Origin: Proteromonas lacertae
Lineage: Eukaryota; Sar; Bigyra; Opalinata; Proteromonadidae
Direction of reading: 5' to 3'
NCBI GenBank assembly: GCA_002245135.1
Contig: NGBS01000019.1
Location: 49,964 to 113,963 of the forward strand
Length of the DNA: 64,000 nt
This document shows positions 1 through 64,000 of the stretch, piece by piece; positions within the stretch are counted from its first letter, which is position 1, and every line of letters begins with the position of its first letter. The notes beneath the pieces were generated by a model. The model saw nothing but the letters and a program-made list of their open reading frames with translations, was not told the DNA's origin and searched no databases. The position numbers and the translations under genes are program-made.

Positions 1-537
1 TAAGAATGATGAGGATGATAAAATGATGATATTAAACTATGTTTTACACGCTGCTGATATTGGTAATGGATGTAGATCTTCAGAAGTGCATGTAATATGG
101 GTAAATAGATTATTAACAGAATATCAAAAACTGGGAGAAAAAGAATTTGAAGCTGGATTACCATATTGTATATAATAATAATAATTATTATTATTATTGT
201 ATTTTATAGCTGGATTAACTAATCCTGAGACACTTGAAAATCCTAATAGTATGCAAGATTCGTTTTTAAGTGCAGTTGTTAAACCAACTTTTGAATTACT
301 AACAAAGTATGTTTTTGAATTTAGATGATTATATTGTAGATTACCTGAAACTGATTTTCAAGTGTGTCTTGATCAATTATTAGATAATATTAAGAGTATT
401 GAGTGTGGCAAAATGAAGTTTCACGTTTGTATATTTTGTATTTTTCATAATTTGTAATAGTGAAAGATTTTTATGATAAGACAAAGTCTAATGATAGTAG
501 ACAGAGTTCTCCAACAGGTAATCAAAAGAAAGTGTAA
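1..537 (+). CDS. 3',5'-cyclic nucleotide phosphodiesterase, C-terminal part (5' end outside window)
   Basis: This is the last part of a class I cyclic-nucleotide phosphodiesterase, which hydrolyses cAMP or cGMP in the cytosol. Reading starts at base 2. The first exon holds LHAADIGN, matching the family's H-x-x-D-x-x-N block that supplies a catalytic metal ligand (Asp). It is followed by the helical stretch that normally closes the catalytic pocket (SEVHVIWVNRLLTEY, later SFLSAVVKPTFELL). Three small introns are inferred at 168-209, 307-339 and 429-460, all GTAT...TAG and all restoring frame; the stop is TAA at 535-537. The upstream catalytic histidines and any regulatory domains lie outside the window, so substrate preference cannot be judged. 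The short Ser/Asn-rich tail after the catalytic domain looks disordered. Confidence 0.85.
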
Positions 538-617
538 GTTACTATGTATAATAATAATTTATTATAATTTGCATAAAATGTGTTTTTTAAACCCAATTAT
601 CAAACAATTATCAGTTA

Positions 618-690
618 GCCCGTCTAGCTCAGTCGGTAGAGCGCTAGGCTCTTAACCTAGTGGTCGGGGGTTCGAGCCCCCCGGTGGGCG
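618..690 (+). tRNA. tRNA-Lys (anticodon CTT)
   Basis: A complete 73-nt cloverleaf folds by eye. The acceptor stem pairs 618-624 with 683-689 (two G-T pairs) and 690 is the discriminator G. The D stem is 627-630/639-642. The anticodon stem is 644-648/656-660, with loop CTCTTAA and anticodon CTT at 651-653. The T stem of five G-C pairs encloses TTCGAGC. There is no intron. The A and B boxes match the eukaryotic consensus (TAGCTCAGTCGG and GTTCGAGCC). A T-run at 697-701 seven bases downstream can serve as the Pol III terminator. It stands out as a GC-rich island in AT-rich DNA between two converging protein genes. Confidence 0.97.
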
Positions 691-831
691 ATATTATTTT
701 TCTTTTTATTTGTTTTTCTTTCTATCGTATAGTTATTATAATAAATTAAATTTCAAATAATATTCGTTTCAACAACTCAAAAATAACAATTACATATATA
801 TCTTAATAAAATAAATATAGAATGATTTAAT

Positions 832-2494
832 TTACATACTTTTATACCACAATTTTATATGTGAATCTAACGAACCAGTAAGGAATGTATTGTTACTAAT
901 TGGATGAAAATCAACACAAGTAACAGGACGTTTATGACACTCTATCTTAACAGAATGAGACAATATCATCGACTGTTGTTGATGTAATAACTGCTGTTGT
1001 GAAGATGTTAAATTACTATTATTATAATGACTATACACTTTAGTATGGTTATTATTATTATTATTATTATTATTTGGTATATAAGAATACATCGTTATTG
1101 AACCATCATTACTAGTTATTGCCACATTCTTATCATATAAATGACTATCAGATATATCACTATCTTCGCTAGTATTATCATTTAAATTATCTTTACTGTT
1201 ACTGTTGTTAAGGTTATTATTATTTAGATTATTATTATTATTATTCAATCGATGTGAAACAGCACACTTTGTTTGAAATCCAATTAATACTTGTGATGGT
1301 TTAATTGTATAAGCGTGTTTAATAAATGATGATTTGTTTATATCATTAGATAGATTATAATCGATATATATTAGATGAACCGTTATAATGATTGGTGATT
1401 ATTATATTGTTGCTACCACTATTATCACTACCACTATTATTATTATTACTGTTATCTTCATCACTTTCATTATCATCAGATATTATACCAATATTTGAGA
1501 TAGCTGAACAACTTGTCTTTGTAGTTAATTCTTTCTTTAACATTTGTCCTCTAACATCCCAAAACTTTATCATTCCTTTCATATCACCTGTTATGAAGGT
1601 GTATTCATCACTAGTTGGTTTGATTGAGGTTAATACACTGTCATTTGGTAGTTGGAATATTATCTTGGAAGATCTCTTGTCAATTCCGTTGATTAGCTTA
1701 TCAGAACCACATGTATAGATTACATTGTTATCTAATTTAATAATATTAATTAATTTATACTGTTTGGATCTAATATAATGGAATTTAGTGCTGATTTTAA
1801 ATTAATAGATGGTAATTACATTTTTGGTGGATATATCCCATATTTTCACTGTATGATCATACGAACAGGAGAATAATGAAGTAGAAGTGCTGTCCCATAC
1901 CAAATCAGATATAATATGATCATGACCCATTAATTGGTTTAAAGACTTAGTTTGAATTCGATTACTACATTCGAAGAATGTAATTATATGGTCAGAAGAA
2001 CCAACACCTATGAATTTACCACAATCTGAGAATTTAGCACAATGAATTGCACAATCTCGGATCTAGCAAATAAAATGTTATTTTTATTAAATACTTTCAC
2101 ACTAGATTGACAGATATAATCACTCGATCTGTGTGATTGACTATGACCTATACAATAAATAAATAACTATAAACAAGATATATTCTATACTATTACTAGT
2201 GGTTGAACTAACTTCACAATCACTAACATCAGATCTTGAATCATCTGATACAATTAGTGATGGTGAAAATGATGACTCATTGTTATTTTTTATTCTAATA
2301 CATTAACAAAATAATCTATACAATGAGCTTAAGAGGTTGACTGATTTACGTAGCTCACGGTTCTCTTTCTCGAGAATATCAATCCTTGCTTTCAAATCCT
2401 TATTTTCTTTGGTTATCAGCTAGAAATAACGAATTAAAAAATGTACATCGAAATGCTCCTGCTGATGTACCTCATATCCCTCTAATTTATTCAT
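832..2494 (-). CDS. WD40 repeat protein, WDR13-like, with two apparent frameshifts
   Basis: A WD40 beta-propeller protein preceded by a short leucine-zipper-like helix (about residues 9-40, ENRELRKSVNLL). Repeat motifs visible in order include SCSYDHTVKIWD, YTCGSDK, TGDMKGMIKFWD, AITSNDGSITMY and TGSLDSHIKLW. The order of the blocks (GHDHIISDLVW..., a propeller with poor WD dipeptides, final SLDSHIKLW) resembles vertebrate WDR13; this is recognition by eye, not a search. Introns inferred on the minus strand are 2470-2420, 2321-2295, 2190-2148, 2094-2063 and two near 1815 and 1720-1750. Frame is not restored across 1812-1824 (a five-A run in the coding strand) or within about 1357-1398, where no splice site fits. 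Either the assembly has indels here or the gene is decaying. Asn-rich tracts lie between repeats near 1030-1250 and 1400-1450. Confidence 0.6.
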
Positions 2495-2716
2495 TAATTA
2501 CAAATGGTTGTAAAACGGCTTTTATTTAGGCGGGCTTTATTACAAAAATACGCTATTATTTGCATTTGTTGAATGGAATATATTATTTTAATACCATTTG
2601 CACATCCTAAGATTTTGAATATAGTTATAAAGCAAAAAGATTTATCAAATTTTTGTCATTTATTCAATAAATCCAATTCCAACAACATATAATAGAGAAA
2701 ATTAGAAAAATAACAT

Positions 2717-3969
2717 TTATTTATTTTTTAATTGCTTTACATACCAACTAACAGCCCATTTCAAATCAATCAACATACACTTCATAGCAGCAGTCCACAA
2801 TTCAGCATTACTATAATCTATTACTATATCACTAATTGTATTTCCTTTAATTACAAATGGTAAACTAAGAGAATTATCTTGAACCATAATCTCAGTACTA
2901 TACTCCAACAATGCATTCAGCAAATACACAATGGCTGTATTAAATTTATTATATCTAAAAAATGTTTTTTCTACATACAATGGGTATTGAGTTTTATCAC
3001 TAATTACACTAATAGCACTAACACTTCCCCTAGGATATAGTTGGTATTTTTTAAAAGTATAATTCATATTTTGTGCTAATATAGTAAGTAGTAATGTTAC
3101 TTGACCTAATGCTGAATTTATTTCATGATTGTCGACTGGATCACTTGATAGGTTGCCTAATCTAAATCCACTGATTACTCCATATCTATTTTCAAACCAG
3201 ATAAAACATGCGTCATTCAAAACATTTGTACGCTTTAATCTTTCCAACTAAATATAAAAAAATATTAAAAAAAAATTTCATTATACATTTGTATTTTTAC
3301 AGTTCTTTTTCTGCTTTATTGATTCAATTTCACTTTTATATAAACTCTCAATCTCTTCTACTGCATTTGCTTCTTCAATACAACACTGTTTCAAATGTTT
3401 TAATCGAATTAGTTTATTTTTCTTTTTATTACTGTCTGAATTATTGTCTTCTCTTTTTTCTCGTATTACACCTATTTCATGACTTACTTCTTCACTCTCT
3501 CTGGTTATTTCTTCAACTGATTTTGATGAAGTATCATTTGGAGTTGATAATTTTTCTAAATTTTCATTTAATTGTTCGTATTGTTTTATTTCTTTTTCTA
3601 ATTCTTCACATTCTTTCTGGTAATTTGTCATTTCTTCAAAACAGCAATTAGGGCATAGTGGATAATCACAATTTGATATAGATGAACTATAATAATAATT
3701 AAAAATCATATAGATGTACCATAAATGGCAAAATGACTCTATATCACAATTATTTGCAACTTCATCAATATAACTATGTAATTCTTCATTTGTTATTTCT
3801 TTTAAAGTTGGAGCCAAACTTTTCAAAGCCTCTATTCATAGTTATAAGGATAAATTGTTCTAATACCTTCAAAAGAATCTTTATCTACTGCTATTGGGTT
3901 CAAACACTTTTGACAATAAACAACATGAGGTCCTTTCGGCGGAGGTGGCTCTACTGGCTGAGCTTCCAT
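2717..3969 (-). CDS. ATG6: Beclin 1 / Atg6 / Vps30
   Basis: Subunit of the class III PI3-kinase (Vps34) complexes that start autophagosome formation and endosomal sorting. The model gives 381 residues from four exons (3969-3867, 3831-3720, 3686-3287, 3247-2717), and all phases close. The N terminus has a CxxC pair (YCQKCLNPI) and a second Cys cluster (PLCPNCC), as in other Atg6 proteins. A long coiled coil follows. The C-terminal evolutionarily conserved domain starts LKRTNVLND and contains GFRLGNL, EINSALGQ and the final LKWAVSWYVKQ. No clear BH3 segment is seen, and the protein is shorter than human Beclin 1 (450). Intron 3719-3687 is 33 nt and stop-free, so its retention would only add 11 residues. 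Confidence 0.93.
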
Positions 3970-4090
3970 AAAGATTGTTTTTTGGTTATCCAAAAAAATA
4001 TAAAAAACTCAAATCAGAATTCAAACTTTTTATTTTTTATTAGTTGTTATTTTATTATAAGAGAAGAAAAACATTTCAGTATTTTACTTT

Positions 4091-7000
4091 TCATTGACTT
4101 TTACCAAATCTCTTTTTACCTTTACCTTTCTGGAATTTAGATCCTCCTTTACCTTTTGAATTTGGCTGTAACTGTGGTGGTGGTAAGTTTCCTTTCCTAC
4201 TACCATCTTTAGTAGTAGTAGTATTAGTAGTAGTAGCTGTGCTATTAGTTGAATCAGTACTATTTCTTCTTTCTCTTTCTTGATCTCTTTCCTGTTTCTT
4301 AATCTCAGTCTGCCTAAATCTAGCTTGATGTTCCTTAATATTCTTATTATTGGCAATTTCTCTTTGTAATAAGCACTTTGGCACTGGGCATTGCATATTT
4401 ACACAACCATTGCAATGTAGTTTAATAAATGGCATGTATTTAGTGCATCTAGCACATCTTCTATTTACACAACTTCTCATATGTTCTACTATCTCACTAT
4501 ACTGTTCATGATCTTCTTTATATTCATCACACTCTGGACATTGACTAACATGTTCAATACCTTCAATAATTCTACTAACCTCTTGAATACTCTTCGAAGC
4601 AGGTTCTTCTGTCTCTTCTAAGGATACTTCACGCAATTCGTGAGGATGTTTTCTAATTACACCAGTTTGCATAGAATCATAACATATTTTACATAAATCA
4701 AAATCATCACATCTATCACACGAATATCTAACATCACATATCTCCTTATGACAAGAATTACAAGTTAATGGGTATAATGGAGATATAGGGTTGTGTAAAT
4801 GATATAACACCATCATAGTACTATGTTTAGCACGACGTAATTGATCAAATTGGAAGTGATTACCTTGACAGAAGGACAGAAATTCTCTTCTCAAATCAAA
4901 CACTTGGCTTGACATTTTCCTATCTTCATCAGTAATTTCCTCTGGAACATTTACATCTACAGCTCTAATCTTATGTCTACCATCAGGATGTCGACAACCT
5001 CTTTCTTTAAAACCAGTTGATCTTTTACTCTCATAACAATCTTCACATATATTCCAAGGTTCTAAATACCTCTCATGTTTGGTATCTTTTGGGTCTTTTA
5101 CATCTCTACAAGATTCACATTCATATCTTTTACCATGTAGAATATATTTTCCACAATAATGACACCAATACTGCAAATGTGCATATAAATGATTCTCTTT
5201 TTGATTTGCCATTTTATTGGCTAATTCTTTGAATAGATTTTCATATTGTATTCTGTTACTTTTATCATCTTTATTAGCTTTCTTTCTATAACTCTTTGGT
5301 CTGCTACTATATTCATTAGTTTCTTGTTTTGTTTCATTATCTTCTTTCTTTGTCATTCTACTATCAATCTCCATCGTCCAGTAATCACCATCAAAATAAG
5401 GTAACATGGATAACTTCATATCATCCATTCTTCTACCATAATTTGGAACTAGAAATTCATCATGGAAATTGGTCCTATGAATTACTGTTCCTAATTCTCT
5501 GCCTCTATTTAACATTGCTTCATACCAACACCTTAATCGATCATCTTTAGGAACTTTCTGTTCTGGAGGATGACAGTGTAATATATAATCATCATTCTTA
5601 CCAGGTGGACAAGCCCAAATGTGTAAACCAATAAAACCTCTTTCCTTGATAGTTTGAATATAAGTGACTAAGAATTCATGATAGACTTTAGTACGGTATT
5701 GTGGAGGATAAAAATATTTCACTGAATCTAAATACGAGATGTAAGCTCGACGTTTGTTTGGTTCTGGACATTTATCATCATATTCTTCCACATATAATAC
5801 CATCAATATAACATCTACATGATCAATCTTTTGGAATAACACAATACACTTTGTATGACAGTTAAATTGTTTTGGATAGGATGAATCATGGATTGCTTCT
5901 ACTATTTTAGGTTTTGGAATTGATATTCGATCATAAGATGATACTACTCTTACAGTTAATTGATTACATTCAGGTATTTCAGATAAATCAACTCCTTTCT
6001 GTTTAGATTCTATTTGACGTAATTCTAATACTCTTTTCCTAATAGCTTCTTCTAAAACATCACTTAAATGACAGGTTGGTAATTTAGAAGCATCTAGTGG
6101 AGTAGTATTATCAATAGGAGAAGCTATTCATAATAATAATAATTATTATTATTAATATATACGTATTTTAATTTCATTATATAACCTCATTAAACACTTT
6201 GGACAACAATATAAACTATCTTTATCTCTTGCATTTCTTCTATTATTAAACAATGTACATATGATATGGTACCACTTATTACAAAACTCACATAATACCC
6301 AACTCTCTTCAACAACATCTTCATTCTTTCTTTCAGTAAAATCTGCTTTATGAAACTTCTTATCTCCAACTTTAAACTCTTCTCCAAACTTTGTATAACA
6401 AGATTTACATAAATGAACTTTATTTTCACCATCTGCATAGTAATTCACTCCTTTCTTTATCTTCTGACTACACACATTACAAAAGTATATTGCAGGTCTA
6501 AATAACAACTTACTACCATTACAAATTGGACATTTAGATGAATCTAATGAGTTGGACTTTTCATTATCATATTTTCGTTTTGCTAATAAATATTGCTGTT
6601 TAAATTCGGCTAATAATTGTTTAGCAGCTTGATGATAATATGTACCTTCAGGATTATACGTCATACAGTTGGTATAACACAATTCAACATCTCTATATAA
6701 CTCCTCCGGTGTTTTATATTTACCATCTTTGAATTTCTTATTCACTGTTCCCATATCCATTGGATGTGTAATAATCTTGTTATAATCAGGAATATTATAC
6801 CTTTTAACATCTACAGGCTCTTTAAATATATCAGCATATGAAGCATTTGGTGGATAATTATAAAAATATTTAATTACATCGTTAAAACACTTCTTTAAAT
6901 CTCTTGTTGTATCAGTTGAACCACAATCATTACAGCTATTGATATGATCATACACTTCACCACTTTTTAACATATTCAACATACATGAACCTCTAAGAGG

Positions 7001-7735
7001 AATTTGTAATCTTCGATCTGACCTTAGGTTCAATAATGTCATATCATCATCAACTAATCTTGCTGGTGAACACTTATCACAACATGGATCACTACAATTA
7101 TCATAATGCAGAAGTATTTCACGTATTTTTCTACAATCGATTGAATCAAAGTCTTTACAACCTGAACATTTCGTTGATGAGATATGTTTCGTCACATTTT
7201 TGTATTTACAGAGCGGAGAGTTACAGTCACTGTTACAACACCTTCGGCAATGCACAAGACACCTTGAGATTTCGATGATTTTACTGTTATCTTGTCTTGG
7301 TTGTGTATTCTTAGCTTTCTTTGTGTTTTGACGGACGACTGACATATCATTTTGACGTTTTATTGCAGTTGTCTCTATTTTGTGTTGTATTTGATCATAT
7401 ATTTGATTTATTTTGAGTATAAGGTCATCCATTCCTAGATAATTCTTTACTTTTCTGTTAGACATGTATAAATAATACTCAACTACCAAAGATATTCTTT
7501 CTAATCTCTCTGTTGCAAATCTCTTCTGCATTTCATTCATTAAAGGATTCTTCGATACTTGGTGTTTGTCAAATATATACTTTTTCACAAACGCCAACAT
7601 TTTCGCTCTGTCTTCATTTGAAATACTATATTGAGGATTTTGTGAAACAACGAGCTGATTTGGATTTACGGCCTGAATTTGCTGGCCAGGGTAAAGTTGG
7701 GTTTGTGCGTAAGGGTATCTTCGATCTGCTATCAT
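4091..7735 (-). CDS. p300/CBP-HAC type histone acetyltransferase with bromodomain
   Basis: Nuclear lysine acetyltransferase and transcription coactivator. Two exons (7735-6163 and 6123-4091, a 39-nt intron between) give about 1201 residues. Domains in order, positions approximate: a helical N-terminal segment (40-130) reminiscent of the KIX-like region of plant HACs; a TAZ zinc domain (155-230, CRRCCNSDCNSPLCKYK); a bromodomain (280-370, ITHPMDMGTVNKKF); a Cys-rich RING/PHD block (405-520); the KAT11 catalytic domain (about 540-800, with RAYISYLDSVKYF, HIWACPPG and the catalytic-loop WY in RLRCWYEAML); two ZZ zinc fingers (about 845-915 and 975-1025); and a second TAZ (about 1060-1140). The tail is basic and low complexity. 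ATG at 7735 is chosen because the frame closes just upstream. A possible 5' UTR intron (7767-7737) ends right before the start. Confidence 0.93.
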
Positions 7736-7868
7736 TCTATTAAGCAATAAAATTCAATATGTCATACAATTCAGTAAATAAATAAAAAAATAAAAATATA
7801 ACACAAGCCAAGCCTATTTTTTAACCTGCTCTATCTCTTCTTAGCTTAATATTTTTTGTATGTAAAAT
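7736..7868. promoter_or_regulatory. Bidirectional promoter region, 133 bp
   Basis: The acetyltransferase (minus) and the EDM2-like methyltransferase (plus) start 133 bp apart, so both promoters must sit here. The stretch is AT-rich with T-runs, and no defined motif is claimed. Two chromatin-type genes sharing one promoter is suggestive of co-expression, but that is inference. Confidence 0.5.
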
Positions 7869-8449
7869 ATGTCAAATGCAGTAATTGACCAAATTTTATC
7901 ATCTGGATGGAGTAATGAAAGATCATTGTGGGATTCTCTTCAAAATATACTTCTATATGGTGCTTTGGGTAATGTAGATATTTTTTCTGATAAAATTGAC
8001 TCAGATATTCAATATAATAAAGCAAAAAATGTTGCAGAAAGAACCTGTTTGTTCAATATGTAATTCACGATGCTCCTTGTCTGTATCATGTAATATTTGT
8101 AATAAGTATTCATCTATATTCATATTCAAATAGAAAATTTGGAAAGAACTGCATATCCAGATATTCATTAAACAGATTATATGGTAATTTTGATAGTTGG
8201 AAATGTTTAAAATGTCATTATAAAGAAATAGCAAAAGGTAAAATTATAAAACTAGTAAATCAAGAAGTAAATAATGTATTAACTGAAACCAGTTTAAACA
8301 AATATCATTCATCATTTAAATGTATTGGTTTTAATGAGTTGTTAACATTTGAAAAATCAGACTTTATTGAACTAGGATTATCCAAGCAAGATGCTCAGAT
8401 TATCTATAAATATATATATGACAATTATAAGACAAATTACACAAGAGAC

Positions 8450-8487
<38 letters not shown>

Positions 8488-9698
8488 TATTTATAATATG
8501 AAATATATATAGACTTTCACCAAAATGTAATAGTTATTCAATAGAAGATTTAACAAAGTTAGATTATGAATCAATTAATAATTTATCGCCATCAATGATA
8601 AAAACAGATGGTCCAATATCAAATTATCAACAAGAAAGTATATATTTATTATAAACTATCATATATATATAGTGGATTATTGGAGTAGAAAAATCGAACA
8701 AACCACAGAGTCATTTACCAACATGTTATTAGATCCAGAATCAGCAGCATATAAACAATTTATTAATACATTTCCTGAATATAATTATATTAAAATTCCG
8801 CCAATAAAAATACAAAAACCATTTGATACTTATAGAGTTCCAACACCACTTGCAGAGATAGATGATTGTGAAAGAAACTACTTAAAAACTAAAGATAGAT
8901 ATTTATTCATTACATTAAGAGATCATTATTATACATTACAAGTGTATTTAAGTACTTATACACTTCACAATGCTTCCAGTTATGGTAGATTCTTCTCAAC
9001 TGATACTGTATTAAAGAAAGTGGCTATAATGGTGAAAAAGTATTTATATTATATATATTTTAAATATAGTTTATTGATTGGTACTGATTTATATATTGAT
9101 ATGTGTTGTGGTACTAATGCATTTGCTCCATTGTTAGGTATAAGATACAAATCTTTTGATTTATATCCACCGAAGTTTAATGCTTCTGCTGGAAATTTTG
9201 AAATGACAAATTGGTTTGATGTTACTGAATTACCTGAAAGTATTCATTTACTGTTTTTATATAGACTGTGTAATTGGATTAAACCCACCATTTGGAAAGG
9301 ATGGTGAAACTGCAATTAAATTTCTAAATCATGCCTTAGAATTCAAGCCAAGAATGTTAATAGTTATATCACCAGGTAGTATTGAGTTGAAATTTAGACC
9401 GCCAAAGGAATATAAATTAATATTAAAGAATACTTCGTTGTGTTCAGGAGATTCGTTTTATGTTCCAGGAAATTTTAGATTTGGTGATAATAAACTTATT
9501 GCTCCTGAGACTAACACTTGTTTGTTTGTATGGAGGAAAGAATTAAATCCTGGAGATATTCTTCCTGGATTTAGACCTGTTTATACACTTTCAATGTATA
9601 GTTATATATTTAATTCACATCATATTATTGCAATTTATAGAAAACGAAAGAAAGAGTATGAGAATAGAGAAGATAACAAAAAGAAGAGAATAAATTAA
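7869..9698 (+). CDS. PHD + SAM-like + SAM-dependent methyltransferase with NPPF motif, EDM2-like
   Basis: Predicted 539 residues from seven exons (introns 7974-8004, 8106-8133, 8452-8512, 8638-8672, 9040-9069, 9240-9264; all phases close). A PHD-like zinc module (CSICNSRCSLSVSCNICN... then WKCLKC) is followed by a SAM/HHH-like helical segment (LLTFEKSDFIELGLSKQDA). The C-terminal half is a Rossmann methyltransferase: motif I YIDMCCGTNAF, then YKSFDLYPP, and motif IV GLNPPFGKDG, with the following helix LNHALEFKPRMLIVISP. This block order and wording closely match the C-terminal domain of Arabidopsis EDM2, a chromatin and transcript-processing regulator. NPPF is the catalytic signature of N6-adenine or N-methyl enzymes; the actual substrate is unknown. 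The gene shares its promoter region with the p300-type gene. The 3' end is 31 bp from the converging PH gene. Confidence 0.72.
8452..8512 (+). repeat. (TA)n microsatellite inside an intron
   Basis: About 16 TA units fill the front half of this 61-nt intron, one of the longest introns found. It was probably expanded by replication slippage from the usual GTATAT start. Length is likely to vary between strains. Confidence 0.85.
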
Positions 9699-9729
9699 CA
9701 TTTGTTATTATAAATTTCATGTATTTAAA

Positions 9730-10604
9730 TTAAATGGAAAATTCTTTATCACCCCATACTTGAGGCGAGTATATACCAGCCATAATTACGTTTAATATTG
9801 ACTGTTTCCATATTTTCATTTGCTCATAATGCTTCTTAGGTAACTAGTATATAATAATGATATTTATATAAACATACCCTTATGGTTAATTCTTCATCCC
9901 CAGAAATAATCACCATACCCACATAAGTTTCACCTCTTGACTATTATTATCATATATTCATACATATATACATGTACATTTGATAATATATTACCTTCAT
10001 CATCCTTTATATCTTCATTCTCAGATTCATATATCAAAGTGTCTTTGTCTATAGGAAACTACACTATATAAATAACGTATAATACAAATCCCAACGGTTC
10101 AAATGAACTAGGATCAAAATAATCAAGTCTGTCACAACTCAAAGCGAAGTATCTCTTCTTCCAGTTTCTCCAAGATGTATTCTTGCCTCTTGACTTCTTT
10201 TCAAGTACTCCTGATATAATGATCTTTTCATTTAAATACTCTGATAGTGTATTAATCCATTCTTTCATATCATCACCACCATCTGCCTAAATATATTTAA
10301 CAAGTAATTTAATACTTGCAAATTTATGTATTTATTTCTCCAAGATATTTTAAAACAATACGGCTTTCCTGTATCAACCAATGTAAGTTCTTTTATTGAA
10401 CTTCCAGGTAAAAATATCTTGAAGTAATATTATATATGTATACACATCCTTTTTCATCCTCTTGTGTTTCATCAGTATAATACGTCAGGTATTTCTCACT
10501 AACTACAAAGTATCTTCTTTTCCAATTCTATTTAGTGATAAAATTGTTCAATATACTTTTCTAAAATGCCCTTCTTTATTTAGCCATCCCTGTTTCTTGT
10601 GCAT
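9730..10604 (-). CDS. Tandem PH-domain protein
   Basis: A small protein of roughly 240 residues made of two pleckstrin-homology domains, built from several mini-exons. PH1 begins QGWLNKEGHFRKNWKRRYFVV and closes with the invariant Trp in MKEWINTL. PH2 begins ISGVLEKKSRGK, has WRNWKKRYFALS, and closes with MKIWKQSILN. The basic beta1-beta2 loops (K-x-KKRYF) are of the type that can bind phosphoinositides, so membrane recruitment is likely; specificity is not claimed. No catalytic domain is present, as in TAPP-like adaptors. Start ATG 10604 and stop 9730 are supported by frame; the exons join through GTAT/GTAC...TAG introns, one of them only 26 nt. The stop is 31 bp from the stop of the converging methyltransferase gene. 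Confidence 0.8.
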
Positions 10605-10724
10605 TAGATAAAAACAAAAAATAATCTAAAAGTAGCCGTTACAATAATTTATGTTTTTCTTTTTTACACAATAACAATTGAATATTGTCACATAATATAT
10701 TAATAGTCAATGAACTTTTATTTT

Positions 10725-12623
10725 TTATTTCCTGGTTTTCTTATTTCGTCGTTTTTTCTCTTCATTATCTTCTCTTCCCCTTTTCTTCTTCTTATCTGGT
10801 TTAGAATCTAACGATATATAGGTAGAACACTGTTTTTCAACACCAAACACTGCACCTTCCATTTCTTTCACATCTTGAGAAAATACTCTTTTATTAATTC
10901 TAATCTTTCCCTTTTTTTCTTTTTGCTTTTCTTCTTCATCATCATCCTCATCTTCTTCTTCTTCATTATCATCATTAGTTCCTCCTGGAGTATTAAAATT
11001 AATCTTACTAAGTATAGTTTTGTTTAATTCCTTTACTCTCACAGATAAATCATTTAAGTAATTCATATCATTAATGTTTTCATTATGTTTTAAATCATCT
11101 AAAAGTTCACTACTCTCTTCTTTTAAATCTTGTAAATCATCATGTCCTTCTAAATAATGATCATTTGAATAGATTGATGCTTCTATTTCATTTCTAAACA
11201 CTTGTAATTGTGTTATCTCTTCATCTCTTTTGTGAAGATTCTGTTCAATATTAAAAACAAAATCACAACGATTATCTTTTGTTGCAGCTAACTTGCAATC
11301 ATATTTCCAAAGTCCATTTTTGATTTTATTGAAATATAAACATCCATAAGCAACATTTTCATCCATATTTAACGTTTTCGTTAAATTCACTTCTTCACTT
11401 ATGGAATGTAAACAATCCAATAATATATTCTGAAAATAGGGAATTCTTAAAGATCCTCCAACTATGGCTATTTCAGTATTCTTATATGATTCTGGTATTT
11501 TAGCTGCTGTGTAACACCTGTTTAGTAATGATTTTAGTTTATTAGCAATTCCAGTTAAATCAAGCATCTTTTCTATATCTGTTTTTGATAGAATAGATTC
11601 AAAATCATCATCATCTTTAACAGATTCTATTTCAACTTTGATTGTATCAGCACCATCAGCTGACAATTTTTCTTTTGCTGCTTCTAATATTTTATGCGAT
11701 TTAAGATATAAAAATGGAGTGGAATTTAACTTTACTCCAAATTCTTTAACAACAGATTCATTCACCATTTCCATAATTACTCTATCAATATTTCTTCCTC
11801 CAAATTGAATATAATCATGAGATAATACTTCCATACCTCCTTTATAATATCTAACTACTGTACAATTCGTTGTAATATATCCCATATCTACCAAAATCAC
11901 ATATTTATCCTTTTTTATTGAATTGTTATTTTCATAACCAAATGCTAATGCTGTTGCTAAATAATCATATAAGAAATCTACATCTTCCAATCCGATTGTT
12001 TTACAAAGAGATTCTAATAATTGACATTGAACAGTTGTGTAATAAAGTGGAATCTATTGTCATATTATATATTATTATTATTTATTATACAGAAAAAACA
12101 ACACTTGGGTTTTGTTTCTTATCAATTTCAAATTGTCTTTTCATCCAGTTTATTAACATCATATATATTGTGTCTATTGTGAAATCTGAATCAACAATCT
12201 ATTTCTATAATATATTTTATATATACTTTTACTGCAACTTCATTTAATATTCCATATTTCGGTAATGAATATTTATTGACTTGCATTGGATAATACAAAG
12301 TAAAATCACTAATATCTGTTGATTTCTTACATAACAAATCTCTTACTGGAAAAACTGTTGATAAAGCATACTTCTTCATCTAAAAAAATAGCAATATGTA
12401 ATTATACTTGTTTTATATTACCAAAAGTTCTTTGTCCATCTGCACCAAATGATATAATAAATCTATAATCATAATAGATATGTATATACTCTGTTTTCTT
12501 CTGGCTATATGCATTTTCTAAAATTCTACTTCCCTCATTAGCTTTAGATGGATTGTAAGCAATTTTAACATACTTAGAACCCAAATCTATTCCATATAAA
12601 GCATCAGGACTGTTAAATTCCAT
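10725..12623 (-). CDS. Hsp110/Sse-type Hsp70-superfamily chaperone, copy A
   Basis: An Hsp70-family ATPase domain that begins LYGIDLGSKYVKIAY and includes VILVDMGYITTNCTV and IVGGSLRIPYF (phosphate and adenosine motifs). The missing TT in the first phosphate loop and the TLNMDENVAYGC block fit the Hsp110/HSPA4/Sse branch, which acts as nucleotide-exchange factor and holdase for Hsp70. Introns of 27-45 nt are inferred near 12475, 12410, 12215 and 12060. After the ATPase domain the protein has a short helical region, a strongly acidic run (EEEEDEDDDEEE near 10940) and a basic Lys/Arg-rich tail. A normal peptide-binding beta-sandwich is not evident. It is a paralog of the gene at 26270-28368 in the opposite orientation and shares near-identical DNA blocks with it. 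Confidence 0.8.
11299..11627 (-). repeat. Inverted near-identical block B (partner 27220-27548)
   Basis: These 329 bases match 27220-27548 with about nine differences by eye. Between blocks A and B both copies have exactly 157 bases that align without gaps but are much more diverged. Downstream of block B the two genes become unrelated in sequence. Confidence 0.88.
11785..11978 (-). repeat. Inverted near-identical block A (partner 26869-27062)
   Basis: These 194 bases of the Hsp110-like copy A coding strand match 26869-27062 with a single mismatch that I can see (ACAACG versus ACGACG). Flanking coding sequence on both sides is clearly diverged, so this looks like a conversion tract rather than selection on protein alone. 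Confidence 0.9.
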
Positions 12624-12950
12624 AGTACAAAAATCTAATGTAAAAACAGTTTGATGTCCGTTTGATTAGCATGAACTAATTTTCTTGTTTTTACAGTAGA
12701 CAGAGATAGATTTTACAAATGATTTAACCTACAGATCATATATCCTTTAAGAAAAAGATATGGATAATTAATTGACTAAATGCAACCAAGATGGATTGAT
12801 TCACAGAATCTAAAGCGAATGATGTGAAATATAAAGTTGTTTATATTAGATTTTCCAATTGATATTTGAATGCAATCTCAATCCTCATCGCCATATTTAT
12901 CACAAACGAAAAAACAATAAATAGTGATTTTCAAAAGAAGAATTGTGAAA
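12624..12950. other. Intergenic spacer between divergent Hsp110-like and kinesin genes
   Basis: About 330 bp of AT-rich DNA between two start codons that face away from each other. I see no ORF, RNA gene or repeat. It must hold both promoters. Confidence 0.5.
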
Positions 12951-15900
12951 ATGAAAAGATCACAAGATTCTATTAAAGTATTACAATATATTAACTCAAT
13001 TTATAGGTTTATGTGAGATTCAGACCAAAGCATTCAACAGATAGTAAAATCATTCATGAATCTCCGTTTCATATAACTTCATCAGTACTTTTTTAATGAT
13101 ATTTAATCTTTTTAAATAAGACTACCGTTGTATTTAATGATGATACTGATTTTAATTTTGATCATATCTTTCCTCCTGAAACTACACAAGATGAAATGTA
13201 ATATTTGATATAATAATGATAATAGATTCCGTAATGTAGCAGCAAAGCATGTAATATCAGCAGTAGAAGGTTTTAACACTTGCATTATTGCATATGGTCA
13301 AACAAGTTCGGGTAAAACTCACACGATGATTGGTCCAAATGATTGCTTAAATCCTTTAGATAATGCTTCCACTTATAATCCAGTAAATTTGGGAATAATT
13401 CCAAGAGTATTTCAAGCAATTTCATCTTACTCTACAAATATACATATTCAAGTATATTTATTGTTATTTTTATTTTATTAGATTTCTATTATTGAGGTAT
13501 ATAACGAAGAAACATATGATTTATTGGACAATAAACGAAAAAATGGAAAAGCCAATATTAGAACAACGGAAGCTGGTTATTTTGAAATGAAACAAATCAA
13601 AAAGAAGACAATTAAGAATATGGAAGAGTTTATCAAGTTATACAGTGAAGGAAATTCCTTAAGAGAAACGTCAATAACATTATTAAATGAGAGATCTTCA
13701 CGTAGTCATTTAGTTATAACATTTTATATTAACAATAAGAATATCAAAGGTGATATTTTGAATAGTAAATTTGTGTTAGTTGATTTAGCTGGTATATATA
13801 TATATATATATATTATTATTATTTATTTATTAATAGGATCTGAGAATATCTCAAAATCAGGTGCAGATACAAATGTAAAACAAAGAAAAGAAGCAACATT
13901 AATAAATCGTTCATTATCTCAATTATCATTGGTTATTCAAGCAATAATTTATCATAGACCACACATACCTTATCGTGATTCAGTTCTAACTCAATTATTA
14001 AGTCAAACAATTGGTGGAAATTGTATGACCACAATGATGTTATGTTGTGATAATTCAATTAGTAATAAAGATGCTACTTTATCCACTTTAAGATTTGGTT
14101 CAACTGCTAAGTTAATAACCAATAGTATTCATAAGAATATTACTGTTACACAATCTCAATTGAAGTTGGAATTAGAGAAGATGAAAATTGAAAATGATAA
14201 GTTGAATCAACAATTATTAGAATTGAATAGTCATAATAACAGTGAAAGTATTATACCAATGGAGAATATAGAAGAATTGGTGCTTAGAAATGAAGAATTG
14301 CAAAAGACAATAATAATATTAGAATCAACAAATGATGATAAAAGTGAGCAAATAATGAATTTGAACTTAAAGATAAAAGAATTAGAAAACTATTGTCCTG
14401 AAGAGATAAACAGATTACAGATGGAAAATGAAGGTTTAGATTATAAATATACTCAATTATACATCGATTATCATTCATTATTATCAAAATATCAATCATT
14501 AAGTGGTGAAATGAAAGAAAAAGTGAATGAAATTGATGATATTAAATCTGAATATAGTAATTTTAAATCAGAAACTGAAGAAATGGAAAACCAGACAAGT
14601 CAAATTATTTCTGATTTACAGAATAAGTTGAATAAATCTGAAGTTGCCTATGTTACTTTAAAACAACAATATGAATCTCAAATATCCTATTATACCAACT
14701 TAATACATACAATTAATAAACAATTGATGTATATTTCAAGTTATAATAATATGAATTATAAAATTAACAACAATTTATCATCTGAACAAGATATTATTGG
14801 TTTTATCAACATGTTGCATGATAAATATATCGATGAAAACAAAGAAAACAAAGAAATGTTTGAAGAACTGAATAATAAGATTCAAGAACAAATATCAACT
14901 ATTGAATCATTACAATGCGAAATATTCACCAATGAAACTGAATATCAGAATAAAATACACAATCAAGAAGCTGAATTTGAAACTGAATATAGTAAATTGA
15001 ATGATAAGTACATAAACTATCAACAAATAACTAATGGTAAAATCAATACATTAAATAGTGAAGTGGTATTAAAAGAGTTTTTATTGAAGAATAAACAAGC
15101 TGAATTGAATGATTTGAAAAGAGATTATAATACTGAAATTGATGATATTAGAAAGAGATTCAATAATGATATTCAAAAAGCAAAACAAAGATATGAAAAT
15201 GAAACAAATAAATTAGTTAAGAAGATAGAGAAGATAGAGTATGAAAAGAAAGTGTTAAAAGAAAGATATTATAAAGATATTAAAGCAATTAAAACTGAAA
15301 ATAATAATAATAATAATAATTTAAAATATAAATCATCAGATGTTGTTACTTTAGAAGTAAAAGAAGATATGAAATTGAAGAATGAAATAAATGGTTTAAA
15401 AGAAGAGAATAGAATGTTAAAGAATGATATTGAAGAAATGAATAAGAAATATGTATTATTATTACTATTATTATTTATTATAGGAAAATAAGAAATATTT
15501 AATTACTCGATTCAAAATAACAAATAATGAATTGTCACAACAATTATCAAAGTATAAAAACATCATTGATGATTTAAATCTCAATTTACAACCAACAATA
15601 TATAACTTTGTAACAAAAAGTCATTTGAATTTTTCTTTTGATAAAGTATATTCATTAATATTCTAATATATTCATAGAATGATAGTATTATACTCAATAC
15701 TCAAAAGTTATTGTCTTATCTCAACTCTGAATTTCAATACATAATATCTCAATATTGCAATTATTATAATAACAATGATAATATATTTACCACAATGATG
15801 AATATTATGAATGACAACTCATTGTTAAAAAGGCAATTACAAGAGAATAAAGCAATTATTAATACATTTCAAACTCAGATAATTGAATACCAATCATCTT

Positions 15901-17283
15901 TAAGTTGTAATACAGTTTTATTGGATGAAAAAGATAAAATTATAAAAGAATTGAATGATAGAATTATTGATACTAATGTATATATTTATATATTTACATT
16001 TAAATTTATTTATTGAATAGTATCAAATTCATTTATTTAAGCAAGAAATGATGAAGTTTATATCAGATGAAGATGCTATTGTTGATAGTGTTAATGCTCC
16101 ATTCTGTTTAGAATCAAATCCAATATTATCTGAAGCTTATAGTGAAATAAATGAACCAATATTAAAGATAAAACAACAATTAGTTTATGAAAAGAACAAA
16201 TCTCATCAATTGAAATCTGAAAAGGATGAACTATCATCGAAGTATCAAAAATATGCAATTAAGAATATTCAATTATCAAATCATATTGTATTATTATTAT
16301 TATATTAATATTTGAATTAGGATGATTTAGAATCTCATATAAGAGTATCAAAAGTTGAAAATACTCCAATGAAACCTCCTCAATTATCAACAGAATCATT
16401 CACTTATTCACTATCAAATACTTATTCAATTCCATCAGTTTCTACATCATCATCTTTATCATTTTCTTCTTCATCTTCTTATATTGTATTTCACATGTAT
16501 TTTTCTATCTTATATAGTGGTTTATCAATAAAATCGAAACTACAATTAAAAGTATTATAAACCATAATGAATCTTTCCATGATCACTCATTCTTATTATC
16601 AGAATTAAAGAAATTATTATTTTCATTTGATATATTCAATGAATTAATAACTGAATGTAGTAGTGATATTTCTACAGGAGAAATCAGTAATGATTATAGT
16701 AATGTAGAGTCCATAGAGAATAACAGTATCAGTAATAATAATAATAATAATGAAGAAGAAGAAGATAGTATAGAAGTTGTTGATGAAAAGATTGAAACAG
16801 AAAATGAAGATTATGATTTATTATCAAGATGGAATAATAAATATTTAATTATGTGTTTGGATAATGATATTGAATATACCATTTTATCAAGTTATAAAGA
16901 TGTCAATAGGATGTTGGATGAGATAGAAAAACATTTGAAGAAGAATACTCATACAATTGAACATTTGAATAAAAGAATATTGAAATTAGTATGTTTATTT
17001 TTTATTTATAATAATATATATATATATATAGAATAATTATTTATATCAATATAAAACTAAAAATCAAGCAAAATCTCAAGAAATTTTAAAATTACACAAA
17101 GAATTAACAATTCGTCAATTCAATCAATACAAACCAACAGTTCATAACGAAAGTCCTTTTATGAGTCTTTATAACAGATTTTGTGAATTATTTCATTTGT
17201 ATAATCGTCCAAAACAATCAGTTAGAAGAAATTCTTCATTAACAAAATCAAGAACAGATTATACTTATCTCAATACTTTATAA
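12951..17283 (+). CDS. Kinesin-1-like motor with very long coiled coil
   Basis: A plus-end type kinesin heavy chain of about 1,300 residues with an N-terminal motor. Motor motifs: VYVRFRPKH at the start, the P-loop GQTSSGKTHTM (the kinesin-1 wording), switch I NERSSRSH, switch II DLAGSE (split by the intron 13792-13836), HIPYRDSVLTQLL, and the neck entry TLSTLRFGSTAK. A coiled coil rich in Glu/Lys/Asn fills most of 14150-17000. The C-terminal tail is basic (PKQSVRRNSSLTKSR); no clear IAK autoinhibitory motif is seen. Introns include 12978-13006, 13085-13120, 13198-13225, 13452-13481, 13792-13836, 15453-15483 and 15646-15677, with four or five more to 17041, and every junction checked keeps frame. 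It likely moves vesicles or organelles along microtubules; class assignment rests on motor motifs only. Confidence 0.88.
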
Positions 17284-18027
17284 TTCTTTTTATACTCTTC
17301 TTTATTTCATATATCTAATTTTCGCATATATTTTATTGTTTTGTGTTATAATACTACTCACAAACAAGATAATTCTTCATAAAAGCAATTTATATGAATA
17401 TAATGAATATAAATAGGACTAATATATTGAGAGTGTAAAACACTCCATTATTATCAATGATTGTTTCAACAATTACATCCAATCTAGTATATTAATTTTC
17501 AAATTCTAGGCAAAACTATCATTTATATAAATTACATTCGAATCATTCACTATTTTGTGTATTTATCGAAATTTTTCTGTTTTATTGTTAATAACTAAGC
17601 ATTCAGTTAATATATCCCATAATAATCTAATACTCAATACAATATACATTAAAACAAACAGAAATATCGTGCATAGGCTTCATACATTAACATATTCGTC
17701 CTAAAAGTTAATACAAGCTTGATTACCTCAAACTATTTATATTGTCATTTTGAATTTATGAGATTATTGACTGCTATACAACTAATGTAAAGGATGTATA
17801 ATGGAAAAAGAAGGAAAATATACTTGTTTTTTATGGTTGTGCTATATCAATTGTAATTTGGAGAGAAACAGGTTACCTATGAATTTATTTTCTTTTATAT
17901 AAATGATGTTGTGTTGAAGGATTGAAATTTACTTTCATTACTCCAATTTAGTCTAATTTTTCAATTAAACAAAGAAACAGCACAATATAATGATTAGTAG
18001 TGTGATAATATCTCATAATTGAATATC
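17284..18027. other. Intergenic region, 744 bp
   Basis: The space between the converging kinesin and ABC transporter genes. It is AT-rich, with only short open frames. No RNA gene, repeat array or conserved motif is visible; it probably holds both 3' UTRs. Confidence 0.5.
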
Positions 18028-21000
18028 TTACCTATCCAAATATCTGATTTTAGACAAGCATAAGTATAGACACAAGATCATCACTCCAATTGCAGCCAAT
18101 TCATAATAAATATAATTCCATAATAAATCATATCTCATTCCATAAAATCCAAGGAAATATTCATGAATTGTTAATGTAATATTACCTTCAATATGAACAG
18201 TTGGACAAGCAGCTTTATTACTTTCAAAACTATCACATTTGAATTGATTAATAGCTGCTGCTTGTATTGCATACATCTCAGGATTTATCCAATAAAACCA
18301 TTTCCAAGGAGCATTCATAGAATCATAAGGAATTAAAAATCCAGTAAATGTCATTAACATACTAATTAACATTCCAGTTACTGTTGAAGCAACACCATCT
18401 TTAGAGAATAAATAAGATAGAATTTGAGCTAGTACTGAACAAAACATAAACCATTCAAATGTCACTAAGAATTGTATTAATACTTTCTTTATATCACCAT
18501 CCAATCCAACCATTGGATAGAATATCAGATTAAATAGTAATGTTATTATAAAAACATACACTGCTTCAACAAATAACAGAGAAATCATATGAGCAAATGG
18601 ATGATATGTTTTCATTGCATCTTCTCTATAAAACATCATTCTGGATCTTACAAGGAATACAGTCACTGGAAACATACTATTCATTCCAGTAGACATTACA
18701 TTAATACTTATTCCAGCAAATTTACTTTGAAGTCCACCTTGATAACTATCATCTACTTGAAAATATATTAAACCATAAGCTAATGTCATTATAATTATTT
18801 CTTCAAGTCTTCCCAAATTAAAATCAAGTTTTCTCCAATTCATTCGGAAATTTCTTTTGGTTACTTCATAGATTTGTTTGAATATTGAAACGGAATATTT
18901 GGATTTTGATTTGACTGATGGTTGATCAGAATTTTTTATTTCATTTATTATACTCAAATTATCTTCATACAATTTGCTTTTCATATAATAATCACCAAAT
19001 TGAATAGTGTTTTTACCATCTACACCAGCACCTGTCACTTCTAACATCCAACTAGCTGGATTTTCATTCTCTTTAATCTTTAGAACATTTTCTATCTCAC
19101 TTATATATTCTACCACTTTTGAACCATGTTCACCTAATGGACCTAAATAAACTACTTTTCCACCTCTTTCTAATAACAATACATCACTAAATAATTCAAA
19201 TATTTCAAAAGATGGTTGATGGATTGTACAAATTATACTTCTTCCACATTCACCTATCTTCTTCAACATTTTACATACTAACAATGCAGATGAACTATCT
19301 AACCCAGTTGTTGGTTCATCTAAGAACAATATTGAGGGATTAGCTGCTAATTCTATTCCAATCATCACCAATTTTCTTATACCCATTGGCAAACCATTCT
19401 CTTTTGTTCCTATCATCATATTCTTATATTCACTCAATCCTAATAATTCAATTGTTTCATCTACATACTTCACTATCACACTATCTTTGGGATTTCCTGG
19501 AAATCTTAATCTACCACTAAACATTAATGCTTCTTTCACAGTCTCAGTTTCTGGTAATGTATCTTCTTGTTCTACATATCCACTTAACATACACAAATCA
19601 TTGGTTTTATATTCTTTACCATTCAATAAGAATTTACCTTCAATCTTTCCTTGTGTTTTTCTGTTTGCTAAGACATCCAATAATGTTGTTTTACCAGCAC
19701 CACTAGCTCCCATTAAAGCAGTCATACTGTGAGCTCTTACAAATCCACTTACATCATCTAATAACATTTTATCTACTTTCCTTTTTGTTATTGGATCTTT
19801 TACTCTTACACTGTATTTGACATGTTCAAATGTAAAATCTACATTCTTTACTGAAATATCAAGTGAACTAGTTTTTCTTTCACTTATATCTCTCTTTAAT
19901 TTTTCTATCTTTTTCACTGAATCTTTGTCTACTGTTTTACTTGGATAGAATGGATCATATTGGAAGAAATGAATTACTATTACTTGACATATTACAAAGA
20001 AGATATGTTCACATAACATGATTATCAAAGAATACCATATTTCTTTTCTTTCTGTTGGAAAGTCAAATGCTTTAAGATAAATCTCAGATTCTTCTTTTGT
20101 ATATTTATTACTTGTAAATTCATTGATTAATTGACATTTTGTCATATGAGCAACTGGACTAAAGTAATAGAATTCAATTAACCATACTGGAATGCTCTTT
20201 CTTGTTATACTAAATCCACTAAAAGTGTTCATAATAAAACTAATTACAGGTAAAAATGCGCTTATAACACCAATAGTTTCACTTATATATATAATTATCC
20301 CAAAGCAAGATATAAATGTAGTATAACCAAGAAACAATGATAATATGTAGATGAAATAATATTCACCATTATTATCAAATGAAAATCCCATCATCGAATA
20401 GACTATCGTACCAAATAACATTGTTTCTATGAATTGAATCAGATAATTGCTTATCACTGAACTAATTATATAAGCACTACTACTATAATATCCTTGTTTT
20501 AATTGTTTATATAAAGGCGGCTTATTAAAGAATAAGGGAAACATAACAGCCATTGAACCATTTACAAGAATAGTTAATGCCATATATATTCCTCCTGTTT
20601 TAGATATAAAATCATTCTTATCAAGTCCAAAGAATATCCAACCAATTATTACGCTTGACATTATTTGTTGCATTATTCTTCCTATCATTACACCAGGATT
20701 CTTGTATATATTCCTACAGTGATAATTGAACAAGTAACATAACTGTTGAAAGTAAGACATTGTATGTTTTTGATGAAACATTAAATCATTATAATCATTA
20801 TGAATTTCTTTGGATGGAATTGTTTCTTCATTTACTTCTTTTTCTATCTTTTCATAACTTTCACTCTTGTGATATAACTCAACCATTGACTTTGTATCAA
20901 CATTCACACTTTCATCTTTTCGAAATGATAATCTTGATTCTTCTTTTCCCATATCAGATAAAAATGATCCAATATCTTTATTATTTGGAATATTATAGCC

Positions 21001-21975
21001 AATTGAATTGAAATACTTCATAATACACTCTTCGTTTGATGATCCACCATAAATTATCTCACCTTCACTCAGTATAATCACATTATCAAACAGTTTTATT
21101 ACTTCTGGATCTGGCTGTAATAAGTGACATACTAAAATTCCTTCAAATATCTTTACCCATTGATTTAGGAATTTACATATGTCATAGGTTACTGCACTAT
21201 CTAAACCAGTACTAACTTTATCTAATAACAATACTCTGGCTGGACCAGCTAATGCCTCACCTAATGTAACTCTTTTCTTTTCACCTCCACTTATACCTCG
21301 AATCATTTCATCACCAACTAATGTATTTTCACAGATATTCAATCCCAACTTTTCTATCAACAGTTTGGTTTTATTACTCACATCAGCTTCTAATCTGTAA
21401 TGGCCTTTCTTTGATAGATTACCTTTACCATTCAAACAATGAACTGCAAAGTTTATTGTTTCTTTCACAGTCAAATTGCCTAATTGAATGTCATTTTGAC
21501 CACAGAAACTACACAATTTCTTCCAGTTCAAACTCTCGATTGGCTTACCATAGCATTTCACACTTCCTGTGTGTTTACTAAATGGAATATAACCTGCCAA
21601 TGCCTTTAAGAACGATGTAGTACCAGAAGAAGGAGGACCAAATACCTAATTGCTTATAAGTATGTTTTATACTAACGTTGATGAACCAGACTTGAAGTGA
21701 TAAGTCACATCCTTAAGAACCACTTGATTTTTCTTATTTGATAAATATAATCTATCTTTAATCTGATAGTATAGTCCTGTAACAATGTTTGGGATTTTAT
21801 CATACTCTTTTTTGACCTTCTTCACCTCATAAGTGTAATTTTTTATAACAAGATCTACTTTTGGTAAGTCAGGTAGAAATGTCTTCAGCTGCTTAGCATA
21901 GCTCTCATATTCTGGGGGCTGAGCATTTTTTGCATCTGTTTGTGGTAAAAGTACAGGTAATTGATTATCACTCAT
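18028..21975 (-). CDS. Full-size ABCG (PDR-type) transporter with asymmetric ATP sites
   Basis: About 1,306 residues, reverse topology NBD-TMD-NBD-TMD, from two exons (21975-21673 and 21645-18028). NBD1 has a degenerate Walker A (GPPSSGTTS, Thr in place of the Lys), an intact signature (ISGGEKKR) and an altered Walker B (LLLDKVSTGLD, Lys replacing the catalytic Glu). NBD2 has a perfect Walker A (GASGAGKTT) and Walker B (LFLDEPTTGLD) with its H-loop (TIHQPS), but a degenerate signature (LPMGIRKLVMIG). So one composite site (NBD2 Walker plus NBD1 signature) should hydrolyse ATP and the other only bind it, as in fungal PDR pumps. Two six-helix membrane halves with the ABC2 pattern follow each NBD. 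The likely role is export of lipids or xenobiotics at the plasma membrane; the substrate is unknown. Confidence 0.93.
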
Positions 21976-22879
21976 TATATTATAACGAATAAATGAAATT
22001 GATTGGTTTATATATTTTAAAATATTTTAAATTGTCATAAAGATATTTAGACAATTTAAAAATTTTGTTAAAAATATTTCAAACTTATTTGATTTATGAT
22101 GGTAGCTAATAAAGAAGATATATTTCTTACGAAATGTGTGTAATTTTCAAGTTAATCAAAAAAATCTCAAATCATAATCTTTATTATCACTTCAGTCATA
22201 TACAGTATATTATAGTATATATATGATTGACAATTCTCATATACCATCACATTAATAAATATCATTATATCCTAAATAACTATTGTAAATTGATGATATT
22301 GCTGCATTATACATATCCATTATATGTAACTATTCTATGAAATGTTAATCTACATTCACGTGATTGTGTTTTTGAAATATAATATCATGGGGGAAATACA
22401 TTACTATATGATTAAAAGGACCTAAGAATATATTGTTTTTTAATGCATAGCACCAATCGACTAATATATAACTCAGCTTTTATATTCCACATTTATAGAT
22501 TAGACTCGTTAAAATATAACATTATCTAAAATTTTATAAAATAATACCTTCAGTCTTATGAGATATACATTTATTGGAAATTTATACGTTTCAGAAATTA
22601 CATTTTAATAATATTTTTTATACAAAGTAGAATCTATAGTTATTCAAATTAATGGAATCGTTTATCATCTGAATTTCTGTGAAGGTAAGGTTTGCACATG
22701 AGTATAGGTGATTTTATGAGATTTATAGGATTTAATTGAACGTTGATAGAATTTGAGCAAAACTTTAATTTCAAAATGTATTATCGTTACTATTTACTAA
22801 TTTTCAATAAAAACTGATTTTCAGTTGAATTTCTTTACAAATAAAACAAAACAATAGAAACAGCATTTAGAAACACAGA
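21976..22879. other. Intergenic region, 904 bp
   Basis: AT-rich DNA upstream of the ABC transporter and downstream of the UNC93-like gene (both minus strand). Short TA-rich runs occur near 22200, but there is no ORF, RNA gene or defined repeat. The ABC transporter promoter must lie here. Confidence 0.5.
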
Positions 22880-24573
22880 TTAACCTTGGATATAGAGTAA
22901 ATCTTCTTCAGCAATTGTTGGAACCATGAATTCACCAATCTGTTCAGTCGATAATGAAGAAAAGAATGACCCACCAACACTATCAACAGTCTCTACTCTT
23001 TCTGGCTTTCTTCCATCAATAGGCTTAACAAAAAGATCACAGTAAAACACACAAGCAGTTGATATTACTTGACAAACAATCATAAACACCAATTTTATCC
23101 AGAATGTTTTTTGTTCATTAACAAATATACTGATCATAAATACCACACTCATTCCTAACGTTTGTGACATTAAAGCATTTGAAACTCCTGAATTCCTATC
23201 TTTATCATTCAAATAGAAAGATTGAACTATTGCCATTGGCTATAAATATATTATAAATTAAAAATAGCTATACTTGAGAGATAGAAACTCCATTTCCACA
23301 AGCTAAGAAAGCAGTAAGCATATATGCCTTAATAAAACTAAGTAAAGATGTGTCATGAAAAGGTAACTATATATAATAATATTATAATTATTATACATAC
23401 TTTAATCACTAATAATAAAATAAATAATGTCATATGCATCACAAAGTCAATAAAGAAAATCCCTTTTCTCTTAATGAAAGTAGAAGCTAATTTTCCAGCT
23501 ATAACATTTGTAAATGCAGCCATTATAAAGAAACCGCAAGTAACATAACCACTTTTTTCTACACCAACAATATATCCAGCTACAAACTTGGTAAAATCAG
23601 CAGCTACAAAGGATTTTCTATGTAGATACAAAATAATGTAAATAATATACGTTACACCAGCATAAAAGCAAGGAAAGATAATTAATTTCATTTCTTTAGA
23701 ACTTTGAATTAGATGAATAGTTTGTAAAAATGATGGAGTTTCCTATATAATAACAAAAATAAATGTTAAATAATGATATGTTATACTGACGATCTTGGTT
23801 CTAAATTTTCTAAGTTACTTTCTTTCATTTCTGGTTTCATAGGAACTGGATCGCCCATCAGAGCAAATACAATAGCTGCGATTAAACAAACAGAGGCTAA
23901 TACTATATAGAGATACTATTTATTAATATATTAACAATTAAAATGAATATACTTTTTTATCAAAATGAGTTAAAATGAAACTTGCTGATGCATTTCCTGA
24001 TGCACTACATATTTCAATAAAACAAAACATTATTCCATTATAATATGATGTAATAGATTCAAATACTAAGTATTTAGATAAAGAAAATATACACAATCCA
24101 CTTTCTATTGATTGATTCATTGCTAACTTTCCTAAATATGAAGCTTCAGCACACCAAAATATGGCACCAGTAAAGCCATTTAACATATTAACTGGAATAA
24201 ATACATATGCAGCTGGATATAGATTAGCTAATGCTAATACAACATATCCAAGTGCAAAAATCGCTATTGACCTTCTATAAAACAATAGATGAGTATTATG
24301 TACTTTACACCTAAACAATTAACCACTTTTGGAGCAAAATTACACGATATAGCAAAGATTATGTAATTTGAAGTCATACCTATACTACCTATAGTTTTAT
24401 TTAATTGAGTTTGAAAGGTCTATTAATATATCAAAACTTCTCCATACAATAACAGTAATATATCCAAAACTGATTAATCCCATAGCGAAAGCCAAATGAA
24501 ATATTCTGAAGGTATAACTCCTTACCTTAGTTGGAGTTGGACTTTTGGGAGATATAAGTACTTCCTTGTCCAT
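22880..24573 (-). CDS. UNC93-like major facilitator protein
   Basis: A multi-pass membrane protein of about 495 residues with roughly 11-12 hydrophobic helices, encoded by seven exons. Introns are GTAT/GTAC...TAG of 28-44 nt (for example 24446-24419 and 24313-24285 approximately). The early helices (MGLISFGYITVI, NYIIFAISCNFAPKVV, SIAIFALGYVVLALAN, then MLNGFTGAIFWCAEASYLG) follow the UNC-93/UNC93A pattern, including the helix-4 motif with Trp-Cys/Ser-Ala. A central loop (PVPMKPEMKESNLENLEP) separates the two halves. The cytosolic tail ends in acidic residues. Human UNC93 proteins act in ion-channel regulation or receptor trafficking; no function can be assigned here. Start ATG 24573 (MDKEVLISP) is the first Met with a hydrophilic leader. 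Confidence 0.62.
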
Positions 24574-25172
24574 GGCTGATGGTGAGTAATAAACAAAAAC
24601 AATAAAATACAAATATTTTCTTCAACATTCAAATACTCATTATTCATATTATTTTCATTTGATTTATTGTGTTAGAGAAATATATTCGTAAATGCCTTAG
24701 TAAAAATTATGAAAATGTAAATTTTGATTGAATCTAGTTTATGATACATTTAATTATCTTAAGTTAAATGCAGCATGTGAGTTTTGCATATTAATTTACA
24801 GAATGAGTAATAAAATAAAAGATGAGAATAAAAATTAACTTTATATAAAGAAAGTACTAGAATAAATAGATTAATATATGCATATATAACACTATTACAC
24901 TCTTTGCAATGTATTAATTCATCTCAAATTTTAATGCCTTGCTTATTATGTGAATTTTCTTACAGCAAACTTAAAGTATGTTCATGAAAATAATTCTTCC
25001 TTTTTCATAATCCGAAATCAAGATTTGAGATTACACATAATCATGAAATTTTTGAATTGAAAATGTATAGTTATCAGGCTTGAGTTTCATTCATTGATTT
25101 TTAAGGGTCAATTGCATTTTGAATTTTTCAGTTGATTAATTTCATCCCAAATATCTCTACTTTAACAGCATA
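24574..25172. other. Intergenic region, 599 bp
   Basis: The space between two divergent start codons. It is AT-rich with no ORF or RNA gene. Both promoters are expected here; I see no recognisable elements. Confidence 0.5.
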
Positions 25173-26135
25173 ATGGCACAAAATCTTACCAAAACTATTG
25201 ATGTTCCAGCAATTGACGATTTCTTAAAAGGAATTACAGTCTTTGAAGCTGATATGAGAGTGTTAAAGAAAATGATTGCTGACCATGCTGTTGCAGTTGA
25301 TCTTTTCAACAAGAAAGAAGTACCAGTTATTGCACAATTAACGTATCCAATTCTATGACTATAATTCTTTAGAAAAGTACAAGATCCAAGTCTTTCACCA
25401 ATTACCCAACTATACAATACAGAACTCAACAACTTATGTGAAATACGTAATCAAATCGTTTGTGTTGTATATCATTAATGGCAGTTATATTTTTATAGAG
25501 AAGTAAAACAACTGTATTAGGTAAAATTGATGAAATTCTTCTTAATTTAACTGCTCCAATGAGATTACTCGCTGAAGAAGTGAAAGGCACAATCTTATTA
25601 CTTCAAAAATTACAAGATAAGAGATCAGCAGCTGCTGCTAAAGGAAAAGTATATATATTTCTGTAATATTGAATAGGACACAACCATTGCCGCTAGAGAT
25701 TGCAGAGATGCTCAACAAAAGTTAGGACATCAAGTTGAAGAATTAGAACATCGTATTCAAGATTATGAAATCTACCGTGTATCTAATCTTATGGTGATCT
25801 TACAGGAAATTACAAATAGTATTGTTTTAATATATAATTATAATCTTGTTTAGTTGAATTATTCTGTGCTGCTAGAACATTAGAAGGAAATAGCCGTGTT
25901 AGCAGAAAAGCTAATGAATTAGACCCTGAAGTTGTTGCGTATTTTTATTATACCTAGTTATTAATATATATATATATATAGTCAAGAATCATTAGACAAG
26001 ATTCGTAAAGCTCTTCATTTCATTAACCAAGATGGACAAATTGTTAATGCTCCAGTAGAACCAGTAAACAAACCAGAAGCTCCACAAGAAAATCCAAAAC
26101 CAGTTTTAAATCAACCTGGTGCTGTTCCAAACTAA
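25173..26135 (+). CDS. Helical BAR-like protein
   Basis: A soluble, almost entirely alpha-helical protein of about 245 residues built from six exons with introns such as 25341-25371, about 25470-25499 and 25650-25675. After a short N terminus (MAQNLTKTIDVP) come long amphipathic helices, including LGKIDEILLNLTAPMRLLAEEV and ARDCRDAQQKLGHQVEELE. The spacing suggests a three-helix bundle of the BAR/FAM92 kind that bends membranes, but no diagnostic motif is present and I do not claim the family. The C-terminal tail is Pro/Asn-rich and disordered. Its 3' end lies 134 bp before the next gene on the same strand. Confidence 0.5.
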
Positions 26136-26269
26136 AGAATATTTGAAGTAATTTGCTATATTAAATTTGATACACATCAATATATACTTGTTTTTTTGAT
26201 ATGGGGGTTTATTTAGTTTGTTAATATGAAAGGTCAAAATAAAATTGATCAAACTATCATCAAACCAAT

Positions 26270-28368
26270 ATGAATCATAAACAAATATCAACTGCTACAG
26301 AACTTTTGGGCATTGATATTGGTGCACATTATGTTAAATTAGCAAAATGCTGCAACAATCAATCGTCTTCGGTCATATTAGAGAATAAATTAAGTAAGAA
26401 AAAATCTCTGTATAGTATGAATGTTATTTATTTATAGATGTACAATATCTTTTGATGGATTATCCAGAGTTTTTGGCAGAATCGAGAAAGTATTATTTAT
26501 GTTGTTAGTTTGTAGATTAAAAGATCTGCAGAATCATCAGTATTGTTGTTCAGAGATCTTTTAGGAAAGAAATTTGAAGATATAGATGATTTGGAATTCT
26601 ACTTTCCAATGCCTTTGTGTTCATACAATAGTACTGTTAACAATATTGGATTTAGAGTATATTTATTGTATTTTAATAGTTCATATAGCTAAAAGATAGA
26701 GTTTATCCATTCGATCTTTTTTATACAATGTATTTGAACTATTTAACAGCTGAATATGAATTGAACTTAGATATAGAACAAATTACACTTTCAATTCCAT
26801 CATATTATAATGAAAACCAAATCAATTTATTAAAAACAATGTGTAATAGTATTGGAATGAAAGATATGGATTTCTTATATGATTATTTAGCAACAGCATT
26901 AGCATTTGGTTATGAAAATAACAATTCAATAAAAAAGGATAAATATGTGATTTTGGTAGATATGGGATATATTACGACGAATTGTACAGTAGTTAGATAT
27001 TATAAAGGAGGTATGGAAGTATTATCTCATGATTATATTCAATTTGGAGGAAGAAATATTGACCAAGAATTAATAGATTTTGTTTCTAGAGAAATAGAGA
27101 ATAAAATGAAGGTAGATATTAAGAAATCACCTATATTGTATTTGAAAACTGAAAAAGCAATTGAAGATGTTAAAGAAAAGTTGTCAGCTGAAGGAGCTGA
27201 TACTGTTGAATTGAAAGTTGAATCTGTTAAAGAGGATGATGATTTTGAATCTGTTCTATCAAAAACAGATATAGAAAAGATGCTTGATTTAACTGGAATT
27301 GCTGATAAACTCAAATCCTTACTAAACAGGTGTTGTACAGCAGCTAAAATACCAGAATCATATAAGAATACTGAAATAGCCATAGTTGGAGGATCTTTAA
27401 GAATTCCTTATTTTCAGAATATATTATTGGATTGTTTACATTCCATAAGTAAAGAAGTGAATTTAACGAAAACGTTAAATATGGATGAAAATGTTGCTTA
27501 TGGATGTTTATATTTCAATAAAATCAAAAATGGACTTTGGAAATATGAAGTAGTAGATAAAGATAAAAGCAACTTGTTAATGAATAAAAACAATTTCAGC
27601 GATTCATATGAGGAATATGTGAAAGAATTACATGAAATGGATAAAGTATTTGATGATTATAATAAAGAAAAGAATGAAATATCAAAGAAAAGAAATGAAA
27701 TAGATGTAATCTATTTCAGTAACCAACATTTAATAGTGAATCTAAAAGATGAAGTAATTAAAAAGAATTATAATAGAAGAAATGAAGAGTATGAGAGAGA
27801 AATGAAAAGTAATCCATATATTACAATCAAAGAGTTAAAAGTGATTGAGAATAAGTTTAATGAGCTTCATGATCAAATATCATCTGCAGATTCGTTATCA
27901 ACAAAATCATCTATTGTTGTAGAAACAAAGATAGATACATCTCATGAAATACGAAATGAAATTACTCATTCAGAAGAGAATATTATTGTTACAAAAACAA
28001 TGGATGATAAAGGAAATACTATTCACAGTAACTATGCTAATAACCAATCTAGCTTTCATAAAAGCGAGGAAATAAGAAGCACATTTAATAAAAGACAATT
28101 ACATATTTCACCATCAAAATTTTCTGATACTTATATTCCAAGAGTAAAAAGTCCATTAAGTAAACAAATTACGCCTCCAAAAATTGTACTTACAAGAACA
28201 GGTATTAGTCCAAACGTAACTCATAAAGTTAGTTTTGAAAAGAAAACCAATAAAACAAACAAAGAGAATGAAGTAAAACAAGAAAGTAATGATGATGATA
28301 AAAAACAGGCAAATGAAAATGAAAATAGTGAAAGTAAAAGAATGAAAGTGATGATGATGAAGATTTAA
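26270..28368 (+). CDS. Hsp110/Sse-type chaperone, copy B
   Basis: About 670 residues. The ATPase domain starts ELLGIDIGAHYVKLA and shares VILVDMGYITTNCTV and IVGGSLRIPYF with copy A at 10725-12623. Introns are inferred near 26401-26438, 26488-26515 and 26660-26690; the middle exon lacks the intron that copy A carries just before block A. After the ATPase domain it diverges: a coiled coil (EEYVKELHEMDKVFDDY), then a long Ser/Lys/Asn-rich tail with several SP and TP sites, unlike the acidic/basic tail of copy A. A standard Hsp110 substrate-binding domain is not obvious. The two genes probably arose by inverted duplication and have since exchanged sequence. Confidence 0.8.
26869..27062 (+). repeat. 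Inverted near-identical block A' (partner 11785-11978)
   Basis: 194 bases, one visible mismatch to the copy A gene about 15 kb away in inverted orientation. The sequence is diverged immediately before and after. Confidence 0.9.
27220..27548 (+). repeat. Inverted near-identical block B' (partner 11299-11627)
   Basis: 329 bases with about nine differences to the partner. It ends abruptly at the codon after LWKY, where the two proteins become unrelated. Confidence 0.88.
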
Positions 28369-28544
28369 AAAGTAGAAAAGAGATGTTTTATTTTATTCGT
28401 GTTGAGATTGTATTATGTGTAATAGTTTTTGGAATAATAAATTACTTTAGTTATTGTAAGAATTAAAAATAAAATAATTATCATTAATTATAAATTCTCT
28501 TATGTATTAATTTTTGATTAAAAAACATACTATAAATAAATATG

Positions 28545-29827
28545 TTAATTAAGCATTGCTAATGCTGGTTTTATCACTATTGCTTTACATCTATTCAATA
28601 TACTAACTAGATATTGTTTATATTGTTTCAATTTCAATCTGTAACTCTTTATAAATGAAAATAGAATATTACAGAATTTTTGGTTTGATTGATATTCTGT
28701 AATGAGTGATGTTTGATCAAATAAATTAATAATTGATTTTATTATTTCATCATTTAGATCAATATTCTGAGATAATAAATACTGAAATATTTGAAACTTT
28801 GGCTGTGTTATAGTTGATGAAGAATCTATCAATTCTTTTAACAGAATATTGTATTGTGTAGTTAAGTGTATTTCATTTAATAATCTACAGAGAAACTAAG
28901 TAAAATTATATAAATTATTATTATATTATATACGTCATATGTTTGTTCATTTTCACATTGCCTTATTATTGGCAATGTAATATTATCTAAGAATATAATT
29001 TCATTATTTTTGCTTAAAGATGAAACAAATGATACAAATTGCCTAGAAACTGCTTTACTGAGGGATAATAAATAAGGTAATAATAGATATCTATAGCAGA
29101 ATATAGTCAATGATTGTTGAACATCTGTTTTAAAATATTCCTTTAGAATTCCAAGAATAGTTATTTCATTGATTTGATGTGTTTCAAACATTATTGAATA
29201 AAGTTTTGGATATAGTTTATCACGATGATTACCAAGTAATATTTTACATATTTCTTGAAGAATTGGTGATTTTGTGGGCGTTTTTGATGAAAATTGAGAT
29301 GATAAATTTGATAAATCTGTCATTATTTGTTTTTCTTCTTCAGTTGGAATAAATTGAGATAAATCCTTTTGCTCTTTTTCTTCTACATTATCTTTATTGT
29401 TTTTTATATCAATAAAAGTAGATGTGAAGAATAAACTATCAGGTGATGCTTGTATTCCTGAAGGTAAATTGATTATAGAAAATTCATTTTCTTCATTTTT
29501 GTTATAACTGTTAATTAACTATATACATATATATATCTTATTTTATAATAACTTACATTATAAATTTCAGGTTCATTTAATAGAAATTCATACTTCTTAA
29601 GAATTGAGAAGAATTGGATTTTAAATGGAGTATTTTTGATAAATTTTGATAAATGCTGAAATAATACAACAAATTCTGATGTTTCAAACTCTAGTATTCC
29701 TTTATCTAAATCTGAAAATAGATTTTTAAGTTGAAAAAACGATAAATTGGACAGATGATTAACTCTATATGGTAATAGTGTGAATTTTATACTTTACATT
29801 GTATTGTTTATCGAAATATTCATCCAT
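28545..29827 (-). CDS. FANCE-like Fanconi anaemia core protein (putative)
   Basis: Predicted 392 residues, all-helical, four exons; the introns (28, 38 and 38 nt) close in phase. The C-terminal half follows the layout of the FANCE C-terminal helical-repeat domain: a segment ending LLPYLLSLSKAVSRQFVSFV (FANCE has LFLPRILSLSEPASRLL), a middle ELIDSSSTITQPKFQIFQYL (FANCE [20 protein letters not shown]) and a terminal CKAIVIKPALAML (FANCE NTTFLRKSLKAAL). FANCE links the Fanconi core ubiquitin ligase to FANCD2 in DNA crosslink repair. The identification is by recalled sequence pattern only. The N terminus (MDEYFDKQY) is less recognisable. It converges on the Hsp110-like copy B gene with 176 bp between stops. 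Confidence 0.55.
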
Positions 29828-29916
29828 TTCATTCTATTATGCACAAGTTTTATTTGATTTTTGTGAATGGGTTATTCAAAATATTTTCATTAAATTTATA
29901 ATTTGTTTATATCGTG

Positions 29917-30689
29917 ATGAATTATAAGTCAATCATTTTCTTTTTTCTTTTATACATATCCACATCACAGTATAAATCAAAATTTGAATTTTAGAGCTCT
30001 TTATACAAAGAATATTTTTGGAATTGTAACAACAGCAAATTCATCGAAAGTTCCTTTAATGACTGATTGTTTCAATGGATTTAGTTTGAAGACATGTGAT
30101 TTAGGAGTATAAACTCAATTTATCTTGAATAGTTACACTCACCAAGTGGATACAGACCTGCTTTTCATTACAAACAAACACCAATGTATCCTAAACCTGA
30201 TAAATCATACTGTATACAGTGCTGTGATAATACAAGGCAAGGTATTATAGATTTTATATAATATATACTAGAAAAGAAATTTTATTATGAATGGAATTAT
30301 CTATGTCAGATTAAAGGTGATGAAGATCTGATTAAGTATAATTCATATGTATTTAAGTATATAAATCAAAAATTATCTGTAGGTTTTTGAGATTGAAAAC
30401 TGTTGAAGATTTTAACATAATAGAGTGTGGATTTAGTATAGATGATGACGAAGAATTAATAGGATATGAATTAACTCTAAATGTTTCAGAACATACTTCA
30501 AGAAATGAGATTTGGAGAGAAGTTACGAAGTGTACTGTATATCCTATTATAATGCCAAAGAATTCCCCTGATTATATGAAATTTACTGTTTTTAACGAAA
30601 TCATCATTTTAGCTAATGAATCAATTTCTGCTATGGATATTAACGCTTTTATGTTAATGTTATTAACCATTTTTATCATATCTATGTAA
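29917..30689 (+). CDS. Small Cys-containing secreted or GPI-anchored protein, unknown family
   Basis: About 220 residues from five exons. It begins with a clear signal peptide (KSIIFFFLLYISTSQA) and ends with a hydrophobic segment (FMLMLLTIFIISM) with nothing after it, the layout of a GPI-anchored or type I surface protein. The ectodomain has scattered cysteines (TDCFNGFSLKTC, YCIQCCDN, IIECGF, TKCTVY) that could form disulfides. I do not recognise the family. The last junction (intron about 30362-30387) is chosen because it is the only one that keeps the frame open into the C-terminal exon. Confidence 0.6.
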
Positions 30690-30863
30690 TTTAAAAGTAT
30701 TAGTTCAGCTTAGTATATAAATTATTTTTTTGAGTTGTTTTGATGGAATATTTGTTTGTATATTGTTAGAGAACTTAACTAATTTCAGGATTTTGCATGT
30801 GAGCATTTGTTTAATATTAAAATATATCCGTTTCAATACAATTCCAATCAAGATATTCTATTA

Positions 30864-32812
30864 ATGCTAGGCACTCCTGAAGTGGAAATGTCTTTGAAAG
30901 ACAATGATCCTGAAGCTCCAGTAGAACATGTATTATTAATCAAATTTATAAAGAATAGGAAGGAATCACTATCGAATTACCTGGTCCTACTATGAGTGTT
31001 GATATGCCTCATTCAGCTGCATCCTCTTTTGCATCTAGTGTATTACCACACCATGCACATACTAAAATGGGAAGAGCTATGTCAATGACTGGTACAGAGA
31101 TCAAAGTCGGACAGGAAGTGCCAATTGGTGTTGATGATGTTGCAGCTCAAAGTGCCATGAGGGAAACATTCCTCGATGAAGAAGCTAAGAAGAGACATTT
31201 AAAATGTCCAAGATACATCACTTGTAAAGGTGTTGGCACAGTTATAGGTTTAACAATAGCTATAGTAATCTTATGTATACCATTGGATAAGAATAATTCA
31301 AAAGTGCAAAAGACTTTTGCTGTATTATTAGCTATGGCAACTTGCTGGATGACTGAAGTATTACCATTAGCAATTACTGCTTTGCTTCCAGTCGTATTAT
31401 TCCCATTGATGGGTGTGATGTCTGCAGGAGTGACTGCTGGAACATATTTCAATGATACAATATTTGTATTTCTCTCCGGTTTCTTAATGGCTTTGGGAAT
31501 GGAACATTGGAAATTACATATGAGAATTGCATTAGGAATTACAAAGATATTTGCAAGTCCAAAAACTGTATTGTTTGGTATTATGTTTGCTACTTGGTTT
31601 TTATCAATGTGGATTTCTAATACAGCTTGTGCTATTATGATGATTGCTAATGCTACAGCTTTGGTTGATGCAATGGAAGGAAAATATGGAAAAGATAAAA
31701 TGAAAGGATTTTCTGATGCTGTATTTCTAGGTATTGCTTTTAGTGCAAATATTGGTGGATTTGCTACATTGATTGGTACACCTCCAAATATGATATTCTC
31801 TGAATTGTTTAAACAAATATATCAAGATGTTGTTGTACAGAATGTTACATCACATGTTACTGAAATATCATTCTCAACTTGGATTATATCATTTTTACCA
31901 TGTATATTTTACATATTTATAATTGAATAGTATCATTATTAATGTTGATTGCTTTATGGGTAGGATTTGTGATTGTTTATTTACCAAAGAAATTAGAAGT
32001 TGATAAACAATATTTCGTTGATCAATATAAAGCATTAGGTTCAATGAAATATGAAGAAATAGTTGTAGGTTGTGGATTTGTTATTTTAGCTTTATTGTGG
32101 TTATTTAGAGCTGATTTAGTATTTGGTGATTTTACTATTAAAGGATGGGCTAATATATTCCCAGAACCAAAGTATATTAGTGATGGTACATGTGGTATGT
32201 TTATTGCATTGTGTTTATTTATGATTCCTACTAAGGCGTATATGAATGATAAAGTTGGCAGAGATCCAGACACTGGTGAGTATAATATCCCATTTATTAT
32301 GACTTGGGAAACTGCTAAAACATTACCTTGGGATTTAGTATTGTTGTTTGGAGGAGGTTTTGCATTAGCTGAAGCTTGTAAGACTTCTGGATTGTCTTTA
32401 TGGTTAGGAAATCAATTATCAGCTGTTGGAGATTTACCAAAATTCTTTGTTGTATTAGTGTTTGTGTTATTTATGACACTATTAACTAATTTTACATCAA
32501 ATACTGCAAGTACAAGTATTATTCTACCTGTCATTGCTTCAGTAGCCAAGTGCAAGTCATATTCACCCATTGTTGGTAATGATTCCTGTTACTTTAGCAG
32601 CCTCCTGTGCATTTATCATGCCTGTTGGTACACCTCCAAATTTAGCTGTATTTGCTTCAAAAAGAATCACAATTGCATCAATGGCAAAATGTGGTTTATG
32701 TGTGTCGATAATGTCAGTGCTATTGATTGTAGGACATGGATTCTCTTTATTGCCAGCTGTATTTAACTTCAAAATCAGTGATTTCCCACCATGGGCTGAA
32801 CCGTCAAATTAG
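30864..32812 (+). CDS. SLC13-family sodium/dicarboxylate-type symporter, with a one-base frameshift
   Basis: Three exons (30864-30929, 30959-31901, 31931-32812; two 29-nt introns) encode about 629 residues with a ~110-residue cytosolic N terminus and ~11-12 membrane helices. SLC13 motifs are clear: the first SNT motif (SNTACAIMM) with IGTPPNM, and the second SNTASTSIILPV with MPVGTPPNLAVF, both lining the Na+/carboxylate site. Transport of citrate, succinate or sulfate is likely; substrate unknown. At 32551 the frame shifts by one base in the middle of a conserved stretch (AVAK then ASHIHPLL). No intron can fit in the few bases available, so this is an assembly indel, a recent mutation, or less likely recoding. 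Confidence 0.88.
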
Positions 32813-32915
32813 ACTTATAAAACAAATAATATATGTTAAAAGAATAATTACTTATTAACTAAAATTATTAGACTATTATTTATTGGGGATTGAATCTAAC
32901 TAATTAAATATAATC

Positions 32916-35900
32916 TCATTTCTTCTTCGTATTCTTCTGCTTATCCAAATCCAGTGGTTCTAATAAAAATCTATTTGAGTCCTTTGGGATGAGAGGACTT
33001 GAAGAAGCTGAATAATTCTCTATTTTCAAACTTCCATCCATTCTAATTCCATCCAATATTTTATTATCCACATGTTTTCCTTTTGGCATTACTGGAACTG
33101 TACTATTTGACTCAATACCAAAATCATTTCCCATCGCATTTGTTGCTCCAGGAATTGCATTGTAAAGATTATTACGTTGAGATGGAGGTGGTTCATCAAT
33201 ATTCGCACCTGTATAACTTCTCAAATTATCATCATTTGTACCAACTCTTATTGATTCAATTCCAGCCATATTTGCAGGTGTTGTGCTGTTTCTTACATTA
33301 CACTGATTTGATGGGATTTTGAGTAAATTCTTATTATTTGGTATTCCTTTTGAATAACCTGAAATTACAGGACCATCTTCTGGAATAGCATGCAATGTTG
33401 TTGGTTTATTAGTATTATTATTATTCTTAGATTTAAATGTTTGAACTTCATCTGATATTGATTTTCTACCTCCACCAGCTGTATCTGAATGAACACTATC
33501 CCTATCTGTTCCTGTTGATGATCTTCCTTTTAATGGTGTTGCTACAACACTGTTATTACGAGTACCTGAATTAGATTCAAGTGGTTTACTTGTCCTTCTT
33601 GTTGCTGATGTTCTTTTCATACTTCTTCTTTCAGTATTTGGATTTGTTGAATCTTTTCTTCCACTTTTCATTAGATTGGTTAATGTATTCTTGATTGCTG
33701 ATCTTGCTGTATTCATTTCTTTATTTGTATTTTGTGCATCTGGACAACCCATCTTGAATCTATCTTTATTTCTATTTGGAACAAGAAGATCTAATTATTT
33801 ATATTAAATATGATTATATATACAATCTAACAAATATCCACATTCAACACATCGAATATCACTTCCTGGAATATCAATTGTTTTTACTTCTTTCTTCTAT
33901 TTACATAAAAGTAATAATAAATACTGGATTAATATAACCACATAATAATGGATATCCTGTTCCATATAAACTAAGAATTGTATAAACTAACGACAAACCA
34001 AGCAGAACAAAACCTGAAGTTCTTGAATCAACATTAATTAACATAATCACAGCTAATAAACAACCAAAACAAATGAGTGATAAGTAAATCGATGTTACTA
34101 ATACAGATTCATAAACATTCAATTTCTCACCATCTGTGAAAATAATAATTAGCTCTCTAGCAAAGTAAGCCACCTGGAATACCCATAATATAAAACATAT
34201 ATAAGATGTAGCTTCATACAGGTTTACATATAATCCATCCAAAATAGTGAATTGTGGATCAATTCCTTTCAATATATCTTCAGTAACATCATACATTATA
34301 TACATTCTCCATTCTCTAATTTCATATGGACAAAATAACATAGTTATTACACAAATTACCACATAAAAACAGATAGTACCAATATAAGATAACCATTCTT
34401 TCTTAGTTAATTGAATTTGTTGTGTTGGTGGTGGTGCATTTTGAGTTACAGATAAATTAACAGTTCTTTTTCTTCCAGCTGTTCTTTTATCCAAATTATC
34501 TGTTGAACTTCTGACAGGAGTGTTAGCTACTGATCCAACAGAGGGAGTATTAATTCCAGTAGATGATCTTTTATCTAATTTAAGATTATTAACTTCACCT
34601 TTTTGTAGAGTTTCAGTTGGAATAAACAATTGTCCTGCTGATAGAGACACTTTTGGTGGCGTTGAACCTTTTTTAATACCATTACTACTATTTTGATCTT
34701 TCTTACTACCAGAATTACCAGTTCCACTACTAGATGCTTGATTTTGACCAGAATTATTATTACCATCAACTTCTACACATACAGACTTTGGAGACATTGA
34801 TTTAATATCCCTTTTTTCATTTTGCATAGGAGAAACAGTAATCTTTATAGTGTCTGGTACATTTGTATCAACTTGAGGTGGTCGATTTGGTCTTTGTTGA
34901 TTTTCTCCTTCTTCATTTGATAAACAACAAGGTACTAATGTTGGATCAAAATCAGATTTCTTCTTTACACTCTTATCCTTATCTGATGATGCAGATGATC
35001 GTTTATTCTGTAATTGTTGGTTTAATAGAGATGGTTGGCATTGTGGATTTTGTTGAGCCTGTGATTGATGAACTGATTGTTGCTGTTGTTGTTTTGACAT
35101 ACATGATCCTCTTCGATAAGTAACACCACCTACATTCACTGTTCCATCTGGTATTACACTTGATGTTTGTTTCTTTGTAATTCTTTTACATACTCTATCT
35201 AATATTAAAGCTTCAGCACCAAATATCATTTCAAAACCAAGGAAATATAGTTGTAATGGTGCATATTTATATAACTCAGAGTAATTCCTTTTAAATACAT
35301 TTAATATATATATTAATGATGTAGTACAGAAGATAATTGTACCAATCATTATACACCAATCTAAAACCCAATTTTGATACACCATAAATCTATGTTTTCT
35401 CAAACAGAAACTAGCTATCATGAATATACCACAAATTCCTATCAATATATATTCTACAATAACCCAAGTTAGATTAAAAGCATCTTCAAATCCATTATAT
35501 CTGCTCTTTATTGTGAAATTATGAAAACTGTTTTTACATTGATATACATTACTATCATCTAATAGACAGTAACGTATATCTTTACAATTACATTCTTCAA
35601 TTGGTGGAGGAGTTTTATCAATATTACTATCACTATCTACTTTTATTCTATGATTACTAGTTAAATAATTTTCGTTAGTTATTTCACATGAATAAACATT
35701 ACATTTTCCTACTTTATTAACTCCATTCTGATATAAAATAGATTCAGATAATGATGATATATCGATGTCATCTACATTATATGTGATATAATATGAATTT
35801 AAATATTTATTTACATTCCTTTGAGATGAAATGAATTGTCGAATGTTGGATATTGTAATTGGTATTTTTAAATCTTCCATTTTCTTTTTCAGTGATTCTA

Positions 35901-36533
35901 AATATAGCAATATGACTTTAATCTTCTGCACGTCATCCAATAATAATTGAGGAAAGGAATATACAGTATAATAAGGTGAATTTACAACATTTTCAGTAAA
36001 CCATGTATATTTACATAATTGAGGGGAATTATTTCTGCACCAATTAAGTATATTAATTAGTGAATATGACTGAGATATATATGCTATAACATTACAATTA
36101 AATGATTTAATGAAATTTAAAGCGCTACTAATGGATGATATTAATGATGGTGTAAAATAGACTACATTCTTTGATGTAATATTAAATTTAAAATATGATG
36201 ATAATAAATAACACACTGATTTTTGTTGAAATTGAGAAGGAAGTTGAGGAAACTAATAAATAGTATTAATATAATATATACATTTAAACTAATATGAGCA
36301 AATGATTGACTATCCTTACCACCGTAATCAAAGATTAAAGAATCATTATCATCTTTCTGTCTCAAAACTATTGTTTCTGGTTTAATAACATAAAAAGACA
36401 AAGGTAAACCTGCAAAAATGTCTGTATTATTAAATTGCTTCTCAAAATTCAGAGATTTGGACCTATTAAAACTAAAACTACTCACAGTGGATATTGTGAC
36501 TAATATGAGATATATTAAAGCAAATTTAATCAT
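32916..36533 (-). CDS. Seven-helix receptor with large second intracellular loop and long tail
   Basis: About 1,175 residues from four exons (introns of 29, 28 and 33 nt close in phase). A signal peptide (IKFALIYLILVTISTVSS) leads into a ~480-residue ectodomain with Cys residues (ECNCKDIRYC) just before the membrane. Seven helices follow: WVIVEYILIGICGIFM, VLDWCIMIGTIIF, LQLYFLGFEMIFGAEAL, YIGTICFYVVICVITML, YICFILWVFQVAYF, VLVTSIYLSLICFGCLL and FVLLGLSLVYTILSLYG. Between helices 3 and 4 is a ~260-residue Gln/Asn/Ser-rich insertion (about 35190-34410). The tail (~310 residues) is Ser/Thr/Arg/Asn-rich. Ectodomain plus 7TM layout suggests a class C-like GPCR, but signature residues are weak. 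Confidence 0.72.
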
Positions 36534-37089
36534 TTCTGTTGCCAGCTGATTTAAAAAATGAAAAAGAATTTTGTCGTTTTACTAAAAACGATCATAATTT
36601 TTAAAATTAAAGGAATGAATGACTGAGAGATTCAAGAAGCTTGTGAATGTTTTTAAAATATTATATATGATATTTTATGTGATAAAGACAGGTAAATCAA
36701 TTCATTATACAATAATTATATTTTTGAGTTAATTATATAGTAAACAGATGCTCTAAAGATGTAATTTAGTGTTAAAATTTACATAAAGTATTTATGCTAC
36801 ATTAAGTTCAAATACCTAATTAACGATTTCTTAAATGGTAATTATAAACTCAAATATAGCTACAAAGCATTTTAGTTATCATAAAAAATCCATTCATACA
36901 TCATGCATGCATTTCTATTCTTTCTAATCTGTTTAAAGCCGTCAAGTTTCATCAAGCCCAAAATCATTTTGAAAAATCATTTATCAAAAAGTATTTAAAA
37001 TTCTTACTCTCTAACTCAACTCTTTAATCCGAATATTCTATTTTCTAAGCATATTATTGAAACATATTATTTATAATTGGTTATAGGTT
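36534..37089. other. Intergenic region, 556 bp
   Basis: AT-rich spacer between two divergent starts (receptor and G3BP). No ORF or RNA gene. A TGCATGCA palindrome near 36902 is noted without claimed function. Confidence 0.45.
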
Positions 37090-37852
37090 ATGACAACTAA
37101 AGATTCTGTAATTGAAGAAGTAAATTATGTAGCAAGGTTATTTGTCCAGTCCTATTACAACACATTAATTGAAGAAAGAAATAAAATGTATAAATATTTC
37201 CTTCCAAGCTCCCAATTTTCTTTTTCTCAAGGAGTGCAAGTATACATTTCGGAAATGCTATATTATAGGAATCTATACCTGTAACTGGTAGAGAGAATAT
37301 TCAAAAGGCATTTGATTCAATTGCTAAGTCATCAATCAAAGTAGACTTACGTTCAGGATCAATTGATGCATGCGGCAATAAAGATGGTATATTTTATATT
37401 TTTTTAACATATTAATAGAAGTACTAATCTTAATTCATGGTGTTATGTATATTGATAGTGTAGCAAACAGTTATTCTCAAACTGTATTTTTAAGAAAAGA
37501 TGCAGAGTTAGATTCTCTCATCATTGCATATGATGTAATTCGTGTAGAAAATGTAAATGAATTAGTTGCACCACCTGAGGAGATAGCTGAAGTAAAAGCA
37601 GATGTTTCTGTTCCTCAATCACCATTACGCGAGTCAAAACCAGTAGAAAAAGCATCATCTCCTAAAAGTGAAACTGTAATAACAGTAGAAATAAAACAAT
37701 CAACTGTAGATTCAACAACAACAATTACACCAACTCCCTCTGCTGATTCAACTAAACAAATTGTCAACAACAACAGCAACAACAACAATAACAATAAAAA
37801 AAACAATAATCGTAATAAATATCGTAATAAAAGAAATAATAATAAATCCAAT

Positions 37853-37883
<31 letters not shown>

Positions 37884-38380
37884 CACCACCTCCACCTCCT
37901 TCAATAAATCCATCATCACCAGAATCAATACAACCTTCACCACCACCACCACTACCATCTTCAACATCTACTAATCAATCAGTACAACCACAATCATCAA
38001 CAACAACAACAAAACAACAACAACAATCCAAATCCAAACCTAAATCTAAACAACATATCAATAATAATAATAATAAAGATATAAATAAAGAAAAAGACAA
38101 TTCTAAAGCTAATTCCGTAGTAATTAAGAACTTAGCAGAATCTGTAAAAGAAGAAATGCTAAAAGATACTTTAAGTCAATTCGGTGAAGTTAAACATATC
38201 AAAATAATACCTTCAATAACCTCTTATATTGCTTTTGTAGATTTCAGTGATGAAAAAGGTAAAAATGCAGTTTTGGAGTTTATTAAATCTAATAAATTAA
38301 CAATAGAATCACGTGATATTACTGTTGAAGAACATAGGATTATAAATAATCATGGTTATTACCCAAAGAGAAGGTATTGA
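37090..38380 (+). CDS. G3BP-like stress-granule RNA-binding protein (NTF2-like + RRM)
   Basis: About 410 residues from three exons (two introns near 37240-37268 and 37387-37418). An N-terminal NTF2-like domain (ARLFVQSYYNTLIEERNKMY ... FSFSQGVQESIPVTGRENIQ ... VLILIHGVMYIDS) is followed by a long low-complexity linker and a C-terminal RRM (VVIKNLAESVKEEMLKDTL, then SYIAFVDFSDEKG). This is the G3BP/Bre5 layout: an mRNA-binding scaffold of stress granules and a deubiquitinase partner. The linker carries poly-Asn, a poly-Gln run of ~11 near 37860, poly-Pro and Ser/Thr runs, so length polymorphism is likely. Human G3BP has an acidic region and RGG tail; here the tail is short and basic (NNHGYYPKRRY). 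Confidence 0.88.
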
Positions 38381-38498
38381 TTCTGATTTTTTTAAATTAT
38401 TTTATTTTATTTCGCTCCTTTTGTCTATTATTAGGTATAATTAAAACAACAAAAATTCATAAATACGATAATAAATAGTTAATTTATAAATCAGAAAT

Positions 38499-39356
38499 CT
38501 AATCAGTATTAAGATTATTATTCAGAATATGAGGTGATAATGGAGAAGGAGATAATCTAGTTTTATGTAACAAATTCACACTTCTTGCATTTCTATGTAA
38601 CATTTTACCTGTAATTGTTGATCTAATTGCCCAAGATGTCTTTGGTCTTGATTTTATATTTGGCAAACTCTGTGTATTAGTATTTGTAAAACTCCTATTC
38701 ATTGTAGATATATCAGCAGTAATTGGTCTTTGCGATTCATTAGCATTGCCACTATTAAACAATTTGCCTGTTGAATTGGCAGATGACATTCCATTTCCAA
38801 CATATAAGTTAAAAGTAGCACTTGGTCTTGGAGATGGTATTGCTGGTGGAGGAACAGTTTGTGGAAATGTATTTTCTGTTCCACATGCATGATTCCAAGC
38901 TGATTGAAACATTGTGAGTGGTTGCCTTTTTACTGGAGATGCTCTAGTCTGTGGTCTCATATAATTAACAAACAATTCTCTTTGTTCATCTGTTTGAATT
39001 AAATCATCATTCACAGCTAGTCTATCTCTTCTTGATTTTGCAGCTTCTATTTCCATTTTCTTTAAAAACTCTTTATCTAATGAATCATCCACTTCTTCTG
39101 GTGGTGGTGGTACATTTAATAAACCTTCTTCTTCTTTTAAACCCAATGGTATTACATTCAATAAACCAAGTTTGGGGAATGATTTTCTAATACTTTCTTT
39201 TCTTGGCTGTTGATATTTTTGAGTATGAAATGCAAATGTTCTTGTATCAAAGAAGCTAGGATCAGTCATATCAAGATCACATGTTTGTCCAACATCTAAT
39301 TCCAATAATCTTGAGACTTGACTGAACTGTTAAAGCTGGATTTCTCTTTCCATTTC

Positions 39357-39392
<36 letters not shown>

Positions 39393-41184
39393 TATACGGG
39401 AAAACTCTTTTCAATATTCTCTTCTTATGTAAATATTCTTGTTTTCTTTTCTCTCTTTCTTTTTCTTGTGCTTCTTCTTTTTCTTGTCTTAATTCATCTT
39501 CTACTAGTTTAATCACTTCCACATCTTGAGTTTTCATCTTTCTTCTTAATTTATCTCTTCTAAATTTCTTCCATAATCTTTGCAATAGAATAATCTAAAA
39601 ATATTACAAAATACGAATATTTATATATTTTATACAGATGTCATAAGTGCTCTATTTTCTTCCAACTTTTGTTTATAAGCCTGTAAACTAATATCAGCCC
39701 AAACTTCAGTCTTAACTAATGCTTCATCAGCAGCACAATCATTCATAAATTGAGCCATATCTAACTCAGACATCGGAACATTTTCATTATCATCAGTTGT
39801 AGTTACTTTTGGTTTAACAGGAGTAGCTTTAAAATTCATTGATATATTATCAACAAATCTCTTTTGATCTGGTGAATATTTCTTTGTTATATTATCATAA
39901 TGTGACCTTAAATGTGAGGTAAAATCTTTCTCTCTTTCTGCTATTGTCATCATTGTCAAATCAGTTGTTTTCTTCAAAAATGCATGTTGTTCATCTATTA
40001 TTTTTTTACCTATTCGTGGATTCTTCACTCTTCTTAACATTGATTTCTTTATTTGACCTTTGGCATATCTTATTCTCTATATAAATAAATAATAATAATA
40101 ATATATACTCTTTCAAACTTATTTTTCCCACGACTTGTTTCTTTTGTACAGGAGTGTATAATTAATACACCTAAAGGATCTTGTACAAAATGTGCATCCA
40201 AATCAGGACCACTATTCTCTCTATAAACTGCATCACCATCATCACATGCTAAATAAAACCAATCTTGCTCAATTGTTACTTCGTCTAAATGCTTAACAAA
40301 TTCATCTGGTTCAGTTCCGATTGGTCTTTTTATTGTGAATTTAGCAGCAGATTTTGCATCCATTTTAAATGGATATAAAGTCGGTTTTCCTACTGTTGTT
40401 GGTATTTGGTTTCTTTTACATTGGTGAACTACGTGTTTAGTTAGTTTTACTCCCATAATATAAGCAGGATATATTTGTAACCAAATACTATCGCCATAAC
40501 ATACTGGTTTTATAGATTCATTGTCTTGTACATTTAATATTGTAAAGGTTGTTCCTTCATCGTAATAATTATCAGCATCAAATGAATACACACCACTCTT
40601 TATTCTTTGTCCAGAAGCTAAATATCGATCTTGTCTTTTGAATTGTAGGAATTTCCCTCGTTCTGCGTTTACTGGTCTATATTCTAATGCTATTAATGAT
40701 CCATATGCTATTTTTGAACCCTTTACTAAAGGAGAATGTAATGGTTGAAAATGTCGACTATGGTAAGGTGACATTGGTCCATCTATTATTTTAAATTATA
40801 TATTGTAAATTAATAATACCGCTATCTGAGTCAGATTCTGAGGAAGGAGTAGCTGGCCTAAATTCTGTGTCAATCTCTAATAATCTGTTTTCTATGTTTG
40901 TAGCTTTACTCTAACATAATAATAAATACTATTAAATACAACAATCTTTTCTTGCTTTTGTTTTTCTTCAAATTCTTTTTTCAGTTGTGATAATGTCTTT
41001 TTCTGTTTTCTAGCTGTTTGTAATTTCAATTCATCATTATCAACATGCTAAAATAAATCAAATAGAGGTTAAAATACAAGAACTGTCGTAAGATCAATAC
41101 CTCGTGCTAACCTAGTCTTTTTATATGAAGACTCCTTCCTATTTAAGATTATATACTATAAAAATACAGTGACTTCTTCAACAT
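38499..41184 (-). CDS. Coiled-coil protein with beta-trefoil (MIR-like) region
   Basis: A predicted protein of ~800 residues in eight or so exons. The N terminus is a Lys/Gln-rich coiled coil (QKKTLSQLKKEFEEKQKQ). A beta-rich segment follows (GKFLQFKRQDRYLASGQ, then VCYGDSIWLQIYP, FYLACDDGDAVY), looking like a MIR or beta-trefoil fold. Next are more coiled coils (EDELRQEKEEAQEKEREKRK) and a Pro/Ser/Asn-rich C terminus. I do not recognise the family; a cytoskeletal or axonemal role is a guess from composition. The junction around 39318-39410, next to a (TAA)n run, is uncertain: either an ~80-nt intron starting GTTTTC or an indel. The start ATG at 41184 is 68 bp from the divergent RPB5 start. 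Confidence 0.6.
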
Positions 41185-41252
41185 ATTGAAAAAACTTTCA
41201 AAAAAAAAAACGAAAATTGTAACACCTATATTTTTAGTAATTGGATTTTTAA
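41185..41252. promoter_or_regulatory. Bidirectional promoter, 68 bp
   Basis: Only 68 bp separate the divergent start codons of the coiled-coil gene and RPB5. It contains an A-rich run (ten A's near 41201-41210) and a T-rich tract, and no TATA claim is made. Confidence 0.5.
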
Positions 41253-42027
41253 ATGTCTGATTATCGTATACATCCTGATGACAGAAACTTGTACAGATGT
41301 GTTAAAACTATTTTTAAAATATTAAGAAATAGGTATATCGTTTTTTAATATTGTTTTAGAGGATATGTAGTTCCAGAAACTTATATAGATATACAAGAAG
41401 ATAAATTTCTTCAAGAAGTATTTTTTAAATTTCATATAATGCAATAGTTTGGTAGAGATGGTAGAATTAGCAGAGATTTACTAGCACACACAGTATATAA
41501 TGAATATTATACTCTAGTATCGTCATCAACAATTAGATGAACGTATTTTTGTTAATTTTTTGGAACAAGTATGGTTTAGTACATTATTATATTAGGTTAA
41601 TGCAAAAATAATCACACAACAAATGGAAAAACAAATAAAAGTACAAAATTGTGAAAGAGCTATTCTAGTATCAAAAGCATCAATGGTAGCTGGTCCAGTT
41701 AGAAATGCTATAACTTTAATTGAAGAACATGGAACAAAAATAGATGTATTCCTTGAGGAAGAACTTCTTATAAATATTGCAGAACACAATTTAGTACCGA
41801 AACATGAAATATTATCAAAAGAAGAAACAGAACAATTATTAAATAGGTATAAAGTCACAAAAGATAAAGTATATTATATATATATATCTATATCTATATA
41901 GTTACCAAGAATATTAAAGAATGATCCAATGGCTAAATACTTGGGATTACGTAAAGGAGATGTAGTTAGAATTATCAGAAATTCAGAAACAGCAGGAAAG
42001 TATGTTACATATAGAGTTTGTGATTAG
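41253..42027 (+). CDS. RPB5: RNA polymerase subunit RPB5 (shared by Pol I, II, III)
   Basis: About 205 residues from six exons. The N-terminal jaw domain begins [20 protein letters not shown] and [12 protein letters not shown]. The C-terminal assembly domain is highly conserved: [51 protein letters not shown] and [20 protein letters not shown]5 grips downstream DNA in all three nuclear polymerases. Introns of 27-30 nt interrupt the jaw domain (for example 41331-41357) and one of about 35 nt lies near 41867-41901, giving DKLPRIL across the junction. The stop is TAG at 42025-42027. Confidence 0.93.
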
Positions 42028-42168
42028 TGATAATAAATTCCATACAACTGTTTTTTTAAGAATATAATCAATTTTTTCTATTTTGTACAAATCATTTTGT
42101 TATTTTCACTTTTTACGAATCAAAAACATAAAAAAATGATATAAAAATATATTATAATATATATCTAT

Positions 42169-43891
42169 TTATCTTCTAGGATAAGGTACATATTGTGGTC
42201 CAGTTGACATAAATGGATTAGGAGGTGGAACAGGAGGTGCTCTTCCCGTTTGTGCTCTAGGTGATGGTGGAACTGGTGGACCTCTTGTCTGTCCAAATGG
42301 ATTAGCAGGTAAAGGAGGTGGAGGAGGTGGTATTCCAGGTCCAATTGTATTTCTTCCCAATGTTGATCCCATTGATGGTAATGGTGGTGGTGGAGGAGGT
42401 GCAAAACCTGTAGCACTACTAGGTGGTGTTTGCGGTACTGGAGGTGGTTGTGGTATTCTGGGTTTATCTGTATGTGACATTCCTGGTCTTGGAGGTTGAG
42501 GTCTTGCTTGTTGTTGATAATTTGGACCAGTTGACATGAAGGGATTAGCTGGGAGAGGTGGTGGTGGAGGTGGTGCAGGTGGAGCTGTGCTATTACTATT
42601 ATTAGCAAATGGATTAATTTTAGGAGATGGAGGTGGTGGAGGAGCTGGACCTGGAGCTGGTGCTGGTTTAAGTTTTGGTGATTCTGAAGATAAGAAAGGA
42701 TTATCATTAACATCACCTGCTGGTGGTGTAGGAGGAACTTTATTAGGAGGTGCAGCTCTAGTGTTTTGAGTTGGTTTAGGCATTTCATTCGTTGAAGGAG
42801 TTTTCTTTCTTTTATCTGTAAGATTTGAGGTAGATGCAAATGGATTATCATTTGGTGGTGGTGGAGGAGGAGGTGGAGGTGGTGCTGATGATGGTGGTGG
42901 AAGTGTTTCTGATAGTGGTTTCTTAGGTCCCATTCCTGGTGGAGGTGGTACATTCCTCTTTGGTCCTATTGTCTTGGTTGGGACTGGTATTGGAGCTATA
43001 CCTGGTGGTAGATCATCTGCTGCTGTTGGTGGTGGTACTGGTGGAGGAACAGCTGGTGGTGTTTCATTATTATTATTATCTGAAGGTCGACTTGGTGTAG
43101 GAGCTGATGTTTTAGCAGAAGATGGAGGTGGTGGAGGTGCTGATTTTTTGACTGGTTTTTGTGTTGCTGATATTGATTTAGGTTTAGGTTTTGCTGTAGG
43201 AGGTGGAGCTGATGGTGGTGGTCCTTTACTAATTGGTTTTTTACCTGATACTGGTTTGGGTGGAGCTTTACTCTTTGATGTTAATAATCCTGTTTTTGAA
43301 GCAGTTGGTTTTGGTGGTGGGAATTTTGTATTGACTCTATCAACAAATTGTAATGGAGGCCAGGAATTATCATCACGATTAAGTCCTGGATATGGATCCA
43401 TTGAATTACAGTATTTTGGGCAGTTTTTACCTGTTAATGTTTCATCCCAACTAAGTCTTGAGTCAAATCTTTCTACTCTGCAAATACATTCACTATATCG
43501 AGGTAATGTATCTGCATAGGAAGATAATCTCTAAATATGAAATAGTAATTTGAAATATACTTGTGAAAGAGAACTTGTTACTATTTTTAACCTATCAATA
43601 TCTGTTATTTGAAAAGTAACATATTGAGTAAATTGTCCTGCACTATCAAGAATATCTTGTGAAATTAGTTTTAAATGTCCTAAACGATTAAAAGTATTTT
43701 CATACTAACAATTTCAGATCTTGCTAATGCATAAGCCTCATCTTTTCTAGACGGATCACAGTACATTTGCATAATTTGCTTTTTTGATTTCTCTAGGTCA
43801 TCCTAATCGTTATAACGATAGAAAATACTTCATATTGACCAAAAGATTTTAAAGATTTCGATAAAGTATCTTGTAGCTGCTGTAAAGCCAT
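42169..43891 (-). CDS. ABI-like proline-rich protein with NPF motifs (putative)
   Basis: Predicted 546 residues; three introns (26, 26 and 30 nt) in the N-terminal 120 codons, none afterwards. The helical N terminus (ALQQLQDTLSKSLKSFGQYE, ALARSEIVRHLKLISQDIL, VTFQITDIDRLKIVTSSLSQ) is laid out like the N-terminal helices of Abl-interactor/ABIL proteins, a subunit of the SCAR/WAVE complex that drives Arp2/3 actin branching. The remaining ~400 residues are Pro-rich with many PPPPP runs (profilin or SH3 sites) and at least six NPF motifs in the NPFxS/NPFA wording, which bind EH domains of endocytic adaptors. No WH2 motif is visible. Family call is tentative; a verprolin- or WIP-like protein is the main alternative. 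Confidence 0.5.
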
Positions 43892-44014
43892 TTTTAAAAC
43901 AAAACTAGCATATCAATTTATATCTTGACTTTTGAATGAAAAATAAATGGAGTGTAATTTAGGTAAATTGCTATGCTGTAATTGTAATTATTACTTCGTT
44001 TTTGACATTTTGAA

Positions 44015-45466
44015 ATGAATCGATCTTTATTCACAACCCAGAAGTTTTCATCATTTTTAACTTCGCTACCAGCTTTATCAAGATCATTCTCATTTGGATT
44101 TATTATCGGTTATGTATTTTAGACTAATTTTATCTAAATAGAGAGAAGAAAATAAATATTATCAATTAGAATATTCAGAATTGCCAATTTGTTTCGACTT
44201 TAATTCAGATAAATATCAACCTTGCAATAGTTGGAATGAAATAAACAAAGATGTGTTGAACAGACATGCACAATACGTATAAATATATCTGTATATAGTT
44301 ATTGAAAATAGATAACACATCATATATCATCAAATCAACAAATAATAGGTATTTATGTAATTACTCAAGATTCAGTCAATGTATCACTTGATTCACTAAA
44401 GCAATATGCAAATATATTGTTTACATTATTTGAAGATGATTTTATTTACATCAATTCACCATCCAAGTTGATACTATTTTATTCAAACATCAAAACAAAA
44501 TCAAATACAGTTAAAGAGATAATAAATGAAGATGATAATTCCACTTTAACAAATGTAAATGTGAAACCACTTAAAGTTATTCTAAATCTAGCAAAAGATA
44601 TAGTTATTACTCATCATATATCAATAGATTGTGTCTTTGATAATAAACTGAATAAAGAAGAAAGATTTAATGAATTAATGAAATTAATAAAACAATATTG
44701 TGTAAATATAAATAATAATTCACTTATAATAATGAACAATAATAATAATAATAAAGAAAAAGAAAAAGAAAGTAATAAATTATTAATCAATTATCCTCCA
44801 TTTATACCAGATAATGAAAAATCTGATTTAATTCAAAATGGAATGTTATTAAGTTTAACTGGTGATATTATTATTCCATTGTTAATCAGTAAATCGAATA
44901 ATAAAACTGCTAGTAATATAAGAGAGATAATATCTGATGGAGTATATAGGAGTATGTTAGGAAAGTTTTTTTCTAATAAGTATAATGAGAATAAAGAGTT
45001 TTATGAATTTTTAATGAATGGTGGCTGTTATTCTATTCCATTATCTTACATTTATAAATGGAATGAGAATGGTTCTTTCAAATGTATATCTTATACTTCA
45101 AATGGTGAAGATAAGAATAAAGAGAATAATCTATTGAAATTGATGTATAATGAAGATTTAGAAGATGATGTTCGTAGTAATGAAATTAAAGAAGTAAATA
45201 AAAATGAACATACAATTATAAATCAACCAAAACAATCTCAACCATTACCACCAACAGCAAAACCAAAAGCTGAAGAGATAAAAGTAGAGAGTAAATTCGA
45301 AAAGAAGAATGAAGAAATAAACACAGAAAGTATTGATAATGTTCTTAATTCTACTCCTAGTGGGAATAATGGAGCAAATATACAATTGTATATCCTTCTA
45401 GCCATTGTTACTGCAATTATGTCATTAATCTTGTTTTTCTTCACTAAACCAAAACAAATAAAGTAA
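44015..45466 (+). CDS. Membrane protein with C-terminal anchor, unknown family
   Basis: About 450 residues. The N terminus has a Ser/Phe-rich segment and a hydrophobic stretch (SRSFSFGFIIGY). Introns are inferred near 44113-44140 and 44280-44314, and both close in phase. The middle is an alpha/beta domain without recognisable motifs, with an Asn-rich insertion (44738-44758). A Pro/Lys/Glu-rich linker leads to one strong C-terminal helix (IQLYILLAIVTAIMSLILFF) followed by KPKQIK, the layout of a tail-anchored protein of ER, mitochondria or peroxisomes. The N-terminal Ser/Arg/Phe content could also be a mitochondrial signal. Function unknown. Confidence 0.55.
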
Positions 45467-45519
45467 TTATTATAGATATATTATAAACTATCTATGTTTT
45501 ATAAATGTTAATTCAAAAA

Positions 45520-46488
45520 TTAAGGAGGTATTAACTCAAACAGATTATTAAACAACAAGAGTTGTAAATCACTGCTAAATATCACTAAATATGTCTCATT
45601 CTCCTTATATCTAATTATCTGAACATCTTGAATGATCAAATGAGTCTTAATTTGATAGAAGTGTTTTTCACTCAAAAACACAATATCACCTGACCAGCCT
45701 ACTATTACATAATAGTAATCGTTTAATTCAACATAATCAATCTGCTTTACAGAGAAAGGTATATCATATTTCTTATAATTATCTCTATTACTCTTAGAAA
45801 TAAGAAAAACATTGGAACTATTTATCAGTAGGTAGTGAGTAGGTGAAGCAGCAGAAAATTTACAGTTAAAACAACCACTGTCAGTAACAAACTTGCTTAA
45901 ATCTACAAAATTAGTTGAATTATTCTTCAAATCATATGAATATATGTATTTATCATTATTTACAGAATAATATAAACTGTCATATGATAGTGATATGGAA
46001 GTAATAATATCACTAGCATTTTCCTTCAATAATTCGTTTATATCTTTGTTTTGGAACTTATAACAACAAACAGTATTATACACTGTAGCTAATGCAAAAT
46101 AAGGTGGATTTAGTAATGTCATATGTGTGTTACTTGGGAATTTTATTTCTCTTATATGTGTTACTGTTGGTGAAGGATTTAATAATAATTGAAAAATTAG
46201 TAGTAATCCATCTATTGTTAAAAAATATAAAAATTCTTTGTTATAAGCTATATGTGAAACATCGCAATTAGTCTCCAAAGTGAGATAAGGAATAGTATCT
46301 GTTAAATTCTATATGACAGCTAAATACTTTATAATACATGGTAGAAGCTTATTGATCCTAAATTATTAATTATCATTATTTCATTAGTATTTTCTAAAAC
46401 AAATATAAAATTGGAGGGCTAGTCTAACTTTAAATTCTTTTCTAGCTGTAATAGTACACGGTAAAAACTCAATTTTTTGATTCATCAT
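45520..46488 (-). CDS. Beta-propeller-like protein with a possible one-base frameshift
   Basis: About 310 residues of beta-rich repeats with aromatic strand ends (EFLYFLTIDGLLLIFQLLL, PYFALATVYNTVCCYKF, YYYVIVGWSGDIVFLSEKHF, LVIFSSDLQLLLFNNLFELI), typical of a beta-propeller but without WD dipeptides. An intron near 46308-46280 joins ISFYH to NLTDTIPY. Upstream, the frame RKEFKVRLALQF continues naturally into IFVLENTNEIMIINN only if one base of the four-base A run at 46407-46410 is removed; no splice site fits. This repeats the pattern seen at 1820 and 32551. The N-terminal start at 46488 is provisional. Family unknown. Confidence 0.5.
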
Positions 46489-46597
46489 TCGAGCCAAGCT
46501 TTTAACTGTTCTGTAACGATAAAAGTAGTTTTTATTTTTTTATTAGCAATATCTATTTAAATATATATAATTTTGATATAAGTCCTTTTTAAATACA

Positions 46598-48292
46598 ATG
46601 AGTGATAAGAATGAAGTAACTTTAGATAATTTTTTATCTACTCAAGAACCAATCAACAGTCCTAGATCCTTAGATGCATTGGAACAACTAGTAATCGATC
46701 CACAAGAGTTATATCCTGTGTATATTTACAATAATTACTATATATTTAGAGAAATGGAGGATATCACTGCAATGGAACCAGATCAAGATATAGCCAAAGA
46801 AATGTATGATCATTTTGAAAAAGTGAGAAAGAGTATAGCATTATTATAATCATAAACTTATTAATTTAATAATATAGAGAAGTTACGAGCAGCACAAATC
46901 GAAAGAGAAGATTCAATAAGGTTAATGAGAATGATTCAAGAACCAGGAATGACAATTGATAAAATCATAAAAAACTATAGAACACATGATGGATCTTTTT
47001 TAGCGCCATCATTAGTGAGAGAAAAAGTGAAGAGATTAGAAGCAATGATATATCCAGCAGACAGAAACGGTCACAGATTTTCCATAATTGATGAACAAGG
47101 TACAAATCTATTGAAAGAAGAACAACATCGATTAGAATTGATGAGAAGAAGGCAAGAAAGAGAAATCAATCAATTAATTACATATGAAACACAAATGGCT
47201 GAGATAACGAAGCAGAATGAAGAAAGATTAAAAGCTGAAGAAAAGAGACGACAGGAATTTGAAAAGATGAAAGACTTAAAGAGAAAACAAGCAATGGAAA
47301 AGAAAAGACAAGAAGAAATAAAAAAGAAAGAGAAATTAGATGAAGAAGTAAGACAAATAAGAGAAAAAGCAAAAATAGAACATCAGAAACACTTGGAAGA
47401 AATTCAAAAGAAACAAATTGAAGAAAAGAAAAGATTAAAAGAAAGAAGAAAACAAGAGGAAGAAGAAGCTAAAAGAAAAGAGGAATTTGAACGTCAAACT
47501 TTAGCTCGAATGAAAGCAATAGATGATGAAATACAAAGAAAGAAAGAAGCTATGGAACAGCGTGAAAAGGAAAGATTAGCTCGACAAGAAGAAGAAAGAA
47601 GAGCATATAGAGAAATGTTAAAACAACAACGAGAAGCAGCCAAACAAAAGATCAAAGAAGCACAAGCCAGAAGTGAGAAATTACTAGCTGATAAGAAGAT
47701 GGCCTATGAAGAAAAACAACGAAGAATTGCAGAGAAGAAAGCTGAACAAGCTGAGGAAGAAAGAGATATGATAAAGAGGCACAAAGCTGAAATGAAAGCG
47801 AGAGAAGATAAACAAAGAAAAGCTTATGAAGATGCTCGACTGATTGAGAAAGATAGAATTGAAAGCTTTATAGAGGAAGATGAAAGAAGAGCAAAGTATA
47901 TAGAAACAATAAAGAGAGAAGAGGAGAGAAAAAATAATATAAAACGAACTAGAAATATGTTAATACTACAGGAGAGATGGGAAAATGTAGATAAAGTTCA
48001 GAAGAGAAAAGAAAATCAAAGATTAGCTACTTTAGCAAAAATACAGAAAGATGATGAAAGAACTAGAGAAATTATGGATGCTAAAGCTGATTTAATTAGA
48101 CAGAGAAAACTAAATCAAATGAATACTATGAAACAGAAACATGAAATACATGAAGCTATGGAAAAATTGCGTGTAACTAATTCATTTGGCAATTTCCAGA
48201 GAACTATGAAGGATATGGGTTTATCTAAGCGTAATAGTAGTAGTAGTAATGGTTCATCTTCCTCCCTTCCTAACCTTCGTGCAACTGCTTAA
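46598..48292 (+). CDS. Trichohyalin/plectin-homology-like coiled-coil protein, possible flagellar filament protein
   Basis: About 540 residues. The N-terminal 80 residues are acidic. From about 46930 to 48200 the protein is one continuous, highly charged coiled coil (Glu/Lys/Arg/Gln over half the residues, for example EEERRAYREMLKQQREAAKQ), like TPH-domain proteins such as CFAP45, CFAP53 and MNS1 that lie inside axonemal microtubules. The C terminus ends in a Ser-rich tail. Introns are inferred at 46720-46749 (30 nt, stop-free) and about 46833-46878. Composition makes exact family assignment unreliable. It shares a 109-bp upstream region with the divergent beta-propeller gene. Confidence 0.6.
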
Positions 48293-48426
48293 TTTATATA
48301 TATATTATAGAATATTTTTTGTTTTTTTTTGATGTTATTCTCTTTTGGAAAACAGAAATACATACTCTTGACTGTAATACAGTGTATTTTATTTTATAAA
48401 TTCATTTTAGCAATATAAAACCAAAT

Positions 48427-51061
48427 ATGGTATATAATGTAATATTGTTGTATAAATAGCCAAGAAGAGGCCGTAGTCAACATGCTCCACTTATTGAATC
48501 TGAGAGTTCGCATATAGAAAACGATGATGAGCTAGATGCATCCTCACCAGTTCATGATTCACCTCTTACTGGTTCTTCCTCAGAAGGAGAAGATTTATAT
48601 GAAAATCCAGAAAAGTATATCACTTTTTAGTTTAATAATCTAATTACTGTATAGAGATTATGTGGCAAAACCAGACCAAGATAGATACAACCCAGAAGAT
48701 CTAGATAATCGAAGATTTGGCATGATGGACTATGAGGCAAGAAGAGAAGCAGAAAGAGAGATTGATGCAAGAAGAGGTATTAATCGAGGTCCTATATTTG
48801 AGCATGATACATCTTCTGAAGCTAGATCTGAAGAAGCACCAAGAAGAACTCAAGTAGTAGAAGATGCAGTAACAGGCTATGAAGAACCTTTTAATTTAGA
48901 GAATATGAATTGTCCTTTGAGAGAATTTTTACAACAAATACAAACACAGAAAGAGATTTGTCATAGGTTTGATAAATTCTTACACAATTTCACTGAAGAT
49001 GGTAGTAATACTTTAGTATATTATGAAAGAATTAAAAGAATGTGTAACAACAATGAACAATCGTTAGAAGTAAATATGGCACATTTAGTCTCATATCAGG
49101 CAATATTAGGTGTAATGTTAGCAGATGAGCCAGAACAAATGTTAGAATTATTCAATAAAGTATTAAAAGAAGTAGTTTTAACAGTCTATCCTTCCTATAT
49201 GGATATACATAATGATTTATATGTAAGAATGACTAACTTATATTTAGAAGATAATATTAGAGATTTAAGACAAGAACATTTAGGTGGATTAGTTCGAGTA
49301 TCAGGTGTAGTAACTAGAAGAACCATCGTTTACCCACAGCTGTTATTAGTATTGTTTACTTGCAATAGATGTGGTTATAACTATGGACCAATCAAACAAG
49401 AAGGTAATAAAGAAATAACAATATCACATTGTCCACAGTGTCAAAGTAAAGGATCATTCAGAGTTAATTCTGAGAAGACGTTATACAGAAACTATCAACG
49501 TATTACACTACAAGAATCTCCATCTACTGTACCAGCTGGAAGAGTACCAAGGCGTAAAGATGTTATATTACAAGCTGATTTGATTGATAGAGTAAGACCA
49601 GGTGAAGAAGTAGTAATAACTGGTATTTATACACATCAATATAGTAGTATTGCTAATATACAAAGTGGATTTCCTGTGTTTAATACAATAATTGTAGCCA
49701 ATCATGTTGCTAGAAAGGATGATATAGAATCAATGAATAATATCACTGAAGAAGATAAGAAGCAAATTATTGCATTGTCACAAGATACAAACTTAGAAAA
49801 TAAACTATTAGAATCAATTGCACCATCTATATATGGACATAAGCATACTAAATTAACACTACTATTATCACTATTTGGTGGAGTGCAAAAGAACGGTGAT
49901 AAATATAGAATAAGAGGTGATATTAATATATTATTATTAGGCGATCCAGGTACAGCCAAATCACAATTTCTAAAATATGCACAAAGAATAGCACCAAGAG
50001 CTATTTATACTACAGGTAAAGGTGCAAGTGCTGTTGGTTTAACCGCCAATGTTCATCGTGATGCTGTTACTAGAGAGTGGACTTTAGAAGGAGGTGCATT
50101 AGTATTAGCAGATCAAGGTGTATGTTTAATCGATGAATTTGATAAGATGAGTGAAAATGATAGAGTATCCATCCATGAAGCAATGGAACAACAGTCTATC
50201 TCTATATCCAAAGCAGGTATTGTTACAACTTTACAAGCACGATGTGCTGTTATAGCTGCAGCTAATCCTGTAGATGGTAGATATGATCAAAGTAAGACAT
50301 TATCTGAGAATATTACACTCTCTGATCCTATAATACAGAGATTTGATATGCTGTGTGTGATGAGAGATGTAGTAGATCCAGTTCAAGATGAACAAATGAG
50401 TAATTTTATAATAGATTCACATATAGACAGTCATCCTAGTAATGATGGAAATCCAAATGCTCATAGAAATACAGATGGTGCTATTCATCAAGATTTGTTA
50501 AGAAAATATATATTATATGCAAGAACATACTGTAAACCATCTTTATCAGGTGCAGATACTGCTAAAATGGAGAATGTATACTCTAAGTTGAGAATAGCAA
50601 GTGATAAGGTTGGTGGAATACCAATTGCTGTTAGACATTTAGAAAGTATTATTAGATTATCAGAAGCACATGCTAAGATGTATTTAAGAGATCAGGTCAA
50701 TGATTATGATATTGATGTTGCTATATCATTGTTATTAGAAAGTTTTATAAATTCACAAAAGTATTCTGTTATGAAATCATTGAGAAAATCGTTTAATAAA
50801 TATATTACTTCTGTAGATGATACTTCTGATTTGTTACTGTATATATTACAGACTATGATGAGAGAAATACAGACTGTTCGTAATTTAAAGTATGGAGGTG
50901 CAAAGGATGATGAGATTATTGAAATTGAGTATAATAAGTTTGAAAAAAGAGCTAATGAGCTTGATATTCATAATATTCAACCATTTTTAGATTCTGAAGT
51001 GTTTAAGAGAAATAGATTCGTGTATGACGGTAAGAACAAGAAGATTCTTAGAGAACCTTAG
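48427..51061 (+). CDS. MCM2: MCM2 replicative helicase subunit
   Basis: Predicted 854 residues. The first coding exon is only the ATG (48427-48429); introns 48430-48459 and 48615-48654 follow. The N-terminal tail is acidic and Ser-rich with SP sites (SSPVHDSPLTGSSSEGED), typical of DDK/CDK targets, then YEARREAEREIDARRG and the MCM N-terminal domain with a Cys4 zinc finger (CNRCGYNYG and CPQC). The AAA+ core has Walker A GDPGTAKSQFL, Walker B CLIDEFDKMSE, sensor AAANP and the arginine finger in IIQRFDMLC. The winged-helix end (FLDSEVFKRNRFVYD) and the FPVFNTIIVANHVA block identify MCM2 rather than MCM4. It acts in the MCM2-7 ring that unwinds replication origins. Confidence 0.96.
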
Positions 51062-51197
51062 AGAGAATATATTGTTAATATATCATTCTTTTAATAATAT
51101 CATTGACTTATTTTTATGTTGTTTTAACAAATTTTGATTATTTCAAAATATTTGATCGTTTCAGTTTTTTTCATTTCATTATTTTTTCTTTTTTCAA

Positions 51198-51551
51198 ATG
51201 GTATAATGCTCTAACTATCTTTTTGTTTTTATTTTATTTTACTCTTGACGATTATTCATCATATATTATAGAGTACTGCTGCTAAGCCTGCAATCAAGAA
51301 GACTTCAGGTCCAGATTTTAAGAAATACATGGATAAGAAAATTTCAGTTAAAATAAATGGAAACAGATTAATCTCAGGAGTATTAAAAGGATACGATCAG
51401 TTTATGAATCTCGTTCTTGATGAAGCCATTGAAGAAGTCAGTGTCACAGAGAAGAATGATATTGGACAAATTGTATTGCATTATTTATATTCTGTTTTAG
51501 ATTATAAGAGGTAATAGTGTAATTCAGGTTGAAGCTTTAGAAAAAATATAA
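51198..51551 (+). CDS. SNRPG: Small nuclear ribonucleoprotein SmG
   Basis: 84 residues, the usual SmG size. Exon 1 is only the ATG (51198-51200), then a 71-nt intron (51201-51271), exon 51272-51472, a 28-nt intron and exon 51501-51551. Sm1 motif FKKYMDKKISVKINGNRLIS, then GVLKGYDQFMNLVLDEA; Sm2 motif IIRGNSVIQVEALEKI. The RGNS and VEALE wording is SmG-specific. It is part of the heptameric Sm ring on U1, U2, U4 and U5 snRNAs, in line with the many spliceosomal introns of this genome. The ATG-only first exon is inferred because the Ala/Lys-rich N terminus has no other in-frame Met until FKKYM. Confidence 0.92.
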
Positions 51552-51628
51552 TATATTCCTATCATTTATTTTTGTATTTGTCAGAATAAAACAATAATAA
51601 CATAAAACAAAATAAATAAACCAATTAA

Positions 51629-54600
51629 CTAAATATCTCCCATAGAAGTAGAGTTATGGGTTGAATTCTGTGTTGAGTTGTGAATGAATTGATTTTGTTG
51701 TAGCTGATCATCTGAGGATGAATAACTTGGTTGTACTTTACTTACACTAACCATATGAGAAATGTGATGATGAGATGTTGATCCATTTCTATCCAAAAAT
51801 ATACTTCTTGATGTAATGGCTGGTAATTCAAACTCATGATCATCTGTTACTAAACGACCATTATCTTTCACGTGTATTTCTATTGCCATCCATGCAACAA
51901 TACCGTTAATAAACAGTGATTCACATTCTAATAAGAATGACATTATGTTATGACATTCTATTGATATAGATGCATATGGACTATGAAGGAATTTATTCCA
52001 ATAATCTTCTCTCTAATGTATATATGAAATAAATAGATAAAAAATATACTTCTATTTGTAATAATACTTGCTTTTGTGCATTTGAAAAGATCAATGGATT
52101 CTATATATACAGTAAATCATTAAAAATAATTAATTAATACTCTTGTTAATCTGTATTGTTCAATTTCTTCTGTAATTTGACAATTCCATTGTAGGTTGTC
52201 TGGATTATCAGGACTGAAATACATTTGATAAATATGATCTAACACAGTACCTGCATTGTTGTTTGGTTCTATTGGAATTGTTCTAAACTGATTAGCATCA
52301 ACCCAAAACTCAATACTATTTATATATTAATAGAATAACATATATATACTATCTTGAGTAATGATATTTCTTCAAAAACATAATAAATAGAGTTGATATA
52401 ATTGGTTGTTTCAGTTCTTCGGCTAATTCTTTCAAATAATAATCAATTGGATTATGATATCGAAAGAATAAAAAAAAGACTGGAGACATTATTCCAACAA
52501 GTAAAACCATTTCTACATAAGCTTCAACAATTATCACATCTTCTGATTTATAATAGAAAAATGGGAATATGTTCTGTGTCAATAATAATAAATGGGCAAA
52601 ACATTCTGAAATAGCATATACATAATAATGATTAATAACTGAATATCTAATATAATTATTCATACCAACAACAATGAAGATTATATCAATAATAATCTAT
52701 TTAGAAAAAGAGAGTAAATCATTGAAATTATACGAATGAAATAGATATAGACTTCTCAAATATTGGAAATACTAAAGAATCATCACCTATTATTATTTAT
52801 ATAAACAACAACAACAAATATATACTTTTATGATTATATAAATAAACTATTACACAAATCAATATTCCAATTATATATCCCAACATAATTACTACTTTAA
52901 TCCAAGTGTTTACAGCAGTAGATGGATAATATGTCTTAAATGAAAGTTCACTTACTTTACTAGATAAAAGACCTCTATATATATTCATTAGAAAAAAAGT
53001 AAAATATACATCAACATAGCAATTGAACCTATTTGTAAAAGCACAAATCCAACGTAATAATAATAAATCTTTCTATAAAATGAAAAACATAATAAACCAC
53101 TACATTCTACTATGCTACCAGCTAATAACAGCAACAAATAACTATTATTCTTTCTAAATATATTTTCTTTTGTTCTAAATATTGCATTAACGAATATAAT
53201 TGATAAAAAGGTAATTCCTAACGAAGACAGTATTTCTATACCTCTGGTAGTTGGTGTGAGAGATGTACTTTTCTATTACAGATAATATTAATAATAAACA
53301 TATATATATATTATACAATTTTCAACCAATCATATTCTGGACTGATGATAGTTTTAGGTAATATTCCACCATCTTTAAACTGAACTACTCTATTGAGATA
53401 TTCACTATTGTCTGTATTTATATTAACTATTCTATTACTGTAGTTTAATGATCCATAGAATGTATTCCAATAAATACACTTTAGTGATGCACAATCTGAA
53501 TTCTTTGAACATATTTTAAAACGTATATTTTTACATATACCAAGATTATGAAATACTATAAAACAATAATAAATACATAAAAAAAATACCATTTTTAAAA
53601 TCTAAAAACACTGAATCATTATAATAATTCTTATTCCATAATTCATCATCATTTGAATGTATTCCATATGTCTGACCATATAATTCAATCACTCTTTGAA
53701 TAGTAATACCAATAATTGAGCCACGAATTATGCTAAAAGGAATATACTTTGTCTTTAACATTGTCTCTTTATGATCAGTAGGAAATCCAACTATTTTGTC
53801 AATATTGTCATATATTAAATTAAAATAATCTGTAAATGTACCAAAATATTCACCACTTTCTCCATAAGTATTGTTTTGAAGTGGTAATAATCCGTGAATA
53901 TATGGAATAGTCATTCTTTCATCTATAATAAATGTATATATTGCTTTTGGATTAATATTATATTTAGGAAATAGTTTTCTAAATATTCTTAGTGTTTGTA
54001 CTGTAACTCCTAATATAATTACAGCTTCATTTGAGATATTTTCTAACTGAGATAACCATTCTTTATAATATTCAATTCTTTGAACTGTTGATTGAAATTT
54101 CTATGATAAATTCATAATATATATATATACCGATTTTAATATTGGAAATTGACATGTATAATCAGTTGAACAATCAGTAGAGTAATAACAATTATTAGCT
54201 AAAGCAACGTGTCTCTATATAACAGAATAATTGAAACAATCAAATTATATATAAAATACAAATGTTTTGCATCTGGAAATTGACATTATAACATTGTCAT
54301 GAATATCGATTATAGATTTCAATGCTTCTAAATAATGTAAATAATAATCTTCACCTTCTTCGCCTATTATTATGTATCTCTTTACATTATTATTCACAGT
54401 AAAATGTTGGTATATATTCATTGCAATATCATATGCTGATTTGAATGGTGAATACATATAATCATATTGTTTATTCATTTCACTCTCAAAATATGGTCTA
54501 TTAAGTGATTATATATATATATACGAATTTAGAAAGTATGGTATTTTAACTCCATGATAATTATATTTATTATTATAAAAACTAAGTGAATCTATTGATT

Positions 54601-55158
54601 TAAGTATTGCTTCATAATTTTGTGGTGAGATTAAGAAATGAGGACGTTGTGATTTTATTCTTTCTTCTATTTGACTATAGAAAAATTTGGAACATTCAGC
54701 GAATTGTGATGAACTAGAATACTATTGATAATAAATTAAAAAAAATATATACTTCATTATTAGGCAACCACAATACAACTGAAACTATAATTCTATATGG
54801 AAGATTATTGGTAAAAAGAAAATACTTTTCATTACATGTACTAAGCTTTGAAGTTACTTTATCTAAGCATATTCCTCCAATTCTATTTATTTCATCTCTC
54901 CATAAAAACAGAGATCGAGCAAATAACAATGCTGCATAGATATAACTATTATGATATATACATTGATATCTATCATTACCACTAGTATCTAAAAGACCTT
55001 CAATTCTTATCGAAACGCCTTCATAAGGGAACTTTGAAGAATCATCGAATAATTTGAATTGGTCACAACAAGCATAAACCTATATATACCATAAATCATT
55101 TAGCATATACAAAATATGTTGAAAAGGTATATGCAACGATAAAAAAGAGAAAACGCAT
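51629..55158 (-). CDS. Receptor with ligand-binding ectodomain, seven helices and C-terminal RGS domain
   Basis: A protein of ~1,040 residues from about 13 exons. A signal peptide (RFLFFIVAYTFSTYFVYA) precedes a ~560-residue ectodomain with alternating helices and strands of the periplasmic-binding type (YIIIGEEGEDYYLHYLEALK, AVIILGVTVQTLRIF, IRGSIIGITIQRVIELYG) and a Cys-rich juxtamembrane part (NLGICKN, DCASLKC). Seven helices lie between 53270 and 52400 (EILSSLGITFLSIIFV, YLLLLLAGSIVE, YYVGFVLLQIGSIAMLI, WIKVVIMLGYIIGILI, FIIIDIIFIVVG, VYAISECFAHLLLL, VEMVLLVGIMSPVFFLFF). An RGS domain follows (YYLKELAEELKQPIISTLFI, IEFWVDANQF, AGTVLDHIYQMYF, IFSNAQKQVLLQIEREDYWN), so G-alpha GTPase activation is built into the receptor. 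A Ser/His/Asn-rich tail ends it. A 60-nt candidate intron near 52610-52660 was rejected because keeping it gives exactly seven helices. Confidence 0.8.
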
Positions 55159-55207
55159 ATTCAATATAAAAAAATAGTAGTTTCATATACCAATACAAAT
55201 AGTATTA
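55159..55207. promoter_or_regulatory. Very short bidirectional promoter, 49 bp
   Basis: The 7TM-RGS receptor (minus) and the giant ligand-binding protein (plus) start only 49 bp apart. The spacer is AT-rich with an A7 run; no motif is claimed. Both 5' UTRs must be tiny or overlap. Confidence 0.55.
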
Positions 55208-58200
55208 ATGTATTTGATCTTAATTATTTTCATTCACATTGCCGCTTGTCAAGTATTGAAATTAAACATTTCAATACCTCTATCAGCATCAGAACAATAT
55301 GTTCATACCCATATTGAGTTATTTGATCAGTTGAGTAAAAAATTTCAGGATTTATTTAATTTGGATTATAATAAAAACCCATCGAATGATAGACACATGA
55401 TACTGATAGGCCAGAGAAATTATGTCACCCCTTATCTTGTTTTTAATGTAGAATACAAAATCAAACCGCTATGTAGTTATAACAATCTATATTTTGGTCA
55501 TATCTACAATTGTGTATCTAAAGGTATATCATTTATTAATAAAATATGTAGTAACGCTATTGTGTGGAAGTAAATTCAAAATGAGGCGATTTATAATTCT
55601 TGCAGATAGAGAATATACAGATGATTTTAACAATCTACTGAAATATATAGAAAGGCAAAGTTTCAAATCCGTTTTTATTTCAGATATTCCATCTCTTCAG
55701 TCATATCTATCATTACTAACTCAGATACAAGCATCAGAGACTGTGATCTTGAATTTTTATTCTGATTATGAGGAATTCAACAGTTTCTACTCATCCTTTA
55801 ATCAACTTCAATTTTCATCTTCGATAATGCATGTTTTATTTTTCATTGATGAATATTACACAACTAACTACAAGAACAATTACAACAATACATATATAGT
55901 ATCTCAATATTTTCAGTCTATTGATGAAGAATCTACATACAAGTTGTTCAATTTAAGCAATAATGATTATGTTGATAATCGTTTAAATGGAGTTGTAAAA
56001 GTTTTAACATTCTTGTTATCTTCTAGTGGTGAGACATATACATTAACAAATGCTAGTTTTTATCCTTTATTCCAAGCTTTAGCAACTAATTACATTATTG
56101 ATTACAACAATAACAGAATATTTGATCATTATTTCATCAGAACATCATACATTGGTAAAGTGAATGAAAGTGGTAATGTAAATGACATTATTAACCTCAA
56201 TAGTGATGTACCTGAATATCCTATGGATTTATGGGTATATGAAGATCAAAATATTTGTAGAAATGGTGTAATAGGAAAAGAAGATGCTATTTTAATAGGG
56301 TTTATGAGTGTTACTACACATTATTCACAAAATTATATTGACACATTTAGAGGTATTGTAGAAACAATTGATTTTATCAATTCAAATGTATATTTATATT
56401 ATTATTTAATATATTTTTTTTAGTCTGGATTATTAAACAAGAGAATCAGGCTAGTATTACCAGAATATTCTACAGATAATATAAAAACCAAATATGATTA
56501 TCTAATGTCATTTAAAGTGGATATTATCATATATTATTCTTCAACAAGGATGTATGATGATATTATCAGTTGCATTGATAATAAAAGTCCATACGTATTT
56601 ACAATAGGATATAACAGTGGAGAAGTATGCCATCCAAATATTATTCCAGTTGGTACAAATATTCCTACTCAAATATATTATTTTGAAACACTTTATTTCC
56701 ATGAAAAAATATATGTTCTATATTCGAATACAATATATGGTAGAAATGGCTTTGATTATATTCAAAGGGATAAGAATCAAACAAAAGAAGAATGTATTGG
56801 ATTTATGGTTAGAAATTCAAATTCAGATGAAATGAAAAAGAGTATAGATGAATTAATATCAGTAATAAATGGTAGTGATGAAGGAAGTATTTATTTGATT
56901 GGTATTTTAGGTGAAAATTATACCTCTTTATTTATGAAAGAATATTATCAATATAAAAATTACTATCCAAATGTAATAGTTTATTTGATGGATATGAATG
57001 AGAATGATTTTTTAAACAATGAATTATGGAATGGTTATTATTCAATTCATCCATTTATTTCAACTGAGTCACTTCCTAGAAACCTTTCAATGAGATTTAT
57101 AAAATATCATTCAAATTATAAAATAAGCTATTTTGAATATTTAGGTAGTTTATCAGTAAGATTATTTGAGAAATTGGTAGTAACATGTTCATCAACTAAT
57201 AAAGATGATTTTAATGGGACAATAACAGATTCAGGAATATCAATAGATGATCCAAGCATATCGTTGTTAAACAATAATTACATATCACTACCAATTGGTG
57301 ATTTAGTCTCAATAAATGATGGTAAATATTCTACAAAGCGTAGTTTAGAGCCACACTTGATACATTATCCATCTTATATTCGTGATTCATTGACAGGTAC
57401 TATGTCAAAATGTGATTGGCAATCTGCAAATTATATTTCAAAAAATAATAAAATCAATGTGATACTTTGTTTATATGATGATGTTAATGAAGAAAATTCA
57501 TATTGTTTAACATTATTCTACATATTTTCATTCTATGGAAGTTCGGCTTTTTATTTGAACAATGATTTTTCTATAATTCCATTAAAGCTACCATTAGCAA
57601 ATGATCCTTCATATAATGATACTTTATTATCTGTATTGGATTTTTATAAACCAATTATAGTGTATGGTTTTAGAGATTATAAAGAAAAATCAACTTTGTT
57701 GGATATAATGTCTAGTGATATTCCATTATTAGGTTTGCATCAAAATGATGATTTTACAAACTATGATAATATGTTTAATTTTGGTATAGAAACAACTGAT
57801 TATGTTGAAAGTATTATACCGTTTTTATTTTTGAATGAAGATGTACATTGTTACTCATATATAAGTAATAATAATTTGTATAACCAAACAAAGATGTATA
57901 GTTTATGGAATTACTATCAAGAAACATATAGATCTCTATTATTTTATTATGCTCTTTATGATTATGTTGATATAAGTGTAAGTAGATTATTAAATGATAA
58001 AAATATATGTCAAAACTATCGTCATTCATTAGCAATATTTATTAATTTAGACAATCCTGAAGCTGAATCAATTGCAGAAATAATTAAAGAAATTCAATCT
58101 GATGATATTATTGTGATTTATTTAAGGAATTTGTTTAATTTTTATGATTCACACGTCTTTACAAATCAAATTCAGCTTATATCGGAATATATACCAGAAA

Positions 58201-61200
58201 AGAGTGATAAGATATATTTGAATTTAGAAAGAATAAAGAATAGTGTCAATATATCAGAGAATGTCTTTTATTTTCATTTTTTAGTTGCGTATATTATTTT
58301 ATAGCTATTAATATTTTTTATAGTTATTACTCGTATGAGTTTGTTGTTAATAGTATGCTGATTGACAGTTCAACTGGAAAATCAATTGTGGAATCACTAC
58401 CTACAGTTAATCTTCATTTATCATCAAAATGTATTTCATTTAGTGTTATTTATATATGCTATATAGGGACATTGAAGTTTTCTAAACAGAATAATTTAAT
58501 CAAAACATTATCAGCTATAAAGAATACTGGAAATAATGTGAAAATCCAACCAATTGTCCCATATATCCAATTGTCAAGTAATTTTGTTTATGGAGAAACA
58601 TTTACAACAGGAGAAAAAGAATCAATTCCAGTAGGACTTATCATTGATTTGAAGAGAATGAAAGCTGAATCAACGTCATTGATAATTGCTTTTGTAACAG
58701 TAATGATACATTACTCTGATTTAAGATTTGTTTTATATGATGTAGGAATGTATGGAACTCAATATTTATGGACTTATTTCCATTCAGGGAAAGTTAGAGT
58801 ATTGTTTGGTTTGTTAGATAAAGTATTTCAAGAAGAAGGTGATGATTTCTTAAAAGATCATAAAATGATATTTTATAATTATGGCTATCCATTTAGAAAT
58901 GAGAAGTATTTAAATAATGTATTTCAACTCAATTCAATTAGTGATTATGTGTCATTTATATCATATATTTATTTAACTGATCATGATAATAGTTGTTTAT
59001 TGGTGTTAGATACAAATAGTAAGTTTGATGATTTTAATCCATATTTACTTCAATTATTAAATGAATTTAATATAATAATTCCACATGTTTATGTAAATGA
59101 TACAATGGATGTTTATGATGTTCTTAATGTGATAATGTTAGAAAGTCCAATAAAGAACAACATCATTTTGTCGTTAGATATAATGTATCAGAATAGCATA
59201 ATTGAAACTTTGTCAAATTACTTATTTGAAAGAAAAATGAAATTAAGTGTTTTGCATTATAATTATAGAACATATCTTGATAATATAACACATTTCACCT
59301 ATACAGATGTAATTGATTTTAATGATCTTCATTATCCTTTTATTACATTAAACAAACCAGATAATACAATGCCATTATTATATACTATGTTGAATAGGTA
59401 TTTACTGTACAATGAAACAATGAATCAGTCTGAAATATATGATGCATTGATGAATGATAGAGTTAATTTTAATGAATATCATCAATCTGAAAAACAATTA
59501 TACATTTTGAATGGAAAATATGATGTAATTATTAAAATACCTAATAATTCTACAATCTTTTTTAAGAAAAGAGAATATTATTACAAAGTTGGTGATAATA
59601 ATACATCGGATAGTAATTATATTGGTTTGTTGTTTGACAATAGTGATGATGTTTTTGATATTTTAGTTGGTTTGGAAAGTAGGCTATATAACAATGATGA
59701 TAATAAAGTATTATTCATTCCAATATTTATTGATAATGAAAATGATATTGTCGAAAAGATGAATGAGTTTATAAGTAAAACAAAAGTGTATATTGGAATT
59801 ACTTCAAAAATTGTTCCTACTGAGCTTGTTTCATTCATAGAGGATAATAATGGATTATTATATCATTTAGGTAAATCTACAATGGTTTCATCATCCAAGA
59901 ATATTCTTTCAATGAATATTAATATGATGTCAATTGTTTATACTTTTATTGGATTTATAAAAGAGAATTGCGATTCTACAATTGTTTTATTAGATGAAAA
60001 GTATTATAATTCAGAAGATATGAATATGATAATTGAAGAAATAAAATATCACTTTGTTGATATTAGATCAATTTATTATATAAGAATAGATAAAGATTCA
60101 ATTGTGTCATTCGTTGATAAAATAATGAATATGCTATTAGAAAATAATTTTTGCATTATAAATTTAATGGGTAGATGGACTAATAAGTTTATTGATGAAT
60201 TAGATTCTAGGTTAAATACTTTTCAAGACTTAAAATTGGTTAGTTTTGATGTAAAATTAAGCATGGATTTACCAAAGCCAAATCATTTCAATCATTATTT
60301 ATTTCAGTTTGATTCTGTATCTGTAAATGATTATGAAAGTGTATTTGTGAATCCATTTTACAGTTTATATAACAAGAATTATCTTATAAATGACATAGTT
60401 ATTCAAAGTTATGTTGCTATCGTAGAATGCTTGAAGAAGTTTACTACTAAAGACAATTTTATTTATATTACAAATAATCTATTGAATAATGATATATTAC
60501 TGTATATTGATGAAGGTTATAACTCAATTACAAATCAAAGACAGTTCAATGCTCAATGGAGTATAAGATACAATAATTTGGATCAATGTCCAATAAGGCT
60601 AAACAATGATTTTATAAGTCAAAAGAAAATAATAGGTCTTTTACTTGGATTGACTGGTTATTATCAATATGTTAACTATCAAATATTGTCAGCTGCATTG
60701 ATAAATATAATACAAATATCAAAATTTTCATATGAAATAATTGATACAAAATCAACAAAAGAAGGTTGTATTGATGGGTTAAAAACAATGATTGATAAAG
60801 GAATATTGTTTATTGTAATGGGTCATGGTATGTATGATTGTTTAAATGAAAGTGTTGACATATTAAACAATAATACTGAAAAAGATGTGTCTATATGGTA
60901 TGTAGAAAATACACCTGGTTTTTTCTGTGATAGTAGATATGTATTCTTTGGTACTTTACCAAACCACTTTTTATCACCAGCTTTATACTTTTTTACTTCA
61001 AACTCATCTTTTGATAAAGCTTATATATTTTATGATTCATTGAGTGATAAGAGTTATAAATATTATTTAAACATTGATAATTTGTTTAGTCAATCTCCAA
61101 TTAAATATGAAGTATATTCATTAGCTACAACTGATAAAGAAAGATTAGGAGAAATAATTAGTAATAAAAATGGTATAGTGTTTTTAGCACATGCAACAAA

Positions 61201-64000
61201 CAATAAATTAATAGAAATTGTTACTTATTTACATAGCATAAAAGCATATGTTAATAATAGAATATTTATGGTTGAACAAACTGAAGACGAATTGGTATAT
61301 TTCAAAGAAGACGTATTAGAGGGATTTTATTTAGTTGATTCTACATTTTCCATTATAGATAGTGGTGAAGACTATATATATTTTGCGCCATTATCTCCAT
61401 TTTTAAAATCAAACATAACAGCTGAAATGTCTAATGTAGTAACTGTGACGTCATTTATTATACATGCATTCCAAGGATCTTCAACTGAAACATTAAAGGT
61501 GTGTTATCAAAATAGGTTTCATTCATATGAAGGCGCAAAATCTTTAGAGAGTAATAACTATTTGAAAAGAAATTTAAAAATAGTAAGAATATTACAAAAT
61601 AATAATCTTGAATTAGTATATGATGCAAATGGTTTAGAGCCTGATCCTTTTTATTATTCATCCGATTCTACTCAAATTTGTAACTTTTCTGGTGAAAATG
61701 GACTTGTGAAAGTGAATAATATTATCTTAATTGATCATCAGTTTGAAAAAGAATTTATTGAGTTTGTATTTTACTTTTATTCAAAAAGGACAGTCATCGG
61801 GTTGGTATTTGATTAATTACAAAACTTATGTAGTATATAGCAATGATGATTGTAGAAGATATTTTCAACAATTTGTTGATAATGAAGATATCTCAACATT
61901 AATTGTGATTAATATAGATGTATGTTCTGATGAACTATTTTCTGAATATAATAATATAAACAGAACAATTTGGATATTATCAAACTATCCAAACAATTTA
62001 AACCAATATAATACATTTGAAGGTGGTTTGTCAGTAACTCATACTATTAGACCAGTTTTACTTCATTTAGTTGCATATAAACATAGAATTCCAGTAGCAT
62101 TTATAATAAATCCAAAATGGAACAAATATTATTCATTTATAGAAGAATTACTTCTAGAATACAATCTAAAGTTAGTATATAAGCTATATTCTACATCTGA
62201 AACAGAAATATATAAATCAATAAAACATTTGATAGAAGTTTGTCCACAAGGTATTCATCTGTTTATTGAGCAGAATATTATTATATTGAAAGGTATAATA
62301 GATGAAGTTAATTTACTTTCTAATAATAATACAAATGGATTATTTGATTATCTGTCATTTATTCAATCTCCAAACTATTTTATTAATGATCCAAATTATG
62401 TTAGAATTGGAACATATTTGCACAAGTTGGCAGAGTCAAGTGAGGTGTTTGAACATGAAATATTGAGAAGATTTAATAATGAAGATGGTTATCCTTCAAT
62501 ATATTTTATCATTACAGAATATAGTGGAAATAAACACAATAGAATCAAATATTTTTAATTGGCTTGATTTCAAAAGCTATAAATCAGCAATATATGGTGT
62601 AATGATTAAAACAATAGAAGGAAAACTTAATGTTGAAATAAATAATAAAATGAAAAGGAGATTAGAAGTATCCTATTATGAAAATGATGAGTATAAAGAA
62701 TATATGCTTGGATATACAAATGTATTTCTTAATACATATACATCAACCCAATCTAATATGGAAGTAACTGATTGTAGTTCTTATAAATGTTATAACAGGA
62801 CAATAGTGACAATCAAAATTGCATTAATCATTCCTAAATGTAGTTGTGATGATGATGTTTATAAAACAATGATTTCACCATTTTTGTTTATTCACAAATA
62901 CTTCCAAGTGAGTTATTTTTTTGATAGTATGAGTTATACTATTTATCCATTTATAAGTGAATATAATGAAACAATTACGTTAAGTAAATACATCGAAGAT
63001 TTGAAGGAAACAACTAAAATGTCATTAATAATTACAAATCTTGATTATATAACAAATTTAGGAGATATTAATCTCTTAAAAGATATAATTATATTTAATT
63101 TAGGTAAAGGAATAGATGATTATGTTAGTCCAATATACACAATAGGTCCATCATTGGTTTCAATTTCAAATGAAGTGTATTTGTCTATTATGCAACATCG
63201 AAGAAATGATATTTATATCTTATTTACTGATACAGTTAAAATTTCAGCAAAAGTGACTGAAAACTTCAATAAACTATTTCGTGCATCAGGTTTTTCCATT
63301 CATCTAGTCAATTATAAAGATGATAATATAAATTCAACTTATAATATGTTAATGGATTGTTATAAATCATATAATTGCTCATTTATAAATGCATTACCTT
63401 GCTCAATGACTGTTTCATTGAATAAAGAGTTGCTGAAAAGAGTAGACATAGAAAAACCATTATGGAATGTTTATATATTATTTCAGGATATATCTACAGA
63501 CAATTATTTTGATTGTTATTTACCCGACAGTTATTACGTTTCAGGATATGTGTCAATGCTATTGCATCAACACAATGTAACAATAGTGAAAAATGAAACT
63601 GTAAATTATTATTATTTCATTATTAATTATTTGGATGAATCATGGAATAAGAATTCTGAAGTTTCTTATGCCTACGATGCTATATTGATTTATTTGAATT
63701 CCATAGATAGAATTGATAATTTTTATGCTACTTCAGTAACTGGAAATATGTTATTCAGAGAATTTGTTAGTCCAAGTGGAATTATATCTTTCATAGATAA
63801 AAATCAGCTTTCTAGAAACATTTATTTTGGGCAAATAACAACCTCAAACACAGCAACAATTTTACATTACAACAATTTATATGCATCATCACCATCTTTA
63901 GAGGCAAATTTGAATAAAGCAAACATTTATATAGGATTATTATTAGATACAAAAGGAGGAAATGAAGAAGAATTATCAAGACAAATAGTGTTGTATTCTG
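55208..64000 (+). CDS. Giant secreted/surface protein with tandem periplasmic-binding-type receptor modules (3' end outside window)
   Basis: An open gene of at least 2,860 codons. A signal peptide (YLILIIFIHIAACQ) starts it. Six small introns are inferred (55524-55551, 56388-56423, 58289-58323, 58431-58466, 61766-61793, 62488-62524), the last least certain. The rest is a chain of modules, each opening with a hydrophobic strand and a helix: AILIGFMSVTTHYSQ (~56280), INVILCLYDDV (~57450), IPVGLIIDLKR (~58630), YIGLLFDNSDD (~59620), KIIGLLLGLTG (~60630), NNIILIDHQ (~61720), IKIALIIPKCS (~62810) and IYIGLLLDTKG (~63930). Spacing is about 1.0-1.17 kb, or 330-390 residues, the size of one type I periplasmic-binding/ANF-receptor fold. 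Module 1 (~55240) is less regular. No membrane helix occurs before the window ends. Many N-x-S/T sites fit a glycosylated ectodomain. Confidence 0.75.

Follow-up and report, generated by a model that had tools for sequence, protein, structure and literature searches.

A probable giant receptor gene and its near-identical copies

The window, the 64,000-nucleotide stretch of DNA analyzed here, belongs to a genome assembly of 50.2 Mb in 1,181 contigs, whose source lineage would, to judge from sequence comparison, be a bigyran stramenopile and likely a relative of Blastocystis; five 19-kb stretches sampled elsewhere in the genome have a GC content of 26.6–28.1%. The last part of the window carries, on the plus strand, a gene with an ATG at position 55208 and three short introns, followed by a long frame that runs past the window end (table 1). 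This gene very probably encodes a giant class C (GABA-B-like) GPCR, composed of a signal peptide, nine tandem flytrap modules, a 7TM domain and a short tail. It is incomplete in the window because its contig (C165) stops exactly at the window end. That it continues beyond, as stated in the first-pass annotation of this DNA, was confirmed by reading its 3′ parts in a copy on contig C166.

Table 1. Features of the receptor gene in the window and its completion on contig C166
Feature	Position	Approximate start (kb)	Strand	Remarks
ATG and hydrophobic, signal-peptide-like N-terminus (MYLILIIFIHIAACQ)	55208..55252		+	Relative P0003 starts similarly
Flytrap module 1 (intron 1 inside)	55253..56282	55.25	+	Weakly supported; outside HMM 6e-5 (aa 74-343), second HMM 3e-5
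Intron 1, 28 nt, GTATAT...TAG	55524..55551		+	Predicted; rejoins the frame of ORFs 55181-55573 and 55452-56423
Flytrap module 2 (intron 2 inside)	56283..57449	56.28	+	Outside HMM 3e-24; HHalign up to 95% against other-branch modules; PF13458 E 0.0012
Intron 2, 36 nt, GTATAT...TAG	56388..56423		+	Predicted; final 3 bases double as the upstream frame's stop
Flytrap module 3 (intron 3 inside)	57450..58621	57.45	+	Array position; HHalign 64% against intermediates' module 3
Intron 3, 35 nt, GTATAT...TAG	58289..58323		+	Predicted; also in the C612 copy
Flytrap module 4	58622..59611	58.62	+	HHalign 97% against intermediates' module 4; in AlphaFold model
Flytrap module 5	59612..60622	59.61	+	Outside HMM 3e-11; HHalign 96% against module 5; in AlphaFold model
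Flytrap module 6, best-modelled	60623..61708	60.62	+	Outside HMM 3e-17
Flytrap module 7	61709..62808	61.71	+	Frame broken in this contig by one-base run-length differences near 61.78 and 62.50 kb
Flytrap module 8	62809..63918	62.81	+	HHalign best 64% against other branch, 99% against intermediates' module 8
Flytrap module 9, first residues	63919..64000	63.92	+	Contig ends; C166 copy outside HMM 2e-8
Remainder of module 9, seven membrane helices, tail	C166, L031:5816-7930			Completes the window gene

Six introns had been claimed for this gene; only the three listed are predicted here. Near 61.78 and 62.50 kb the frame changes through single-base differences in homopolymer length and not through introns, as the frame runs uninterrupted past both sites in the C612 and C166 copies. 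A putative fourth intron (61766-61793) and a putative fifth (62488-62524) were rejected for this reason, and the suspected absence of a helix in module 7 was an artefact of the wrong frame, as the copies show. The relative L032 likewise shifts frame at the module boundary where the window has intron 3. Introns of about 30 nt fit Blastocystis.

A search of the same genome with the window exon 58319-61813 gave at least 17 matches (40 of 61 candidates were scored), among them a copy on C612 (98% identity) and a stretch on C166 that is 99% identical and preceded by degraded pieces; the relatives on C168, C1147, C390, and C758 are 29–33% identical. At the DNA level, the C612 copy is 98.75% identical to the window across 6,321 columns, and the C166 copy 99.4% across 5,910 columns, from window position 58101 to the window end. 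C166 holds one frame of 1,961 aa from the interior of module 5 to the stop codon, with hydrophobic segments for the 7TM domain after module 9. Together with the approximately 1,614 residues that the window encodes upstream of where this frame begins, a full protein of approximately 3,575 aa is estimated from the coordinates. The annotation had proposed extending the gene in the 3′ direction, and had suggested that a 7TM or kinase end may follow; the extension through the C166 copy bore out the first of these ends, what was read there being a 7TM domain and a short tail.

Nine flytrap modules and their order

The nine module starts lie 1.0–1.2 kb apart, matching the regular spacing of about 1.0–1.17 kb noticed in the first pass, and the modules are approximately 330–390 residues long. 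The openings quoted there are present in module 5 (YIGLLFDNSDD, ~59.61 kb), module 6 (KIIGLLLGLTG, ~60.62 kb), and module 9 (IYIGLLLDTKG, ~63.92 kb). The proposal of at least eight tandem type I modules in one polypeptide also held, with nine positions, eight of which have sequence support beyond position. Pfam alone detects little in the window exons (best PF13458, E 0.0012); HMM and HHalign profiles of the family itself give stronger support.

We scanned the proteins with an outside HMM built from 57 modules of the other family branch only, with no window relative included. At a domain E ≤ 0.01, this detected all nine modules in P0003, modules 1, 2, 5, 6, and 9 in the window gene together with its C166 copy, and modules 4–9 in the relative L032; reversed versions of the scanned proteins gave no match at a domain E of 0.01. 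P0003 is a database relative of 3,886 aa, with modules starting at residues 16, 397, 790, 1171, 1562, 1949, 2335, 2726, and 3116 and a 7TM domain from approximately 3502, and the window gene aligned to it has the identical nine module positions.

Comparing HHalign profiles of the close window branch with those of the other branch, the best match to any module was 95, 93, 96, 98, and 96% for modules 2, 4, 5, 6, and 9, 85% for module 7, and 64% for module 8 (the profiles of modules 7 and 8 were built from the C166 copy and relatives), and at most 5% for modules 1 and 3. Without intermediates, a clear preference for the same-numbered module of the other branch is seen only for window modules 5 and 6. 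For modules 4, 7, 8, and 9 in this comparison the own number is not the best match: Module 4 matches modules 8 and 3 at 92–93% and module 4 at only 12%, and module 7 matches module 7 at 81%. Against four intermediate relatives, modules 3–9 match best at their own number (64, 97, 99, 100, 99, 99, and 100%), and when the window branch is pooled with these intermediates, the own number is best in the other branch at 99–100%, the off-diagonal values also being high; reversed controls reached at most 9%. These own-number matches run across the intermediates and the other branch, so at least modules 3–9 had been placed and ordered before the branches split.

Module 3 is the weakest of the array, at 0–2% against the other branch without pooling and at 99% against that branch's module 3 when pooled with the intermediates. 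Module 1 was not found by HHalign against either the other branch or the intermediates (at most 5%), and modules 1 and 2 lie off the diagonal, with at most two sequences each in their profiles. In the relative L024, an N-terminal piece was labelled module 1 through the MAFFT cut, yet window module 2 matches this piece at 95%; labels 1 and 2 are therefore uncertain for L024.

As the annotation had observed, the modules share a layout and little identity: Modules of one protein are 17–28% identical to each other, which is approximately what global alignment of unrelated sequences can yield. With composition-adjusted statistics, the true window protein matches its relatives at a best E of 1.2e-18, versus 0.12 when reversed and 0.57 when shuffled. 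Without this adjustment the reversed and shuffled controls reach 1e-5 and 8e-7, and unadjusted E-values were for this reason left out of the evidence.

In several paralogue pairs the membrane-proximal modules are better conserved and the outer ones diverge faster. Between C713 and C356, identities for modules 3–9 are 40, 36, 35, 51, 59, 62, and 72%, and 86% for the 7TM domain. Among the eight of 16 pairs tested for this gradient, which are not mutually independent, Spearman coefficients were 0.71–1.0 in five and 0.57, 0.34, and 0.31 in three.

Predicted fold, 7TM domain and family

The fold prediction recommended in the first pass returned a two-lobed type I fold in modules 6 and 9, both in AlphaFold models and in fold matches of these single modules, whereas modules 4 and 5 were covered only within the AlphaFold model; fold and profile are those of type I substrate-binding proteins (UrtA/AmiC). 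The AlphaFold model of the 7TM domain has seven helices, and GABA-B chains are the best whole-chain fold matches, a Foldseek match in which flytrap and 7TM are not superposable as one rigid body (rmsd 26 Å). A 7TM profile of 12 relatives, including the C166 copy, has GABA-B2 as its best PDB match (E 2.4e-29). The window gene's own 7TM domain, read in the C166 copy, scores E 0.071 against PF00003, below the curated cut-off; that of a 43% identical relative scores 1.1e-7.

Class C receptors have a cysteine pair joining the top of helix 3 and extracellular loop 2. This pair is present here, C453 and C543 (numbered in the L031 row) being invariant in all 12 sequences, and an N-terminal type I flytrap adjoins the 7TM domain, which is a further feature of the class. 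The cysteine-rich domain found between flytrap and 7TM in mGluR, CaSR, and T1R is absent in L031, whose linker before helix 1 contains one cysteine; in the model, helix 1 (residue 385) begins approximately five residues past the last strand (377–380). Given this short linker without a cysteine-rich domain, and GABA-B2 as the best match, we favour a GABA-B manner of signalling. Residues of WRIHK (after helix 3) and FNES (before helix 6), which align with GABA-B2, are retained in some form in nine of the 12 rows and lost in L031, L032, and L033, the three rows that represent the window subfamily; because of this loss, the window receptor may be a partner subunit and not the driver of the G protein.

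The same genome encodes many related domains, with at least 112 matches to PF13433, all above cut-off (112 scored of 683 candidates), 31 to PF01094, and 132 to PF00003, of which nine fall under the cut-off and 36 sit within open frames of at least 2,000 residues. It should be noted that near-identical copies, exon pieces, and matches interrupted by stops (some of which may be introns) contribute to these counts, so that the number of genes is lower than the number of matches. Long frames fetched at 11 other loci (2,709–3,332 aa as fetched) all carry five to eight HMM modules and a 7tm_3 domain in the same frame, for example eight modules on C713 (3,223 aa) and seven on C830 (3,211 aa); the first module is often cut in these frames. 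Matches to G-alpha number 12, six of them individually above cut-off, and those to RGS 85. Database searches gave no match at E ≤ 0.01 among 5,868 candidates for the window exon. For P0001, 4,750 candidates yielded, at the sensitivity of the search tool, three relatives at E ≤ 1e-5, which share a single source. P0003 is unbroken where its relative on C104 changes frame, which suggests that P0003 is a spliced transcript.

Relation to known receptors and possible modes of action

In the textbook case of a class C receptor, one binding domain drives one 7TM domain. The GABA-B receptor (GB1/GB2) shares with the protein described here a PF00003-type 7TM and a flytrap joined directly to helix 1, but has one flytrap per subunit instead of nine, and the flytraps here are closer to bacterial urea/amide-binding proteins than to that of GABA-B. 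UrtA and AmiC have the fold and the best sequence profile of the modules tested; they are, however, single bacterial binding proteins, whereas the modules here form a chain that is fused to a 7TM domain. In published accounts, the flytrap of both GABA-B and mGluR receptors is an ANF domain, and amoebae have ANF or BMP domains.

Three further systems are compared through excerpts of their descriptions. Class C receptors of anaerobic gut fungi have N-terminal domains of 200–1600 residues, about half with a type II SBP and about 30% with a pectin-lyase fold, and no ANF domain was found in them according to the excerpt (PMC5168858). They too form an expanded class C family with bacterial-type binding ectodomains in a microbial eukaryote; the family here differs in being of type I, with nine modules in series and more than 3,000 residues. 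In diatoms, also stramenopiles, the class C receptors branch basal to GABA-B, and a PBP-like N-terminal domain is present in seven; these receptors are shorter (300 to >1000 residues), and the excerpt describes no array (PMC3727952). In CdgH, a membrane signalling protein, periplasmic-binding modules are likewise arranged in tandem, but it is a bacterial diguanylate cyclase with two modules, of PBPb type (PMC5431781). Among the entries listed for class C literature on periplasmic or tandem flytraps (titles and abstract openings, with most subscription papers and all bioRxiv preprints outside the scope), there was no receptor of this kind, in line with the initial impression that so long a flytrap chain was unfamiliar. 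We rate the nine-flytrap receptor as a new form of class C GPCR, the class itself being known. It extends the class C expansion to a likely Blastocystis relative, with a large family of giant predicted surface receptors in one single-celled organism.

Computation shows the modules (with weak support for 1 and 3), the fold of the best among them, the 7TM domain, the family, and the conserved module order; the role of the receptor would be that of a surface chemosensor. Small molecules would enter the cleft of one or several modules and alter their closure, and the membrane-proximal module 9, through its short linker to helix 1, would relay this change to the 7TM domain and then to G-alpha, while the faster-diverging outer modules would supply ligand diversity and reach. 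Tentatively, several of the nine flytraps may bind different small molecules that one GABA-B-like 7TM domain sums. A protist with dozens of such genes would then read its surroundings combinatorially, with sensor modules that came from bacterial-type urea/amide-binding proteins and were multiplied before the family radiated. Nine flytraps in a fixed order raise the questions of how a signal crosses the chain and whether one 7TM can sum many ligands, and bear on the use of chemosensing by protists; the parts are separable, and single modules can be tested for ligands.

The faster divergence of the outer modules in several pairs would also suit a protein that is mainly a long stalk or an adhesive or decoy coat, in which most flytraps are nonbinding spacers or variable surface and zero to two modules signal. 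This is possible, if doubtful: The large family with its near-identical copies and matches with internal stops (some maybe introns), and window-branch modules without much of the motif kept by the other branch, are consistent with it, but length and order have been kept across branches at 15–20% identity, beyond what a spacer needs, and the 7TM and G-protein parts are kept as well.

Each of the three near-identical copies contains frame breaks: two in the window contig, and several further along C612 and within the initial 2 kb of the C166 stretch. These are either errors near contig ends or real damage. If they are damage, the window copy would be a decaying pseudogene of an otherwise working family, perhaps along with the copies nearly identical to it. 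We consider this unlikely, as the sites differ between copies, the two window breaks are single-base differences in run length that neither other copy has, the breaks gather toward contig ends as expected of errors, and C166 keeps an open frame between module 5 and the stop. That several adjacent single-module receptor genes, or an assembly artefact, were taken for one giant gene is highly improbable even with the contig ending inside the gene, given the single open frames with five to eight modules running to a 7TM at 11 other loci and the nine modules and 7TM of P0003 in one frame, unbroken where C104 shifts.

The window also encodes an MCM2, whose single-gene tree, calculated using FastTree from 51 sequences (50 of 120 listed hits plus that of the window), may be affected by lineage and rate artefacts. 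An anaerobic fungus as the source of the DNA was rejected on the strength of this tree and because gut-fungal class C receptors are without the type I domain according to the excerpt. The window MCM2 and an 88% identical database protein group beside Blastocystis (support 0.955), and this group joins Ascophyllum and Chrysoparadoxa weakly (support 0.48).

Array receptors and their copies

Judged by its sequence, the gene on contig C165 in the table is predicted to be a further array receptor; its 1,732-aa frame holds four Peripla_BP_5 matches in the profile search of this genome (G000), and its 7tm_3 match contains stops. Peripla_BP_5 scores equal to those of this receptor were found on both strands of contig C248. 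Identical 7tm_3 scores recur across contigs C18, C475, C957, and C287, and again across C842, C1106, and C859; these would represent either recent duplicates or unmerged haplotypes. In L033 (contig C390, frame 1399-5265, - strand), a relative of the window receptor, module 9 contains a run of about 40 threonines.

Features located in the window and elsewhere in the genome
Feature	Location	Strand	Remarks
Further array receptor	G000:C165:2552-8861		Same contig, upstream of window; Peripla_BP_5 and 7tm_3 matches
p300/CBP-like pieces	Window 4091-7753	-	HAT_KAT11, ZZ, bromodomain, PHD
Candidate receptor–RGS fusion	G000:C1118:51837-52937	-	RGS and 7tm_3 matches
Divergently transcribed neighbor gene	Window 51629-55079	-	Several possible exons

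RGS domains

RGS domains appear strongly expanded in this genome, with 85 matches in the profile search, and single frames carry several of them (e.g., on C85 and C633). The 687-aa frame on C1118, which combines an RGS match with a 7tm_3 match below the cut-off, is a candidate receptor–RGS fusion.

The divergent neighbor

Several possible exons of the neighbor contain membrane-like and receptor-like stretches; a Pfam search with four of its pieces found nothing at E <= 1. The piece at 53549-54100 has a 30% match at C996:40022-40264, and an RGS match on C996 lies about 1.2 kb from that region.
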